Made by a program: the position numbers and the translations under genes. From NCBI GenBank assembly GCA_902621345.1, contig CACNLV010000001.1, positions 620,001 to 684,000 of the forward strand: a stretch of 64,000 nt of DNA. The letters run 5' to 3'. Below the pieces are notes generated by a model. That model had not been told where the DNA came from, made no database searches, and saw only the letters and a list, made by a program, of their open reading frames with translations. Below, in pieces: positions 1 through 64,000 of the stretch; the first letter of the stretch is position 1; the number at the start of each line of letters is the position of its first letter. The DNA comes from an uncultured Pelagibacteraceae bacterium. GTDB lineage: Bacteria > Pseudomonadota > Alphaproteobacteria > Pelagibacterales > Pelagibacteraceae.

Positions 1-192
1 GTTAAAAAAGTGCTTTCGTTGAAAGAAAAAAAAAGTCAAATAATTGATAAAAAAAGAATCAAAGAAATTTTGTTAAATATAAAGAAAAAATCTCTGAAAA
101 ATAATATTGATCCAAAGATTACAAATAAGATTTGGAAAAATATGATTTATGCATATATCGATTACGAAAAGAGAAACTTCAAAAAAAAATAA
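1..192 (+). CDS. Chorismate mutase (AroQ class), C-terminal fragment
   Basis: This is the 3' end of a gene entering from the left edge; the frame is open to base 1, so the GTG at 10 need not be the true start. About 63 residues remain. The helical pattern with KEKKSQIIDKKRIKEIL and the closing IWKNMIYAYIDYE matches the end of AroQ-type chorismate mutases, which convert chorismate to prephenate for Phe and Tyr synthesis. The catalytic first helix lies outside the window. Its TAA abuts the stop codon of the convergent rpmG. The identification rests on a short pattern and is moderate. Confidence 0.6.
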   Translation, partial: VKKVLSLKEKKSQIIDKKRIKEILLNIKKKSLKNNIDPKITNKIWKNMIYAYIDYEKRNFKKK

Positions 193-384
193 TTATTTAC
201 TGTGTGGTGGAAGTTTTTTTTCCACAAAAATTTCATGTTTTCTAGTAGCAGGGTTGTATTTTTTTGCTTTAAGTTTTACCTTAGCTTTTTCTCCACCTGC
301 AGGTTTTTTAACATAATAAAAAAAAGAGCTGTCTGGTTTAGACTCAGGAACAAGTCTTACTTTAACATGAGTTTTTTTAGCCAT
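193..384 (-). CDS. rpmG: 50S ribosomal protein L33
   Basis: Encodes 63 residues starting MAKKTHVKVRLVPES, which is recognisable L33 of the large ribosomal subunit near the E site. The protein has no cysteines, so it is the zinc-free (C-minus) form. It carries a longer Lys-rich central part (GGEKAKVKLKAKKYNPATRK) than the usual 50-55 residue L33. It ends the leftward run rpmF-plsX-ihfA-merR-rpmG and starts one base downstream of the merR stop, so it is probably co-transcribed. Confidence 0.93.
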   Translation of the reverse strand: MAKKTHVKVRLVPESKPDSSFFYYVKKPAGGEKAKVKLKAKKYNPATRKHEIFVEKKLPPHSK

Positions 385-385
385 A

Positions 386-757
386 TTACTTATTATCTTT
401 TAAATTTTTAATCATATTAGAAATTTTAGCTAATTTATTTCTAATATCGTAAGCTTTTATAGATTCATTTAAATTTTCGTCAAGTTTTAAAGTATCTAAA
501 TTATTCAAAATTTTTTTTACACCTTTAATCGTCATCCCTTGATCTTTTAAAAGAAAATGAACTTTTCTGATTAAATCTATATTTTTTTTGTCATAATACC
601 GTCTATTGCCATTCAAAATTTTGGGCTTAATTTGTTTAAATTCTTTTTCCCAATATCTTATTGTATGTGTTGGGGAAGCTTCGCCTCTATTAGATTTCAA
701 GCCAATAATTTTGACTACCTCACCAATTGTCTTATAAGCGCTTTCATGTTTACTCAT
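386..757 (-). CDS. MerR-family transcriptional regulator
   Basis: Encodes 123 residues. The N-terminal winged helix-turn-helix reads YKTIGEVVKIIGL, then HTIRYWEKEF (the MerR wing arginine-tyrosine motif) and NRRYYDKKNIDLI. It continues with a helical segment (residues 70-120) that has no Cys cluster, so no metal sensing is suggested. A merR gene next to ihfA is a common alphaproteobacterial arrangement; its target is unknown. The start overlaps the end of ihfA by 8 bases, suggesting translational coupling. Confidence 0.85.
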   Translation of the reverse strand: MSKHESAYKTIGEVVKIIGLKSNRGEASPTHTIRYWEKEFKQIKPKILNGNRRYYDKKNIDLIRKVHFLLKDQGMTIKGVKKILNNLDTLKLDENLNESIKAYDIRNKLAKISNMIKNLKDNK

Positions 758-1046
758 TTTTTGAATTTATAAATTCCTTAAATTCTTTAGAAGGTTTAAA
801 CAAAACTACGTTTCTCTCAGAAATAATCTTGTCTTCCTTTGTTTTAGGATTTCTTCCAATTCTAGATTTCTTTGATCTAATAAAAAATGTACCAAATTTT
901 GATAATTTTAATTTTTTTTCTTTCTTAAGATTTTGTGTAATAAGAGAGAAAAACTCATCTATTAAATGCTCTGATATTTGTTTAGAAAAACCTACTTGCA
1001 TGTAAATAATATTAACTAAATCTTTTTTAGTTAAATTTGTTCTCAT
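750..1046 (-). CDS. ihfA: Integration host factor subunit alpha
   Basis: Encodes 98 residues with the HU/IHF fold. LSKFGTFFIR and the DNA-bending arm signature GRNPKT are present, followed by VLFKPSKEFKEFIN. The extended N-terminus and flanking order (plsX upstream, merR downstream) support IHF-alpha rather than HU. As a dimer with IHF-beta (not in this window) it sharply bends DNA in transcription, replication and recombination. Its ATG directly abuts the TAA of plsX, leaving no room for fabH, which commonly sits between them in related bacteria. Confidence 0.88.
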   Translation of the reverse strand: MRTNLTKKDLVNIIYMQVGFSKQISEHLIDEFFSLITQNLKKEKKLKLSKFGTFFIRSKKSRIGRNPKTKEDKIISERNVVLFKPSKEFKEFINSKNE

Positions 1047-2051
1047 TTATTTGATATTTTCCTTAATTTTTTTTATCAAATTTCCTTTTATTATTCTATT
1101 ACAAACATCTAAAGAATTAGAGAACCCAATATAATCTATTCCACCATGACTTTTAACAACCGGTGTATCTAAACCTACAAATATTGCTCCATTATATAAT
1201 CTTGGATCTAATCTTTTTTTAAATTTTCTTAAATTTGAGATATTAAGTAGAGAGGATATTTTTCCAAGAAACGATCCGCTCAAAGCTTTCTTTAACTCAT
1301 CTGTAATAAAATTGGCAGTACCCTCAGCTGTTTTTAAAGCAACATTTCCAGTGAATCCGTCAGAAATAATAACATTTACTTTACCATTCATTAATTCATT
1401 ACCCTCTATGTATCCTTGAAAATCAAAGTTTTGATTTTTTTTATCACTTAATAATTGATAAGTTTCCTTTATGATTTCATTTCCTTTTAATTCCTCGGAA
1501 CCTATATTCAATAAAGCTACTTTTGAAATATCATTAGGATATAACGACTTATATAAAGAGGCCCCCATAATGGCAAAGTCAGCTAAATTTTTTGAACTAC
1601 ACTCAATATTTGCACCTAGATCCAAAACAACACTCATCCCTTTTTTGTTTGGCCACAAAGCTGATAAAGCAGGTCTATCAATATTTTCAAGCATCTTTAA
1701 ATTCAATTTTGCAATTACTAATAAAGCACCAGTATTACCAGCAGAAATTACGATATCAGTTTCTTTATTTTTTACGCTCTCAATCGAAAGCCACATACTT
1801 GTTTTTTTTCCTCTTTTTGCAGCCTCTAATGGACTATCTGTACTTTTTACAACATCATTAGTATGTATTATTTCGTAAAAGCTTTCATTAATCTTATTTT
1901 CTAAGTGTTTTAAAATTTCAGCTTTGTTTCCAAAAATTTTATAAAAGTTTTCTTTATTTTTTTTGTGATTATGAATAATTCCGTCGATTACTTTCCTTGG
2001 TGAATTGTCTCCACCCATTGCATCTACTGCAATTTTTATCAATTTAGTCAT
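1047..2051 (-). CDS. plsX: Phosphate acyltransferase PlsX
   Basis: Encodes 334 residues beginning with the family signature IKIAVDAMGGDNSPRKVIDG. Further motifs are ISAGNTGALL and the late VVKSHGG. PlsX converts acyl-ACP to acyl-phosphate, the donor for PlsY; plsY is also in this window at 45.99 kb. It is a peripheral membrane enzyme of normal length. It lies 16 bases downstream of rpmF and directly upstream of ihfA in one leftward unit, the widespread rpmF-plsX linkage. Confidence 0.97.
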   Translation of the reverse strand: MTKLIKIAVDAMGGDNSPRKVIDGIIHNHKKNKENFYKIFGNKAEILKHLENKINESFYEIIHTNDVVKSTDSPLEAAKRGKKTSMWLSIESVKNKETDIVISAGNTGALLVIAKLNLKMLENIDRPALSALWPNKKGMSVVLDLGANIECSSKNLADFAIMGASLYKSLYPNDISKVALLNIGSEELKGNEIIKETYQLLSDKKNQNFDFQGYIEGNELMNGKVNVIISDGFTGNVALKTAEGTANFITDELKKALSGSFLGKISSLLNISNLRKFKKRLDPRLYNGAIFVGLDTPVVKSHGGIDYIGFSNSLDVCNRIIKGNLIKKIKENIK

Positions 2052-2067
2052 CTTAAAATCTTTAAAA

Positions 2068-2250
2068 TTATTTTTTAGGGTCTAAAACTTGTCTTCCTTT
2101 ATACATTCCCGTTTTTAAATCTAAATGATGTGATAATCTGTACTCACCAGTTTTCTTATCTTCAATAACGTTTTTTGATAAAAATTTCATATTCTGAGAT
2201 CTTCTCATACCAGTTCTTGATGGTGTTTGTTTTCGTTTTGGGACTGCCAT
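2068..2250 (-). CDS. rpmF: 50S ribosomal protein L32
   Basis: Encodes 60 residues starting [19 protein letters not shown], a clear L32 N-terminus. No cysteines are present, so this is the zinc-free form usual in Proteobacteria. It sits two bases after the stop of the bc1-chaperone gene and 16 bases before plsX. Confidence 0.96.
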
Positions 2251-2252
2251 AA

Positions 2253-2720
2253 TTAAGTGTTAATTACACCTTTTATTAAATAATTCAAATTTTTTTTTGA
2301 TAATTTCTCTCTAAAAACTTCAAAATAATCAACAAATTCGTCTATATTTTTAAAATCCTCTAAAAATATTGATAATTTTTCAATTTTTTTTTCTCTATTT
2401 AAATCGTCCCAAAAATGAATTTCACTCACCATTGAATGAAATAAATTAATATAAACTTTCATTTTCTTGTTAATCGATTGATCTCCGTAACCAATTTCCC
2501 TTATACTAAGCTCTAATTGACGGAAATTAAAATCATAAATTTTTTGTAAAACTTCTTTATTTTCTTCGTTTTTAAAGTTTTTTAAAAAAAAAGCAAAATG
2601 TAATAAAAAAAGGGTTAATCTATCAGAAAAATTGTCATTTCTATTTAATGAACTGTATAATTGTTCATTTCTAGTGTAATTAATTAAATAATTGTAAATA
2701 TTAATAAAATTTTTATCCAT
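2253..2720 (-). CDS. Ubiquinol-cytochrome c chaperone (CBP3 family)
   Basis: Encodes 155 residues from the ATG at 2720 (an upstream in-frame TTG at 2789 would run deep into bamE). The core [14 protein letters not shown], then [17 protein letters not shown], matches the CBP3/UQCC1-type chaperone domain, which assists cytochrome b assembly in complex III and in alphaproteobacteria commonly lies near bamE and the rpmF-plsX unit. The usual DUF177 gene between it and rpmF is not present. Its ATG shares two bases with the ATG of the divergent bamE (CATG at 2718-2721), so its promoter must lie inside bamE. Confidence 0.75.
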
Positions 2721-3204
2721 GAAGAATATATTATATCTATTTATAATATCTTTGATAGTCACTAATTGTTCTTTTAAAAAAGTTGTCAAGCATCACGGTG
2801 TTTCATTTCTTGAAAAAAAACAAAAAAATTTAGTTATAAATCAATCAAACAAAAATGAAATTATAGATCTATTAGGAAATCCCTCAACTAGAAGTAAATT
2901 TAATAATGATGTTTGGATATACATTGAACGAAAGCAAACTCAATCTCGATTAAGAAATTTAGGAAGAATGAAAGTTTATAAAAATGATGTATTGGTACTT
3001 GAAATAGATAATTATGGTATCTTAAAAAAGAAAGATTTCTATGACTTAGAAGACATGAAAAAAATAAATATTGTAAAAGAAACCACTGAGGGAAATATAA
3101 CTAAAAATTCCTTTATATACGACTTTATGTCCAGCATGAGACAAAAAATAAATGATCCGCTTGGGGTACGGGCAAAAAAACGAAAAGAAATTAACCAGCG
3201 ATAA
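2719..3204 (+). CDS. bamE: BamE/SmpA-type outer-membrane lipoprotein
   Basis: Encodes 161 residues. The N-terminus [17 protein letters not shown] is a lipoprotein signal with the lipid-accepting Cys at residue 17. The SmpA/BamE domain follows, with the characteristic [19 protein letters not shown] turn and VWIYIERKQ strand. BamE is an accessory subunit of the outer-membrane beta-barrel assembly machine. The Arg/Lys-rich C-terminus ([12 protein letters not shown]) overlaps the end of convergent hppA by 14 bases. Its start codon interlocks with that of the divergent chaperone gene. Confidence 0.82.
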
Positions 3205-5296
3205 CAGCCAACAATAACAATGCAACAATATTAGTTATCTTTATCATTGGGTTTACTGCAGGACCTGCTGTATCTTTATAAGGATCTCCAACAGTATCTC
3301 CAGTTACAGCAGCTTTGTGAGCCTCTGAGCCTTTTCCACCATGATTACCATCTTCAATATATTTCTTTGCATTATCCCATGCACCACCACCAGCAGTCAT
3401 AGAAACTGCCACAAATAATCCAGTAATTATTACACCCAACAACATTGCACCGACAGAAGCTAGCGCAGCCACTTGACCTCCAATTGCAAATATAACAAAG
3501 TATAAGATAATCGGTGATAGTACCGGAAGCAAAGATGGAATAATCATTTCTTTAATGGCTGCAACTGTTAACAAGTCAACCAACTTAGCATAATCAGGTT
3601 TTTGTTTTCTTTTCATAATTCCAGGGTACTTCTTAAATTGTCTTCTTACTTCTATTACTACAGCTCCACCTGCTCTACCAACAGCCTGCATACCCATTGA
3701 TCCAAATAGATAAGGAAGCATTCCACCAATTAGTAAACCTACTACGACATAAGGATTAGATAGATCAAATGTCACCACGATACCCTCTAATTTTGATCCA
3801 ACTTCTTTTGAGAAATGTTTAATATCTTCAGTATAGGCTGCAAACAAAACTAAAGCGCCTAATCCTGCAGAACCTATTGCATAACCTTTTGTTACAGCTT
3901 TAGTTGTATTTCCTACAGCATCTAAAGCATCAGTTGTTTTTCTAACGTTATTTGGCAACTTTGACATTTCTGCTATACCACCAGCATTATCAGTAACTGG
4001 ACCATAAGCATCCAAAGCTACAACCATACCTGCTAATGCCAACATAGTTGTTACCGCAATAGCAATACCGTATAGACCAGCAATATGATTAGTAAGTAAA
4101 ATACCTGATACTATAATCAGTGCTGGTATAGCAGTAGCTTCTAATGAAACAGCCAGACCTTGTATTACATTAGTACCATGTCCGGTTGTAGATGAATTTG
4201 CTACACTCCTTACAGGTCTGTAATTAGTTCCTGTATAATATTCAGTCACCCAAATTAATAAACCAGTAATAATTAATCCAATTATTCCACAGTAATATAA
4301 GCTCATACCAGTAAAAGATTTATTATTTAGATCATATGAATTTTCTAAACCCAAAACAAAATCTGTAACTGGATATAAAATTATTAAAGAAGCCAAAGCA
4401 GAAACAACAAATCCCTTATATAAAGCTCCCATAACATTTTTACTACTACCAAGTTTTACAAAAAAAGTTCCAATTATTGACGTTAGAATACACGCACCAC
4501 CAATAGTTAAAGGATAAATCATCATAGATAAGTCACCAGGAAAAAAAATTGAGGATAGAACCATTGTTGCAACGATTGTTACAGCATAAGTTTCAAATAA
4601 ATCAGCAGCCATTCCTGCACAATCACCAACATTATCACCAACATTGTCGGCTATAACAGCAGGATTCCTTGGATCATCTTCTGGTATTCCAGCCTCTACT
4701 TTACCAACTAGATCTGCTCCAACATCTGCACCTTTTGTAAAAATTCCTCCACCTAGTCTAGCAAAAATAGATATTAATGAAGCACCAAAACCAAGTGCGA
4801 CAAGAGCATTTACAATTTCTCTCTCTTCAACATTAAACTTTAATAATAAATAGTAATAAACAGCAATTGACAATAAAGCTAAACCAGCAACAAGCATACC
4901 TGTTACAGCACCAGACTTAAAAGCTACAGAAAGACCACTAGCTAGACCTTTTCTTGATGCTTCTGCGGTTCTAACATTTGCTTGAACAGAAACTAACATT
5001 CCTACGTATCCAGCTATACCAGATAATGTTGCACCAATTAAATAACCTAATCCAACAAGGATACTAAAAGCAAAACTTACAATAACTAATACAACAACAC
5101 CAACGATCGCAATTGTCTTATATTGTCTTGCGAGATAAGCCTTCGCTCCTATCTGAATAGCTGATGCAATTTCTTGCATTTTTGAATTTCCTGCACTTGA
5201 ATTTAAAATATTTTTTCCTGTTAGATATCCATAAACAATTGATAATAATCCTGCTCCTATTGTGTATAAAAGAATAGTCTCTGTAGTTGAATTCAT
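3191..5296 (-). CDS. hppA: K+-independent H+-translocating pyrophosphatase
   Basis: Encodes 701 residues with about 16 membrane segments. The pyrophosphate/Mg site is seen at residues 188-230 ([13 protein letters not shown], then [19 protein letters not shown]) and again near the C-terminus ([15 protein letters not shown]). It hydrolyses cytoplasmic PPi and pumps protons across the inner membrane. Lys466 and Thr469 in [10 protein letters not shown] are the residues that mark the K+-independent, proton-pumping subfamily; K+-dependent enzymes have Ala and Gly there. The upstream gap carries repeats that may be regulatory. The 3' end overlaps bamE by 14 bases. Confidence 0.97.
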
Positions 5297-5310
5297 ATAA
5301 ACCTTAATTA

Positions 5311-5377
5311 AGTTATTACTTGTTAGTTATAAAAGGCGCACAATACAAAAAAAGCTATAAAAGGCAATAACTAACTT
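5311..5377 (-). promoter_or_regulatory. Repeat-and-dyad region upstream of hppA
   Basis: The 81-base gap between thiL and hppA holds a direct repeat of TATAAAAGGC (5328-5337 and 5356-5365, 28 bases apart). Outside it lies an inverted repeat, GTTAGTTAT (5322-5330) with ATAACTAAC (5367-5375). There is no terminator-like T-run after the dyad. Read on the minus strand, the repeat is GCCTTTTATA and its TATA could serve as -10 sequence. A role as hppA promoter or operator is inference. Confidence 0.35.
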
Positions 5378-6337
5378 TTAAAATTTGTGTAAATAACCTT
5401 TATTTTTAATGGTTATTTTATTCCCTTTTTCATCAATAATTTGTGATTTTTGATTACTTGAACAAATTTTTCCAATTTTTGAAATTTTTATCCCTAAAGA
5501 TTTAAATGTTCTTTCAATGATTCTAGCTTTTTTCTTAGATGCAGTAAATAATATTTGATAATCATCGCCTTTAGATATGAAGTCAATTTTTTTTAATTTT
5601 TTTTGTAATATCACATCTTTTAGTTTTTTAGATATTGGTATATCAATTAGGCTTATTTTGTATGAAAGTTTCTGCTTATTAATTAATTTGTCTAAATCAG
5701 CAAATAAACCATCAGAAATATCTATAGATGTATTTGCAAAATTAATTAATTTTTTTGCTAAATTTATATGTAATTCTGGAAGATAATATTTTGTAATAAA
5801 ATATTCACTTAAATATTTGTTTAATGGAATATCTTTTTTTAAAATTTTTAAGCCTAAATAACTATCTCCCAAGTTACCAGATACATAAATATCATCGTTT
5901 ATTTTTGCATTATTTCTGAATATAATATTTTCAGAAAAACCCACAGATACAATTGTAAAACTCAATTTATTAGAAAAAACTGTATCCCCACCAGACAAAT
6001 AAATCCCAAATTTTTTTTGTTCCTGCTTAAGTGAAAGAGAAATTTTGCTCAGATTTAATTTTGTAAATGTTTTTTTATTTCCTGAACCTGAAATAAAATA
6101 ATATTTTGGCTTAACGCCTTTACATATCAAATCAGAGATAGATGATCTAAGTATCTTTTTAATTACTAAATTAGGTTTTTTAAAATCAAAGAAATGAGAT
6201 TTATTTACATAAGTATCAACAGAGATAACTAATTTTTTTGATCTATCAAAAAAAACGTCATCATTTAAATTTAGTGAATTTTTATTATAAAAGGATAATT
6301 TAGAAAAATATTTTTTAATTAGGTCAAATTCATGCAT
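5378..6337 (-). CDS. thiL: Thiamine-monophosphate kinase
   Basis: Encodes 319 residues of the AIR-synthetase-like fold. An N-terminal acidic NDDVFF motif, VISVDTYV, a central LSGGDTV and NTSIDISDGLFADL are the metal and ATP-binding landmarks of ThiL. The enzyme makes thiamine diphosphate from thiamine monophosphate in the cytoplasm. It follows nusB with an 8-base overlap, the common alphaproteobacterial order ribH-nusB-thiL. No thiamine ring-synthesis gene is nearby. Confidence 0.92.
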   Translation of the reverse strand: MHEFDLIKKYFSKLSFYNKNSLNLNDDVFFDRSKKLVISVDTYVNKSHFFDFKKPNLVIKKILRSSISDLICKGVKPKYYFISGSGNKKTFTKLNLSKISLSLKQEQKKFGIYLSGGDTVFSNKLSFTIVSVGFSENIIFRNNAKINDDIYVSGNLGDSYLGLKILKKDIPLNKYLSEYFITKYYLPELHINLAKKLINFANTSIDISDGLFADLDKLINKQKLSYKISLIDIPISKKLKDVILQKKLKKIDFISKGDDYQILFTASKKKARIIERTFKSLGIKISKIGKICSSNQKSQIIDEKGNKITIKNKGYLHKF

Positions 6338-6734
6338 TTGAGTATCTTAATCTTTTAGCGGTGTTATCCAATAATGCATTTAGATATTTAGTTTGAGACT
6401 CATTTAAAAAAAAATTAGATGCATTAAGATATTCTTTTATAATTATTCTTATCGATAAATTAGGTTTGTACAAAATTTCGTATGTTGCAGATTTTAGAAT
6501 AACTTGAAATATTTTATCTAGTTTGACTAAATCAAAATTCTCTCCAAGATTTTTGTTTAATTCTTCTACGATAATTTCATTTCTTTCAATTGTACCAAGA
6601 ACAATGTCTTTAATAAATTTTTTAAACCTATGTTTTGGAAATTCAATTTTATCATTGTTGTTATATAAGAAGCTATATAATTTTTGAATAATTATAACTC
6701 TTGGATTATTTTTTGCAGTGTATTTTGGTCTCAT
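6330..6734 (-). CDS. nusB: Transcription antitermination factor NusB
   Basis: Encodes 134 residues, an all-helical NusB. An Arg-rich N-terminus (MRPKYTAKNNPRVIIIQ) precedes the core ATYEILYKPNLSIRIIIKEYLNASNFF. NusB with S10 (NusE) binds boxA RNA and antiterminates rRNA operons. It starts 4 bases inside ribH and ends 8 bases inside thiL, so it is coupled to both. Confidence 0.88.
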   Translation of the reverse strand: MRPKYTAKNNPRVIIIQKLYSFLYNNNDKIEFPKHRFKKFIKDIVLGTIERNEIIVEELNKNLGENFDLVKLDKIFQVILKSATYEILYKPNLSIRIIIKEYLNASNFFLNESQTKYLNALLDNTAKRLRYSNA

Positions 6735-7120
6735 TTTTGAGATAAAACTGAAATAATAGCTTCTGCTGCTTCAGCACCTTTTTTTTTCCTGATCTTTGCT
6801 TGATTTATATTTAGACAAGTAAGAATTCCATTTCCTATTGGTTTTTTTGAATTTATCGCTAGGTTCATAATAGCATTAGTTGAAGATTGAGATATGAAAT
6901 CAAAATGTGGAGTTTTACCTTTGATAACGCATCCAAGAGCAATAAAACCATCAAATTTTTTTAAATTTTTTGATATAGTAATTGGTATTTCAAAAACACC
7001 TGGAACTTTAATTATCTTTATCTCAAAAAAACTAGGAAGTTTCTTTTTTGCGCTATTTAATAAACCTAAAGAAATTTCTTTATAATAATCAGCTAAAACA
7101 ATTAAGATTTTTTTTCTCAT
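6731..7120 (-). CDS. ribH: 6,7-dimethyl-8-ribityllumazine synthase
   Basis: Encodes 129 residues, shorter than the usual 150-160, mainly because the N-terminus is trimmed to MRKKILIVLADYYKE. The core is intact: KVPGVFEIPI, the substrate loop ALGCVIKGKTPHFDFIS and the late KKGAEAAEAI. It condenses the pyrimidine from RibD with the butanone phosphate from RibB to form lumazine, the riboflavin synthase substrate. Its ATG overlaps the ribBA stop by one base. Confidence 0.94.
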   Translation of the reverse strand: MRKKILIVLADYYKEISLGLLNSAKKKLPSFFEIKIIKVPGVFEIPITISKNLKKFDGFIALGCVIKGKTPHFDFISQSSTNAIMNLAINSKKPIGNGILTCLNINQAKIRKKKGAEAAEAIISVLSQK

Positions 7121-8223
7121 TAAATTAATTCTTGTTTGGTAATCTTAATATTAAAACCCTCAAGTCCAACAACTTTTTTTGGTGTTTTTGTAATTAATAT
7201 CATTTTATTTATCCTTAAATCTTTAATGATTTGTGCACCTATACCATAGTTTCTTATAAGATTATCTTTTCCTTTTCCTTTTTTAAAATCTTTATTCTTA
7301 AAATTTTTTAATGTTTGTGTAACAGATTTTAAGTTTGTGTCTTTAATAAATATTAAGACACAATTATTATATTTTCTAAAATAATTTATAGTTTTATCAA
7401 ATGAGTTGGGTAATTTTTGACTTATTAAATAGTTGTAGACAACATTTGATGAAATAACTCTAACTCTTGGAATAATAGATTTCTTAAAAGAACCCTTAAT
7501 GAGCGCAAAATGTTCTGATCCATCTAATAGATTTTCATATATTTTGATCTTATATTTTTGCTTTTTTATATTGATTTCTGATGTTTTTTTAAGTTTGACT
7601 AATTTTTCTTTTTTTAAACGATACGAAATAAGATCCTCAATTTTTCCAATTTTAAGGTTATGTTTGTGTGCAAAATTTAAAAGTTTTTGACCTTTAGCCA
7701 TAGATCCATCTTCATTCATTATTTCACAAATGACTGCTGAGTTATTTTTTCTAGCTAACTTTGATATATCAACTGAAGCTTCAGTGTGACCAGCTCTAAC
7801 AAGCACACCACCATCTTGTGCGATAATTGGAAAGACATGACCTGGTGATACAATATCTTTTTTACTAACATTTTTTTTTGATGCGATCTTAATAGTTCTA
7901 GCCCTATCCTTTGCTGAAATACCAGTTGTAATTCCTTTTTTTGCTTCAATTGAAACTGTAAATGCTGTTTGATTTCTCGATTGATTCACAGGTGACATTA
8001 AAGATAAATTTAATTTTTTAGCTTGAACGCTATCTAACGCCAAACAGATTAAACCTCTTCCATGTTTAGCCATAAAATTGATGTTCCGAGCATTAGTATC
8101 AGAAGTTGATATAACCAAATCACCTTCATTTTCTCTTTTTTCATCATCGACCAAAATGTACATACCTCCCCTTTTTGCAACGTTTATAATTGTCTCTATT
8201 GATGAATAATTATTTTTTTTCAT
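7120..8223 (-). CDS. ribB: RibBA-type fusion: DHBP synthase with degenerate GTP cyclohydrolase II domain
   Basis: Encodes 367 residues. Residues 1-205 are an intact 3,4-dihydroxy-2-butanone-4-phosphate synthase, with the acidic loop VDDEKRENEGDLV, the glycine/histidine site and RAGHTEASVDI. Residues 206-367 resemble GTP cyclohydrolase II only in outline (YGIGAQIIKDLRI near the end). The zinc-binding Cys cluster and surrounding RVHSxC motif are missing; the equivalent stretch reads RVRVISSNVVYN. The second half is thus probably not a cyclohydrolase, as in 'RibBX' proteins of other Proteobacteria. It overlaps ribE by 14 bases. Confidence 0.88.
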   Translation of the reverse strand: MKKNNYSSIETIINVAKRGGMYILVDDEKRENEGDLVISTSDTNARNINFMAKHGRGLICLALDSVQAKKLNLSLMSPVNQSRNQTAFTVSIEAKKGITTGISAKDRARTIKIASKKNVSKKDIVSPGHVFPIIAQDGGVLVRAGHTEASVDISKLARKNNSAVICEIMNEDGSMAKGQKLLNFAHKHNLKIGKIEDLISYRLKKEKLVKLKKTSEINIKKQKYKIKIYENLLDGSEHFALIKGSFKKSIIPRVRVISSNVVYNYLISQKLPNSFDKTINYFRKYNNCVLIFIKDTNLKSVTQTLKNFKNKDFKKGKGKDNLIRNYGIGAQIIKDLRINKMILITKTPKKVVGLEGFNIKITKQELI

Positions 8224-8803
8224 AGAAATAATTCCTAACGTATTTTGAAAGAATATCTATCTCAACATTAACTAAACTTGCTCTCTTAAGAGATGATAAA
8301 TTTGTTAATTTATATGTGTGTGGAATAATCCAGATTTGAAAACCTTTATTTGTTACTTTTGAAATTGTTAGAGAAATACCATTTATACTAATTGAAGCTT
8401 TTTCAATAATATTTTTTCTCTCTTTTTTACTAATTTGAAAATCAAATAAGTAAGATTTATCAATTTTTTTTATACTTAATATTTTTCCGATAGTATCAAC
8501 GTGACCCTGACAAATATGTCCTGAAATTTTTTGACCGTATTTAAGTGGAAGTTCTAGATTAATCTTATCTTTTAATTTAATAAAATTAAATTTAGAACGA
8601 TTAATTGTTTCATTTGAAAGATAGAACTCCATAATCTTATTTTTAATAGATAAAAGAGTAAGGCAAACCCCATCACAAGCTACAGAAATACCTATATCTC
8701 TCATACTTAATTTTAGATCTGATTTTATAAATATATTAATACCTTTGGGTCTTTTAAGAATCTTTGTAATTGTACCTTTGTTAAATATAATTCCATTAAA
8801 CAT
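8210..8803 (-). CDS. ribE: Riboflavin synthase, alpha subunit
   Basis: Encodes 197 residues with the two similar lumazine-binding halves typical of the family. The start is MFNGIIFNKGTI; the first half has SVACDGVCLTL and the second has ASISINGISLTI, with HICQGHVDTIGKI between them. It dismutates two lumazines to riboflavin. It sits between ribD (1 base upstream) and ribBA (14-base overlap) in the leftward riboflavin cluster. Confidence 0.95.
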   Translation of the reverse strand: MFNGIIFNKGTITKILKRPKGINIFIKSDLKLSMRDIGISVACDGVCLTLLSIKNKIMEFYLSNETINRSKFNFIKLKDKINLELPLKYGQKISGHICQGHVDTIGKILSIKKIDKSYLFDFQISKKERKNIIEKASISINGISLTISKVTNKGFQIWIIPHTYKLTNLSSLKRASLVNVEIDILSKYVRNYFYEKK

Positions 8804-8804
8804 G

Positions 8805-9908
8805 TTAGTTTTTATAAATTGTTATCTTATCAGTGCCTAATTTTAATTTTTTTTTATATCTATCATATTTTGTATTTAAAATATCAGAAGATGTAAAATT
8901 TACGTATTTATCTTTTTTTAATAAATTTTTTGAACTTTTGAACATATAAAATTCATTAAACATACTTTTTTGAAGAAAACTTTTTGTTAATTTATCACCT
9001 CCCTCTACTAAAAGATTTTTAATTCCTAACATATATAATTTTTTAAGAATTTTTTTTAAATTGAAATTTTTATGTCTTTGGGTGGTTTGATTTATTAAAA
9101 AAGCTCCTTTTTTTATTAAAAAGTTTTTTTTTATTTTGTTATTTGAATTATAAAAGATAATAGTATTTTCGTTTTTTATAGATTTTACAACATAACTTTT
9201 TAGATCTATTTTTAAATTTTTATCTAAAATAATTCTTTTTGGAGAGTGCTGTGTATATCCCTCTAACCTACAATTAAGTTTTGGATTATCTATATTTAAT
9301 GTTTTGCTTGTAATTAAAATACCGTCACTTTTAAATCTTAAATAATGAGTCAATTTATCAGATATTTTGTTGGTAATTTTTTTTGTTTTATCACTATAAA
9401 TAATCTTATTTTTTGATAATGCTATTTTTCCAATTACATAAGGTAATTTTTTTTTTCTGTTAATGTAATATGAATTATATAAATTTAATGCCTCTTTTCT
9501 TAAAAGACCTTTTCTAACTTTAATATTACTATTTTCTAAAATCAAAGAACTTTTACCTTTCACCTTTAAGTCAATATCTTCAATTGGATAATAAACTTCA
9601 CGAATTTGATTTTTAATTATATTCTTAGTACAAGGAGGAGTTTTTCCATAATGATTACATGGCTCTAAGGTTATATACATTTTAGAGTCTTTTGGATCTT
9701 CAAAACAATTTGAAATAGCATTATGTTCAGCATGAGGTCTGCCACCATACCCAGTTTGACCTATAGAAATAATCTCCCCTTTTTTAACAATTACACATCC
9801 AACAGATGGATTATCACCAGTTAGACCTTTTCTAGCTCTTGCTAAATTTAAAGCAAGTTTCATAAATTTCTTATCTTTTGGTGTAAAATTATCTTTTTTT
9901 GTAGACAT
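8805..9908 (-). CDS. ribD: Bifunctional riboflavin deaminase/reductase RibD
   Basis: Encodes 367 residues. The N-terminal cytidine-deaminase-like domain (1-145) has the zinc ligands in RPHAEHNAI and in [13 protein letters not shown]. The C-terminal reductase domain (150-367) shows [11 protein letters not shown] and the conserved [14 protein letters not shown]. It carries out two consecutive early steps of riboflavin synthesis. It overlaps the end of nrdR by 20 bases. The C-terminal domain is Lys/Asn-rich and diverged, but its key motifs remain. Confidence 0.93.
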
Positions 9909-10347
9909 CTATCTTGTCCACAAATTGTATAAAATCTTTTTCTTCTCTAAAATTTCTATAAACAGATGCAAATCTAACATAAGCAACAGGGTCAAGATCC
10001 TTCAAACCCTCCATAACCATAGTTCCAATTGTATTACTAGAAATTTCATTTTGACCTAACTCCTCCAAAGATCTTGAAATTTTACTGATAAACTTCTCAA
10101 TAGTTTCAGTGTCTAACGGTCTTTTCTTAAGTGCTATGTAAATTGATTTCGATAATTTATCCCTATCGAATGAAGATTTTCGTCCGTTTTTTTTTACCAC
10201 CATTATTTCACGATGCTGAATTCTCTCAAATGTTGTAAATCTAGTACCACACTCACATAATCTTCTTCTACGGATTGCTGTTCCATCTTCAGTCGGGCGG
10301 GAATCTACTACAGAAGTCTCACCTTTCTTTTCGCAAGGACAGATCAT
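9889..10347 (-). CDS. nrdR: Transcriptional repressor NrdR, atypical zinc ribbon
   Basis: Encodes 152 residues. An N-terminal zinc ribbon is followed by [17 protein letters not shown] and an ATP-cone domain ([16 protein letters not shown] onward). NrdR represses ribonucleotide reductase genes in response to dATP/ATP. The ribbon is unusual: the first knuckle is C-P-C (residues 3-5) and the second is C-E-C, where the family has CxxC twice. The gene lies between glyA and ribD, the usual alphaproteobacterial position, overlapping glyA by 4 bases. Confidence 0.93.
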
Positions 10348-11657
10348 CTATTGAGATTTTTGTAAATTGGGAAATGAGAGCACAAGTCTATAACTTCGTT
10401 TCTAACTTCTTCCTCAACTTTACTATTATCCTCAGGGTTTTTTGATAAACCTTCTATTACTTTTGTGATTAAATTACCAACTTTCTCAAATTCTTTTAAA
10501 CCGAAACCTCTTGTTGTTGCCGCTTGAGAACCAAGCCTAATGCCTGATGTGATCATAGGTTTTTCAGTATCAAAAGGAATTCCGTTTTTATTACAAGTAA
10601 TATTTGCTCTACACAGGCTTTCAGAGGCCACATTGCCTTTAACATTAAACGGTCTTAAATCAACTAACATTAAATGAGTATCTGTGCCACCAGAGTAAAT
10701 TTTAAATCCATTATTTTTTAAAGTTTCAGCTAACATTTTAGCATTAGATAAAACGTTCTTTATGTATACTTGAAATTCTGGTTTAAGTGCTTCGAAAAAA
10801 CCTGCAGCTTTTGCTGCAATTATGTGCATTAGTGGTCCTCCTTGGTATCCAGGAAATACTGCTGTATCAAATTTTTTTCCTAGATCAAGATCATTTGATA
10901 AAATTATACCCCCTCTTGCACTTCTAAAAACTTTGTGTGTTGTTGAAGTCACTACATGGGCATAATCACATGGGTTTGGATAACCTTTTCCAGCAACAAG
11001 TCCTGAAAAATGAGCCATGTCAACCATCAAATATGCGCCCACCTTATCTGCTATTTCACGAAATCTTTTAAAATCAATTACTCTAGAATATGCGCTTCCA
11101 CCTGCAATAATTAATTTCGGTTTGTGTTCTAAAGCTAATTTCTCTACATTTTCATAATCAATTAACTCTGATTTTTTATCTACATCATAACTAATCGCAT
11201 TAAACCACTTTCCAGACATTGAAATTTTTAAGCCGTGAGTAATATGACCTCCAGAGTTTAAGCTCATCCCCATAAATGTATCATTAGGTTTTAGAAGAGC
11301 TAAAAAAACAGCTCCATTTGCTTGTGCACCAGAATGTGGTTGCACATTTGCATACTTACAGTTGAAGAGTTTTTTAATTCTTTCTAAAGCTAATTTCTCA
11401 GCTACGTCCACATGTTCACATCCATTATAATATCGCTTACCCGGATATCCCTCAGCATATTTGTTTGTTAGTACTGAACCTTGTGCCTCTAACACTGCCT
11501 GAGATACAATATTTTCAGAAGCTATAAGTTCAATATGATTTTGTTGTCTAACTAATTCATCATTAATTGCTTTGAATAAATCTGGGTCAGATTGAGATAA
11601 ACTTTTTTCAAAAAAATTTTTATAATCTAAATTTAAATACTTTGTTTCACTTGACAT
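10344..11657 (-). CDS. glyA: Serine hydroxymethyltransferase
   Basis: Encodes 437 residues of the PLP-dependent fold I type. Landmarks are [11 protein letters not shown] near the N-terminus, [16 protein letters not shown], and the PLP-lysine region [16 protein letters not shown]. It interconverts serine plus THF with glycine plus 5,10-methylene-THF. That links directly to sarcosine oxidase (29.9-35.0 kb), which yields glycine and methylene-THF. It lies 6 bases after rpiB and is followed by nrdR. No riboswitch is possible in the 6-base gap. Confidence 0.97.
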
Positions 11658-11663
11658 AATAAT

Positions 11664-12089
11664 CTATATTTTTTTAACTCTTTTTTTGTGTCTTCCACCC
11701 TCAAAATTTGTATTAAAAAACACAGTTATACATTTAAATGCTGTATCTTTTTTTGTCAATCTAGAACCTAATGTAATTATATTTGCATTGTTATGTAATC
11801 TGGATAATTTAGTGTTTTTTACTGAATAACACACTGCAGCTCTTATTTTCTTGTGTTTATTGGCTGCCATTGACATTCCCATTCCTGATCCACATACTAA
11901 TATGCCCATATTTTTGTGGCTTTTGCTCACTTTTTTACAAAGAGTATGAGCATAATCTGGATAATTTACAGAGTTTTTTGAATTATAGGTTCCTAGATCT
12001 TCAAAAATAAATTTTTTAAAAAATTTTTTTTTTATTTGTTCCTTTAACTGATATCCGGCATGATCTGATGAAATAAATACTTTTTTCAA
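11664..12089 (-). CDS. rpiB: Ribose-5-phosphate isomerase B
   Basis: Encodes about 141 residues from a TTG at 12089, giving an N-terminus (M)KKVFISSDHAGYQLKEQI like other RpiB proteins. The alternative GTG at 12116 adds nine residues and overlaps the upstream gene by 26 bases. The catalytic Cys is in GILVCGSGMGMSMAANK. It interconverts ribose-5-P and ribulose-5-P. The TTG lies one base beyond the upstream stop, which suggests coupling. The C-terminus (GGRHKKRVKKI) is basic. Confidence 0.9.
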   Translation of the reverse strand: MKKVFISSDHAGYQLKEQIKKKFFKKFIFEDLGTYNSKNSVNYPDYAHTLCKKVSKSHKNMGILVCGSGMGMSMAANKHKKIRAAVCYSVKNTKLSRLHNNANIITLGSRLTKKDTAFKCITVFFNTNFEGGRHKKRVKKI

Positions 12090-12090
12090 G

Positions 12091-12681
12091 TTAATTAAAT
12101 TTATAATCCAAAACACAAGCGACTAAATGGATTCTATCTTCTTCTCCACCATTAAAGGCGTTATGATATTTTGTATTGTTAGTTATCCAAACAGAACCAT
12201 CAGCCGGCATATGTTTTGCAACATTGTCTATAACCATTATTGAACCTGGATTTGTTATAATTGGAATATGCAATCTTGGTTCTGGATCTCTATGCCAACT
12301 TAATGTTGATCTAGGCTCTTTTAATAAAACTCTAACTCTACCAAGTTTGTATTTAGATGAAAGAACATCAAAGACTTTTTTAAAATAAGTATTTTTATAA
12401 TCATGGATAAATTCAGAGTAAGCTGCTTCATCTATCATTTCATCTCTTCTTGCTTCTTTCCCACTAGAATCTGGTTTAGTCCAAAACACACCTCTAGCTT
12501 TGTTACCTTTAATTGAGTCTGGATCACCCGGAATTTGAGTTAATGATATTGCTCCGAAATTTGATACTCCATCAACACCTGTAAATCCCTTTATTGCCAA
12601 AACTTGTTTATAAGCTTCCTGGAGTTTGTTTATGTCAAACTTCAAATCTTGCTTTTGAAAGTCATTAAAATTTAAATTCAT
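12091..12681 (-). CDS. Aspartyl/asparaginyl beta-hydroxylase-like 2OG-Fe(II) oxygenase
   Basis: Encodes 196 residues. The double-stranded beta-helix of the Asp/Asn hydroxylase family is visible in the second half: STLSWHRDPEPRLHIPII carries the iron His and Asp, and KYHNAFNGGEEDRIHLV carries the distal His and the 2-oxoglutarate-binding Arg. The N-terminal 90 residues (KGFTGVDGVSNFGAISLTQ) are not assignable by eye. The substrate is unknown. It heads the leftward glyA-rib operon and faces hemB across 91 bases. Confidence 0.75.
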   Translation of the reverse strand: MNLNFNDFQKQDLKFDINKLQEAYKQVLAIKGFTGVDGVSNFGAISLTQIPGDPDSIKGNKARGVFWTKPDSSGKEARRDEMIDEAAYSEFIHDYKNTYFKKVFDVLSSKYKLGRVRVLLKEPRSTLSWHRDPEPRLHIPIITNPGSIMVIDNVAKHMPADGSVWITNNTKYHNAFNGGEEDRIHLVACVLDYKFN

Positions 12682-12710
12682 TGTAGCTTATTGTCTCCTG
12701 ATGTTGTTTA

Positions 12711-12728
12711 ATATCTTTTTTAAGATAT
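12711..12728. repeat. Short hairpin/dyad in the hemB divergent region
   Basis: ATATCTT (12711-12717) and AAGATAT (12722-12728) form a 7-base inverted repeat around a TTTT loop. It lies between the divergent oxygenase gene and hemB, so it does not end a gene. It could be an operator or simply part of the AT-rich promoter region. Confidence 0.3.
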
Positions 12729-12730
12729 AT

Positions 12731-12760
12731 TTGTATATAACATTTGTCGCACAATATAAA
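12731..12760 (+). promoter_or_regulatory. Candidate sigma-70 promoter for hemB
   Basis: A -35-like TTGTAT (12731-12736) is followed after 18 bases by a -10-like TATAAA (12755-12760). Transcription would start about 6 bases before the hemB ATG at 12773. A second TATAAT at 12761-12766 would make the transcript essentially leaderless. In such AT-rich DNA -10-like hexamers are frequent, so support is modest. Confidence 0.4.
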
Positions 12761-12772
12761 TATAATTAAATT

Positions 12773-13762
12773 ATGATTACTGGTAATTTTCCTAACCTGA
12801 GACTAAGAAGAAGTCGTAAAAGTGATTGGTCTAGAAGATTAATAGCTGAGAATAATCTGACACCTAGTGATTTTATACTACCAGTATTTCTCACTGATGG
12901 AAAAAATAAAAAGCAAAGTATTAGTTCTATGCCAGGAGTATATCGTTATTCATTAGATAGATTAAGTTTTGTCATTGATAAAGCACTCAAATTAAAACTG
13001 CCAATGGTTGCTTTATTTCCTTATACTAGTAAGAAAAATAAAGATCAATTTGGAACTGAAGCCTTAAACGAAAACAATTTAGTTTGTAAAGCTTTACAAC
13101 TAATCAAAAAGAAATATCAGAGTGAGATAGGGATTATGTGTGATGTTGCACTGGATCCATATACATCACATGGACAAGATGGATTAGTAAATAATAGATA
13201 TGTTCTCAATGATGAAACAATCGAAATTTTAATAAAACAATCATTGTTGCAAGCTGAAATGGGATGTGATGTAATAGCACCATCCGATATGATGGACGGT
13301 AGAATAGGTGAAATCAGAAAATCACTAGATAAAAATGGTTTTAAAATGACACAAATATTATCATATGCAATTAAATATGCATCAAGTTTCTATGGTCCTT
13401 TTAGAGATGCTGTTGGCTCTAAAAATATCTTGAAGGGTAACAAAAAAAATTATCAAATGGATTTTAGAAATAGCGATGAAGCTTTAAGGGAAGTTGCTTT
13501 AGATATCAAAGAAGGTGCTGATATGGTGATGGTTAAACCAGGTATGCCGTATTTAGATATTATAAGATCTGTGAAAGAAAAATTTAAAATACCAGTATTT
13601 GCCTATCAAGTATCAGGTGAGTATACATTATTATCAAATGCTATTAATAAAGGTTTTATAAATAAGGATGCTATTCTGGAAACTCTTATTTCATTCAAAC
13701 GATCGGGTGCTAACGCAATTATTAGCTATTATGCAGATAGGATTGATAAAATATTAGACTGA
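12773..13762 (+). CDS. hemB: Delta-aminolevulinic acid dehydratase (porphobilinogen synthase)
   Basis: Encodes 329 residues. It condenses two 5-aminolevulinates to porphobilinogen for haem. Schiff-base lysine regions are seen near SSFYGPFRDAVGS and in MVMVKPGMPYLD. The metal site reads DVALDPYTSHGQDG (from residue 124), where zinc enzymes have three cysteines; Ala126, Asp128 and Asp136 mark the Mg-dependent type known from Pseudomonas. It is a single-gene rightward unit. Its TGA abuts the stop of convergent recO with no gap. Confidence 0.97.
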   Translation: MITGNFPNLRLRRSRKSDWSRRLIAENNLTPSDFILPVFLTDGKNKKQSISSMPGVYRYSLDRLSFVIDKALKLKLPMVALFPYTSKKNKDQFGTEALNENNLVCKALQLIKKKYQSEIGIMCDVALDPYTSHGQDGLVNNRYVLNDETIEILIKQSLLQAEMGCDVIAPSDMMDGRIGEIRKSLDKNGFKMTQILSYAIKYASSFYGPFRDAVGSKNILKGNKKNYQMDFRNSDEALREVALDIKEGADMVMVKPGMPYLDIIRSVKEKFKIPVFAYQVSGEYTLLSNAINKGFINKDAILETLISFKRSGANAIISYYADRIDKILD

Positions 13763-14443
13763 TTATTTGAATGTGTTTAAAAATCTCAATCTATTTAATG
13801 GATAATTGATATTATTAGGTCTCAATATACTTTTTTCTAAATAATCACCGACTAGTTTTAAACCATCAATTAAGATTTCCTCATTTAAAAAATCTTTATT
13901 ATTATCTATTAAAAAATTAGGAACAATTCTGTTTTCTTTTTTAGATTTTACTAGATATTTAACCTCGTTATTAATAAGTTCTTTTTTTACTAAGTTCTTT
14001 AACTCAAGATCATAGCCAAGAACTTTAAACAAATCTAACTCCCAAAAAATATAATCTTTTATCCAATTTTCTTTTTTTAATAAAATATAAAAATTTTCAA
14101 TTAGACAATAAACTTTAAAATTTTTTTGAGACTCAGCAGTTAAAATTTTGATTAATTGAAAAGCGGAAAAAATACATAGTAGTTTTCTATAATTATCAAA
14201 AAAAACAGGTGTGTAAGCCTTAAGTATTTCAATTTTAAAATTACCAATCTTATTTTCTGTTTTAGAGGAATAATTTACATACAATTGATTTCCTAACTGA
14301 AGATAATTCTTAATTTTTCTTGAAGTTCCTCCAAAAATAATCCCAGACACTTTTCCATAATTTTTAGTAAAAATTTCAACAATTAATGAATTTTCACTAT
14401 ATTTATTTTTTGAAATTAAAAAACCTTCATCATCCCAAGTCAT
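13763..14443 (-). CDS. recO: DNA repair protein RecO
   Basis: Encodes about 226 residues from the ATG at 14443 (MTWDDEGFLISKNKYSENS). An upstream TTG at 14467 would overlap rnc, so the ATG is preferred. The N-terminal OB-fold (GKVSGIIFGGTSRK) and helical C-terminal domain fit RecO; the zinc-type cysteines of some RecO proteins are absent. RecO loads RecA onto SSB-coated gaps with RecR. It directly follows rnc with a 2-base gap; era, which commonly lies between rnc and recO, is missing here. Confidence 0.82.
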   Translation of the reverse strand: MTWDDEGFLISKNKYSENSLIVEIFTKNYGKVSGIIFGGTSRKIKNYLQLGNQLYVNYSSKTENKIGNFKIEILKAYTPVFFDNYRKLLCIFSAFQLIKILTAESQKNFKVYCLIENFYILLKKENWIKDYIFWELDLFKVLGYDLELKNLVKKELINNEVKYLVKSKKENRIVPNFLIDNNKDFLNEEILIDGLKLVGDYLEKSILRPNNINYPLNRLRFLNTFK

Positions 14444-14445
14444 AA

Positions 14446-15108
14446 TTAAATAATATTCTTTAAACAAAGTATTGCTGCATTTTGTTCAGCATCTTTTTTT
14501 GATCTACCTTCAGATATGAATAATTTTGTATTAAATAATTTTACACCAACTTTAAATAGAGGTTTGTGTCTTGGACCAGTGTTTGATATTAACTTATAAA
14601 TTGGTAATTTTTTAAATCTTTTAAGAGACAATTCTTGTAATTTTGTTTTTGCATCTATTTCTGTTATCACACTTCTTTCTAAATGTTTTTTCCATAAATT
14701 AAGAATAGTTTTTTCTACAGTTGTAAAACCTCTATCTAAATAAATAGCACCTATTAGGGCTTCACAACTATCAGCAACAACTTTATCCTCAACGATTGTT
14801 TTCTTATTTTTATGTCTAAAAATTAATATATATTTTTCTAATTCGATTTCATTTGCAATTTGTAAACAGGTTTTTCTATTAACAAGTGATGCAAATTTTT
14901 TATCTAAAATACCCTCCTTCTCATTTGGGTAAATTTCTAAAAGTTTTTTTGCAATCACTAGACCTAAAACTCTGTCACCCAAAAATTCAATTTTTTCATT
15001 ATTATCTTGATTATCAAAACTTTTATGTGTCAGTGATTTTACCAAGAGATTTTTATCTTTAAAATTTACGCCTAATTTCTTTTCAAGACTTGTATAGAGT
15101 GTTTTCAT
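14446..15108 (-). CDS. rnc: Ribonuclease III
   Basis: Encodes 220 residues. The endonuclease domain has the signature NEKIEFLGDRVLGLV and the second acidic patch DSCEALIGAIYLDRGF. A C-terminal double-stranded RNA-binding domain follows (TKLQELSLKRFKKLP to KKDAEQNAAILCL). It processes rRNA and other structured RNAs. Its ATG overlaps the lepB stop by one base; recO follows. Confidence 0.96.
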   Translation of the reverse strand: MKTLYTSLEKKLGVNFKDKNLLVKSLTHKSFDNQDNNEKIEFLGDRVLGLVIAKKLLEIYPNEKEGILDKKFASLVNRKTCLQIANEIELEKYILIFRHKNKKTIVEDKVVADSCEALIGAIYLDRGFTTVEKTILNLWKKHLERSVITEIDAKTKLQELSLKRFKKLPIYKLISNTGPRHKPLFKVGVKLFNTKLFISEGRSKKDAEQNAAILCLKNII

Positions 15109-15842
15109 TATCTAATCTTTTTAAAAAATCTATCAAACCTAATAGACTGTTTCCATTTCCAAAAATAAAAAATACTTCCAAAAGATCTGTCAGAGGAAAA
15201 GAAAATAAACTGTGCCTTGCCAACTAGATTATCTTTGTGAACGTAGCCTACACTTGATAAATATCTGCTATCTTTTGAGCAGTCTCTATTGTCTCCTAAA
15301 AAAAAGTAATTATCTTCAGGCACAATAAAAATATCAGAATTTTGAAACGATCCGTTTTTAAAATAGACTGTTTTATAGCTGAAACCGTTAGGCAATTTCT
15401 CTTTGAAAGAAAAAACATCTACTCTTTTATTTCCACAAAAAATTTTATCATTAATTGATGTTTTATCTTTAAAGATTACATTATTATTTATGTATAATTC
15501 AGAATTTATAAATTGGATTTTATCTCCTGGGAGACCAATTAATCTTTTTATATAATCAGTTCTATTATCTGCTGGGGTTTTAAAAACAACTACATCGCCT
15601 CTTTTGGGCTCATTAAAAAAAATTCTACCTTTAAAGATAGGCGGGCTGAATGGAAATGAATGCTTACTATAACCATAAGAGTATTTACTAACAAATAATC
15701 TATCTCCAACTAAGAGATTGGGTTCCATGGATGAGGATGGTATATAAAATGGTTGGATTAATATGGATCTGATAAAAACAGCTATTATAAGTGCGTAGAC
15801 CAATGTTTTAGCGTTTTCAATTAAAAAATTTTTATTAAACAT
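15108..15842 (-). CDS. lepB: Signal peptidase I
   Basis: Encodes 244 residues. One N-terminal membrane segment (residues 8-25) precedes the catalytic serine in PSSSMEPNLLVGD. The general-base lysine is in DYIKRLIGLPGDK and box E is LGDNRDCSKDSR. It cleaves signal peptides at the outer face of the inner membrane, for example those of the transglycosylase and binding protein in this window. It sits in the chain acpS-lepB-rnc with one-base overlaps. Confidence 0.96.
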   Translation of the reverse strand: MFNKNFLIENAKTLVYALIIAVFIRSILIQPFYIPSSSMEPNLLVGDRLFVSKYSYGYSKHSFPFSPPIFKGRIFFNEPKRGDVVVFKTPADNRTDYIKRLIGLPGDKIQFINSELYINNNVIFKDKTSINDKIFCGNKRVDVFSFKEKLPNGFSYKTVYFKNGSFQNSDIFIVPEDNYFFLGDNRDCSKDSRYLSSVGYVHKDNLVGKAQFIFFSSDRSFGSIFYFWKWKQSIRFDRFFKKIR

Positions 15843-16228
15843 TATTGTTTTTGAATAATTGTAAATGCTATTGAATAATCTTTTTCATCGGAAATTGAAA
15901 GATACAAATTGTACTTTTTAACTTTAAATTTTTTATAAATAAGATTGTTAATTTTTTTTGTTTTTCGAAAATAAGGTTTACCTAATTTATCGTTTAGTAT
16001 CTCAATGTCTTTAAAATTAAGGTCATCTCGAATACCAGTTCCTAAAGATTTAGAAAAAGACTCTTTTGCTGCGAATCTTTTTGCAAAAAAAGATATTTTT
16101 GTATTTTTTTTTTTAGAAAAGTTTATTTCATTTTTGGTAAAAGTTCTAAAGATAAAATTTTTTTTACCAGTTAAAATTTTAATTCTGTCATTTTTGACTA
16201 TATCTACGCCTACACCTAAAATTTTCAT
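15842..16228 (-). CDS. acpS: Holo-acyl-carrier-protein synthase
   Basis: Encodes 128 residues. The Mg-binding motif GVGVDIVKNDRI starts at residue 5 and the second signature is FAAKESFSKSLGTGI. It transfers 4'-phosphopantetheine from CoA to acyl carrier protein. It lies between pdxJ (1-base gap) and lepB (1-base overlap), a familiar arrangement in Proteobacteria. Confidence 0.95.
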   Translation of the reverse strand: MKILGVGVDIVKNDRIKILTGKKNFIFRTFTKNEINFSKKKNTKISFFAKRFAAKESFSKSLGTGIRDDLNFKDIEILNDKLGKPYFRKTKKINNLIYKKFKVKKYNLYLSISDEKDYSIAFTIIQKQ

Positions 16229-16229
16229 G

Positions 16230-16946
16230 TTACTTGATTATAGTCTTAAATTTTTTAACTACATCAATTAAACCAAAAAAAACTGATTCTCCTATTATGA
16301 AATGTCCAATATTAAACTCTTTAATCACTTTTATTCTAGTTAGGATTTTTGTTGTTTTATAATCAAGACCATGTCCTGCATGAACTTCTATTCCTAAATC
16401 ATTTGCAAGAAAAGAACATTCTTTTATTCTCTTTAATTCTTTTTGAAAATTTTTTCCTGTTTTAACTAAATTGGATAATTTACCTGTATGAATTTCAATA
16501 CAATCAACGTTAATTGCTTTTGATATTCTAATATCTTTCAAAGAAGGATTAACAAAAAGACTTGTTCTAATATTTAATCTTTTAAATTTTTTAATTATAT
16601 TTTGTATTTTGGTTCTATTTTTAATCAAATTTAAACCACCTTCAGTAGTTATTTCTTTTCTTTTTTCGGGCACAATACAAATAAAATTAGGCTTTATTTT
16701 AATTGCGTTTTTAACAATATTTGAATTTGTTGAAATTTCCAAATTTACTAGTAACCCTTTTATAGAACATATTCTTTTAGCATCAGCATCATTAATATGT
16801 CTTCTATCCTCTCTTAAGTGAATTGTGATTGAGTCTGCTCCAACTTTTTTAGCAAATTTGGCAGTGTAAACTGGATCTGGATGATTTTCACCTCTAGCAT
16901 TTCTTAAAGTTGCTACATGATCAATATTTACCCCTAAACGTTTCAT
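16230..16946 (-). CDS. pdxJ: Pyridoxine 5'-phosphate synthase
   Basis: Encodes 238 residues of the TIM-barrel PdxJ family. NIDHVATLRNARGENHPDP starts at residue 6, followed by SITIHLREDRRHI, and late EVHAGHGLDYKTT and FNIGHFIIGE provide the phosphate and metal sites. It makes pyridoxine phosphate from deoxyxylulose phosphate and aminoacetone phosphate. It overlaps pyrE by 4 bases. Confidence 0.96.
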   Translation of the reverse strand: MKRLGVNIDHVATLRNARGENHPDPVYTAKFAKKVGADSITIHLREDRRHINDADAKRICSIKGLLVNLEISTNSNIVKNAIKIKPNFICIVPEKRKEITTEGGLNLIKNRTKIQNIIKKFKRLNIRTSLFVNPSLKDIRISKAINVDCIEIHTGKLSNLVKTGKNFQKELKRIKECSFLANDLGIEVHAGHGLDYKTTKILTRIKVIKEFNIGHFIIGESVFFGLIDVVKKFKTIIK

Positions 16947-17530
16947 TTTGTAAATCTACTCCCTGGGGTCGTTATAGGAATAAGTTTTAAACTGTTTGGT
17001 ATTTGTTTTTTATTAAAAACTGGCACATCTATTTTTAGCTGAGAAATAATTTTACTTTTTATTTTGAGATTTTTTTTATTTGACCTGTCAATTATAGAGG
17101 CAAATCCTATTAATTTTGCTTTAGCTTTTTTTATTAATTTGACACATTCGATACTAGACTTTCCTGTAGTAATAACATCTTCAATTATTAAAACCTTTGA
17201 TCCTTTTTTTATCTTAAATCCTCTTCTAAGTGTGAATTTACCCCTTACTCTCTCACAAAAAATAGTTTCTTTTTTTAAAATTCTACCTATTTCATAGCCA
17301 ATTACTATACCTCCCATTGCTGGAGATAAAATTAGATCAAATTTACTGAAATTTTTTTTGATCTTGCCAGCAAGAGATTTGCATATTTTTTCAGCTAAAT
17401 GAGGATAACTTAGAAGTTTTGCACATTGAATGTATTTTGAAGAATGTAGACCAGACGATAATACAAAATGTCCTTCTAAAAGCGCATCAGTTTTTCTTAA
17501 AATATTTAAGGATTTTTTGTGTGAAAGCAT
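16943..17530 (-). CDS. pyrE: Orotate phosphoribosyltransferase
   Basis: Encodes 195 residues. The type I PRTase site is VLIIEDVITTGKSS, with KETIFCERVRGKFTLRRGF as the lysine/arginine loop. It converts orotate plus PRPP to OMP. Its start lies 44 bases inside the end of rsh; the family needs residues before EGHFVLSSGLHSSKYIQCA, so the early ATG at 17530 is kept. pyrB and the pyrC homologue are 26 kb away. Confidence 0.93.
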   Translation of the reverse strand: MLSHKKSLNILRKTDALLEGHFVLSSGLHSSKYIQCAKLLSYPHLAEKICKSLAGKIKKNFSKFDLILSPAMGGIVIGYEIGRILKKETIFCERVRGKFTLRRGFKIKKGSKVLIIEDVITTGKSSIECVKLIKKAKAKLIGFASIIDRSNKKNLKIKSKIISQLKIDVPVFNKKQIPNSLKLIPITTPGSRFTK

Positions 17531-19232
17531 TTCTTTTATCTTCGTGTCTGATTATCTTAAATTTTATACCTTTTTGTTTAAGCTCTGCAATAAAATTAGT
17601 AAAATTTTTAAGATCTCTAATTATAAGTTGAAACTTGAAATTAATATAATTTGGGTTTTTCCCAACCATTTCGAGATTTGATATGTTTAATTTATGTTGT
17701 CCGATAAGTGAACTAACATTACCTAATTGACCGGGTTTATCAGGCAAAGAAATCCATAGAGTCGTATTGTATTTTTTTACTCTTTCTTGTTTTTTTTCTC
17801 CTTTATCGTGCCAATACTTTCTAATAGCAGATCTTGCCTTACCTGTTTTTGTAATTGGTATCCAATGAAGTGATGGTGAATTATTTTTGGATGTTGTAAT
17901 TTTCACAGTATCTCCATTTCTTAAGATACTTTGTAATTCTCCTTTGTTGCCGTTAATCTCACAACCAACAGCCGTATCACCTATTTTTGTGTGTACAGCA
18001 TATGCAAAATCAATTGGAGTTGCGTTTTTTGGCAATTTTATTACAGATCCTTTAGGTGTAAAACAAAACACATTTTCTTGGAACATTTGCATTTTAGTAT
18101 ATTCGTACGAATGTTCTGGATTTTCATTTTTTTCAATAATTTCGACTAAATCTTTTAACCAATCATACTCTTTCCAGGTTAAAGAGTTAAATTTTTCAGA
18201 AGATTTATATTGCCAATGTGATGCTATACCTCGCTCAGCAAAATCGTGCATCTTTTTAGTTCTTATTTGTATTTCAATTGGTTTTTTATAAGAGCCAATT
18301 ACTGCAGTGTGTATTGACTTATATCCATTAATTTTCGGTGATGATATATAATCTTTGAATTTTCCTGGAATACAATTCCACTCTTTATGAATTGTCCCTA
18401 AAGTTTTATAGCAATCATCTATATTATCTAGAATAATTCTAAATCCAATTATATCGGTAATTTGCTCTAATGAGACTCTTTTCTTTTGAACTTTTCTCCA
18501 AATTGAAAAAGGAGTTTTTTCTCTACCAAAAATTTTTGACTGAATATTGTTCTGAGATAATAATGTATTTATTTCATTTGATAACGTTTCGAAAATATCT
18601 TTTTTATCTAATTTTATTTCGTCTAATCGTTTTTGAATTAATGACCTCGCATCATTATTTAAAATTTCAAAAGATAAATCTTCTAATTCATCTCTAATTC
18701 TATGCATACCCATTCTGTCAGCCAGAGGTGCATATATCTCCATTGTTTCTTGAGCTATTCTTTGTCTTTTATCTTTTTTTTTAATTGCTTTGATGGTCCT
18801 CATATTATGTAGCCGATCTGCAATTTTAACTAATAAAACTCTTATATCTTTTGACGTAGCTAAAATTAACTTTCTAAAGTTTTCCGCTTTTGAGTTCGGT
18901 GATGCGGTATTTTCAAATACAGAAATTTTTGTTACTCCATCAACTAAATCAGCCACTTCAATTCCAAATTCTCCTTTGATCGTCTCATAGGTTGCATACG
19001 TATCCTCGATAGTATCGTGTAATAAACCAGTTGTTATTGTTGCACTGTCTAACTTTAAATCTGTTAAAATATTTGCTACTTCAATTGGATGAACCGAATA
19101 TGGGTCTCCTGATGCTCTTTTTTGGTTTTCGTGCGCCTTAACTGCAAAATCGTAAGCTTTATTTAATCTTTCTGGATTCAAAAATTTATTATAATTTTTG
19201 ACTTTATTTATGAGTTCTTGAGAATTTAACAT
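17487..19232 (-). CDS. rsh: (p)ppGpp synthetase/hydrolase (RelA/SpoT homologue)
   Basis: Encodes 581 residues. The HD hydrolase domain has its HD pair at 72-73 (LLHDTIEDT). The synthetase domain (about 225-340) shows GKFKDYISSPKINGYKS and PIEIQIRTKKMHDFAE. A TGS domain follows (VFCFTPKGSVIKLP, about 385-450). The end is an ACT-like segment (WISLPDKPGQLGNVSSLIG). It is shorter than 700-750-residue Rsh proteins and seems to lack the zinc-finger region before the ACT domain. It is likely bifunctional in the stringent response. Confidence 0.94.
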   Translation of the reverse strand: MLNSQELINKVKNYNKFLNPERLNKAYDFAVKAHENQKRASGDPYSVHPIEVANILTDLKLDSATITTGLLHDTIEDTYATYETIKGEFGIEVADLVDGVTKISVFENTASPNSKAENFRKLILATSKDIRVLLVKIADRLHNMRTIKAIKKKDKRQRIAQETMEIYAPLADRMGMHRIRDELEDLSFEILNNDARSLIQKRLDEIKLDKKDIFETLSNEINTLLSQNNIQSKIFGREKTPFSIWRKVQKKRVSLEQITDIIGFRIILDNIDDCYKTLGTIHKEWNCIPGKFKDYISSPKINGYKSIHTAVIGSYKKPIEIQIRTKKMHDFAERGIASHWQYKSSEKFNSLTWKEYDWLKDLVEIIEKNENPEHSYEYTKMQMFQENVFCFTPKGSVIKLPKNATPIDFAYAVHTKIGDTAVGCEINGNKGELQSILRNGDTVKITTSKNNSPSLHWIPITKTGKARSAIRKYWHDKGEKKQERVKKYNTTLWISLPDKPGQLGNVSSLIGQHKLNISNLEMVGKNPNYINFKFQLIIRDLKNFTNFIAELKQKGIKFKIIRHEDKRNAFTQKILKYFKKN

Positions 19233-19251
19233 CCTTAATTATATCATTAAT

Positions 19252-19749
19252 TTAGACAAGTTTAATAGATCTTATGTCACTATTTGATAAAGAAAAAATG
19301 AAATCTTTTATATATAGTTTTGAATTAGGGTATCCCCAATTTTTTTCTATCTCAAATAATGGTATTAATACAAAGTTTCTAAGGTGCATTCTAGGATGAG
19401 GAACATTTATGCCATTTGAGGTAATTTTTTGATTATAGTCAATAATATCAATATCACATATACGTGGTGAATTTTTAGGAGTTTTTTTTCTTCCTAAAGA
19501 TATTTCTATCTGCTTACATAGCTTTAATAATTCTAGCATTTTTAGATCTGATGAAACTTTTAAAACAATATTATAAAATTTTGGATTTTTTGGATTTGGC
19601 CAAGATAAAGTTTCGTAGTAATTTGAGGATCTAATTATATTTATACCTTTGGAATATAATTCGAATTTAGTTTTTTCTATATTTTTTTTTCTGTTACCAA
19701 GATTGGAACCAACACTCAAATAAATAATTTTAGCTTGTTTTTCTGACAT
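19252..19749 (-). CDS. folK: 2-amino-4-hydroxy-6-hydroxymethyldihydropteridine pyrophosphokinase
   Basis: Encodes 165 residues from the ATG at 19749; an in-frame TTG at 19824 would add an unlikely extension inside smpB. Motifs are [16 protein letters not shown], then FYNIVLKV and the metal-binding [12 protein letters not shown] followed by [16 protein letters not shown]. It pyrophosphorylates the pterin precursor of folate. It overlaps the smpB end by 20 bases. Other folate genes are not nearby. Confidence 0.93.
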
Positions 19750-20200
19750 ATCTTGCTTTATCGCGATTCCAATCTCTTCTTTTAATCGCAGCTCTCTTAT
19801 CAAATTTCTTTTTTCCTTTAGCAACAGCTAATTCAATTTTGGCTTTACCTTTCTTAAAATACATTTTTGTGGGAATTATTGTTAAACCTTCTCTTTGCAT
19901 TTTACCTATAAGTTTATTTATTTCTTTTTTATTTAGTAAAAGTTTCCTTTCATCTAGTGGTTTATGATTTATATAACTTGCTTGTTTATAAGATGCTATA
20001 TGGGAATTAATTAAAATAATTTCTCCATTTTTTTCAACAGCGTAAGAATCTGCTATATTAACTTTACCTTGCCTTAAAGATTTGATCTCCGAACCTTTTA
20101 AAACAATTCCAGCCTCTAAGAGACTTTCAAAAAAATAATTAAAACTGGCTTTTCTATTTAAACAGATTATTTTTAAACCTTGATTGGTTTTTTTTATCAT
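19730..20200 (-). CDS. smpB: SsrA-binding protein SmpB
   Basis: Encodes 156 residues. The OB-fold signature reads [19 protein letters not shown], with DSYA and the basic C-terminal tail [20 protein letters not shown] that enters the ribosomal mRNA channel. It delivers tmRNA to stalled ribosomes. It starts one base inside the dapA stop and overlaps folK. The tmRNA gene itself is not in this window. Confidence 0.96.
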
Positions 20201-21081
20201 TAAATCAATTTAGATGACCGAAGTGCTTTTTCTACAATACCCTTCGTTTTCTCTGTAACTTTAACTAACGGAAGTCTAACATCATCAGTGCAAAGATTTA
20301 ATAATTTTGCTGCATATTTAACTGGACTTGGATTACTTTCAACAAACATAGCATTATGCAAAGGCTGCAACATTTCATCTAGTTTTGTAGTTTCTTGAAT
20401 TGATTTGTCATCATTTTTTACAGAATTTTTTTGGAATTCAGAACATAATTTAGGTGCTATATTAGCTGTAACGCTTATAGCTCCAACACCTCCCCTTTTA
20501 TTAAAGTCCATTGCATTGTCATCATTTCCAGTTAATTGAATAAATTCTTTTCCCATTTTCTCTAATGTTTGATTTACTCTGTTCAAGTCTCCAGTAGCAT
20601 CCTTTACACCAACAATATTTTTTAATTCAAACAATCTTGCCATTGTGTCCACAGACATATCAATTACAGATCTTCCTGGAATATTATAAATCAGGATTGG
20701 TATCCCACATTTATCATTTATAGCCTTGTAGTGTTGATACAAGCCTTCTTGTGTTGGCTTGTTATAATATGGAGTAACAATAAGAGCTCCGTTTGCCCCT
20801 ATTTTTTCAGCATGTTTTGTTAGAGAAATCGCTTCTTCTGTGGAATTCGATCCAGTTCCTGCAATAACAGGTAATTTACCGCTACTTTCTTTTACGCATA
20901 GTTCAATTACTTTTTGATGCTCGTCATGACTTAAAGTTGGAGACTCACCTGTTGTACCAGCGGGTACTAGACCATTTGTACCATTTTCGATGTGAAAATG
21001 TATTAACTTGATGTAATTTTCTTCATCAAGTTGATTATTTTTAAATGGGGTGACTAAAGCAACATTTGAACCTTTAAACAT
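20200..21081 (-). CDS. dapA: 4-hydroxy-tetrahydrodipicolinate synthase
   Basis: Encodes 293 residues, a TIM-barrel aldolase. [14 protein letters not shown] binds pyruvate, [11 protein letters not shown] holds the proton-relay tyrosine, and GVKDATGDL carries the Schiff-base lysine. It commits aspartate semialdehyde plus pyruvate to lysine/DAP synthesis. It is transcribed leftward ahead of smpB and folK, and faces the transglycosylase gene across 43 bases. Confidence 0.96.
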
Positions 21082-21124
21082 AAGTACTTATAACATAGTT
21101 TAAGGATTCATATAGTAAAAGAAT

Positions 21125-23344
21125 ATGTTTAAAAAATTCTTATTAATTATTAGTTTGTTTACAATTTTTAATCAATCTGTTCAAACATTTGCAGAAATAA
21201 TACCATTAAAAAAGCCTATACAAACTGTAGAGGAAAAAGAAAAGAAACTGCTTAAAGATGTCTTAAAACCTTTGCAAAAACCATCAACTAAAAAAGTCAT
21301 AAAAAACGAACAAAAACAACCTGATTACAAAAAAGTTACAAAAAAGAAGTCAAATATAGGTATAATTTTACCAAAAAAAAAACCTTTGATAGCAGGTGTT
21401 AAAAAAGACGATCCTGTTAAAAAATCAAAATATTACAGTAAAAAAGATTTTGCATTAGCAAAAAAAGCTTTGAGTGAGATGAAACAAGCAAAGTGGACCT
21501 CTGCTTTAAAAACTTCAAAAAGAGCTAGGGATAAATCAATTTATAATTTCATACAATGGAGACACCTCTTAACAAAAGGAAATAAAGCCTCGTATTATGA
21601 ATATAAAGCATTTATTGATGCTAATGAGGATTACCCGAGAATAGGTCGAATTAAATATTTAGCAGAACATAAACTTTCAACAGATACTGTGTCACCAAAA
21701 AAGATTATTAGTTGGTTTGAAGCTAGTGAACCGTTAAGTGGTTTTGGAAAAATGATACTAGGAGAAAGCTATATTTTGTTGGGCAATAAACAAAAGGGAA
21801 TATCATTAGTCAAAAAAGGATGGATAACAGCTGAACTTAACAGATCTGAACTTAAATTTTATAGGAAAAAATTTAAAAAATATCTAAATTCTGATGATTA
21901 TATTAAAAGAGCAGATTACCTTGCCTGGAATAATAAATATTGGGATTTAAAAAGACTTTTAAGATATTTACCAAAAGATTATCAGCTTTTATACACAGCT
22001 AGGCAACTTTTAATGAGTAAGTCATATGGTGTAGATAATGCTATTGCAAAAGTTCCTAATAAATTTAAAAATGATGCAGGGTTAAATTACGATAGATTAA
22101 AATGGAGACGAAAAAGAGGTAGGGTTGATAGTTCTCTGGAAATCTTATTAAAGATTAATAATACAAAAGATTATCTTGTTCGACCAGATAAATGGTGGAT
22201 AGAAAGAGAAATTATTTCAAGATCTCTTATTTATAAAAAAAAGTTTGAATTAGCTTATAAGATATCAAGTAATCATGCATTAACTGAAGGACCTGAATAT
22301 GCAGCAGCTGAATGGATGAGTGGATGGATAGCACTAAGTTTTTTAAATGACCCCTTATTGGCAAAAGATCATTTTGAAAATTTTTATAATAATGTGGGCT
22401 ATCCCATAAGTGTATCACGGGGTGCTTATTGGTTAGGAAAAACTTACCAAAAGCTTGGAGAAAAAAATTTAGCTATTGAATGGCTTGAAAAAGCTGCAGG
22501 ATTTTTAACCACTTATTACGGTCAATTAGCATTTATGGAACTAGATCCTAATAAAACTTTTGAACTTCCAAAAGATTTAGAGGTATCAAAAGATTATAAA
22601 GATTATTTTTTTAAAAAAGAATTAGTAAAAACAATTTATCTTCTTGATGAACTCAACAACGACAAATATACTAAACATATTCTTCGACACCTAGCTAATG
22701 ATAATATAGAAAATGGAAGTGAAATTTTGGCAGCACAATTAGCAACAAGTATTGATAGGTTTGATTTTGCAATTCAAATTGCTAAAATTGCCTCTTATGA
22801 AAAAAGATTTCATAATAAATTTAATTATCCAATTATAAGTACACCCAAATATATCAATGGGAGAAAAATTCCTGAAACTGCTTTTATTCTATCAATAATC
22901 AGACAAGAAAGTGAATTTGATTTAAGCGCCAATAGTCATGCAGGTGCAAAAGGTTTAATGCAACTTATGCCCTACACTGCAAAAGTAGTCGCTAAACAAG
23001 CAAAGCTTCCCTACTCAAAATCAAGATTAACAAAGGATGCTGAGTACAATATAAATCTTGGATCACATTACATAGCTGGTTTAATTCTTGATTATGATGG
23101 AGCTTATCCATTTGCTGTTGCTGCTTATAACGCTGGACCCAAAAGAGTTAAATATTGGAAAAAAATAAATAAAAACCCTCAAAAAAAGCAAATTGATTAT
23201 ATAAACTGGATTGAGCTAATTAAATTTAGAGAAACTAGAAATTATGTGCAAAGAGTTTTAGAAAATTATAATGTCTATCGATATATTTTAGAGCAAAAAC
23301 CAATAAAAATGAAAAATTTTTTTAAAGATGACCCTCTTTATTAA
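21125..23344 (+). CDS. slt: Soluble-type lytic murein transglycosylase
   Basis: Encodes 739 residues. A signal peptide (about residues 1-24, ending TFA) precedes a Lys/Pro-rich stretch to about 110 with IIPLKKP-like repeats. A long alpha-helical superhelix follows, then the C-terminal SLT domain: IRQESEFDLSANSHAGAKGL with the catalytic Glu, GLMQLMPYTA and VAAYNAGPKRV. It cleaves murein with 1,6-anhydro ends in the periplasm. Length matches Slt70-like proteins plus the extension. The TPR-glycosyltransferase gene follows 2 bases later. Confidence 0.9.
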   Translation: MFKKFLLIISLFTIFNQSVQTFAEIIPLKKPIQTVEEKEKKLLKDVLKPLQKPSTKKVIKNEQKQPDYKKVTKKKSNIGIILPKKKPLIAGVKKDDPVKKSKYYSKKDFALAKKALSEMKQAKWTSALKTSKRARDKSIYNFIQWRHLLTKGNKASYYEYKAFIDANEDYPRIGRIKYLAEHKLSTDTVSPKKIISWFEASEPLSGFGKMILGESYILLGNKQKGISLVKKGWITAELNRSELKFYRKKFKKYLNSDDYIKRADYLAWNNKYWDLKRLLRYLPKDYQLLYTARQLLMSKSYGVDNAIAKVPNKFKNDAGLNYDRLKWRRKRGRVDSSLEILLKINNTKDYLVRPDKWWIEREIISRSLIYKKKFELAYKISSNHALTEGPEYAAAEWMSGWIALSFLNDPLLAKDHFENFYNNVGYPISVSRGAYWLGKTYQKLGEKNLAIEWLEKAAGFLTTYYGQLAFMELDPNKTFELPKDLEVSKDYKDYFFKKELVKTIYLLDELNNDKYTKHILRHLANDNIENGSEILAAQLATSIDRFDFAIQIAKIASYEKRFHNKFNYPIISTPKYINGRKIPETAFILSIIRQESEFDLSANSHAGAKGLMQLMPYTAKVVAKQAKLPYSKSRLTKDAEYNINLGSHYIAGLILDYDGAYPFAVAAYNAGPKRVKYWKKINKNPQKKQIDYINWIELIKFRETRNYVQRVLENYNVYRYILEQKPIKMKNFFKDDPLY

Positions 23345-23346
23345 AT

Positions 23347-24942
23347 ATGGAATTTAATCAATCTTTTTTTCAGCAAAAATTAAAATCTGGAATTGAATTT
23401 TTCAATAAAAATAAACTAAATGAAGCTATTAGATGTTTTAAATTTTTAATAAATGAAAAATCGACACAAATTATAGCTTTTTTATATTTAGGAATAATAG
23501 AAATAAGAAAAAATAATAATGAAGACGCAAAAAAATATTTTTTTAAAATTCTTGAAATAGATAAAAATCATGAATTTGCAAATTTAAATTTAGGGCTCCT
23601 TTCTTTCCAAGAGAAAGATATAAAAAAAACAGTACATTATTTCAATAAAACAATAGAAATAAATCAAGAAAATTTGTTAGCTAAATATCATCTTGGATTA
23701 ATTGATATGATAAATAAGGAATATGAGATAGCCAAAAAAAAATTTGAAGATATTTTATTAAGAGAGCCAAAAAATATTAGCGCGCTTAATAATCTTGGGA
23801 TTTGTTATTCAAAGCAAATTAATTTTAAAAAAGCAATTAACTTATTTAAAGAATGTCTTAATATAAATAATAAAAATAAACAAGCTATCCTAAATTTGGC
23901 TAATTGTTTATTTCAAATAAAAGATTTTGAAAAATCAATCATAAATTACAATAAAGTTCTAGAGATTGATAAAGAACATGTTATTGCCAAGATAGGATTA
24001 AGTAAATGTTACTTTGCTTTACATAATTACGATAAGGCCTTTTATTTTTTTGAGGCAAGAAAAAAAGCGCAATTAGATAATATGAAAATTACTAATAAAT
24101 TGATTAAAGATTTTGATTGTAAAGAATGGTTTAAGGAAAAAATAGATAAAAAAAAAATTTTGATACTTAGTGAACAAGGTATTGGAGATAATTTACAATT
24201 TGCTAGATATATCTTTTGGTTAAAGGAAAAATTTAATTGTGATATAATTTTCTATGTTAATAAAAAAATTTCACACCTTTTTAAAAACTGTCCTTGTAAA
24301 ATTATAAATAATTTAGATCAAGTCGATAAAATTGACTTTTATCAATATTTATTATCTTTACCGTACATCTATTACATTATTGAAAATAAATTTAAAAAAT
24401 GTATTCCCTTTATTACTATTGATAAATCTAACAATTTATATTGGAAAAAAAAACTTGAAAAATTAAAAAAACCTCGAATTGTAATTCAATGGAAAGGTAA
24501 TGAAAAATTTGTTGATGACCAGCAAAGATCTATACCTATTAAATTTTTTAGTGATTTAATAAAAAATGAGAATTACTCTTTTATAAGTTTACAGAAAGAT
24601 AATTTTTCTACAGAAATTAAACAAAATAACCTACAAGATTTTATTACAGATTTTTCAGAATTGATTGATCTTGGGGATAAGAGTTTTTTAGATACCATAT
24701 CTGTTTTGAATAATATAGATTTATTAATTTCTGTTGATACCTCAATGACACACCTTGCATCTACAATGCAAACTAAAACTTTACTCTTACTCAATTCTAA
24801 TCCAGATTGGAGATGGCATGTTGAATTAAAAGAAAAATGTTTTTACGACAATCTAGAAATTGTAAAAGCTGATAAAATAAATAATTGGGGATCGATCTCT
24901 ATAATAGTTAATGATAAATTAAGAGAATTATTCAAAAACTAA
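23347..24942 (+). CDS. TPR-repeat protein with C-terminal glycosyltransferase-like domain
   Basis: Encodes 531 residues. About six or seven 34-residue tetratricopeptide repeats fill residues 5-245 (examples: AIRCFKFLINEKS and ALNNLGICYSKQINFKKAI). The rest resembles the GT9/GT41-like domain found in many TPR-glycosyltransferases: LSEQGIGDNLQFARYI and the donor-site region LISVDTSMTHLASTMQ, then NPDWRWH. It probably glycosylates a protein or envelope target, but the acceptor is unknown. No signal peptide is seen. It begins 2 bases after slt and is likely co-transcribed with it. Confidence 0.75.
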   Translation: MEFNQSFFQQKLKSGIEFFNKNKLNEAIRCFKFLINEKSTQIIAFLYLGIIEIRKNNNEDAKKYFFKILEIDKNHEFANLNLGLLSFQEKDIKKTVHYFNKTIEINQENLLAKYHLGLIDMINKEYEIAKKKFEDILLREPKNISALNNLGICYSKQINFKKAINLFKECLNINNKNKQAILNLANCLFQIKDFEKSIINYNKVLEIDKEHVIAKIGLSKCYFALHNYDKAFYFFEARKKAQLDNMKITNKLIKDFDCKEWFKEKIDKKKILILSEQGIGDNLQFARYIFWLKEKFNCDIIFYVNKKISHLFKNCPCKIINNLDQVDKIDFYQYLLSLPYIYYIIENKFKKCIPFITIDKSNNLYWKKKLEKLKKPRIVIQWKGNEKFVDDQQRSIPIKFFSDLIKNENYSFISLQKDNFSTEIKQNNLQDFITDFSELIDLGDKSFLDTISVLNNIDLLISVDTSMTHLASTMQTKTLLLLNSNPDWRWHVELKEKCFYDNLEIVKADKINNWGSISIIVNDKLRELFKN

Positions 24943-24957
24943 ATATTATCGAAGAAA

Positions 24958-25049
24958 TGGCGGAAAAGGAGGGATTCGAACCCTCGGTACAAGTTTCCTC
25001 GCACGGTCATTTAGCAAACGACTGGTTTAAGCCTCTCACCCACTTTTCC
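24958..25049 (-). tRNA. tRNA-Ser (anticodon GCT)
   Basis: On the minus strand the gene runs from GGAAAAG at 25049 to the CCA at 24960-24958, which is encoded. The acceptor stem GGAAAAG pairs with CTTTTCC. The anticodon stem GTCGT/ATGAC encloses the loop TTGCTAA, with the anticodon at 25013-25015 on the plus strand as agc. A long variable arm is present, as expected for tRNA-Ser, and the T-arm is GAGGG-TTCGAAT-CCCTC. It reads AGC and AGU codons. The gene lies between the TPR-glycosyltransferase and the sugar-epimerase genes. Confidence 0.96.
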
Positions 25050-25078
25050 AATTAATGAATTTTAATAATTTATATGAC

Positions 25079-26125
25079 TTACTTATATATATCAATAATT
25101 TCATCAATTATTGAATTACTATTATATAAAACTGACCATTTTGGATAATCTTTTTTAAATTTTGATAAATCAGAGATATACCAAATGTGATCTCCTATTC
25201 TATTTTTTTTTAAGTATTTAATCTTAATTTTTAATTTTAACCTTTTTTCAACATGATTAATGGCTTCTATTACTGAGCAGTTAGAATATTTTCCTCCACC
25301 AATATTGTAAACTTCACCAGGTTTTGGTTTTTTAACAAATTCCCAAAAAGCATTAATTAGATCCTTACTATGGAGATTGTCTCTAACTTGTTTACCTTTA
25401 TAGCCAATAATATTATAGGATTTATTTTTTATACAAGACTTTACTAAAAAAGATAAAAAACCATGTAATCCAGCACCAGAATGATTTGGTCCAGTCAAGC
25501 ATCCTGCTCTAAAAATTCCAATTTTTAAACCATAATTTTTCCCAAATTCCTGAGCAAGGATATCAGCATATGTTTTTGAAACACCAAAAAAACTATGAAC
25601 AGAATTATCAATATTAAAATTTTCATTTATTCCTTTTTTTAAAAATAATTTTGATAAAGGTTCATATCGTGTTCTTTTTTCAACTAACTTCAATCTATTA
25701 GGACTATCACCATAAACTTTATTAGTGGATAAATAGATGACTTTAGCTAAAGGACAATACTTTTGCGTATTAGTAAAAATATTTAAAGAACCCAGTGCAT
25801 TAACTTCAAAATCTAAAAAGATATTATCTTTAGCAAAATCGTGTGATGGCTGAGCTGCTGCATGAATTACAATAGAAATGTTTTTATTAAATTTTTTAAA
25901 TATATTTTGTATTTTTTCCTTATTTCTTATATCAAAATTATATTGAGTATAGCTTCTATTCTTGCTAAGTTTTTTTTGTATCCACAGTGTATTTCCATCA
26001 CTTCCAAAAAATTTTTTTCTAAGGTTATTATCTATTCCTATTACCTTAAAACCTTTTTTTAAAAAAAAAAAAGCAGACTCAGATCCAACCAAACCATTAG
26101 AGCCTGTGATTAAGACAATTGACAT
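25079..26125 (-). CDS. NAD-dependent epimerase/dehydratase, CDP-paratose 2-epimerase-like
   Basis: Encodes 348 residues of the extended SDR fold. The Rossmann glycine motif is ITGSNGLVGSESAFFF. HAAAQPSHDFAKDN, LSTNKVYGD and FRAGCLTGPNHSGAGLHG are like CDP-paratose/CDP-tyvelose epimerases. The usual catalytic Tyr of YxxxK is Phe here (FFGVSK), which I recall as a feature of this subgroup. No CDP-sugar synthesis genes are present, so the exact substrate is uncertain. Its ATG overlaps or abuts the second SDR stop upstream. The product likely enters a surface glycan. Confidence 0.78.
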   Translation of the reverse strand: MSIVLITGSNGLVGSESAFFFLKKGFKVIGIDNNLRKKFFGSDGNTLWIQKKLSKNRSYTQYNFDIRNKEKIQNIFKKFNKNISIVIHAAAQPSHDFAKDNIFLDFEVNALGSLNIFTNTQKYCPLAKVIYLSTNKVYGDSPNRLKLVEKRTRYEPLSKLFLKKGINENFNIDNSVHSFFGVSKTYADILAQEFGKNYGLKIGIFRAGCLTGPNHSGAGLHGFLSFLVKSCIKNKSYNIIGYKGKQVRDNLHSKDLINAFWEFVKKPKPGEVYNIGGGKYSNCSVIEAINHVEKRLKLKIKIKYLKKNRIGDHIWYISDLSKFKKDYPKWSVLYNSNSIIDEIIDIYK

Positions 26126-27165
26126 TATAATAACTTTTTTAAGGCTTTTTTATTTTTAATCAAGCTTTGAAATGTTTCATTTATAATAGTGTTTAATTTT
26201 TTAACAACTCTCCATTTATAATTAGAATAAATTTTTTTGTTATCTGTTATGTAATATCGCAAATCATAATTAGAAGTTTTGATTTTCTTTTTAAATTTTA
26301 TCTTATTTTTTGTAATATTCTCACAATACTTGGTTAATTCTTTTAATGAAATTGCATTAGTTGATCCTCCCCCAACATTAAAAGTATGATTATTTATTTT
26401 AGAAATTTTAGAAATTTGCTCTTCAATTAATGAGCATAAATCATTTATATCTAGTATATCTCTTATTTGATTTCCATAACCTCCGTAACCTTGATATGTT
26501 ATCGGGATCCTATTTATGTGCCTCCAAAGCCACATACTAATGAATCCTTGGTCTTGTTTCCCAAATTGACCATAACCTGATACAACTCCAAATCTATTTA
26601 TAAGATATTTAATATTATAAAGATATGAATATTCTTTTATTAAATTTTCTGAACTTAATTTAGTAAAACCATAAAATGAAACAGGAGATTCTTTTGAAAA
26701 TTTCTCATTAATTTTTATCTTTTTTTTTAATCTTGTTTTAAAACTGATATTTTTAAATAAATTGTTTATTTTATTAATTGAATATACCCGTGACGTTGAA
26801 AGGTAAATTATCTTAGAGTTATTAATTTTAGCTATTTCTAACAAATTTAATGTAGATCTTAAATTAGAGTCAAAAACTAATTTAGAATTTTTTTTTGATA
26901 ATTCTACGGAAGGCTCTGCGCAACAATCTATAATCAAGTTAATTTTTTTTTTTATATTTTTTAATTTTTTTAAACAATTATTTGATGCTAAATTTAACTT
27001 AAAGTTCTTAATATTGTAATTTTTCAATTTTTTTTGGTTTAAATATGAGGTATTTCTTGATAAATTATCAACTGTAATAACAACAGAATTTTTAATTTTT
27101 TGCTTTAAATAAATTGCTAGACTGGATCCTATAAATCCACATCCACCAGGAATTAATATAAGCAT
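26125..27165 (-). CDS. NAD-dependent epimerase/dehydratase (second SDR of the pair)
   Basis: Encodes 346 residues. The glycine motif is IPGGCGFIGSSLAIYL; CCAEPSVELSK, LSTSRVY and the catalytic Tyr-Lys in SFYGFTKLSSEN follow. VVSGYGQFGKQDQGF and QIRDILDINDL resemble the CDP-paratose epimerase group. Unlike its neighbour it keeps the Tyr of YxxxK. The gene is first in the leftward pair. Its start codon at 27163-27165 can share CATG with the divergent glycosyltransferase. The protein is very rich in Lys, Asn and Ile. Confidence 0.75.
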   Translation of the reverse strand: MLILIPGGCGFIGSSLAIYLKQKIKNSVVITVDNLSRNTSYLNQKKLKNYNIKNFKLNLASNNCLKKLKNIKKKINLIIDCCAEPSVELSKKNSKLVFDSNLRSTLNLLEIAKINNSKIIYLSTSRVYSINKINNLFKNISFKTRLKKKIKINEKFSKESPVSFYGFTKLSSENLIKEYSYLYNIKYLINRFGVVSGYGQFGKQDQGFISMWLWRHINRIPITYQGYGGYGNQIRDILDINDLCSLIEEQISKISKINNHTFNVGGGSTNAISLKELTKYCENITKNKIKFKKKIKTSNYDLRYYITDNKKIYSNYKWRVVKKLNTIINETFQSLIKNKKALKKLL

Positions 27166-27883
27166 GATTAATTATATGGATTTAACAATTATAATACCAG
27201 TTAAAAATGAGGCAAACAATATCTCGAATATTGTTGAATCGATTAATTCAAAAATTAAAGTTGATTATGAAATATTATTTATAGATGATTTTAGTACAGA
27301 CAATACAACAAATGTAATAAAAAATTTTCAAAATGAAAATAATAAAATTAAACTTATCAAAAATGAATTCAGTGGGTTGGGACAGTCAATCAGAAATGGT
27401 ATTAAACACTCTAATGGAAAGTATTTATCCATCCTAATGTGTGATGGCTCTGATGATTTAGAAGATCTAAATCGTTATTACTTTACAATTAAGGATAATA
27501 ATTTAGATGCTGTATTTGGGTCTAGATTTCTTCATAAATCGAAAATTTATGATTACCCAAAATTTAAGTTAATTTTGAACAGAATATTTAATTATTTTGT
27601 AAGTCTAGTTTATCTAAATAAGTATAACGATTATACAAATGCTTTTAAAATCTACAAAAAAGATACTCTTTTAAAAATTGAACCTATTGTTTCTGAGAGT
27701 TTTAACGTTTTTTTAGAATTACCATTAAAGATAATAAATAGAAAATTAAATTATAAGATTATTTCCATTAATTGGTATGGAAGGAAAGACGGAGTTTCAA
27801 AATTTAAATTTAAAGAATTAAGATCTAAATATCTGTTTACTTTGATTTATTGTTTAGCAGAAAAGATTTTATTACTTAAATAA
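27164..27883 (+). CDS. Glycosyltransferase family 2
   Basis: Encodes 239 residues (235 if the ATG at 27176 is used, giving MDLTIIIPVKNEANNI). The GT-A fold has the nucleotide-binding IIIPVKNEANN, FIDDFSTDNT and MCDGSDDLEDL as the DxD region, then GSRFLHKS. It resembles dolichol/polyprenol-phosphate sugar synthases but lacks C-terminal membrane helices. It probably transfers a sugar to a lipid carrier or glycan. Its last 37 bases overlap the convergent membrane-protein gene. Confidence 0.82.
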   Translation: MINYMDLTIIIPVKNEANNISNIVESINSKIKVDYEILFIDDFSTDNTTNVIKNFQNENNKIKLIKNEFSGLGQSIRNGIKHSNGKYLSILMCDGSDDLEDLNRYYFTIKDNNLDAVFGSRFLHKSKIYDYPKFKLILNRIFNYFVSLVYLNKYNDYTNAFKIYKKDTLLKIEPIVSESFNVFLELPLKIINRKLNYKIISINWYGRKDGVSKFKFKELRSKYLFTLIYCLAEKILLLK

Positions 27884-29820
27884 GGATAATATATCTTAGA
27901 AAAAGCATTCAAAAAAACAATAAAAGATAATAACCATGCTCCCATTGAATATCTTGGATCGCCAAGAAAAAATAAAAAAGAAAAATGCATAAATATCAGA
28001 GAAATAGACAAAATTTTAATTTTAATCTCTAATTTTTGATAAAAAACAAAAAATAAATTTAACAAAATTATAAAGAACCATAATTCGTAAATCTTTATAT
28101 AGTGATTTAAATGATTAAAAATATTTAAATTTTCATTTTTATTAAATGATTGAAAAAAAATCATATAGTCCTTTAAGCTAATATGTAAACTACTTTCTAT
28201 ATTTTGATTTTGGATTAAAGGAACAATTTCATTTGAATAGATGTAATTATGTAGCGGGATAAGAAAAATAAAAGATCCTCCAAAAAATAAAAAAAAAATA
28301 TGTTTACCAAAATCTAAAATATTATCTTTTTGAAGAACCATATAAATTATATAAAATGTCAAAAAAGGTATAATAAATGCTAGATAATTTGGTCTCAATC
28401 CAATTACTAAAAAGGACAAAAAACCTATGAAAAATAAATTTATTTTTTTTTCATTTTTAAGAAAAAGATAGATTATTATTAGCAGGAAAAAATAACATAT
28501 ACCCTCTGCATAACCATCAACTGTAAAATTAATATAATTAATCAATGCGAATCCCAATGACTCAAAAATAGGTAAAAAAATAAAAATTAATGTTAGAATT
28601 TTTGGTAAAGGGTTTTTTAAAAATAATTCAAAGAGTTTATAGAAAGTAATAGGAAAAAAAGAAATTAAATATATATTTCCAAAAATTGTATCACCAAAAA
28701 ATAAAGAAAAAAAAGCATTTAAATATCTGGAAAGGGGCATATAAAAAAATATATCTTCAACACCTCTTAAACCCTCATAAATATTCCCCAAAAAAATATT
28801 ATTTAATATTATTCGTGAAAAACCATAATGGGCCATCCCATCCATTCCTCTATCGAAATAAAAAGTTTCAGAAAATCCAGAAACTGAATTGGGACTAAAT
28901 TTCAAATATATAAATAAAACAACATAAAAGGATATAGAAAAAAATAAAAATAATTTATTGATATTAAAAAAATTTGTTAGAATTAATGAGATTAATAAAA
29001 TAGATAATAGATTGTAGATTAAATAACTATTATTGTATAAAATATTACTTTTTATATTTATTTTTAAATTTCTTTTATAATCTAAAAAAAAATAATCCTT
29101 TTTACTATCTATGATGACACATTTATTTGTTTTGTTTTCTACTAGTATAAATTCTTTATCTTTTTCATAAATAAGATTGCCAACAAAACACAAGTTTGAG
29201 TTATGATTATTTTTCCAAAAATTTAATTTTATAAGTGTTGGAAAAATAATATTATTCTTATAGTTTTTTTTTTGGGGATCTCCAAAATTCAAATTTGTAT
29301 CATTAAGTGCAGATGGACCGAAATCCCAAAAATTCATATTCTTACGAATAAAAACAAGTTTTCCCTCTTCAAATTTTGTCCACAAATTTTCAGATTGAAA
29401 TGCATATTTTTTAAAAAGCGTAGATTTTTCACTCGACCCTGGTTGTTGAATATTTTTTAACAATCTTTCCTGGTTTTCCAATTTTGTTAACTCTTTTTTT
29501 AAAATTTTTTCAAAATCTTCTGGAAATGTTTTCTTTATATAATCAAAATCTTTAGTAAATGAGGTCGGCAAAACTATATGGTTTACTATCACACGATTAT
29601 TCGAAAATAAATTTTGTAAAATGAAGAAAAATATAAAAATAAAGATAAATAGAAATTTATTGTGATTCTCTTTTTGTAAAATATTTGAAAAAAAAATTAT
29701 TGTAGTTGATAAGCTAAGTAAAATTAGTTTTTCCCATGTATTAAATGGGGGTGGTATAATTATTACGATTAGTAAAAAAGTAATAATTTTGATTGTATAT
29801 GTTTTAGAAAAATCAATCAT
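27847..29820 (-). CDS. Large multi-pass membrane protein, possible GT-C-type glycosyltransferase
   Basis: Encodes 657 residues from the ATG at 29820 (a TTG at 29829 is less likely). Two or three N-terminal membrane segments are followed by a soluble loop of about 190 residues (100-265), then about ten more membrane segments. YFDRGMDGMAHYGFSRI before the second membrane block is reminiscent of the acidic first-loop motif of GT-C enzymes, but I cannot assign a family. Its neighbours (GT2 and SDR pair) suggest surface polysaccharide assembly. It faces soxB across about 70 bases. Confidence 0.55.
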   Translation of the reverse strand: MIDFSKTYTIKIITFLLIVIIIPPPFNTWEKLILLSLSTTIIFFSNILQKENHNKFLFIFIFIFFFILQNLFSNNRVIVNHIVLPTSFTKDFDYIKKTFPEDFEKILKKELTKLENQERLLKNIQQPGSSEKSTLFKKYAFQSENLWTKFEEGKLVFIRKNMNFWDFGPSALNDTNLNFGDPQKKNYKNNIIFPTLIKLNFWKNNHNSNLCFVGNLIYEKDKEFILVENKTNKCVIIDSKKDYFFLDYKRNLKINIKSNILYNNSYLIYNLLSILLISLILTNFFNINKLFLFFSISFYVVLFIYLKFSPNSVSGFSETFYFDRGMDGMAHYGFSRIILNNIFLGNIYEGLRGVEDIFFYMPLSRYLNAFFSLFFGDTIFGNIYLISFFPITFYKLFELFLKNPLPKILTLIFIFLPIFESLGFALINYINFTVDGYAEGICYFFLLIIIYLFLKNEKKINLFFIGFLSFLVIGLRPNYLAFIIPFLTFYIIYMVLQKDNILDFGKHIFFLFFGGSFIFLIPLHNYIYSNEIVPLIQNQNIESSLHISLKDYMIFFQSFNKNENLNIFNHLNHYIKIYELWFFIILLNLFFVFYQKLEIKIKILSISLIFMHFSFLFFLGDPRYSMGAWLLSFIVFLNAFSKIYYPYLSNKIFSAKQ

Positions 29821-29893
29821 TTGTTCCAATTATTCAATACCTGTGAAATTTTAGAATATTGAAAATAATTAACTTATAAAGTAAACATTGCCT

Positions 29894-31147
29894 ATGAAAA
29901 ATAAGTATTCAATCTTTTCTTTAGTAAAAAATGCATTTTCTTACCATGAAAATTGGCAAAAAGCATGGGGTGATCCGGAGCCAAAAAAAGAATATGACAT
30001 TGTAATTGTTGGTGGCGGAGGTCATGGATTAGCGACGGCTTACTATCTTGCTAAAAAACATAATATGAAAAATATAGCTGTATTAGAAAAGGGCTGGATT
30101 GGTGGAGGTAATACTGGAAGAAATACTACTATAATAAGATCAAATTATTTATGGGATGCAAGTGCAGGTTTATATGATCATGCATTAAAAATTTGGGAAA
30201 ATCTTTCTCAGGAATTAAATTACAATGTAATGTTTAGTCAACGCGGTGTGATGAATCTAGCTCATAACTTGCAAGATGTTAGAGATCTTAAAAGAAGGAC
30301 TCATGCTAACAGATTAAATGGTATTGATGCAGTCTATCTAAATACACAACAAGTGAAAAAATTTTGTCCAATTATAAACACATCTCCAGACATTAGATAT
30401 CCAGTTTTAGGTGGGACTCTCCAGCGGAGAGCTGGTACTGCACGTCATGATGCCGTAGCTTGGGGTTATGCAAGAGGTGCTGATGAAATGGGTGTTGATA
30501 TAATTCAAAATTGTGAAGTTAAAGGAATTAAAAGAAATGGTGATAGTGTTGATGGAGTTGAAACAACAAAAGGTTTTATCAAAACAAAAAAAATTGGTGT
30601 TGTTGCTGCTGGCCATTCAAGTGTAATAGCAAACATGGCAGGTTTAAAGTTACCTTTGGAAAGTAAACCTCTTCAGGCATTAGTATCCGAGCCAGTAAAA
30701 CCTATTATTGATACAGTAGTTATGTCTAATGCTGTACATGCCTATGTTAGCCAGTCTGATAAAGGTGAGCTAGTAATTGGAGCAGGCACAGATGACTACG
30801 TTTCATATTCTCAAAAAGGAAGTCATGAAATTGTAGAGGGAACCTTAAATGCTATTTTAGAATTATATCCTATATTTAGTCGAATGAGAATGTTAAGACA
30901 ATGGGGTGGTATTGTAGATATATGTCCTGACGCAAGTCCCATAATTAGTAAAACACCAATTAAAGGTTTATACTTTAATTGCGGTTGGGGAACTGGAGGA
31001 TTCAAAGCAACACCAGGTTCAGGAGATCTATTCGCTCATACAATAGCAAATGATGAACCTCATAAATTAAATGCTGCATTTAATCTTAATAGATTTGTAA
31101 GTGGAGATCTTGTTGATGAGCATGGTGCAGCTGCTGTAGCACATTAA
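29894..31147 (+). CDS. soxB: Sarcosine oxidase subunit beta
   Basis: Encodes 417 residues from the ATG at 29894; a TTG at 29888 would add two. The FAD-binding motif is [33 protein letters not shown] holds the histidine expected to bind FMN covalently. [14 protein letters not shown] forms the C-terminal flavin contact. It is the catalytic subunit of the heterotetrameric enzyme that demethylates sarcosine to glycine with THF as methylene acceptor. It leads the rightward soxBDAG operon; soxD overlaps by one base. Confidence 0.96.
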
Positions 31148-31422
31148 TGTTTGTAATTCATTGTCCTTATTGTGGTGAGAGAGAACAAAGTGAGTTTAAA
31201 GCTGGAGGTGAAGCTCATATTGTTAGACCCAAACAACCAACTGAATTGAGTGATGATCAGTGGGCTGAATATCTATTTATGAGAAAAAATATAAAGGGTA
31301 TTCAATTCGAAAGATGGGTTCATTTTCATGGATGTAGAAAATGGTTTAATATGGTTAGAGATACATCTAATGATGAAATTAAAGCAATTTATAAAATGGG
31401 TGAAAAGCCTCCAGTAAAATAA
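31147..31422 (+). CDS. soxD: Sarcosine oxidase subunit delta
   Basis: Encodes 91 residues. HCPYCGEREQSEFKAGGEAH at the N-terminus and HFHGCRKWFNMVRDT provide the Cys/His ligands of the structural zinc. The short size is normal for the delta subunit. It starts inside the soxB stop (TAATG) and is followed 3 bases later by soxA. Confidence 0.96.
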   Translation: MFVIHCPYCGEREQSEFKAGGEAHIVRPKQPTELSDDQWAEYLFMRKNIKGIQFERWVHFHGCRKWFNMVRDTSNDEIKAIYKMGEKPPVK

Positions 31423-31425
31423 TAA

Positions 31426-34400
31426 ATGACAAATAATTTAAGAGTTAAATCAAGTAAGTTTATAGATGAAACATATAAAATTTCATTTAGGTTTAATAAT
31501 AAAACTTATTATGGTTACAAAGGGGATACATTAGCATCTGCACTTTTAGCAAATGGTATTCATTTAGTTGGAAGAAGTTTTAAATACCATAGACCAAGAG
31601 GAATAATGACCGCAGGTTCAGAAGAGCCTAATGCTATTGTTCAACTTCATAAAAACACATCTCGAACTGAACCAAATGTTAGAGCCACAGAAATAGAAAT
31701 TTATGAAGGACTTGAGGCTTCAAGTCAAAATTGTTGGCCAAGCGTAAACTTTGATATAGGAGGTATAAATAATTTTTTAAGTCCTGTGCTTCCAGCCGGT
31801 TTTTATTATAAAACTTTCATGTGGCCAGCAAGTTTTTGGGAGAAATATGAGTATTTTATCAGAAAATCTGCTGGTTTGGGAAAATCACCTACAGAGCCAG
31901 ACCCTGATATGTATGAACATAAATATATTCACTGTGATGTATTAGTTATTGGTGCAGGTGTTTCAGGTGTTATTGCTGCAAAAACTTCTGCAAAAAATGG
32001 TTTTAAAACATTATTGTTAGATGAAAAACCTTATCTTGGTGGTTCTACAATTTATCAAAATTCAGAATACTTCAAGATTAATAATCAAATTTCAAGTTCA
32101 TGGTTGGAAAAAGAAATAAATGAAATAAAAAAAATTGATAATTTAGAAATAAAAACAAGAACAAGTGTAGCCGCATTCCATGGATACAACTTTTTATTAG
32201 CACGAGAGAGTTTAACTGATCATATTCCTTTACATCAAAGAGATGAAAAAATTCGACATAGATTACTTAAGATAAGAGCAAAAAAAGTCATATGTGCAAC
32301 TGGATCTTTAGAAAGACCTTTAATATTTGATAATAATGATCGACCGGGTATTTTGCTATCCTCAGCAATAGAAAAATACTCAAATTTCTTTGGCGTAACA
32401 TGTGGTCAAAAGAATGTTCTTTTTACCAATAATGATAGTGCCTATGAAACAGCAACAAGTTTACTTCAAAAAGGAATTAATATTAAAGCTATTATTGATA
32501 ACAGAGAAGAAGTCGACTCAAAATTAGTTAAAGAAATAGAAAAAAATAATATAAAAATTTACAAAGGATATACAGTCGTCGATACATTTGGATATAAAAG
32601 GATTAATAGAATCTCAATAATGCAACTTTCTAAAGATGGTCAAAAAGTTGTAGGTTCTAAAATATCTATTGATTGTGACTGTCTTGGTATGTCTGGAGGA
32701 TGGACTCCAGCAGTACATCTTTTCACACAGTCTGGAGGAAAATTAAAATTTAGAGAAGATGATCAAGTATTTATTCCAGATAAATATCCTTCAGATCAAG
32801 TAAGTATAGGTTCTTGCAATGGAGAATTTACATTAGATGAAATATTATCAGATATTTCAAAAAAACTTAAAGATTTTTTAAATATTAAAAAAACTGACTA
32901 TGAAAATCTTGAAATCCAATCTCATTTTAATAAAACTAAAAGAAATATATGGCTACTCCCATCAGATAAGATAATTGGTAAGACAAAACCATTTGTTGAT
33001 TATCAAAATGATGCGACAGCAAAAGATATTAAATTAGCTTTAAGAGAAGGATTCCGATCAATTGAACATGTAAAAAGATATACAACAACTGGCATGGGAA
33101 CTGATCAAGGTAAACTTGGCAATATGCATGCGTTAGGAATTATCTCTGAAACTGCTGGCTCTAGAATGGGTGAGCTTGGTACAACAACATTTAGACCACC
33201 CTACACTCCTCTTACTTTTGGTACAATAGTTGGAAGAAATGTAGGAGAATATTTTGATGTTTTTAGAAAAACTCCAATTCATGATTGGCACGTTGAAAAT
33301 AAAGCGAAATTTGAAAATGTGGGACAATGGAAAAGAGCTTGGTTTTATCCAAAAGAAAATGAGGGTATGCATGAAGCTGTACAAAGAGAAAGTAAGGCTG
33401 CAAGAGATAGTGCCGGTATATTAGATGCTTCAACATTAGGTAAGATTGATATTCAAGGTACAGATGCTTCAGAGTTTTTAAATCGAGTTTATACCAACGC
33501 ATGGTCAAAGCTTGCTATTGGAAAATGTCGATACGGACTAATGCTTAATGAGGATGGCATGGTTTATGACGATGGTGTAACAACACGCTTAGATGAAAAT
33601 CACTACATTATGACTACAACAACAGGTGGAGCTGCAACTGTTCTTGGCAAATTAGAGGATTATCTACAAACAGAATGGCCAGAATTGGATGTGTATTTAA
33701 CCTCAGTAACTGACCATTACGCTACTATAAGTGTTTGTGGTCCAAACAGTAAAAAAATTATTTCAAAAGTAATTCCTAATCTAGATTTATCTGATGAAAA
33801 ATTTCCACATATGTCTTTTAAAAATACCAAAATTGACAAAATCAAATGTAGGGTAATGAGAATAAGTTTTACTGGTGAACAAAGTTATGAAATTAATGTT
33901 CAGGCTAACTATGGAAAATCTGTATGGGACAAGTGTATCCAGGCAGGAAAAGAATTTAATATCACACCTTATGGGACTGAAACAATGCATTTACTTAGAG
34001 CTGAAAAAGGATTTATAATTGTAGGACAAGACACAGACGCAACTATGACACCAATCGATCTTCAAATGGATTGGATAGTTAGTAAAAAGAAATATGACTT
34101 TATTGGTAAAAGATCTTTATATAGATCAGATACAATAAGAGAAGATAGAAAACAATTAATTGGTTTGGTTACGGAAAACCCAAAAGAAGTTTTGGAAGAA
34201 GGCGCTCAAATTGTTCTGGACACAAGTAAGTCTCCAGTTGAAATGCTGGGTCACGTAACTTCAAGTTACTATAGTCCAAATTTAGAAAAATCTATTGCTT
34301 TAGGTGTTGTTAAAGGTGGAAAAAATATGATGGGTCAAAAACTAATTATCCCAATGGAAAATAAACAAATTAACGTGACAGTTACAGATCCAGTGTTTTT

Positions 34401-34431
34401 AGACAAGGAGAATAAAAGATTAAATGCTTAA
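31426..34431 (+). CDS. soxA: Sarcosine oxidase subunit alpha
   Basis: Encodes 1001 residues. The N-terminal ferredoxin-like domain (RSFKYHRPRGIMTAGSEEPN) is followed by an NAD(H)-binding Rossmann domain (VLVIGAGVSGVIAAKTSA, from about residue 165). The C-terminal half is a GcvT-like folate-binding domain (RESKAARDSAGILDASTLGK to LLRAEKGFIIVGQDTDAT). It carries the NAD and THF sites of the tetramer. Full length indicates a functional gene. It overlaps soxG by 8 bases. Confidence 0.96.
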   Translation: MTNNLRVKSSKFIDETYKISFRFNNKTYYGYKGDTLASALLANGIHLVGRSFKYHRPRGIMTAGSEEPNAIVQLHKNTSRTEPNVRATEIEIYEGLEASSQNCWPSVNFDIGGINNFLSPVLPAGFYYKTFMWPASFWEKYEYFIRKSAGLGKSPTEPDPDMYEHKYIHCDVLVIGAGVSGVIAAKTSAKNGFKTLLLDEKPYLGGSTIYQNSEYFKINNQISSSWLEKEINEIKKIDNLEIKTRTSVAAFHGYNFLLARESLTDHIPLHQRDEKIRHRLLKIRAKKVICATGSLERPLIFDNNDRPGILLSSAIEKYSNFFGVTCGQKNVLFTNNDSAYETATSLLQKGINIKAIIDNREEVDSKLVKEIEKNNIKIYKGYTVVDTFGYKRINRISIMQLSKDGQKVVGSKISIDCDCLGMSGGWTPAVHLFTQSGGKLKFREDDQVFIPDKYPSDQVSIGSCNGEFTLDEILSDISKKLKDFLNIKKTDYENLEIQSHFNKTKRNIWLLPSDKIIGKTKPFVDYQNDATAKDIKLALREGFRSIEHVKRYTTTGMGTDQGKLGNMHALGIISETAGSRMGELGTTTFRPPYTPLTFGTIVGRNVGEYFDVFRKTPIHDWHVENKAKFENVGQWKRAWFYPKENEGMHEAVQRESKAARDSAGILDASTLGKIDIQGTDASEFLNRVYTNAWSKLAIGKCRYGLMLNEDGMVYDDGVTTRLDENHYIMTTTTGGAATVLGKLEDYLQTEWPELDVYLTSVTDHYATISVCGPNSKKIISKVIPNLDLSDEKFPHMSFKNTKIDKIKCRVMRISFTGEQSYEINVQANYGKSVWDKCIQAGKEFNITPYGTETMHLLRAEKGFIIVGQDTDATMTPIDLQMDWIVSKKKYDFIGKRSLYRSDTIREDRKQLIGLVTENPKEVLEEGAQIVLDTSKSPVEMLGHVTSSYYSPNLEKSIALGVVKGGKNMMGQKLIIPMENKQINVTVTDPVFLDKENKRLNA

Positions 34432-34987
34432 TTATTCAAACGCAATTACAGAAGATAAATCTTATTCAGGATTACAAATGAAAGAAGTTAAACCTATAAT
34501 GAAACTGGTTTTAAGAGGGAAAAAAAGAGAATTTTTATCTGCAGTTGGAAAATCATTAAATTTGATATTGCCGGCAGAAGCAAATACTTTTACTAAAAGC
34601 GATAAATTAACTGCACTTTGGCTAAGTCCTGATGAATGGATGATTTTTTCAAATGAAGTTTCCCATATTGGTAGCAACGATTATCAAACAGAAAATTTAC
34701 TTAACAAAAGTATTTGTAAAACAAATTTAGGAGCTGTAACAGATGTCACTGACCAATTTGTTTTGGTTAACCTTAAAGGTGACAAAATTTATGAATTATT
34801 TGAGACTGGATCACCATTCAATTTCAATGATTTTAGAAAAAAAAAGGGTTCTGTCATACAAACAATATTGGCAAAAATTGATGTGATTATACAAAATGAG
34901 AGTCAAAATGACGTGAATCTTTTTGTCAGACGCTCTTTTTCACAACATTTGTTTTCTTGGATGAATGATAGTGCGTCAAGATTATAG
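34424..34987 (+). CDS. soxG: Sarcosine oxidase subunit gamma
   Basis: Encodes 187 residues with the GcvT-related gamma-subunit pattern: LILPAEANTFTKS, ALWLSPDEWMIF and late FVRRSFSQHLFSWMNDSAS. It packs against the folate domain of the alpha subunit. It is the last gene of soxBDAG. The binding-protein gene follows after 34 bases and may be read by the same transcript. Confidence 0.93.
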   Translation: MLNYSNAITEDKSYSGLQMKEVKPIMKLVLRGKKREFLSAVGKSLNLILPAEANTFTKSDKLTALWLSPDEWMIFSNEVSHIGSNDYQTENLLNKSICKTNLGAVTDVTDQFVLVNLKGDKIYELFETGSPFNFNDFRKKKGSVIQTILAKIDVIIQNESQNDVNLFVRRSFSQHLFSWMNDSASRL

Positions 34988-35021
34988 TCTCATTTTTTTT
35001 TAAATTTGTTAAAAATCAAGA

Positions 35022-35789
35022 ATGAAAAAATTAATTTATTTAGCAATTTTTGCTCTTTTACCCTTTAATTTAAATGCAGAGTCAAACTTAGACAAGATTT
35101 TATCATCAGGTGTCTTAAAAGTTGGAACAACTGGTGATTGGGATCCTATGACTATTAAAGATCCGGCGACTGATAAATATAAAGGATTCGATATCGATGT
35201 AATGAATGAACTAGCTAAGGACATGGGTGTTAAAATTGAATTTGTACCTGCTGAGTGGAAAACTATCGTTTCTGGAATAACTTCTGAAAGGTATGATATA
35301 TCAACAAGTGTCACAAAAACTCCTAAAAGAGCTGAAGTAGCTGGATTTACAGATACCTACTATAAATATGGAACCGTTCCACTTGTTCTAAAAAAGAATT
35401 TAAGCAAATTTTCGACCTGGGACTCTCTTAATAAATCAAATGTAACTATTGCAACTACTCTTGGTACTTCACAGGAAGAAAAGGCAAAAGAATTTTTTCC
35501 TAAATCAAAATTGAATTCTGTAGAGGCTCCTGCTAGAGATTTTCAAGAAGTATTAGCTGGAAGAGCAGATGGAAATATAACAAGTTCAACAGAAGCAAAT
35601 AAGTTAGTTATCAAATATCCACAATTAGCTATCGTCCCTGATGGTGAAAAAAATCCTGCTTTTTTAGCAATGATGGTTCCTAAAGGTGATAATAAATGGA
35701 ACAATTATGTTAATGACTGGATTAAAAAGAAGAAATCATCGGGCTTCTTTAATAAGTTGTTGGCCAAATATAATCTAAAAAGTTTATAA
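35022..35789 (+). CDS. Periplasmic amino-acid-type ABC substrate-binding protein
   Basis: Encodes 255 residues. A signal peptide (residues 1-19, ending NLNA) precedes a type II solute-binding domain: [34 protein letters not shown] and [17 protein letters not shown]. The family covers polar amino-acid binders and the related periplasmic cyclohexadienyl dehydratases. The adjacent permease favours transport. Its place after soxBDAG hints at sarcosine, dimethylglycine or an amino acid as ligand, which is inference only. Confidence 0.85.
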
Positions 35790-35795
35790 TAAATT

Positions 35796-35815
35796 AGTAT
35801 TTACTGCTTAATACT
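35796..35815 (+). repeat. Small hairpin between binding protein and permease genes
   Basis: AGTATT (35796-35801) and AATACT (35810-35815) form a 6-base stem with an 8-base loop in the 40-base gap. There is no strong T-run, so it is not a clear terminator. A 3' stabiliser or partial attenuator giving more binding protein than permease is possible. Confidence 0.3.
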
Positions 35816-35824
35816 TTATAAATT

Positions 35825-35830
35825 GGGGGG
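35825..35830 (+). other. Six-G run at the permease start codon
   Basis: TTGGGGGGTG spans 35823-35832, and the last G begins the GTG start. Such a G-run stands out in this AT-rich sequence. It abuts the start codon, so it is too close to act as an ordinary Shine-Dalgarno site for that GTG. The frame upstream is closed by a TAA at 35809, and no ATG, GTG or TTG lies between. Confidence 0.5.
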
Positions 35831-36561
35831 TGAGAAATTTATTTTTTTTACTTCTAATTATCCCTTTAACTTCATGTAATAAAGGTGAACTTAATTGGTT
35901 AATCTTATCACCAAACAATATTGAAGGTTTAACAAATCTAAAGTTTCTATTAAGTGGTTTAACCACTACAATATTTATTTCTTTAGTTTCAATTATTATC
36001 TCAATCTTCGTTGGATTAATTGTAGCCATACCATCATTAGCTAAAAATAAATTTTTAACTTATATCAATATTGGCTATGTTGAGATTGTCAGGGCGATAC
36101 CATTATTAGTATTAATATTATGGATCTATTATGGACTACCAATAATGACGGGTATTAGCTTTAGTCCATTTGTATCTGGCATTATTGCACTATCTATAAG
36201 TGAAAGTGCGTTTCAAGCAGAAATTTTTAGAGCGGGAATTAACTCTATCAAGAAGTCCCAGTGGGAAGCTGGAAGTTCGTTGGGATTAAATTTTGTCAAA
36301 AAATTAAAGCTTGTTATTCTTCCTCAGGCTATCAAAAATATTTTACCTGCAATAGGAAATCAATTTGTCTATGTCTTAAAAATGTCTTCTTTAGTTTCAA
36401 TTATAGGCATTGGTGATTTGACAAGAAAAGCTAACGAACTTGTTGTTACAACCTATCGCCCTCTTGAAATATATACATTTTTAATTTTTGAGTATTTAAT
36501 TTTAATATTAATTGTTTCCTATCTAGTCAGAAAATTTGAAAAAAAATTGCAAAAGGATTAA
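35830..36561 (+). CDS. Amino-acid ABC transporter permease
   Basis: Encodes 243 residues from a GTG. The HisM/GlnP-type permease domain starts near residue 38 with about five membrane segments. The EAA loop is QWEAGSSLGLNFVKKLKLVI followed by LPQAIKNILPAIGNQ. Unusually, the N-terminus MRNLFFLLLIIPLTSCNKG looks like a lipoprotein signal with a lipobox Cys at 16. No ATP-binding subunit gene is adjacent. Its stop shares TTAA with the convergent nuclease gene. Confidence 0.88.
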   Translation: MRNLFFLLLIIPLTSCNKGELNWLILSPNNIEGLTNLKFLLSGLTTTIFISLVSIIISIFVGLIVAIPSLAKNKFLTYINIGYVEIVRAIPLLVLILWIYYGLPIMTGISFSPFVSGIIALSISESAFQAEIFRAGINSIKKSQWEAGSSLGLNFVKKLKLVILPQAIKNILPAIGNQFVYVLKMSSLVSIIGIGDLTRKANELVVTTYRPLEIYTFLIFEYLILILIVSYLVRKFEKKLQKD

Positions 36562-37085
36562 TTTTTTTTTCTGTAGTCCCAAGGCATTTCAAAAGTACCA
36601 GACCATAAACCTAATTTGTCTTTTTTTGCTATATCTTCATGTACAACATATTTTTTTGAGTATTTTCTATATGCAACAGCATAACCATATCGAACCATCC
36701 AAGCATTGACGTTAGTCTTGCCCTTAAAACATTCTGCAATAAATCTTTTGTATCTATCTTTATTTTTCCATTTACAACTCATAAATTGATTGTTAATTTT
36801 TTTTTTGAGCCTATTAGTTGAAATCTCACCGCAAAGATAATCTTTATTAAATGAAAAGAAAGAAATTGTTAGCCAAATTTTTCGACATTTTTGATCCCGT
36901 TCTGGGGCATCAATTCCAAAAAGACGAATTTTTTTTTTATTTATTAAAATTGTGTCACCATCAATAACTTTTGCAATACCTGTAATAATTTTTAATTCTT
37001 TTGCTTTCAGATTTTCTGGGCTAGTTAAAAGAATAACTATATGTATATTAATTAGTAAAAAGACTCTTATTTTGTTTGAAAACAT
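36558..37085 (-). CDS. Exported thermonuclease-like (SNase) protein
   Basis: Encodes 175 residues. A hydrophobic N-terminus (residues 5-28) suggests export or membrane anchoring. The staphylococcal-nuclease fold follows: AKVIDGDTILI, KIRLFGIDAPERDQKC with catalytic Arg and Glu, and DRYKRFIAECF with the second Arg, ending GLWSGTFEMPWDYRK. It may degrade extracellular nucleic acids in the periplasm. Its start overlaps the MATE gene end by 38 bases, and its stop shares TTAA with the permease. Confidence 0.85.
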   Translation of the reverse strand: MFSNKIRVFLLINIHIVILLTSPENLKAKELKIITGIAKVIDGDTILINKKKIRLFGIDAPERDQKCRKIWLTISFFSFNKDYLCGEISTNRLKKKINNQFMSCKWKNKDRYKRFIAECFKGKTNVNAWMVRYGYAVAYRKYSKKYVVHEDIAKKDKLGLWSGTFEMPWDYRKKN

Positions 37086-38418
37086 TATTTAAGAAATATC
37101 CAATAAACAACAAAACTGCAATTCCCATTAACCAATTTGTTACAAATATAGTGTAAAAAATATCCTCATAATTGCCTCCTCTAATGTTAATTACATACCA
37201 TAAACTAAAGAAGGGTAGAGCTGTTAATCTTAAAACACTCATATAAAGACTATAAAGAGGTTTTTTGACCGCTTGAAATACTGCAGTAGTAATAAAGAAC
37301 ACTGGATAGATAGGACCAATCAATGCTGCAACTTTTAGGTAAATTGCACCATGTTTTACAGCTTCTAAATTGTCTGTAAATAATGAAACTAAAAATTCTG
37401 CTCCAATAAAAATTATTATTCCTGCACAAATCATGAAAGATGAGCCAAATAGTAAAGCTTTTTTATATAATTCTCTAAGACGATCATAATTTTTTGCCCC
37501 AAAATTTTGTCCACCAATAGATAAAACAGCTGTATTCAAGCCTATAACAGGTAACAAAAAAACTTGTTCAATTCTTAGGGCAGCGCCATAACCGGCGGTT
37601 GCGAGGTCTCCGAATTGTCCAATGAAATAAAGAATATTAAATAAACCCACACCAATTAATAACATACTAAACATAACAGGTATGGTTTGGTAAACTAACT
37701 CACCTAAAAGATTAAATTTAGGTATAAAGCATTCTAGTTTTAGGTATTGTTTTAACTCACAACAATATACCTTATGAGCTAGATAAAGTAGACCAATAAA
37801 TTGAGCAACAACTGTGGCTATTGCTAAACCTGATATGCCAAAAGCAGGAACGAATCCATATCCAAAAATAAATAAAGGATTTAAAAAAATATTTAAAAAG
37901 AAAGTAAATATCAATACATTTCTATAACTTTTTGTATCTCCTTGAGCATTTAAAGTTCCATTTAAGGAAATTTGTATTAAGACAATAATTGTTCCATAAA
38001 AAATAATATCTAAATATTTTCTTGATAAAATAATTCCACTTGAGTCAGACCCCATTAATGACAATAAGAAATCTGAAACGTTTAAACCAAAGAAGGTAAC
38101 AAGAACAGATAAAAAAATAGCAAAAATTATCGATTGAGCAATAAATAATGAAGCTTTTTTTTTATTACTGGCTCCTAAATTATTACCTATTAATGTATTA
38201 GTACCAGCTGTTAAACCAACACCTATGGCAATTATAGTAAAGTAAATTGGAAAAGATTTTGCAATTGCTGCTATCGCTTCAGCTGATATTTTTCCTGCGA
38301 ACCATGTATCAACTAAATTATAAAAAGTTTGAAATAACGAACCCACACTTGCTGGGATTGTGACTTTCCTTAATAAAAACCATATTGGATCCTTGGTAAG
38401 TTTAAGAGATTGTGGCAA
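37048..38418 (-). CDS. MATE-family multidrug/Na+ efflux transporter
   Basis: Encodes 456 residues with about 12 membrane segments in two homologous halves. Motifs are IPASVGSLFQTFYNLVDTWF at the start and AAGT/LIGNNLGASNKKKA in the first half, mirrored by LSIGGQNFGAKNYDR in the second. The start is a TTG at 38418; an AGGA lies about 8 bases upstream and supports it. Substrate is unknown. The gene lies 11 bases after trhO in a leftward run. Confidence 0.9.
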   Translation of the reverse strand: MPQSLKLTKDPIWFLLRKVTIPASVGSLFQTFYNLVDTWFAGKISAEAIAAIAKSFPIYFTIIAIGVGLTAGTNTLIGNNLGASNKKKASLFIAQSIIFAIFLSVLVTFFGLNVSDFLLSLMGSDSSGIILSRKYLDIIFYGTIIVLIQISLNGTLNAQGDTKSYRNVLIFTFFLNIFLNPLFIFGYGFVPAFGISGLAIATVVAQFIGLLYLAHKVYCCELKQYLKLECFIPKFNLLGELVYQTIPVMFSMLLIGVGLFNILYFIGQFGDLATAGYGAALRIEQVFLLPVIGLNTAVLSIGGQNFGAKNYDRLRELYKKALLFGSSFMICAGIIIFIGAEFLVSLFTDNLEAVKHGAIYLKVAALIGPIYPVFFITTAVFQAVKKPLYSLYMSVLRLTALPFFSLWYVINIRGGNYEDIFYTIFVTNWLMGIAVLLFIGYFLNNVFKQNKSLFTN

Positions 38419-38429
38419 ATTAATTCCTA

Positions 38430-39335
38430 CTAATATTCTTTTTGAAAATTATATTTTTTTCCTGATAACTTTGCTTTATATATCTGACTTTGCCTCATTC
38501 TGAAACGAGATTTTTGTTTTTTAGTGAGTTTACTAAAACAACTTGGACAAGATACGCCCTCTTCATACATTTTAGATTTTTTATCTATTAATGAGATTGG
38601 TTTTCTGCATCCACTACAAACCGAATAAGAGCCCTGTAATAAGCCATGTTTTAAACTTACTCTGTTATCAAAAACAAAGCACTCCCCTTTCCACAAGCTA
38701 TCTTTTTTTTTGATTTTCTTTAAGTAATTTAGTACGCCTCCTTTTAATTGATAAACATTTTCAAAACCTTTTTTTTTTAAAAATACAGAAGCTTTTTCAC
38801 ACCTAATACCACCAGTGCAAAACATAGCTATAGGCTGTTGCTTTTTTAATCGTTTTAAATATTTGGGAAAATCCCTAAAATTATCTACATTAGGATTAAA
38901 AGCATTTTTGAAAGATCCTACTTTGTTTTCAAAAGGTTTTCTCGCATCTAGTAAAAATGTTTCTTTACTTTTAATTAGTTTATTCCATTTATTTGGCTCA
39001 ATATGATTACTAATTTTTTGAATTTCATTTTTTATATTTAAACTCATTGGCACTAACTCTTTTTTGATTTTTATTTTTGGCTTATGAAAAGGTTGAAATT
39101 TGCAATTTGACTTGTTAAAACTATTAAACTCTTTTAATTTAAAGATAGTCTTTATTTTTCTAATTGTTTCATTTAAGTCTTTATTTTTTCCAGATAGAGA
39201 TCCATTAACTCCTTCTCTAGAAATTATAATTGTTCCTCTAATATTTTTTTTAAAAAGAAGATTACTTAATAATTTTTTATTTCTATTTAAATTATTAATT
39301 TGTTTGAATTTATAAAAACCAAATACTGTAAACAT
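38430..39335 (-). CDS. trhO: tRNA uridine(34) hydroxylase (rhodanese-like, YceA/TrhO)
   Basis: Encodes 301 residues. An N-terminal ferredoxin-like domain (GTIIISREGVNGSLSG) is followed by a rhodanese domain with LLDARKPFE and the active-site Cys in MFCTGGIRCEKAS. The C-terminus has a Cys-rich part, VCSGCRKPIS and VSCPSCFSKL. The family makes 5-hydroxyuridine at tRNA position 34. It overlaps the O-methyltransferase stop by one base. Confidence 0.92.
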   Translation of the reverse strand: MFTVFGFYKFKQINNLNRNKKLLSNLLFKKNIRGTIIISREGVNGSLSGKNKDLNETIRKIKTIFKLKEFNSFNKSNCKFQPFHKPKIKIKKELVPMSLNIKNEIQKISNHIEPNKWNKLIKSKETFLLDARKPFENKVGSFKNAFNPNVDNFRDFPKYLKRLKKQQPIAMFCTGGIRCEKASVFLKKKGFENVYQLKGGVLNYLKKIKKKDSLWKGECFVFDNRVSLKHGLLQGSYSVCSGCRKPISLIDKKSKMYEEGVSCPSCFSKLTKKQKSRFRMRQSQIYKAKLSGKKYNFQKEY

Positions 39336-39985
39336 TAAACTTTCCTACAAACACTCATTCCATCACCAAAAGGCACAATTACTTTCTCTATTCGTTTGTC
39401 TTTCGATATAAAATCATTCAATTCCCTTATATTATTAGTAAATTTATCATTTATTCTTTTATCAACTACTTCTCCATGCCATAATACATTATCAATTATT
39501 ACTAAACCTCCTTTATTTAATAAGTCTAGAGAAATTTCATAATACTTTTTATAATTCATTTTATCTGCATCTATAAAAACTAAATCAAATTTTTTATTTC
39601 TAATCTTAATTAAGGATTCTAAGGCTGGTTTTATAATTGTCTTTATCTTATGATTTTGTTCTGCTTTTTTAAAAAATTTAACAGCAATTTTATTTGTCTC
39701 TTTATTTTTATCTAAAGCGATAATTTCTCCATTATCAGGTAAGGCTAATGCCATAGATAATGTACTTAAACCGGTGAAAGTTCCAATTTCTAATACTTTC
39801 TTAATTTTAGAAACTTTAATAATTAAATGAAGAAATTGACATTGTGATATTGATATTTGCATTCTTTTAATATCACCTAATTTAAGATTATAATTAATTA
39901 TTTCCTTTTGTACTGGATGAAGTTTTAAACCATGTTTTAATATATAATCTTGTAGATGCTTTGTAATATTAAGGTCAGAACCCAT
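39335..39985 (-). CDS. O-methyltransferase (class I SAM-dependent, COMT-like)
   Basis: Encodes 216 residues. KVLEIGTFTGLSTLSMALAL is the SAM-binding loop, FDLVFIDADKMNYKKYYE holds the catalytic/metal acidic residues, and IIDNVLWHGEVVD completes the caffeoyl-CoA OMT-type signature. The acceptor is unknown; bacterial members methylate small catechols or tRNA. It lies 5 bases after gatB and overlaps trhO by one base. Confidence 0.88.
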   Translation of the reverse strand: MGSDLNITKHLQDYILKHGLKLHPVQKEIINYNLKLGDIKRMQISISQCQFLHLIIKVSKIKKVLEIGTFTGLSTLSMALALPDNGEIIALDKNKETNKIAVKFFKKAEQNHKIKTIIKPALESLIKIRNKKFDLVFIDADKMNYKKYYEISLDLLNKGGLVIIDNVLWHGEVVDKRINDKFTNNIRELNDFISKDKRIEKVIVPFGDGMSVCRKV

Positions 39986-39990
39986 AACCT

Positions 39991-41466
39991 TTATAATTTT
40001 TTTTTTAGGATCTCATTAATTAATTGAGGATTTGCTTTTCCACCAGAGGCTTTCATAGCTTGACCTACAAAAAAACCAAAAAGTTTTTCTTTGCCTTGCT
40101 TGTATTCAATAGCTTTTTCTCTATTGTTGTTAATTATCTTATCTATTAATTCCTCTAATGCTTTTGGATCACTTTGTTGTTTTAAGCCTTTTTCCTCCAC
40201 AATTTTTTGAGGATCTTCGTCATTTTTTAACATTAGTTCAAAAACTGTTTTAGCAATTTTTCCTGAAATTGTTCCATTCTTTATTAAATTTACCAATATT
40301 GCTAAATTTTTTGCACTTACAGGGCTTTGTGTAATTTCTAAATTTTTACTATTTAAAACAGCAAAAAGCTCTCCGGTAATCCAATTGACTGCAAGTTTCA
40401 TATCTTTATTCTTGCCCATTTTTGCTACAACTTCTTCAAAATATTTTGCTATTTCTATATCAGAAACTAAAATTGTTGCTTCATAAGCTGATAACTTAAA
40501 TTCGTTAATAAATCTTTTCTTCTTATCATCAGGTAACTCTGGAATTTCATTTTTAAGTTTGTTTACAAATTCGTCAGAAACCTCTAATGGTAATAAATCT
40601 GGATCAGGGAAATATCTATAGTCATGAGCATCTTCTTTCGATCTCATTGATCTTGTCTCATTTTTCTTAGTGTCAAATAATCTAGTCTCCTGATCAATTG
40701 TTTTCCCTTCTTCAATTAGATCAACTTGTCTGTTAGCCTCATATTCTATAGCCATTTGCATAAATTTAATTGAGTTTACATTTTTAATTTCACATCTTGT
40801 TCCAAATTCTTTTGATCCTTTTTCTCTTACGGATACATTAACATCTGCTCTTAATGATCCCTCTTGCATATTTCCATCACATGTTCCTAAATATCGCATG
40901 ATTGATCTCAATTTTTTTATATAAATGCTTACTTCATCTGGGGATCTAAGATCTGGTTTACTTACAATTTCCATTAAAGCTACTCCTGATCTATTCAAAT
41001 CAACAAAAGTATTTTGAGGATCTAAATCATGTACACTCTTACCTGCATCTTGTTCTAAATGTAATCTTTCTATTCCTACCTCTTTCTGGCCATCAGGCAA
41101 ATCTAGAATAACTTTACCCTCGCCCACTATTGGATCTTTAAATTGAGAAATTTGATATCCTTGTGGTAAATCTGCATAAAAATAATTTTTTCTATCAAAA
41201 ACTGAGCGTTTATTTATTTTTGCATTAAGACCTATACCAGTTTTTATTGCTTGTTTAACACAAAATTCATTTATTACTGGAAGCATACCTGGAAAAGCTG
41301 CATCAACTAAACTTACTTGCGTATTAGGTTCAGCACCAAATTTTGTAGCAGAAGAAGAAAATAATTTTGACTCGGATAATACTTGAGCATGAACTTCTAA
41401 ACCTATTACAACTTCATATTGATTATCTCTACGATTAATCAAAAATTCTCGACTCTTTTTACTCAT
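39991..41466 (-). CDS. gatB: Asp/Glu-tRNA(Asn/Gln) amidotransferase subunit B
   Basis: Encodes 491 residues. [17 protein letters not shown] starts the GatB core, with the [16 protein letters not shown] motif and [16 protein letters not shown]-terminal YqeY-like tail ends with [15 protein letters not shown]. With GatA and GatC it converts Glu-tRNA(Gln) or Asp-tRNA(Asn) to the amide. It overlaps gatA by 4 bases. Confidence 0.97.
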
Positions 41467-42920
41467 TTAATCCACCAATCAGAAATTTTATTTTTAAAAT
41501 TTATTTTTTCCTCCATTGCAAATGCAATATTCAATATATTTTGTTCATCGAAGGCTTTACCTATTATTTGTAAACCAAGAGGATAACCTTTTGCGTCATG
41601 TCCTGCAGGAATTGAAATACCTGGTAAACCAGCTAAATTGACAGGCACAGTAAATATATCGTTGAGATACATAGAAACAGGATCATTTGTTTTTTCACCA
41701 ATTTTGAAAGCTGAGCTAGGTGTGGATGGTGTTAAAATTGCGTCTACTTTTTTATATGCTTCGTCAAAATCATTTTTAATTAATCTTCTAACCTTTTGAG
41801 CTTTTAAATAATATGCATCATAATACCCTGAAGATAGAACATAAGTTCCAATCATAATTCTTCTTTGAACTTCTGCACCAAAACCCTCTGACCTTGTTTT
41901 TTCATACATGTCAATTAAATTATCACCACTTGCTCTATATCCATACTTTACTCCATCATATCTCGCCAAATTTGAGGATGCTTCAGCTGGAGCAACAATA
42001 TAATAAGTTGGTAGAGCATAACTAGTGTGTGGAAGAGAAATATTTATAATTTCTGCACCACAATCTCTTACATATTCAATACCTTTTTGCCATAGAGTTT
42101 CAATTTCTTTAGGCATACCATCAACCCTATATTCTTTTGGTATTCCAATTTTTTTTCCTTTAATATCATTAGTAAGTTCTTTGCTGTAATGACTTCTTTT
42201 GAAATCTATTGAGGTTGAGTCTTTTGAGTCAAAGCTACTAATCACTTCCTGTAGTAAAGCACAATCTTTAACATTTTGTGCCATTGGTCCTGCTTGATCT
42301 AATGAAGATGCAAATGCAACTATTCCATATCTTGAACAACTACCATAAGTTGGTTTTAAACCGACCGTTCCAGTAAAAGAAGCTGGCTGCCTTATTGATC
42401 CACCTGTGTCTGTTCCAATTGTGATTGGTGTTAATTGTCCTGCAACTGCAGAAGCAGATCCTCCAGAGGAACCGCCTGGTACTAAATTTTTATCAATAGG
42501 ATTTTGAACATTGCCAAAAAAACTAGTCTCATTAGAGGAGCCCATTGCAAACTCATCACAATTTAACTTGCCCAAAAGAATTGCACCTTCGCTCCAAATA
42601 TTTTCTGTTATCGTTGACTCGTATGTTGGCACAAAATTGTTTAAAATTTTGCTACCAGCAGTTGTTTTAACATTCTTTGTGCAAAATAAATCTTTAACGG
42701 CCATTGGAATACCAGGTAATTTTAAATCTAAATTAGGTTTTTGATCAAATTTTTTTGCTTTATCTAAAGCGGATGTGAAGTCTTCGGTAATAAAAGCATT
42801 AAGCACTTTTGATTTTTCGGATCTTTCGATAAAGGCTTTCGTAACTTCTGATGAAGAAAGTTTTTTATTTTTAATATTTTCAACCAAATCTGTTAAAGAT
42901 TGTTTTGTTATATCTGACAT
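41463..42920 (-). CDS. gatA: Asp/Glu-tRNA(Asn/Gln) amidotransferase subunit A
   Basis: Encodes 485 residues from the ATG at 42920, which overlaps the gatC stop as TGATG; an adjacent upstream GTG is also in frame. The amidase catalytic triad is visible: Lys in [13 protein letters not shown], and the two serines in [13 protein letters not shown] and [12 protein letters not shown]. It releases ammonia from glutamine for the GatB site. It is the middle gene of the tightly coupled gatC-gatA-gatB run. Confidence 0.97.
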
Positions 42921-43207
42921 CACTCAATAACCTTAGGTACAACAAAATAATCTTTATTATCTTGAGGAGAATTCTTGATTATTTGTTCTCTGATATTTTT
43001 ACTTTTAACCTCATCAGACCTTAATTTTAATGTTGTTTCTGCGATAGAAGTTAACGGTTTAACATTTTCAGTTTTTAATTCATTAAGCTTTTCAATAAAA
43101 TCAAAAATTGAATTTAAATCACCAACTAATTTTTTAGCTCTTTGCTCATCAACTGAAATTCTTGATAATTTAGATATATGTTTTATTGTTTTAAGATCTA
43201 TGCTCAT
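42920..43207 (-). CDS. gatC: Asp/Glu-tRNA(Asn/Gln) amidotransferase subunit C
   Basis: Encodes 95 residues. The pattern IKHISKLSRISVDEQRAKKL, then LNSIFDFIEKLNEL, and the C-terminal YFVVPKVIE is typical of GatC, the stabilising subunit. It leads the leftward gatCAB operon. It faces ruvX across 50 bases, where both promoters must sit. Confidence 0.94.
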   Translation of the reverse strand: MSIDLKTIKHISKLSRISVDEQRAKKLVGDLNSIFDFIEKLNELKTENVKPLTSIAETTLKLRSDEVKSKNIREQIIKNSPQDNKDYFVVPKVIE

Positions 43208-43257
43208 ATGCTATTTAAATATGACGAAAACTATCACTTAAGTTAAAATTATACAAT

Positions 43258-43713
43258 ATGGTGACATTAAATGAATTCAAAAAAAAACGCTCAGATAAGT
43301 GTAGATTAATAGGATTAGACCTTGGTTCTAAAAGAATCGGTGTTTCAATATGTGATGAGAAGCAATTAATTGCAACACCATTTAGAACTATTTTCAAAAC
43401 TTCATCTGAAAAACTAATAATAGAATTAAAGAAAATTATTAAGGAGAATAATATAGGAGGTGTCATAATTGGAAATCCTCTTAATATGGATGGTTCTTCG
43501 GGCAGATCAACCCAGTCAATTAAAGACGTGTCTAAAAACATAGAAAAGAATATTAATATACCGGTTTGTTTATGGGATGAAAGATTATCAACAGTTGGGG
43601 CTTTTAATTTGTCAAGCCAATTGGACGTAAATGTTACAAAAAGGGAAAAAAAAATTGATGAGAATGCAGCTGCATTCATATTACAGGGTGCAATTGATTT
43701 TTTAAATAATTAA
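43258..43713 (+). CDS. ruvX: RuvX/YqgF RNase H-like nuclease
   Basis: Encodes 151 residues. The RNase H-like fold shows the first catalytic Asp in GLDLGSKRIGVSI, the Glu in CLWDERLSTV, and the last Asp in KKIDENAAAFILQGAID. In bacteria it works in pre-16S rRNA processing and may resolve Holliday junctions. It starts the rightward ruvX-pyrB-pyrC-plsY-topA series. AT-rich -10-like sequence lies immediately before the ATG. Confidence 0.92.
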   Translation: MVTLNEFKKKRSDKCRLIGLDLGSKRIGVSICDEKQLIATPFRTIFKTSSEKLIIELKKIIKENNIGGVIIGNPLNMDGSSGRSTQSIKDVSKNIEKNINIPVCLWDERLSTVGAFNLSSQLDVNVTKREKKIDENAAAFILQGAIDFLNN

Positions 43714-43716
43714 TAC

Positions 43717-43745
43717 TTGCTATTGTAAAGAATTATAGTTATAGA
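43717..43745 (+). promoter_or_regulatory. Candidate promoter for pyrB
   Basis: TTGCTA (43717-43722) and TATAGA (43740-43745) are separated by 17 bases, the preferred sigma-70 spacing. Transcription would begin about 4 bases before the pyrB ATG at 43756. Evidence is sequence resemblance only. Confidence 0.35.
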
Positions 43746-43755
43746 GTTGGTTTTA

Positions 43756-44697
43756 ATGGCAATTCCAACTAATAAAGCTATTAAAATTTCCCAAAAACAT
43801 TTGTTAGGAATCCAGGATTTATCAATAAATGATGTAAATTTGATACTTGATGAAGCTAAAAACTTTATAAAGGTTAATCAAAGTAAAAACAAAAAAATAG
43901 ATGTGCTAAAAGGTAAAACTCAAATAAATTTATTTTTTGAGCCATCCACAAGAACACAGAGTTCTTTTGAACTTGCAGGAAAAAGACTTGGGGCAGATGT
44001 AATGTCTATGAACATTAGTAATTCAGCCATAAAAAAAGGTGAAACTTTAATTGATACTGCAATGACATTAAATGCAATGCATCCAGATATTATTGTCATT
44101 AGACACCAAGATTCTGGTGCATGTAATTTACTTTCACAAAAAGTTAATTGTGCAGTTTTAAATGCAGGTGATGGTAGACGTGAACACCCAACACAAGCTT
44201 TGCTTGATGCTTTAACAATTATTAACCGTAAAAAAAAAATAGAAGGATTAAAAATAGCAATTTGTGGAGATATATTACATTCTAGAGTGGCTAGATCAAA
44301 TATCTATTTACTAAATATGCTAGGTGCTGAGGTAAATATTATTGCACCAACTAATTTAATGCCCAAAGAAATAGATAGATTTGGTGTGAACTCTTTTACT
44401 GATATGAAAAAAGGATTAAAAGATTGCGACATCGTTATGATGTTAAGATTGCAAAATGAAAGAATGAGTAGTTCATATCTATCATCAAACAGAGAATATT
44501 ATGAATATTTTGGACTAACACCTGATAAATTAGAATATGCAAAATCAGATGCTTTAATAATGCATCCAGGTCCAATGAATAGAGGTATCGAAATAGATAC
44601 AATTCTTGCAGACGATATTAATAAAAGTGTAATTAAAGAACAAGTTGAACTTGGTGTTGCAATAAGAATGGCTTGCTTAAAAATATTTTGTACATAA
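43756..44697 (+). CDS. pyrB: Aspartate carbamoyltransferase catalytic subunit
   Basis: Encodes 313 residues from the ATG at 43756; an in-frame TTG at 43747 is less likely. The carbamoyl-phosphate site is [20 protein letters not shown], with VIRHQDSGA and [15 protein letters not shown] downstream and MHPGPMNRG near the end. It makes carbamoyl-aspartate. The pyrC-like gene starts directly after its stop. No regulatory pyrI is present, as usual where PyrB pairs with a dihydroorotase-like subunit. Confidence 0.96.
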
Positions 44698-45984
44698 ATG
44701 AAAAAACAATATTTTATAAATGCAAATATAGTTGATCCTCATAATTCTATTAATGAAATTGGTGGTTTAATTATTGGAGAAGATGGTAAAATTGAGGCTG
44801 TAGGAAAAAAAGTAAATACAAATAATCTTCCAACTCGTGAAAAACCAATAGATTTAAAAGGTAAACACATCTTTCCTGGGTTGGTTGATATGAGAGTTTT
44901 TGTCGGTGAACCTGGTTTTGAGTATAAAGAAAACTTCAGAACATTAAGTAATGCGGCTCTTTCAGGTGGAGTGACCTCAGTGGTTACTATGCCAAACACT
45001 AATCCTATTATTGATAACGTCTCTATAGTTGATTTTCTAAAAAGGAGAGGAAGAGATAAATCTAAAATTAATATTTTTCCGTGTGCCTCTCTAACTAAAA
45101 ATATTGAGGGTACTAACATGACTGAATTCGGCCTTTTACAAAAAAAAGGGATTATTGCATTTACAGATGGAATTAAGACAATTCAAAATCCAAGATTAAT
45201 GTCAAGAATTATGAATTCTGCTAAAGATCTTGGCTGTTTAATTATGCAACATGCTGAAGATTATGAGCTTGCCAAGAATGGAATGATAAATTCCGGTATT
45301 GTGGCAACAAAATTAGGTTTATCAGGTATCCCAGAAATTGCTGAGAGAGTTTTAATTGAAAGAGATTTAACTTTGTTAGAAAAAGTTAAATGCAGATATC
45401 ATATTTCACAACTTTCATCACAAAAATCTGTTGAGGTAATTAAGCATAGAAAAGAAATTGTTAAATTTTCTTCGGGTGTATCAATCAATAATCTTTCATT
45501 AAATGAGAATGATATTGGTGACTTTAGAACCTTTTTGAAACTCTCACCACCTTTAAGAAGAGAGGAAGACAGATTAGCTCTAATTCAAGGATTAAAAAGT
45601 GAATTGATAGATGTAATCGTATCTGATCACAAACCTGAGGATGAGGAATCTAAAAGACTTACTTTTGCACAAGCTGCAACTGGCGCGTCAGGAATTGAGA
45701 CTCTGTTATCGTTAAGTCTAGAACTATATCATAATGGATCACTTAAATTAGAAACTATAATTAAGGCCATGACCTCAAATCCTGCAAAAATTCTTAAAAT
45801 TGATAAAGGTAATTTGTCAATTGGTAGTGATGCTGACTTTTGTATTGTTGACTTAGATAAACCCTGGATTGTAAAAAAAGAAAAACTAATATCAAAATCT
45901 AAAAATACATCAATAGAAGATAAAAAACTACAGGGTAAAGTTACAAATACGTTTGTAAAAGGAAAAGAATTATTTAAGTTATAA
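44698..45984 (+). CDS. pyrC: Dihydroorotase-like protein lacking the HxH metal motif (probable non-catalytic PyrC)
   Basis: Encodes 428 residues of the amidohydrolase fold. The family's metal-binding DxHxH reads DMRVFVGEPGFEYKEN here, so both histidines are gone; MPNTNPIIDN, LIMQHAEDY and SDHKPEDEESKR are recognisable. Non-catalytic dihydroorotase homologues that scaffold aspartate transcarbamoylase are known in Proteobacteria and adjoin pyrB as here. A true dihydroorotase must then lie elsewhere. It starts directly after the pyrB stop. Confidence 0.88.
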   Translation: MKKQYFINANIVDPHNSINEIGGLIIGEDGKIEAVGKKVNTNNLPTREKPIDLKGKHIFPGLVDMRVFVGEPGFEYKENFRTLSNAALSGGVTSVVTMPNTNPIIDNVSIVDFLKRRGRDKSKINIFPCASLTKNIEGTNMTEFGLLQKKGIIAFTDGIKTIQNPRLMSRIMNSAKDLGCLIMQHAEDYELAKNGMINSGIVATKLGLSGIPEIAERVLIERDLTLLEKVKCRYHISQLSSQKSVEVIKHRKEIVKFSSGVSINNLSLNENDIGDFRTFLKLSPPLRREEDRLALIQGLKSELIDVIVSDHKPEDEESKRLTFAQAATGASGIETLLSLSLELYHNGSLKLETIIKAMTSNPAKILKIDKGNLSIGSDADFCIVDLDKPWIVKKEKLISKSKNTSIEDKKLQGKVTNTFVKGKELFKL

Positions 45985-45985
45985 T

Positions 45986-46564
45986 ATGGAAATTTTAATT
46001 GTTGGTATTATTTCGTACTTAATGGGATCAATTCCATTTGGTTTAATATTAACAAAAATTTTTTTAAAAAAAGATATTAGAGAAATAGGTTCTGGAAATA
46101 TAGGTGCTACAAATGCTCTAAGAACAGGAAATAAAATCATTGGTTATACAACTTTAATTTTTGATATTCTTAAAGCTATCATTCCAGTTATTTATATTAA
46201 AATTTATTTTCCAGAATTAGTTTATGTATCTTCGCTTTGTGCTTTCTTGGGTCATGTTTTTCCTATCTGGTTAAAATTCAAAGGTGGTAAGGGTGTTGCG
46301 ACTTATTTAGGAATTTTATTTGCATTAAATATTTATTTCAGTTTAATCTTTATAATTTCTTGGTTTGTTACATTTGGTCTCTTTAAATATTCATCTTTAG
46401 CTTCATTAGTTGCATCAATTTCTATTCCTATATATTTGTTATTTTCATCACAATTTAATCAAGTAATTTTTTTTACTATTATGTTTATTTTGATATTTTT
46501 TACTCATAGAGAAAATATTAAAAGATTGAAAAATAAAGAAGAAACAAAGACAAAAATTTATTAA
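45986..46564 (+). CDS. plsY: Glycerol-3-phosphate acyltransferase PlsY
   Basis: Encodes 192 residues with about five membrane segments. YLMGSIPFGLIL, GSGNIGATNALRTG and FKGGKGVATYLGI are the three PlsY motifs. It transfers the acyl group from acyl-phosphate (product of PlsX, 2 kb) to glycerol-3-phosphate in the inner membrane. It lies 1 base after the pyrC-like gene. The dprA gene often found between plsY and topA is absent. Confidence 0.95.
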   Translation: MEILIVGIISYLMGSIPFGLILTKIFLKKDIREIGSGNIGATNALRTGNKIIGYTTLIFDILKAIIPVIYIKIYFPELVYVSSLCAFLGHVFPIWLKFKGGKGVATYLGILFALNIYFSLIFIISWFVTFGLFKYSSLASLVASISIPIYLLFSSQFNQVIFFTIMFILIFFTHRENIKRLKNKEETKTKIY

Positions 46565-46600
46565 TTTGACTATCTAATTCATTTGAGTAGTTTGTAGTTA

Positions 46601-49177
46601 ATGAACTTGGTGATTGTAGAAAGTCCTGCTAAAGCAAAAACCATAAATAAATATTTAGGTGATGATTATAAAGTTTTAGCAAGTTATGGACACATAAGAG
46701 ATTTACCCTCTAAAAACGGTTCTGTTGATCCTGATCATGATTTTAAAATGGAGTGGGAAATAGACAGTTTTTCAAAAAAATATCTTAAAGAAATCACTGA
46801 TGCAGCAAAAGACTCCTCTAAAATTATCCTTGCTACTGACCCTGATCGTGAAGGTGAGGCAATAGCATGGCATGTAAAAGAATATTTAAATGAGAAAAAA
46901 CTTTTAGAAGATAAGGAAATTGAAAGAGTTGTTTTTAACGAAATTACAAAAAAAGCTGTCTTACATGGTATTGATAATCCAAGACAAATTGAACCTTTGT
47001 TAGTAGACGCTTATATGGCTAGGCGAGCTTTGGACTATTTAGTTGGTTTTAATATCTCACCTATTCTTTGGACTAAATTACCAGGGTCAAAGTCAGCTGG
47101 GAGGGTTCAGTCTGTAGCATTAAAGTTAATAACTGAGAGAGAGCATGAAATTGAGTCATTTAAGCCAGAGGAATTTTGGACTTTAAGTGTTAAATTTAAA
47201 GATAAAAACAACCCAAGTATAACTGCTAGTATTAGTCAACTTGAAAACAACAAAATAGAAAAATTTTCTTTTAGAAATAAAGAAGAAATCAATAAAGCTA
47301 TATCAATTATTAATAAAAAAAAATTTAGCATTACTGATATTTCAAGTAAAATTATAAATCGAAATCCCTCGGGGCCTTTCACAACATCTACGCTGCAACA
47401 AACAGCCTCAAGTAGACTAGGTTTTGGTGCATCAAGAACAATGCAAATCGCACAAAAACTTTATCAAGGGATAGAAATAGAGGGAGAAACTATAGGTTTA
47501 ATTACATACATGAGAACTGATGGAACAAATTTGTCAAAAGATGCAGTCTCAGCTTTTAGAGACTATATCAAAAAAGAAATTGGTAATGAATATTTGCCTG
47601 AAAACTCTCTAAACTATTCAGGAAAAAAAGCTAAAAATGCACAAGAGGCTCATGAAGCAATTAGGCCTACAGATATAATTAGAACTCCACAAAATGTCAA
47701 AAAGTATCTAAGCATCGATCAAAATAAATTATACGACTTAATTTGGAGTCGAGCTTTGTCCTCTCAAATGTCGTCTGCAAAATTTGACAGAAATACAATT
47801 ACTGTAACTTCAGATAATAATGATACAGTTTGTAGAGCTAGTGGCTCTGTTCTCAAATTTGATGGTTTTTTAAAAATCTATAACAACCAAAATAAAGATG
47901 ATGACGAAAGTATATTACCAGCTATGACAAAGGGTTTGGTAAATATTGAGTCTTTAATAGATGAACAACATTTTACACAACCCCCGCCAAGATACTCTGA
48001 AGCAAGTTTAGTAAAAAAACTAGAAGAGCTTGGAATTGGTAGACCATCAACGTATGCAAGCATTATCTCTACCATAGCTAACAGAGGATACGCAGAAATA
48101 CTAAATAAACGATTTTTTCCTACAGATAGAGGAAAATTAATTTCTGCTTTCTTAGAGAAATTGTTCTCAAAATATGTAGATTATAATTTTACTGCAGGAT
48201 TAGAAGATCAATTAGATGAAATTACCTCTGGTAAAGAAAGTTGGATTAAAGTTTTAGAATTATTTTGGAAAGACTTTAATAACAATGTTTCTGAGGTGAA
48301 GGAAAAAAGAACCAGAGAGGTTTTAGATTTACTTAATGATAGTTTGGGTGAACTCATTTTTGATAAGGATAATGAGGGAAATATAATCAGAAAATGCCAA
48401 TTATGTAGCAATGGCACACTCAGTTTAAAAAATAGTTTTAGAGGAGGGGCTTTTATAGGATGTTCAAATTATCCTGATTGTAAATTTACAAGGCCGTTAT
48501 CTAAAGCAAAAGCTGCAGCTCAAGCTCAACTAGCGGAACCAAAATTTATTGGAAAACATGAAAATGGTAATGATATATATTTGAAAAATGGAAGATTTGG
48601 ACCCTATCTTCAATATGAAAAAATTTTAAGTGAACAAGAAATAGAAGAAAGTGAAAAAAAAAAGAAAAAGAAAAAGAAATCTAAAACTGAAGTTAACGAA
48701 CTATTAAAAAATGTATCAATTCCCAAAGGTTTAGATTTAAAAGATATAGATTTAGAAAAAGCTCAATTTTTATGTTCTCTACCAAAATCTTTAGGTCTCA
48801 ATCCAGAGAATCAAAAAGAAATAACATTGAACACGGGAAGATTTGGTCCCTATCTAAAATGTGAAAATAAGTCAGCAAGAATTGAAAATATAGAAGAAAT
48901 TTTTTCTATTGGTTTAAACAGAGCAATAACTTTAATTGCTGAGGCTAAACCAGGCCGAATGTCCTCATCTATTATTAAAGACTTAGGCACACATCCTGAA
49001 GATGGTAAGCCTGTTAGAATTATGAAAGGACAATATGGTCCATACATCAAATACAAATCTTTAAACGCTACAATACCAGAAGAAAAAGATCCAAATGAAT
49101 TAACTATGGAAGAGGCATTAATTTTAATTGAGAAAAGAAAAGAATATGATAAAAGTAAAAAAAAGAAAAAAAAATAG
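46601..49177 (+). CDS. topA: DNA topoisomerase I
   Basis: Encodes 858 residues. The TOPRIM domain starts LVIVESPAKAKTINKYLG and includes DPDREGEAIAWH. The active-site tyrosine is in GLITYMRTDGTNLS. A zinc-finger-like segment (CQLCSNGTLSL to GCSNYPDC) and C-terminal repeats with GRFGPYL motifs follow, separated by a Lys-rich linker near 48.66 kb. It ends in a poly-Lys tail. It relaxes negative supercoils. The gap from plsY is 36 bases. Confidence 0.97.
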   Translation: MNLVIVESPAKAKTINKYLGDDYKVLASYGHIRDLPSKNGSVDPDHDFKMEWEIDSFSKKYLKEITDAAKDSSKIILATDPDREGEAIAWHVKEYLNEKKLLEDKEIERVVFNEITKKAVLHGIDNPRQIEPLLVDAYMARRALDYLVGFNISPILWTKLPGSKSAGRVQSVALKLITEREHEIESFKPEEFWTLSVKFKDKNNPSITASISQLENNKIEKFSFRNKEEINKAISIINKKKFSITDISSKIINRNPSGPFTTSTLQQTASSRLGFGASRTMQIAQKLYQGIEIEGETIGLITYMRTDGTNLSKDAVSAFRDYIKKEIGNEYLPENSLNYSGKKAKNAQEAHEAIRPTDIIRTPQNVKKYLSIDQNKLYDLIWSRALSSQMSSAKFDRNTITVTSDNNDTVCRASGSVLKFDGFLKIYNNQNKDDDESILPAMTKGLVNIESLIDEQHFTQPPPRYSEASLVKKLEELGIGRPSTYASIISTIANRGYAEILNKRFFPTDRGKLISAFLEKLFSKYVDYNFTAGLEDQLDEITSGKESWIKVLELFWKDFNNNVSEVKEKRTREVLDLLNDSLGELIFDKDNEGNIIRKCQLCSNGTLSLKNSFRGGAFIGCSNYPDCKFTRPLSKAKAAAQAQLAEPKFIGKHENGNDIYLKNGRFGPYLQYEKILSEQEIEESEKKKKKKKKSKTEVNELLKNVSIPKGLDLKDIDLEKAQFLCSLPKSLGLNPENQKEITLNTGRFGPYLKCENKSARIENIEEIFSIGLNRAITLIAEAKPGRMSSSIIKDLGTHPEDGKPVRIMKGQYGPYIKYKSLNATIPEEKDPNELTMEEALILIEKRKEYDKSKKKKKK

Positions 49178-49185
49178 AAAAAAAT

Positions 49186-49452
49186 ATGAAAAAAAAATTA
49201 TTATTTAAGTCTCTTTTTATTTTATTAATTTCAACTTCTTTATTTGCAAATGAAACTAATTGTAATCAGTTTGACAAACTAAGTGCAAAATATATTGAAT
49301 GTACCGCGAAGAAACTAAAGACAAGTACAGGTGAAAAATTAAGTGAAGGTAAAAAAAAATTTGATAAATCATCATTTGGAAATACATGGGCTAAATTTAA
49401 GAATAGTAAAAATGGTAAAGAATTTATAGAAAAATTAAAAAATGACAATTAA
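49186..49452 (+). CDS. Small exported protein of unknown function
   Basis: Encodes 88 residues. A signal peptide (about residues 1-21, ending SLFA) precedes a mature part of about 67 residues with two Cys (NCNQFDKLSAKYIECTAKK) and a Lys-rich, helix-prone remainder. I do not recognise a family. Context is topA upstream (8-base gap) and ridA downstream (11-base overlap), suggesting co-transcription. The two cysteines could form a periplasmic disulphide. Confidence 0.7.
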   Translation: MKKKLLFKSLFILLISTSLFANETNCNQFDKLSAKYIECTAKKLKTSTGEKLSEGKKKFDKSSFGNTWAKFKNSKNGKEFIEKLKNDN

Positions 49453-49903
49453 TGATAGAGTTGAAAAACTTAATATTAAATTACCACAAGCTAAACCACC
49501 TGTTGGATCTTATGTAGCAACTAAAATTACTGGCAACTTGTTATTCATCTCAGGTCAAATATCTGTTGATGAAAATGGTAAATTGATCAAAGGTAAAATT
49601 GGAAAAGATTTATCTGTGGATGATGGCTATAATGCTGCAAAAAGATGTGGTTTAAGTATTGTTTCACAAGCAAAAGAAGCATGTAATGGAGATTTATCCA
49701 AAATCAAATCGTGTATCAAACTTACTGGATTTGTTAATTCAACAGATGATTTTACTGATCAGCCTAAAGTTATTAACGGAGCTTCAGATTTAATAGCATC
49801 AATATTTGATAAAGCTGGAATGCATACAAGGGCAGCTGTTAGCACAAATAGTTTACCGTTAGGTGTATCAGTTGAAGTAGACGCTATATTTGAATTAAAT
49901 TAA
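49442..49903 (+). CDS. RidA/YjgF-family protein
   Basis: Encodes 153 residues. AKPPVGSYVATKITGNLLF is followed by ISGQISVDENGK, and the C-terminal HTRAAVSTNSLPLGVSVEVD carries the Arg that binds carboxylates in RidA. The family deaminates reactive enamine/imine intermediates of PLP enzymes. This longer 150-residue subgroup is less well characterised than RidA proper. Its stop lies one base from the stop of convergent ugd. Confidence 0.88.
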   Translation: MTINDRVEKLNIKLPQAKPPVGSYVATKITGNLLFISGQISVDENGKLIKGKIGKDLSVDDGYNAAKRCGLSIVSQAKEACNGDLSKIKSCIKLTGFVNSTDDFTDQPKVINGASDLIASIFDKAGMHTRAAVSTNSLPLGVSVEVDAIFELN

Positions 49904-49904
49904 A

Positions 49905-51203
49905 TTACCTTCCGATACTGGTGTAATCTATTCTTAAATCTCTCATTTTATCTTGAGAATAGATATTTCTCATATCAAAAACTTTAAAATTCTTTTTTTT
50001 TACAAGCCGTTTAAAGTCTAGTAACTTAAAAGCATTCCATTCAGTGTGAATAATTATAAGATCACTTTTGATGCAAGCTGAAGAAATACTACTGTAGAAT
50101 TTAACATTCTTTAACTTATCAAATTCCTTTTTTCTTCCTGAAGGGTCGTAATATCTGATTTTACTTCCTTTCTTATTTAAATAATTAATCATTGGAATAC
50201 TTGATGCTTCCCTCATATCATCAGTATTAGGTTTAAAAGTTACACCTAAAAACGTAATGTTTTTATTTTTAAGTTTATTGTTCAAAATCTTATCAATTCT
50301 ATTTGTAAGAGTTATTTTTCTTTGATTATTCGATTTAACAACGCTTTTTATAATAGAAAGATCAGTTTTATATTTATCAGCAATGTCAATTAAAGCTCTT
50401 GTATCTTTAGGAAAGCATGAACCTCCATAAGCAGGTCCTGCCCTTAAAAATCTATCACCAATTCTTTGATCCAAGCCCATACCAATAGAAATATCTTGTA
50501 TATTAACATCAATTTTTTCACATAAATTTGCCAATTCGTTTATGTAAGAAATTTTTGTAGCCAAAAAAGCATTAGATGCATATTTTACCATTTCAGCACC
50601 TCTTCTTGAGGTCTTAAAATATCTGCTAGATTTTTTTATTATAGGTAAGTACAAAGATTTTAAAATTTTGTTAGCTTTATTACTGTCAGTTCCAACAACA
50701 ACTCTATCAGGATAAATAAAATCTCTTATAGCTTCACCCTCTCTTAAAAATTCAGGATTTGAAACAACATCTATTAATTTTTTTTTCTTTAAATTTCTTA
50801 AAATTTTTTCAATTTTATCTCCTGTAGTTACTGGGACCGTAGATTTTGTTATGATGATTTTGTATTTGGAAATACTTTTTTTTAATTGTTTTGCTACATT
50901 AAATACATGCTTTAAATCAGCTGAATTACCTTTTTTTTGTGTAGGGGTTCCGACACAAATAAATATAATATCAGATTTCTTAACTGCTTCACTTAGATTT
51001 GAAGTAAAAAATAATCTTTTAGCTTTATGATTTCTTTTCAATATTTCTTCTAATCCTGGTTCATAAATAGGTACTTTTCCTTTGTTAAGTGAGTCAATTT
51101 TATTTCTATCTTTATCAACACAATAAACAACATTTCCTACATCAGAAAAACAAACACCACTGACAAGTCCAACATAGCCTGTCCCTATCATGCATAATTT
51201 CAT
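49905..51203 (-). CDS. ugd: UDP-glucose 6-dehydrogenase
   Basis: Encodes 432 residues. The NAD-binding motif is MIGTGYVGLVSGVCFSD, the catalytic Cys is in AGPAYGGSCFPKDTRAL, and VTFKPNTDDMREASS is in the C-terminal UDP-binding domain. It oxidises UDP-glucose to UDP-glucuronate for envelope polysaccharides. It follows galU with a 4-base overlap, so the two steps are coupled. Confidence 0.96.
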   Translation of the reverse strand: MKLCMIGTGYVGLVSGVCFSDVGNVVYCVDKDRNKIDSLNKGKVPIYEPGLEEILKRNHKAKRLFFTSNLSEAVKKSDIIFICVGTPTQKKGNSADLKHVFNVAKQLKKSISKYKIIITKSTVPVTTGDKIEKILRNLKKKKLIDVVSNPEFLREGEAIRDFIYPDRVVVGTDSNKANKILKSLYLPIIKKSSRYFKTSRRGAEMVKYASNAFLATKISYINELANLCEKIDVNIQDISIGMGLDQRIGDRFLRAGPAYGGSCFPKDTRALIDIADKYKTDLSIIKSVVKSNNQRKITLTNRIDKILNNKLKNKNITFLGVTFKPNTDDMREASSIPMINYLNKKGSKIRYYDPSGRKKEFDKLKNVKFYSSISSACIKSDLIIIHTEWNAFKLLDFKRLVKKKNFKVFDMRNIYSQDKMRDLRIDYTSIGR

Positions 51204-52015
51204 AATTTTGAAATCTCAATTCCAGATTTTATATAACCACTCATACTTCCACAGTCCAAGTATTTACCAGAAAAGTTATGAGCTATAAATTTTTGATTTT
51301 CTTTAATTAAAGTTTGAATAGAATCGGTAATATGTATTTCACCACCCTTACCCGGCTTTTGTGACAATAATTTTACAAATATTTTTTTTGGCAAAATATA
51401 TCTTCCAATTACAGCTTTATTGGACGGCGCTTCTTTTATAGATGGCTTTTCAATAACACTCTCAATAAAAAAATTATTTTTATCTATTTTTTTTTTCAAT
51501 TTATAGATACCCCATCTAGATACTGTTTTTTTATTAACATTCATACTCGCCATAACAGATGCTTTATATTTTTTATGTATTTGAATCATAGATTTTGAGC
51601 AGTTTTTTTTTACTATAAGGTCATCTGGTAGTAACATCAAAAAAAATTTATCTTTAATAATATTTTTAGTTTTAAGAACTGCATCACCTGTGCCTAAAGG
51701 TTTGTTTTGATAAACAAATTTTATAATTTTTTTATATCTTAAAATTTTTTTGTATTCTTTTAATGTTCTAGGATCTTTCTTTTTTTTAATTATCTTTTTA
51801 TAAAAATTATCATTATAAAAATATTTTTTAATCATCTTTTTTTTTTTTGAAATAATAAAAACAACTTCTTTTATTCCGGCCTCAATACATTCATCTAAAA
51901 TATACTCAATTCCAGGTTTACCGTTTATAGGTAAAAGCTCTTTGGCAAAAACACTAGTTAATGGTAATAATCTAGTGCCTAAACCAGCTAAAGGAATAAT
52001 TGCTTGTTTAATCAT
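51200..52015 (-). CDS. galU: UTP-glucose-1-phosphate uridylyltransferase
   Basis: Encodes 271 residues. The nucleotidyltransferase signature is PLAGLGTRLLPLTSVFAKE, with GTGDAVLKTK and FLMLLPDDLIV as the UTP/metal region. It makes UDP-glucose, the substrate of Ugd encoded directly downstream. It faces panC across 34 bases. Confidence 0.95.
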   Translation of the reverse strand: MIKQAIIPLAGLGTRLLPLTSVFAKELLPINGKPGIEYILDECIEAGIKEVVFIISKKKKMIKKYFYNDNFYKKIIKKKKDPRTLKEYKKILRYKKIIKFVYQNKPLGTGDAVLKTKNIIKDKFFLMLLPDDLIVKKNCSKSMIQIHKKYKASVMASMNVNKKTVSRWGIYKLKKKIDKNNFFIESVIEKPSIKEAPSNKAVIGRYILPKKIFVKLLSQKPGKGGEIHITDSIQTLIKENQKFIAHNFSGKYLDCGSMSGYIKSGIEISKL

Positions 52016-52049
52016 TTGAATGTTTTACTTATAAAATTATTTTATACAA

Positions 52050-52862
52050 ATGAAAATTTTAATCAAAAATAAAGATATAAATGAGGCACTCAAAAAAGTT
52101 TCAAGTTTGGGCTTTGTCCCAACAATGGGAAGCCTTCATAAAGGACATAAATATTTAATAAATAAATCAAAAAAAAAATGCAGTAAAACACTTGTAAGTA
52201 TTTTTATAAATCCCACTCAATTTAATAATAAAAAAGATTATTTGTCATACCCAAAGAATTTAAAAAAAGATCTTAATATCTTAAAAAAATTAAAAGTTAA
52301 TTATGTTTACATTCCAAATAAGAAAGATGTTTATTCTTTTAAGAGAAAGAAGGCAATAGTTCTAAAAAAAGAAAATAGAGTGCTTTGTGCAAAATTTAGA
52401 AAAGGTCATTTTGAGGGTGTGATTGATGTAATGGATAGATTGACGAGTATTATCAAACCAAACAAAATATTTATGGGTGAAAAAGACTATCAACAGCTTA
52501 TGTTAGTTAAAAAGTTTATTGAAAAAAAATACAAAATAAAAATTGTTTCATGCAAAACAATAAGAAATAAAGATAAACTTGCTTTATCTTCAAGAAACCA
52601 ACTACTAAATAAACAAGATTTAAATAAAGCAAGTAAAATAGCTCAAGAATTATTTCATTTTAAAAGATTTCTTAAAAAAAAGAAAAAAACAAGAACCCTT
52701 TTGCAAAAGAAAATAAAATTATTAGAGAAAAATTTTAATGTTAAAATTGATTACTTAGAGATCAGAAAAAAAAACAATCTTAAATCCTCTTCAAATATAA
52801 AAAATTCAAAAATATTTATTGCTTATTTTATTAATAAAGTACGATTGATAGATAATTTCTAA
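52050..52862 (+). CDS. panC: Pantothenate synthetase
   Basis: Encodes 270 residues. FVPTMGSLHKGHKYLI is the HIGH-type ATP site, FINPTQFNNKKD binds pantoate, MGEKDYQQLMLVK and LSSRNQLLNKQD complete the active site. It joins pantoate and beta-alanine. panB is not adjacent. The protein is unusually Lys-rich. Its stop overlaps the convergent mgtE stop by 4 bases. Confidence 0.95.
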   Translation: MKILIKNKDINEALKKVSSLGFVPTMGSLHKGHKYLINKSKKKCSKTLVSIFINPTQFNNKKDYLSYPKNLKKDLNILKKLKVNYVYIPNKKDVYSFKRKKAIVLKKENRVLCAKFRKGHFEGVIDVMDRLTSIIKPNKIFMGEKDYQQLMLVKKFIEKKYKIKIVSCKTIRNKDKLALSSRNQLLNKQDLNKASKIAQELFHFKRFLKKKKKTRTLLQKKIKLLEKNFNVKIDYLEIRKKNNLKSSSNIKNSKIFIAYFINKVRLIDNF

Positions 52863-54232
52863 AAGTAATATGCACCAACACCTAAAAAAGATACAAAACC
52901 AATCACATCAGTAATTGTTGTTACAAATACACTGGATGCTATAGCTGGATCAATATTCATTTTTTTTAATGAAACAGGAACTAAAATTCCAAATAGACCA
53001 GCTATTATCATTGTCAAAATCATTGAAATAGAAATTACTAAAGAAAGTTGGCTATCTTGGAACCATAATTGAACTATTAATGAACTAATGATAGCAAAAA
53101 TTACTCCATTCAAGACACCAATATTAAATTCTTTTAATATATTTTGACTAAAATTATTTTTTGTTAAATCATTTGTAGCTAAAGATCTTACTGTTACTGC
53201 CAATGTTTGCATCCCAGCATTGCCACCCATTGAAGCTACAATTGGCATTAAGAAAGCGAGTACTACCATTTGTTCAATTGTTGCTCCAAATAAACTTATG
53301 CACCAAGTTGCTAGGAAAGCAGTAAATAAATTTAATAATAACCAATTAAATCTTCTTTTTGTTTTAGTAAATACACCATCTGTAATTTCTTCATCACCAA
53401 CACCAGCAAGTCTCAACGTATCTTCTTCAGCTTCTTCTTTTAGAACTGTTAAAATATCATCAGAAGTTATCATTCCAACAAGTTTATTGTTTTTATCAAC
53501 TACACATGCTGAATTTAAACCATAATTTTCAAATGAGTTACCTACCTCCTCTTTGTCCATATCCACAGGAACTAAAAAGATTGTCTCCTCCATAATATTA
53601 GACATTTTTGTTTCTCTTGCTGTTCGTAAAACTTTAGATGAGGGTACGGTACCAATTGGCTTAAAATTTTCATCTACAATGAAGATTTCTAAAAATTGTT
53701 CTGGTAAATCTTTATTTTCTCTTAAATAATCTATTGTCTGACCAACTGACCAATTACTTGGTATTGCTGTAAACTCTCTTTGCATTATTCTAGCAGCACT
53801 ATCCTCCGGATAACTAAGTCCCTCTAGTAAAGCAAAACGATCTTTAGGTGGTAAAGCGCTTAGAATAGAATTTTTATTCTTTTCTTCAACATTTTCTAAA
53901 ATTGCTATTGCATCATCAGACTCAAGATTTTTTAAAATTCTTACAATTGAATCTGAAGATAAAAATTTAATAATTTCTGTTTGGACTGACTCATTTAATT
54001 CTACAAATACTTCTGGATCTATTTTAAAACTGTTTAATTTAATTAAACTTTCTCTATCATTCTCACTTAAATGTTCAATAATATCAGCTGCATCTGCAGG
54101 ATGCATTTCTTTGAATGAGTTGATAATAAATAAAGCATCATTATTAGCGATTTTGTCAGTAACAACTTTTATAAATTCTTTATTAAATTCAAAATTTACT
54201 TTTTTATCTTTAATTTTTTTAACTAAAGTCAT
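52859..54232 (-). CDS. mgtE: Magnesium transporter MgtE
   Basis: Encodes 457 residues. An N-terminal superhelical domain (FKEMHPADAADIIEHLSEND, about 40-135) is followed by two CBS domains (about 140-260) and five C-terminal membrane segments with the signature MPIVASMGGNAGMQTLAVTV. The cytosolic domains sense Mg and gate the pore. It is a single leftward gene facing lipB across 60 bases. Confidence 0.95.
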   Translation of the reverse strand: MTLVKKIKDKKVNFEFNKEFIKVVTDKIANNDALFIINSFKEMHPADAADIIEHLSENDRESLIKLNSFKIDPEVFVELNESVQTEIIKFLSSDSIVRILKNLESDDAIAILENVEEKNKNSILSALPPKDRFALLEGLSYPEDSAARIMQREFTAIPSNWSVGQTIDYLRENKDLPEQFLEIFIVDENFKPIGTVPSSKVLRTARETKMSNIMEETIFLVPVDMDKEEVGNSFENYGLNSACVVDKNNKLVGMITSDDILTVLKEEAEEDTLRLAGVGDEEITDGVFTKTKRRFNWLLLNLFTAFLATWCISLFGATIEQMVVLAFLMPIVASMGGNAGMQTLAVTVRSLATNDLTKNNFSQNILKEFNIGVLNGVIFAIISSLIVQLWFQDSQLSLVISISMILTMIIAGLFGILVPVSLKKMNIDPAIASSVFVTTITDVIGFVSFLGVGAYYF

Positions 54233-54292
54233 AAATTAACCTATTATTATGTCGGCTCTTTTAATACAAAATGAAAAGATTACAATTTTTAA

Positions 54293-54913
54293 ATGAATAT
54301 TGACGTTAAAAAATCAAAAAAACCAATAAAATATGATGAAGCTATCAATTTTATGGAGTCAAAGATTCATCAGATAAATGAAAATACAGTAAACGAGCTA
54401 ATTTGGATTTTAGAGCATAAAGAAATTTATACAGCTGGAACAACTTTTAAAGAAAATGAAATTTTAGATAAATCAATAAAAATTATTAGAACAAATAGAG
54501 GTGGTAAAATTACATATCATGGGCCAGGTCAACTAATTTGTTATTTTGTTATTGATCTAAAAAAAAGGGGCAAAGATATAAGAAAATTTATATCCCTAAT
54601 TGAAAAAACAATTATTGATACAATAAAATTTTTTAAAATTGAGACATTTGCAGATAAAGAAAATATTGGGATTTGGTACAATGACAATAAAGAAATAAAA
54701 AAAGTTGCAGCTATTGGTGTTAGAGTGAGTAAATGGATTGCTTACCATGGTTTTTCAATAAATATAAACAATGAGTTAGATAAATACAAAGCCATAATAC
54801 CTTGTGGTATAAGTGACAGAGGTGTGACTAACTTAAAATCAATTATTGATCAAAATTATGATGAACTAGAGAATAAATTAATAGAAAATTTTTTATTTAA
54901 TTTAAAAATTTAA
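54293..54913 (+). CDS. lipB: Octanoyl-ACP:protein octanoyltransferase
   Basis: Encodes 206 residues. [18 protein letters not shown], the catalytic Lys in [10 protein letters not shown] and the catalytic Cys in [13 protein letters not shown] identify LipB. It moves octanoate to lipoyl domains before LipA acts. It is a single rightward gene. Its last 17 bases overlap the convergent pseudouridine synthase gene. Confidence 0.95.
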
Positions 54914-55805
54914 GTCTTTTCGATTTAAGTAAATTTTTAAAGTAATCTGGTACCAGAGCCTTGTAGGTATGTTTTTTATTATTTATTAAAAATTTAATTT
55001 GATACGAATGGAGCATCAATTTCTTATTTAGACCTTTAAGATTAACTTGTTTATACTTTTCGTCACCATAAATTGAATGACCAATATTATATAATTGTTT
55101 TCTCAATTGATGCTTTCTTCCCGTGATTGGTCTGAGTTCAAGTAAACTCGCTTCCGAATTTTTATCAATTACTCTAAAAATAGTTTTAGCTTTTTCAATT
55201 ATTTTCTTGCCATTATCATATCTTATCAAATTATCATTAAATTCACCTGAATTTTTCTCTAATTCACCATGACAGATTGCTAAATAAGTTTTGTGAATTT
55301 TTCTTAATCTAAATAAAGATGTTAAAAGTTGTGCAGTTTCTCTTTTTTTTGCAATTATAAAAACACCTGATGTATCTTTATCTAACCTATGAACAGAGTA
55401 TGGTTTGGTACCCTCAAATATTTTACTTTTTTTAAATATATCTATCAAATTTTTTTTTGATTTAGTTCCACCTTGTACTGAAATACCAGATTCTTTATTA
55501 ACTACTATGAAATCTTCATTATTATCTATTATAGAATTTTCATTTGCCTTAATAATTACATTTGAAGGTTTAAAATTTATCTTTTTTTCAATAACTTTTT
55601 TTTTAATCTCTATATTAAACAAGTCTACTTTATCATTCGTATTAACTTTTGTAGAACTTTTTGCTTTTTTTTTATTTAATTTGATTTTTCCAGTTCTTAA
55701 TTTTTTTTCAATTAAACCTTGGGGTATTTTTCCTAATTTGTTCCTTAAAAATCTATCAAGACGCATGTTGTTTAATGTTGCATCTACAACAAAACTTTTT
55801 ATCAT
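54897..55805 (-). CDS. rluC: 23S rRNA pseudouridine synthase (RluC/D family)
   Basis: Encodes 302 residues. An N-terminal S4-like RNA-binding domain ([20 protein letters not shown]) precedes the catalytic domain with the active-site Asp in [15 protein letters not shown] and the late [19 protein letters not shown]. It isomerises uridines in 23S rRNA. RluC versus RluD specificity cannot be settled by eye. It follows rplQ by 11 bases. Confidence 0.9.
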
Positions 55806-55816
55806 TTTCTAAAAAT

Positions 55817-56263
55817 TTATTTACTTATAGACTCTTTTTTACCGTCTTTTTTTTCGGTATTTTCAACAGTTTCTTTCTTCTTTTGATTGACCCTTTTTGC
55901 TTCTACATTTCTATCTACAAATTCAATTATTGCCATTGGAGCATTATCACCATATCTAAAACCTGCTTTAATTATTCTTGTATATCCCCCACTTCTTTTT
56001 TCATATCTTTTTGATAATGTTTTCGTAACTTTATTAGCAGATTTCTTATCTTGCAGTTGTGATATTAAATTTTTAGTTGATGTTAAGCTATTTTTTTTTC
56101 CTAAAGTAATAATCTTATCTGCTTGTGGTTTTAAAAATTTAGCTTTTGGTAAAGTAGTTTTAATTTGCTCGTATTTAATCAAAGAATTAAGCATATTTTT
56201 AAGTAATGCTTTTCTATGCTCTGAAGTTCTATTTAATTTTTTATTCGCGAATGCATGTCTCAT
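55817..56263 (-). CDS. rplQ: 50S ribosomal protein L17
   Basis: Encodes 148 residues. The L17 core (NRTSEHRKALLKNMLNSLI to GFRYGDNAPMAIIEFV) is followed by a charged C-terminal extension (KKKETVENTEKKDGKKE). It is the last gene of the alpha operon and overlaps rpoA by one base. Confidence 0.97.
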   Translation of the reverse strand: MRHAFANKKLNRTSEHRKALLKNMLNSLIKYEQIKTTLPKAKFLKPQADKIITLGKKNSLTSTKNLISQLQDKKSANKVTKTLSKRYEKRSGGYTRIIKAGFRYGDNAPMAIIEFVDRNVEAKRVNQKKKETVENTEKKDGKKESISK

Positions 56264-57291
56264 TAGATAGCTTCCTCCAATTTTTTAGACATTTCTGCGA
56301 TATTGTCTGGAGGCCAATTTGGAATCTCCATACCTAAATATAAAGACATTCCAGTTAATACTTCCTTAATTTCATTAAGAGATTTTCTTCCAAAATTAGG
56401 TGTTCTAAGCATTTCTCCCTCAGATTTTTGTACAAGATCACCAATATAAATTATGTTATCATTTTTTAAGCAATTCATTGATCTGACTGATAGTTCAAGT
56501 TCGTCAACTTTTCTTAATAAGTTTTTATTAAATTCTGGTTCTGTAGATACCTCTTTGACAGGTGCTTCGACTGGCTCGTCAAAATTTACAAACATTTTAA
56601 GTTGGTCTTGAAAAATTCTTGCTGAATAAGCAACGGCATCTTCTGCTGAAATCGATCCATTAGTCTCAACTTCCATTGTTAATTTATCATAATCCAAAGC
56701 CTTTCCTTCTCTTGCAGTGCTCACAGAATATGAAACTTTTTTAACTGGACTATATAATGAGTCAATCGCAATAAGTCCTAATGGTGGTTCTTCAGGTTTA
56801 TTAAGCTCAGCAGGCACATATCCTTTTCCAGTATTAACATTCATTTCCATATGAAAATTTGTATTTTCATCTAAGTTGCAAATTACTAAATCAGGATTTA
56901 AAATTTCAACATCTGTTACCGGTGTTATATCAGAAGCTTTAATTTCTCCAGGTCCTTTAGCATCAAGTATTAATTTTTTTGTTCCTTCTGCATTACATTT
57001 TAATGCCAAAGATTTTACATTAAGAACTATATCTGTAACATCTTCTCTCACACCTTTTATAGATGTAAATTCATGTAATACTCCATCGATTTGAATTGAT
57101 GTAACTGCTGCACCTCTGATTGAGGATAATAATATTCTCCTCAATGAATTTCCTAAAGTCAATCCGTAACCTTTTTCTAAAGGTTCAGCAACAATTTTTG
57201 CATGAGTAAGATCTTCACTTAATTTAACGTCAAGTTTTGAAGGTTTAATTAACGATTTCCAATTTTTTATATTTACATTTTCAGTCTCCAT
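56263..57291 (-). CDS. rpoA: DNA-directed RNA polymerase subunit alpha
   Basis: Encodes 342 residues from the ATG at 57291, which overlaps the rpsK stop as TGATG; an in-frame TTG precedes it. The N-terminal assembly domain has [20 protein letters not shown], and the C-terminal domain ([14 protein letters not shown] to [12 protein letters not shown]) contacts UP elements and activators. Length and order are standard. Confidence 0.97.
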
Positions 57292-57740
57292 CAAACTCTC
57301 CTTTTTTTTGGGGGCCTAGTCCCATTGTGAGGCATTGGTGTTGTATCTTTAATTGATAAAATTTTAAATCCTTTGGCTTGTAATGCTCTCAATGCAGTTT
57401 CTCTTCCAGAACCAGGACCCTTTATTTCTACATTTAATGTTTTCATCCCATATTCTAATGCCTTTGCAGCGGCTGCGTCTGCAGCTACCTGTGCAGCGTA
57501 AGGTGTAGATTTTCTTGAACCTTTAAAACCTTTTTGACCTGCTGAAGCCCAAGAGATTACATTTCCATTAGTATCTGCAATTGAAATTATTGTGTTATTA
57601 AAAGTTGATTGAACATATGCTGTTCCGTTTAAAATATTTTTTTTCGTTCTTTTCTTCTTAGAGTAAGAGCTTTTTAAAACTTTTTTATCTGATTTAACAT
57701 CAACTTTTTTTTTAGTATCATTTTTATCAACTTTGGCCAT
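57291..57740 (-). CDS. rpsK: 30S ribosomal protein S11
   Basis: Encodes 149 residues. The S11 core ([20 protein letters not shown] to RPPKKRRV) follows a Lys-rich extension of about 35 residues not found in E. coli S11. It lies 2 bases after rpsM. Confidence 0.97.
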
Positions 57741-57742
57741 AA

Positions 57743-58126
57743 CTATTTCTTAAGTGGAGTTAATTTCTTTCCAGCAATGGCTATTGCTTTACCTTTTCTA
57801 GTTCTTGCATTACATCTAGTTCTTTGACCTCTGACAGGTAATTTTTTTCTGTGTCTTGAACCTCTATAACAAGCTAAATCGATTAATCTTTTAATGCTCA
57901 AAGAAAAATCTCTTCTTAGGTCACCCTCAACTTTAAAATTTTGGTCAATATATTCTCTTATTTTCAAAATTTCATCATCGGTGAGTTGATTAACTCTTTT
58001 TTCTCTTGGAAATTTCAATGCCTCACAGATTTGTTTTGAAAATTTATTCCCTATGCCATAAATATAAGTAAGTCCTACATGAACTTGTTTGTTCTGCGGA
58101 ATGTTGATACCTGCTATACGAGCCAT
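57743..58126 (-). CDS. rpsM: 30S ribosomal protein S13
   Basis: Encodes 127 residues: [19 protein letters not shown], and the C-terminal [16 protein letters not shown]. It sits at the head of the alpha operon (rpsM-rpsK-rpoA-rplQ). The 54-base gap to adk, the largest in this ribosomal block, contains a well-formed promoter. rpsD is not between rpsK and rpoA, as is normal in alphaproteobacteria. Confidence 0.97.
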
Positions 58127-58148
58127 AAATTTGAGATAAATTGTAGCC

Positions 58149-58176
58149 TTTATATAAGAAGATCTTTTAAAGTCAA
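58149..58176 (-). promoter_or_regulatory. Sigma-70-like promoter upstream of rpsM
   Basis: On the minus strand, TTGACT (58176-58171) and TATAAA (58154-58149) are separated by 16 bases. This is the best -35/-10 pair noticed in the window. Transcription would start about 58142, giving a leader of about 16 bases before the rpsM ATG. It would let rpsM-rpsK-rpoA-rplQ be expressed independently of the spc genes. Confidence 0.55.
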
Positions 58177-58180
58177 CGAC

Positions 58181-58744
58181 TTATAAATTGGTAAAAAAGT
58201 CCATTTTATTGGTTATTTTACCAATTTCTAAAGTGCCATCAATTTCGTGAAAATTCATATTTTTTGAGTAAAAATCTAAAACTGGTTTAGTAGTACTCAT
58301 ATAAGTATCATATCTTTTTATGATAGTATCTAAATTATCATCAGATCTTTTTTCCTCAATTTTTCTTTTTTTAATTCTTTTAATTATTGTTTCTTTATTG
58401 ACATTTAAGTAAAAGACAAGATCAATTCTTTGATTAGATTTTTTAAGTAATAAATCTAAATTTTTTGCTTGGCTTAATGATCTAGGATATCCATCAAAAA
58501 TAAGTCGATTTTTTTTCTGAGGATCAAAAATAATATTACTTATAAGACTATTAACAATTTCATCACTTACAAATTTACCATTATTCATATCATTTATTAT
58601 CTTTTTACCTATCTCGGTGTCCTTTTTAATTTCATCTCTCAAAATATCACCTGTTGAAACTTGGAAGCCATTTAATTTTTTAACTAAATATTTTGCTTGG
58701 GTACCTTTTCCAGCACCTGGAGGACCAAATAAAATTATATTCAC
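58181..58744 (-). CDS. adk: Adenylate kinase (short-lid form)
   Basis: Encodes 187 residues from a GTG that abuts the secY stop. The P-loop is LFGPPGAGKGTQAKYL, with DGYPRSLSQAKNL and KRIKKRKIEEKRSDDN downstream. The LID domain is short and lacks zinc cysteines. It balances AMP, ADP and ATP. The secY-adk-rpsM order is typical of alphaproteobacteria. Confidence 0.96.
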   Translation of the reverse strand: MNIILFGPPGAGKGTQAKYLVKKLNGFQVSTGDILRDEIKKDTEIGKKIINDMNNGKFVSDEIVNSLISNIIFDPQKKNRLIFDGYPRSLSQAKNLDLLLKKSNQRIDLVFYLNVNKETIIKRIKKRKIEEKRSDDNLDTIIKRYDTYMSTTKPVLDFYSKNMNFHEIDGTLEIGKITNKMDFFTNL

Positions 58745-60025
58745 TTATCTACCAAATTTAGTTTTTTTAATTAATTGTTCATATTGCGAACTCATTAATC
58801 TTGTCTGGATCTGTGTTACAGTATCTATTGCGACTACAACCACTATTAAAATTGAAGTGCCGCCTAAATAAAATGGTATTGGATATTTTGCAATTAAAAA
58901 TTCCGGCATTAAACATACTAAAGTTAAATACAAAGCACCAATTGTTGTAAGTTTTGTAAGTATATTATCAATATAAATTGCTGTGCTTTCACCAGGTCTA
59001 ATACCTGGAATGAAACCTCCATATTTTCTTAAATTATCAGCAGTTTCATTTGGGTTAAAGGTAATAGAGGTGTAAAAAAATGTGAAAAATATTATTCCTG
59101 ATGCATATAATATCATATATAGAGGTTGCCCTTGGGTGAAATATGAACTTAAATTTAAGAATGTATCACTCTCTGAAAAATTAAAATTTGAGAATGTAAC
59201 GGGCAACAATAATAATGCTGACGCAAAAATTGCTGGGATAACACCTGCTTGATTTATTTTTAAGGGCAAATGTGAGGACTCCCCACCGTACATCTTATTT
59301 CCCATTTGTCTTTTTGGATAATTAATAAGTATTTTTCTTAAAGCTCTTTCCATAAATACAATAAAAAGAATTGTTAATATTAGAAGTAAAAATATTGCTA
59401 AAATCATAACTGTAGAAATAGCACCTGTTCTACCAAGTTCAAAAGTTGTAACTAGTGCTCTTGGGATTTCAGCAACGATCCCAGCAAAAATTATTAAAGA
59501 AATTCCATTTCCTATTCCTCTTTGTGTAATCTGTTCACCTAACCACATTAAGAAAATGGTACCAGCAACTATAGTCGTAACAGTTGAAATTTTGAAAAAA
59601 GCTCCTGGGTTTATAACCAGATTAGCAGATGACTCCAAACCAACAGCTAAACCATAACCTTGTATCGTTGCAAGAAATACCGTTCCATAACGAGTAATTT
59701 GTGTAATTTTCGATCTTCCTGTCTCTCCTTGAGATTTTAAATTTTTAAAATAATCTGAAACACCTGTCAGCAATTGAACAATAATTGACGAGGAAATATA
59801 AGGCATTATACCTAACGCGAATATTGCCATCCTACTTACAGCCCCACCTGCAAAAACATTGAACATCCCTAATAAACCTTTTTGGTTACCCTCCATTAAA
59901 GTTTTTAGTTGTTCAGGGTCTATCCCCGGTAAAGGAACAAATGTTCCAAACCTATAAACTGCAAGCAATGCCAAAGTGAATAATATTCTATTTCTTAAAT
60001 CATTACTTGAAGATACAGTGCTCAT
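58745..60025 (-). CDS. secY: Preprotein translocase subunit SecY
   Basis: Encodes 426 residues with ten membrane segments. Landmarks are RFGTFVPLPGIDPEQLKTL at the start, IMPYISSSIIVQLLTG, ITQRGIGNGISLIIFAG and GGFIPGIRPGEST. It forms the protein-conducting channel with SecE and SecG. It lies 8 bases after rplO. Confidence 0.97.
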   Translation of the reverse strand: MSTVSSSNDLRNRILFTLALLAVYRFGTFVPLPGIDPEQLKTLMEGNQKGLLGMFNVFAGGAVSRMAIFALGIMPYISSSIIVQLLTGVSDYFKNLKSQGETGRSKITQITRYGTVFLATIQGYGLAVGLESSANLVINPGAFFKISTVTTIVAGTIFLMWLGEQITQRGIGNGISLIIFAGIVAEIPRALVTTFELGRTGAISTVMILAIFLLLILTILFIVFMERALRKILINYPKRQMGNKMYGGESSHLPLKINQAGVIPAIFASALLLLPVTFSNFNFSESDTFLNLSSYFTQGQPLYMILYASGIIFFTFFYTSITFNPNETADNLRKYGGFIPGIRPGESTAIYIDNILTKLTTIGALYLTLVCLMPEFLIAKYPIPFYLGGTSILIVVVVAIDTVTQIQTRLMSSQYEQLIKKTKFGR

Positions 60026-60033
60026 AGATACTA

Positions 60034-60489
60034 TTATTTTTTAATTTGAATAGATCCACCAATCTTCTCGAGCTTACTAACTGCTGATTTGGAGGCTAAA
60101 TCTGCTTCAATATTTATCTTATCTTTTATTACTCCTGATCCTAAAATTTTTAATTTAGATGATCTTTTATTAATCAATCTTAATTTTTTTAATAAGTTTG
60201 AATTTAAAGTCTCAGAAGTTTTTATATTTTTTTTGTCAATAAAAGCTTGAATTTTATCTAAATTCAAAATAGCTATACTTTTTTTTTCGATAGGATTGAA
60301 TCCTCTTTTCGGTAATCTTCTGTATAATGGCATCTGACCACCCTCAAAGCTTTTTATTGATACACCTGATCTTGATTTTTGACCCTTAACACCTCTACCA
60401 GAAGTTTTTCCTTTTCCAGATCCTATGCCTCTTCCGACTCTGATTTTTTTTTTGTTGCTTTTTGCTCTGTTATTTAAACTAATCATCAT
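60034..60489 (-). CDS. rplO: 50S ribosomal protein L15
   Basis: Encodes 151 residues. VGRGIGSGKGKTSGRGVKGQ and the glycine-rich GGQMPLYRRLPKRGF are typical. The start overlaps the rpsE stop by 4 bases (a second ATG follows immediately), which leaves no space for rpmD (L30), normally encoded between rpsE and rplO. Confidence 0.97.
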   Translation of the reverse strand: MMISLNNRAKSNKKKIRVGRGIGSGKGKTSGRGVKGQKSRSGVSIKSFEGGQMPLYRRLPKRGFNPIEKKSIAILNLDKIQAFIDKKNIKTSETLNSNLLKKLRLINKRSSKLKILGSGVIKDKINIEADLASKSAVSKLEKIGGSIQIKK

Positions 60490-61001
60490 CCTCTTTTCTC
60501 AATAATTTCAGAAATTTTTTTATTTCTTATATTAGAAATTTGCTTTGGAGAGTTTTGTTTTAGTAAAGCTTTCATTGTTGCTCTAATTACATTGTGTGCA
60601 TTAGAGGTTCCCATTGATTTTGCTACAATATCCTTAACTCCTAAAACCTCACACACTGCTCTTACAGGTCCTCCTGCAATAATACCGGTCCCCTTAGTGG
60701 CAGCTCTTAAAACAATTCTGCCAGAGCCATCCTTAGCTTTAACATCATGATGAATAGTTCTACCCTCCCTTAAAGGTATATGTATAAGCTTTCTTCTCGC
60801 CATTTCATTTGCTTTTTTGATTGCATCTGGAACTTGTTTAGCCTTCGCATGAGCAATACCAATTTTACCTGATTGATTTCCAACAACAACCAAAGCTGAA
60901 AAGCCAAATCTTCTTCCTCCTTTAACAACTTTAGTTATCCTATTTATATGAACCAACTTTTCTAAAATATCATCAGTTTTTTTTTCTTTCATTTTATCCA
61001 T
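60486..61001 (-). CDS. rpsE: 30S ribosomal protein S5
   Basis: Encodes 171 residues. VHINRITKVVKGGRRFGFSA and GKIGIAHAKAKQVPDAIKKA are the S5 signature, with RAATKGTGIIAGGPVRAV in the second domain. It lies 2 bases after rplR and overlaps rplO by 4. Confidence 0.97.
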   Translation of the reverse strand: MDKMKEKKTDDILEKLVHINRITKVVKGGRRFGFSALVVVGNQSGKIGIAHAKAKQVPDAIKKANEMARRKLIHIPLREGRTIHHDVKAKDGSGRIVLRAATKGTGIIAGGPVRAVCEVLGVKDIVAKSMGTSNAHNVIRATMKALLKQNSPKQISNIRNKKISEIIEKRG

Positions 61002-61003
61002 TT

Positions 61004-61360
61004 TTAAAACTCCATTCCATTTTTACGAAGAGTTTCTGCAAAAACTTTAACCCTCCCATGATACTTATATAAACCTCTATCAAAATAAATTTTGGAAATT
61101 TTTTTTTCTTGTGCTTTTTTTGCTAGTTTTTCAGCAACAATTTTTGATAATTCAGTTTTTGTAATCTTTTGTTCAGATTTAAATTCTTTTTCAATAGATG
61201 AGGCTGATAAAAGAGTTATATTTTTACTATCATCTATAATTTGTGCAGAAATATTCTTAGATGATCTTGAAATACTTAATCTAAATCTTTCTTTCGATGC
61301 AACATGCTTCATTTTTTTGCTTACTCTAAATTTTCTTCTCTTATTAGCTGTAAGTTTCAT
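61004..61360 (-). CDS. rplR: 50S ribosomal protein L18
   Basis: Encodes 118 residues. [18 protein letters not shown] and the C-terminal [20 protein letters not shown] are typical of this 5S rRNA-binding protein. It overlaps the rplF stop by one base. Confidence 0.96.
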
Positions 61361-61899
61361 TATTTCTTTTTACCTTCTTTTTTTAAAATATATTGACCTT
61401 TTTCTCTAACACCTTTTCCTTTGTATGGTTCAATTTTTCTTAAAGTTTTTAGTTTAGAAGCTACAGAACCTACTTGTTGTTTGTTTGCTCCTGTTATTTT
61501 TAAAGTTGTTTGTTTTTCGACGCTTATTTTAATTCCCTCTGGTATATCGAAATTTATATCATGGCTATAGCCAAGTTGTAAATTTAGCTGATTACCTTTA
61601 AGTGCAGCCCTATAACCAACTCCAACTAGCTCTAGAATTTTTTCATAACCTTTGCTTGATCCAATTACCGCATTACTTATCAGACTTCTATTCATTCCCC
61701 ATAACCTTTTTGTATTTTCATCTATCTTTTTAGGCTTAATAGATATTTCTTTACCATCCTTTATATCCAAAGAAAAAATATCTAAATCAATATTAAGAGC
61801 TGATTTACCAACTGGGCCTTCAATATTTAATTTATCTCCAGCTAAAGCTACTTTGACTTTATCAGGAATTGAAATATTAATTTTACCAATTTTAGACAT
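61360..61899 (-). CDS. rplF: 50S ribosomal protein L6
   Basis: Encodes 179 residues from the ATG at 61899 ([15 protein letters not shown]), which shares the T of the rpsH TAA; an upstream in-frame TTG at 61914 is not needed. The C-terminal signature is [14 protein letters not shown]. The chain of one-base TAATG overlaps implies translational coupling. Confidence 0.97.
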
Positions 61900-62294
61900 T
61901 AAAATACCTTGCAAATTATTTCACCACCGACACGTTGTTTTCTCGCATCGATATCTGTCATTACACCTTTTGGGGTTGATATAATCGCAATCCCTAAGCC
62001 ATTGTTAATTTTTGGCAAACTTTCAGCACTTGAGAAAATTCTTCTGCCTGGCTTGGACACTCTTTCAAATGCACTTATGACTGGATTTCCTGAATGATAT
62101 TTTAACTCAAGAGTTAAAACCGATTTGTTATTCTCTGAATTAACTCTATATTCTTTTATATATCCCTCATTTTTCAGTATACCCGCAATTTTAGTTTTAA
62201 AATTTGATGCTGGTAGATCAACTTTTTTGTGATTTCTTGATTGAGCGTTTTTTATTCTTGCAATCATATCTCCTATTGGGTCACTTAAACTCAT
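61899..62294 (-). CDS. rpsH: 30S ribosomal protein S8
   Basis: Encodes 131 residues: LSDPIGDMIARIKNAQSRNH at the start, and the C-terminal GLGIAIISTPKGVMTD. S8 is the usual translational repressor of spc operons. It lies 10 bases after rpsN. Confidence 0.97.
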   Translation of the reverse strand: MSLSDPIGDMIARIKNAQSRNHKKVDLPASNFKTKIAGILKNEGYIKEYRVNSENNKSVLTLELKYHSGNPVISAFERVSKPGRRIFSSAESLPKINNGLGIAIISTPKGVMTDIDARKQRVGGEIICKVF

Positions 62295-62304
62295 ATATTC
62301 CTTT

Positions 62305-62610
62305 CTACCAGCTTGATTTAACTAATCCTGGTATTTTTCCTTGTAAACCTAATTGTCTTAATGCAATTCTTGATATTTTTAATTTTCTATAAACACCATG
62401 CGGTCTTCCTGTAATTTGACATCTGTTCATTACTCTAGTTTTAGCAGAATTTCGAGGTAATTTTGATAGTTTTTGCTGTGCTTTAAATCTTTCCTCTAAT
62501 GAAAGTTTTTTATTCATAATAATTTTTTTTAATTTCTGTCTTTTTTTAAAATATTTATCTGATAATTTTATTCTTCGATTATTTTTATTAACTGAGCTAA
62601 GTTTGGCCAT
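62305..62610 (-). CDS. rpsN: 30S ribosomal protein S14 (zinc-free long form)
   Basis: Encodes 101 residues with the C-terminal signature RCQITGRPHGVYRKLKISRI. Only one Cys remains, so it is the long C-minus form without a zinc finger. It starts 1 base after rplE ends. Confidence 0.96.
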   Translation of the reverse strand: MAKLSSVNKNNRRIKLSDKYFKKRQKLKKIIMNKKLSLEERFKAQQKLSKLPRNSAKTRVMNRCQITGRPHGVYRKLKISRIALRQLGLQGKIPGLVKSSW

Positions 62611-62611
62611 T

Positions 62612-63166
62612 TTAATTATCTCCTTTCTTAATAAATGGAAAATTAAGCTTCTCTAATAAAGCGAAACTATGTTCTTTACTTTTTGATGAGATGACAATAG
62701 TTATGTCTAATCCTCTAACTTTATCTGCCCTGTCGAAACTTACTTCTGGGAAAATTATATGCTCCTTTATTCCAAATGTATAATTTCCAAATTTATCAAA
62801 ACCAGTGGATGAAAGACCTCTGAAATCTTTAATTCTGGGCAAAGCAATATTCACTAATCTGTCTAAAAATTCATACATCTTATCTTTTCTAAGAGTTACT
62901 TTTAAACCCGCATTTGAACCTTTTCTTGTTTTAAAATTTGCAACTGATTTTTTAAATTTGTTAATAACAGGTTTTTGTCCTGTAATTTTTGCTAAATCTT
63001 CTTCACAAGATTTTAAAATTTTACTATCGTTACCATCAAGACCAAGACCCATATTTAAAACTATTTTTTCAATCTTAGGTCCCATGTATAAGTTTTTAAA
63101 ACCAAATTTAGACTTTAGTGACGGTTTGATTTCTGTAAAGTACAATTCTTTTAATCTTGGAGTCAT
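62612..63166 (-). CDS. rplE: 50S ribosomal protein L5
   Basis: Encodes 184 residues. PKIEKIVLNMGLG, GQKPVINKFKKSVANFKTRK and FGIKEHIIFPEVSFDR are recognisable L5 parts. It binds 5S rRNA. It overlaps rplX by one base. Confidence 0.97.
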   Translation of the reverse strand: MTPRLKELYFTEIKPSLKSKFGFKNLYMGPKIEKIVLNMGLGLDGNDSKILKSCEEDLAKITGQKPVINKFKKSVANFKTRKGSNAGLKVTLRKDKMYEFLDRLVNIALPRIKDFRGLSSTGFDKFGNYTFGIKEHIIFPEVSFDRADKVRGLDITIVISSKSKEHSFALLEKLNFPFIKKGDN

Positions 63167-63414
63167 TATTTTTTAACCTCTTTTTTTTTATTCTTAGTTT
63201 TTTCGTCAATAAATTTTAAATTTGAAATATGAATAAAACTTTCTTTAGAAAAAATTCCACCTTTTTTTTCTTTAGTTGTTTTGACGTGTTTTTTTACCAT
63301 ATTAACATCTTTAATCTTTGCTCTATTATTTCTTCTATCTATCTCAATTACTTCACCCTCTTTATTTTTATCTCTACCTGATAAAACTTTTACTTTAAGA
63401 CCCTTTTTAATCAT
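63166..63414 (-). CDS. rplX: 50S ribosomal protein L24, short C-terminus
   Basis: Encodes 82 residues. The KOW-containing core ([20 protein letters not shown]) and [17 protein letters not shown] are present. The usual end of about 20 residues beyond the HISNLKFID strand is replaced by a short Lys-rich tail; the family is normally near 100-105 residues. It overlaps rplN by one base. Confidence 0.94.
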
Positions 63415-63782
63415 TATAAAACCTCCGGAGCTAATGAAATTATTTTCATCTGTCCTCTATTTCTTAACTCTCTAGTCACTGGTCCAAAAATTCTTGTTCC
63501 AACTGGTTCACCCTTATCATCGACTAATACCGCAGCATTATTGTCAAATTTAACTTTTGAGCCATCATCTCTATGTATTCCTTTTTTGACTCTTACCACA
63601 ACAGCTTTATGGACTGACCCTTTTTTAACTTTCCCTTTTGGTATCGCCTCTTTGACTGCAATTACAATTGTATCACCGATGCTAGCATATCTTCTTTTTG
63701 ATCCACCTAAAACTTTAATACACTCTATTTTTTTTGCTCCAGTATTGTCCGCAACAAGTAATTCAGTCTGAACTTGTATCAT
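63414..63782 (-). CDS. rplN: 50S ribosomal protein L14
   Basis: Encodes 122 residues: [20 protein letters not shown] at the start, then [19 protein letters not shown] and [13 protein letters not shown]. It is of normal length. Its ATG shares a base with the rpsQ stop (TAATG). Confidence 0.97.
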
Positions 63783-64000
63783 TATTTTACATTCTCCATT
63801 ACTTGAAATTTTTTATTTTTTGAAAAAGGCTTACTCTCTACGATTGATACCTTGTCACCATTTTTATATTTATTATTTTCATCATGAACATTATATTTTT
63901 TTTGTACTTTCATAACTTTTTTTAACACTGGGTGAGAGTATTTTCTTTCTACCATTACTGTAATAGTTTTATTTGGCTTGTCACTTACTACAATTCCTTT
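63782..64000 (-). CDS. rpsQ: 30S ribosomal protein S17, C-terminal part (cut by window end)
   Basis: The last 72 codons are in the window and the frame is open to base 64000. Translation gives [39 protein letters not shown] and, near the end, [16 protein letters not shown], which is S17. Its position before rplN is the standard S10/spc boundary. The start lies beyond the right edge. Confidence 0.95.

Follow-up and report, generated by a model that had tools for sequence, protein, structure and literature searches.

A block of four genes lies between a tRNA-Ser gene and soxB in the genome of an uncultured Pelagibacteraceae bacterium, and its content raises the question of which sugar it handles and how it came to occupy this position. 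The window analysed here comprises 64,000 nucleotides. An earlier note on it had described two SDRs, a GT2 glycosyltransferase and a 657-residue membrane protein between the tRNA and soxB, and the coordinates, strands and gene kinds given there were all correct (Table 1).

Table 1. Features of the tRNA-Ser/soxB region, in window positions
Feature	Position	Strand	Remark
SLT-domain protein	21125..23344	+	conserved left edge of slot
TPR protein, weak GT9-like C-terminus	23347..24942	+	variable cargo, 3′ side of the tRNA
tRNA-Ser(GCU) (gct)	24958..25049	-	anchor of insertion slot
SDR1, extended SDR	25079..26125	-	Phe180 for catalytic Tyr, TNK kept
SDR2, sister extended SDR	26125..27165	-	Tyr165 and Lys169; T-S-R replaces TNK
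GT2, polyprenyl-phosphate glycosyltransferase type (GtrB/DPMS/ArnC-like)	27164..27883	+	predicted from sequence
Membrane protein, 657 aa, candidate GT-C glycosyltransferase	27847..29820	-	ATG start; 29829 if TTG
soxB	29888..31147	+	conserved right edge of slot

The tRNA-Ser(GCU) sequence matched a single site in the genome, namely itself (E limit 0.001). Promoter-like sites were fewer than expected (26 vs 41), and for this reason the one preceding the tRNA was given no weight.

The tRNA-Ser/soxB slot carries variable cargo

The block had been proposed to be a variable surface-glycan region, as opposed to core genes conserved uniformly across SAR11. Comparison of 40 same-genus loci revealed the SLT gene, the tRNA and soxB with nothing inserted in 30 and with cargo in the other 10, the SDR1-SDR2-GT2-membrane-protein block being absent from the slot in all 40. 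These data support the proposal, since they show no uniform conservation and identify the block as cargo. In contrast, the argument from composition was overstated: the block is AT-rich in comparison with the adjacent sox genes, but its lysine, asparagine, isoleucine and phenylalanine content is unexceptional within the window, where the four proteins ranked 17, 6, 8 and 2 among 58 genes, and the GC3 of their genes (0.14-0.18) is like that of the remaining window genes (mean 0.17).

Relatives of the TPR gene occurred in 4 of the 40 loci, including the nearest one (L064; soxB 96% identical), which lacks the SDR/GT2 block. The closest relatives of SDR1, distributed in three genera, were 63% identical, whereas full-length soxB is 91-97% identical among members of the genus. 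In relatives of the present locus, cargo was found on both sides of the tRNA. Locus L075 carries in the same slot a glucose-1-phosphate cytidylyltransferase (266.8 bits, below the 300.25 cut-off), a CDP-glucose 4,6-dehydratase (346.7, above cut-off), a C-methyltransferase, a GT2 and a PMT_2-like protein (E 8.4e-5, below cut-off); such other glycosylation sets had not been covered by the earlier note. Locus L093 carries genes for urea transport at this position, which shows that glycans are not the sole use of the slot. By eye, the stretch preceding soxB in L093 resembles a decayed tRNA 5′ end, a resemblance unreported by the repeat search.

SDR1 belongs to a clade that lacks the catalytic tyrosine

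As had been noticed from the sequence, SDR1 has phenylalanine at the position of the catalytic tyrosine (SFFGVSK, Phe180), whereas SDR2 retains the tyrosine (SFYGFTK, Tyr165). Among 132 distinct relatives of SDR1, this position was occupied by Phe in 131, by Met in one SAR11 sequence in which TNK is still present, and by Tyr in none. Viral SDR1 loci gave a similar picture (Phe in 79 of 81, Leu in two), with two viral motifs reading HTFFGVSK. A residue shared so widely indicates that Phe in SDR1 is not a local loss; its conservation across phyla is a further observation not covered by the earlier note.

In the SDR1 sequences compared, two positions that contact the sugar in CDP-tyvelose epimerase (Met85 and Gln205 there) are occupied by invariant histidines, His95 and His221; the Gly of the NAD motif, Thr, Asn, Lys and several His were invariant or nearly so. 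In the TNK motif (n = 132), Thr was present in 131 sequences and Ser in one, with Asn and Lys in all 132, a conservation that is partly built in, as is that of KQVRDN, because both searches for relatives used the patterns STNKVYGD/TNKVYGD and KQVRDN; His95, Phe180 and His221 are not in the patterns. One search returned at least 588 SDR1 relatives, many of them records of MAGs, and the other 212, the best 80 being kept in each case. Entry to the alignment was set at 44% identity or more for SDR1 rows and 38% or more for SDR2 rows. Eleven further matches were kept out of these rows and served as outgroup; four of them are of the Tyr type, and three of these four share a locus with an SDR1 to which they are 31-33% identical.

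SDR1 was present in 52 of 247 genomes, our own included (E ≤1e-90). Its structure model matched 1orr with a Z of 42.0 (next best, 35.9), and a sequence search of the PDB gave CDP-tyvelose 2-epimerase as the closest entry for both SDR1 and SDR2. Plasmid matches to SDR1 were annotated as 'NAD-dependent epimerase/dehydratase family protein' in 20 of 22 cases and had no feature in the other two. Titles and abstract openings of mainly non-subscription literature contained no description of a natural Phe-type SDR family. To judge from their sequences, the SDR1 relatives form a large and apparently undescribed group of bacterial and phage enzymes from which the catalytic tyrosine has been lost.

SDR2 accompanies SDR1

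SDR2 formed the sister clade to SDR1 in a tree with few outgroups; the two proteins share 32% identity, and their genes are often adjacent. All 62 SDR2 sequences have the catalytic tyrosine, and all 62 have Ser-Arg at the Asn-Lys positions of TNK. In draws of 385 class genomes, taken to be the same for both surveys from their equal size and handles, SDR1 was found in 13, SDR2 in 11 and both in 10 (P 2e-16, kinship ignored). Thus, SDR2 occurred without SDR1 in one of 11 genomes, and SDR1 without SDR2 in three of 13, all of one genus; copies in SDR-rich genomes could be missed, since most genomes were scored on five candidates at most. Twelve genomes with no SDR2 beside SDR1 were checked for a solitary SDR1, with G000 and G009 as positives. 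Phe-type SDR1 without SDR2 was found in near-complete SAR11 genomes, for instance G005 (a single contig) and G051; in G137 the SDR1 relative is just 39% identical. An SDR2-like gene lay within about 6 kb of the viral SDR1 in 2 of 81 loci, plus a weaker third, a host copy of SDR2 being possible.

The two SDRs had been suggested to act in sequence or as a heterodimer. The first option is favoured, as SDR2 is nearly always found with SDR1 and the reverse does not hold. An obligate heterodimer, judged solely from co-occurrence, is disfavoured by the solitary Phe-type SDR1 of near-complete SAR11 genomes and by the few viral loci with an SDR2-like gene nearby.

SDR1-SDR2-GT2 sets recur, and their partners point to glycosylation

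In another SAR11 genus, eight loci contain SDR1-SDR2-GT2 flanked by a PMT_2-like and a UppP-like gene (labels from Pfam on one member of each). In 80 SDR1 loci of many phyla, the best 80 of at least 588, the companions were SDR2 (29), GT2 (36), GtrA (7) and a membrane protein of about 630 aa (9). Another 20 loci were chosen by hand, mostly best matches plus five from more divergent or complete genomes. This recurrence elsewhere had not been covered by the earlier note.

Most of the GT2 sequence could be aligned with ArnC and with dolichol-phosphate mannose synthase, and GT2 matched the PHROG family 'GtrB-like O-antigen conversion'; a Nostoc locus encodes a relative of GT2 in fusion with a GtrA domain. 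These similarities identify it as a predicted polyprenyl-phosphate glycosyltransferase of the GtrB type.

The 657-aa membrane protein has about 10 hydrophobic segments and gave no match in Pfam, the PDB or PHROG at the limits used; its single-sequence structure model had a pLDDT of 41. Of 288 other class genomes, 8 contained a relative, which in one case was weak and interrupted by stops, and six entered the family alignment (G325, split between L264 and L269, and G355, L268, were omitted). With hhalign, this family matched the PMT_2-like set with a probability of 63% (E 7e-5) and the ~630-aa set with 14.9%; the window protein alone gave nothing convincing (0.4% and 2.8%, respectively). The protein is probably a GT-C glycosyltransferase.

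A model for the cassette

Altogether, we consider it moderately likely, for the explanation as a whole, that the block was acquired horizontally and is a cassette for cell-surface glycosylation in a low-occupancy tRNA-Ser/soxB slot, a cassette in which SDR1 and then SDR2 modify a nucleotide sugar other than a CDP-dideoxyhexose, GT2 loads it onto polyprenyl phosphate and the membrane protein transfers it on the outside. SDR1 would act on a common nucleotide sugar with another proton acceptor in place of the tyrosine, for which His95 and His221, picked out by alignment, and Thr134 are candidates. SDR2 would convert the product of SDR1 by means of its usual Tyr-Lys pair, and GT2 would pass the sugar to undecaprenyl phosphate at the cytoplasmic side. 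No flippase gene is found among the four genes of the block; a flippase encoded outside it would turn the lipid-linked sugar over, and the 657-aa protein would hand the sugar to a surface glycan. A likely effect of the cassette is an altered surface antigen, which is relevant to phage attachment.

Alternative explanations

Integration into tRNA genes is common, and since the block adjoins one, it might be an integrated mobile element targeting the tRNA. This is extremely improbable: no integrase-like ORF was found among the ORFs of the window, no repeat of a tRNA fragment within the window exceeded chance, and the cargo of relatives lies on both sides of the tRNA. The earlier view that the block is located on the 5′ side of the tRNA, where classic integration at the 3′ end does not explain it, therefore stands. 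It is also distinctly unlikely that SDR1 is a catalytically dead partner of SDR2, either in a heterodimer or as its regulator. Such a role would fit a pair of commonly adjacent sister paralogs of which one lacks the canonical base, and Tyr-to-Phe replacement in an ordinary SDR epimerase cost about 1200-fold, as stated in available excerpts of PMC7984243. However, Phe-type SDR1 stands alone in SAR11 genomes (among them G005, a single contig), in the three class genomes of one genus and, in the stretch examined, in most of the 81 viral loci; the complete or almost complete conservation of its NAD-motif Gly, its Thr, Asn and Lys and a number of His does not resemble an active site in decay; and working Tyr-less nucleotide-sugar SDRs exist, namely PglF and WbpM (PMC8987622, in excerpt).

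With regard to the substrate, the earlier note had found no genes for CDP-3,6-dideoxyhexose synthesis and had proposed another nucleotide sugar. Both points are supported. None of the synthesis genes was assigned among the PF00483 and PF01370 matches of the genome (97.3% complete), where glucose-1-phosphate cytidylyltransferase was never the best assignment and no match reached the cut-off for CDP-glucose 4,6-dehydratase (assignments by NCBIfam, the weakest SDR matches being left out). That SDR1 and SDR2 are CDP-paratose/tyvelose 2-epimerases supplied with CDP-sugars made elsewhere is suggested by their nearest fold and sequence, by the CDP-glucose set in the same slot of another genome, and by the SDR1 region of locus L104, which holds relatives of both L075 CDP-glucose genes. 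Against this, their own genome has no assigned CDP-glucose synthesis gene and no dehydratase above cut-off; the CDP-binding residues Trp207/Trp210/Phe211 of TyvE, given in the accessible part of PMC7851689, are replaced by Phe/Tyr/Leu in SDR1, whereas SDR2 mostly has Phe or Val/Leu/Trp there; SDR1 lacks Tyr164; and in SDR2 both Asn125 and Lys126 are missing, two residues at which replacement by Ala abolished the activity of the T. atlanticus enzyme on CDP-glucose (PMC13098431, in part). We regard this alternative as quite improbable. A narrower version of our favoured explanation, in which the substrate of SDR1 is UDP-glucuronate, UDP-xylose or a related UDP-pentose, is possible but doubtful. 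Of 80 SDR1 loci (the best 80 of at least 588), 9 contain UDP-glucuronate decarboxylase-like genes and 6 contain UDP-glucose dehydrogenase-like genes, the same kinds of genes lie near SDR1 in viral loci and annotated plasmids, and the window contains UGD-like and GalU-like genes. Nevertheless, both are missing from most SDR1 loci, and GT10/GT11 neighbours in viral loci suggest GDP-sugars, an alternative that also fits the GDP-mannose pyrophosphorylase-like gene of the genome. Since UGD/UXS, RmlB-like, GT10/GT11 and GT26 genes all occur near SDR1 in various loci, the neighbourhood points to no single substrate; the RmlB, UXS and GT26 labels are BLAST matches to one query each, and the genes labelled RmlB and UXS may encode SDR dehydratases of other kinds.

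Significance of the locus

Cassette exchange is ordinary, and the point of interest is the tyrosine-less SDR clade, whose examined members lack the residue thought to be needed for the reaction that their generic epimerase/dehydratase annotation implies. We tentatively suggest, as a conjecture with a fair number of reasons to hesitate, that SDR1 represents a second natural class of Tyr-less nucleotide-sugar SDRs (F-x3-K, two invariant active-site His), present in at least 10 bacterial phyla and many phages, whose product would be completed by SDR2 in one pathway, whereas other pathways would deliver it to GT26 or fucosyltransferase-like enzymes. Should SDR1 prove active, Tyr-less catalysis could be studied in a second case, and a widespread bacterial and phage sugar would await discovery. 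In addition, the slot is a natural experiment for effects on phage sensitivity, with related SAR11 that have or lack a defined glycosylation set.

Comparison with known systems

Three-component glycosylation systems consist of GtrA, GtrB and GtrC. Like them, the block has a GtrB-like GT2 and a large membrane protein, and GtrA is present in some SDR1 loci; in contrast to them, it has two SDRs that probably act on the sugar while this is still linked to a nucleotide. CDP-tyvelose (CDP-paratose) 2-epimerase (EC 5.1.3.10; 1orr, 9rl0) has the extended SDR fold in common with SDR1 (from the model) and SDR2 (from sequence), with TNK retained by SDR1 and Tyr-Lys by SDR2. SDR1 differs from it at Tyr164, where it has Phe, and at Met85 and Gln205, where it has His; SDR2 has T-S-R where the epimerase has T-N-K, and the cytidine-binding residues are changed in both. 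The Mx3K UDP-GlcNAc 4,6-dehydratases PglF and WbpM are also natural Tyr-less nucleotide-sugar SDRs; in the excerpts of PMC8987622 they combine Met with TDK, whereas SDR1 combines Phe with TNK and is nearest to tyvelose-type epimerases. SDR epimerases are described as accessory enzymes of the pentofuranose pathway in the available portion of PMC11127046, in comparison with which the block has neither a UbiA-type phosphoribosyl step nor a flippase. Finally, the replacement flexible genomic islands of aquatic bacteria, as outlined in the part of PMC4033161 at hand, likewise show differing cargo with surface functions at the same position and likewise lack clear marks of illegitimate recombination; the SAR11 slot is distinguished from them by being mostly empty (30 of 40 loci) and by holding a transport set as at least one of its cargoes.

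Genomic setting of the block

The window corresponds to bases 620,001-684,000 of contig C1, one of the four contigs that make up a 97.3% complete genome of 1.19 Mb. Both the size and the gene content of this genome fit SAR11, in line with the earlier note. Annotation and searches of the window bore out the earlier note's description of the four block genes and their edges. The divergent SDR2 and GT2 genes overlap at their annotated starts, and the 3' ends of the GT2 and membrane protein genes share 37 bases.

Features of the block and its surroundings (window numbering)
Feature	Position	Strand
TPR protein, weakly GT9-like C-terminus	23347-24942	
tRNA-Ser(GCU)	24958-25049	-
Gap to tRNA-Ser and SDR1 stop region	25050-25095	
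SDR1, Phe180 at catalytic Tyr	25079-26125	-
SDR2, Tyr165	26125-27165	-
GT2	27164-27883	+
657-residue membrane protein	27847-29820	-
UDP-glucose 6-dehydrogenase-like and GalU-like genes	49905-52015	

Only one tRNA-Ser(GCU) match exists in the genome. It begins 29 bases past the SDR1 stop, and therefore either its promoter must overlap the cassette end or the tRNA must be read through from the cassette. A TTGATA-17-TAAATT site overlaps the SDR1 stop, such sites being no more frequent in the window than expected by chance.

Cargo in the slot before soxB

A soxB-like match was found in 82 of 103 good family genomes. Survey of the region before soxB in 40 same-genus genomes revealed the uninterrupted order SLT-domain protein, tRNA-Ser, soxB in 30 loci and cargo in the remaining 10, at both sides of the tRNA; the window's block was present at the slot in none of the 40. 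The closest locus (L064) carries a TPR gene 82% identical to that of the window and lacks the block, and L082 contains SDR1 (62% identical) without SDR2 on the opposite side of the tRNA. TPR genes of 36-38% identity occur in L094, L096 and L097. With relatives in four of the 40 loci, the window's TPR gene is variable cargo too, separated from the block by the tRNA. Further cargo consisted of GT11 and GDP-mannose dehydratase-like genes (L087; 390.5 bits for the latter, cut-off 415), a urea transporter and an amidase (L093), a methyltransferase (L090), and one protein with no Pfam match (L101). On exactly the same side as the block, L075 encodes a cytidylyltransferase, a CDP-glucose 4,6-dehydratase, a C-methyltransferase, a GT2 and a PMT_2-like membrane protein, a cargo unrelated to the window's block yet of the same logic. 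The block is a swapped surface-glycan set, ordinary in kind; the enzyme inside it is less ordinary.

Flank recombination would be the likeliest route of cassette exchange, since site-specific integration is supported neither by an integrase among the window ORFs nor by a tRNA repeat in the window repeat search. Such recombination is proposed for other aquatic bacteria in PMC4033161. By eye, a possible decayed tRNA-Ser 5' end precedes soxB within the soxB-proximal 460 bases of L093, the locus with urea-transport cargo; it is absent from the repeat-search output.

SDR1 is a tyrosine-less clade

Alignment of 132 distinct SDR1 sequences (80 from named genomes, the best 80 of at least 588 relatives; 35 from SAR11; 12 from other Alphaproteobacteria; five from plasmids) revealed Phe at the catalytic position in 131 and Met in one, with Asn135, Lys136, Lys184, His95, His177, His221 and His313 among the invariant residues. 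Phe was present in all 80 named-genome loci, which according to record titles span Pseudomonadota, Bacteroidota, Cyanobacteriota, Verrucomicrobiota, Planctomycetota, Acidobacteriota and others. Viral SDR1 sequences (80 contigs, the best of 212 relatives, plus one 635-kb phage) showed 79 Phe, two Leu and no Tyr. In the tree, SDR1 (support 0.95) and SDR2 (support 1.0) were each monophyletic and, four tyvelose-epimerase-like sequences excepted, sisters; SAR11 sequences formed one clade within SDR2, not within SDR1. These data indicate that SDR1 is a tyrosine-less clade. The best structural match of the SDR1 model (pLDDT 85) was CDP-tyvelose epimerase (Z 42.0; next 35.9).

SDR1 occurs commonly in viral contigs (L277-L356), within islands that also carry genes for GT10, GT11, GT25 and FkbM methyltransferase, some adjoining genes that by eye resemble ribonucleotide reductase. 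On a Candidatus Fukatsuia symbiotica plasmid (L239), an SDR1 relative adjoins NRPS, glycosyltransferase and UDP-glucuronate decarboxylase genes, which suggests a glycosylated natural product in this aphid symbiont.

Association of SDR1 with SDR2

SDR1 was found in 52 of 247 family genomes including its own, the others being 48-63% identical. Among 20 selected family loci, SDR2 directly adjoins SDR1 in 15, lies about 7 kb away in one and is absent in four; eight loci from one other genus share the order PMT_2-like gene, SDR1, SDR2, GT2, UppP-like gene. All 12 SDR1 loci from other Alphaproteobacteria have Phe, and seven include SDR2 within the stretch. In draws of 385 class genomes, with SDR1 counted at E below 1e-140, SDR1 occurred in 13, SDR2 in 11 and both in 10; the sole SDR2-only genome (G470) is 70% complete, and the three with SDR1 alone all come from a single genus. 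Re-searching 12 SAR11 genomes detected SDR2 only in G000 and G009; five of the other ten gave only cross-matches at the SDR1 gene (in G137, at SDR1's distant relative) and five none. This occurrence pattern fits an order in which SDR1 would act first and SDR2 second. SDR2 (29 loci) and a WecG/TagA/CpsF transferase (21 loci) never occurred together in the best 80 of at least 588 relatives, an exclusion weakened by the 25 loci with less than 3 kb on at least one flank; from this mutual exclusion, the SDR1 product seems to have two uses or more.

Sugar supply and transfer

The genome contains genes resembling RmlA, RmlB, GDP-mannose pyrophosphorylase, GalU, MurU and UDP-glucose dehydrogenase, with RmlB and the nucleotide-sugar dehydrogenase subfamily alone exceeding their NCBIfam cut-offs; a UDP-glucose 6-dehydrogenase-like and GalU-like pair lies 20 kb from the cassette. 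These genes favour UDP-, dTDP- and GDP-sugars over CDP-sugars as the precursors. Elsewhere in the genome, consecutive SDR, PseC/LegC-like aminotransferase and NeuB-like synthase genes on contig C2 (L241) hint at a pathway to nonulosonic acid.

Matches of GT2 include ArnC and dolichol-phosphate mannose synthase as well as a GtrB-like PHROG, and a Nostoc relative is a fusion with GtrA. The membrane protein was found in its own genome alone among 247 family genomes; its relatives from other Alphaproteobacteria, at 23-34% identity across the matched parts, share with it the stretch GGxDGLxHxGF...RGxExIFYxMPGxRY, and two adjoin an SDR gene. A weak profile match of the family to a PMT_2-like set supports, without proving, a GT-C identity for the membrane protein.

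Comparison with known systems

One membrane protein relative (L265) comes after a gene of the UbiA family, an arrangement shared with polyprenyl-phosphoribose pathways and recalling the pentofuranose systems described in PMC11127046. In the T. atlanticus CDP-tyvelose epimerase, according to PMC13098431, Met85 belongs to the VAM contact segment and Gln205 contacts the sugar. By sequence alignment, SDR1 resembles this enzyme in retaining T124-N125-K126 and K168, but differs in having Phe at Tyr164, His95 at Met85 and His221 at Gln205. SDR2, on the other hand, retains the Tyr-Lys pair and Gln205, whereas Ser-Arg replaces Asn-Lys. The cytidine-binding pattern of CDP-tyvelose epimerase is lost in both SDR1 and SDR2.
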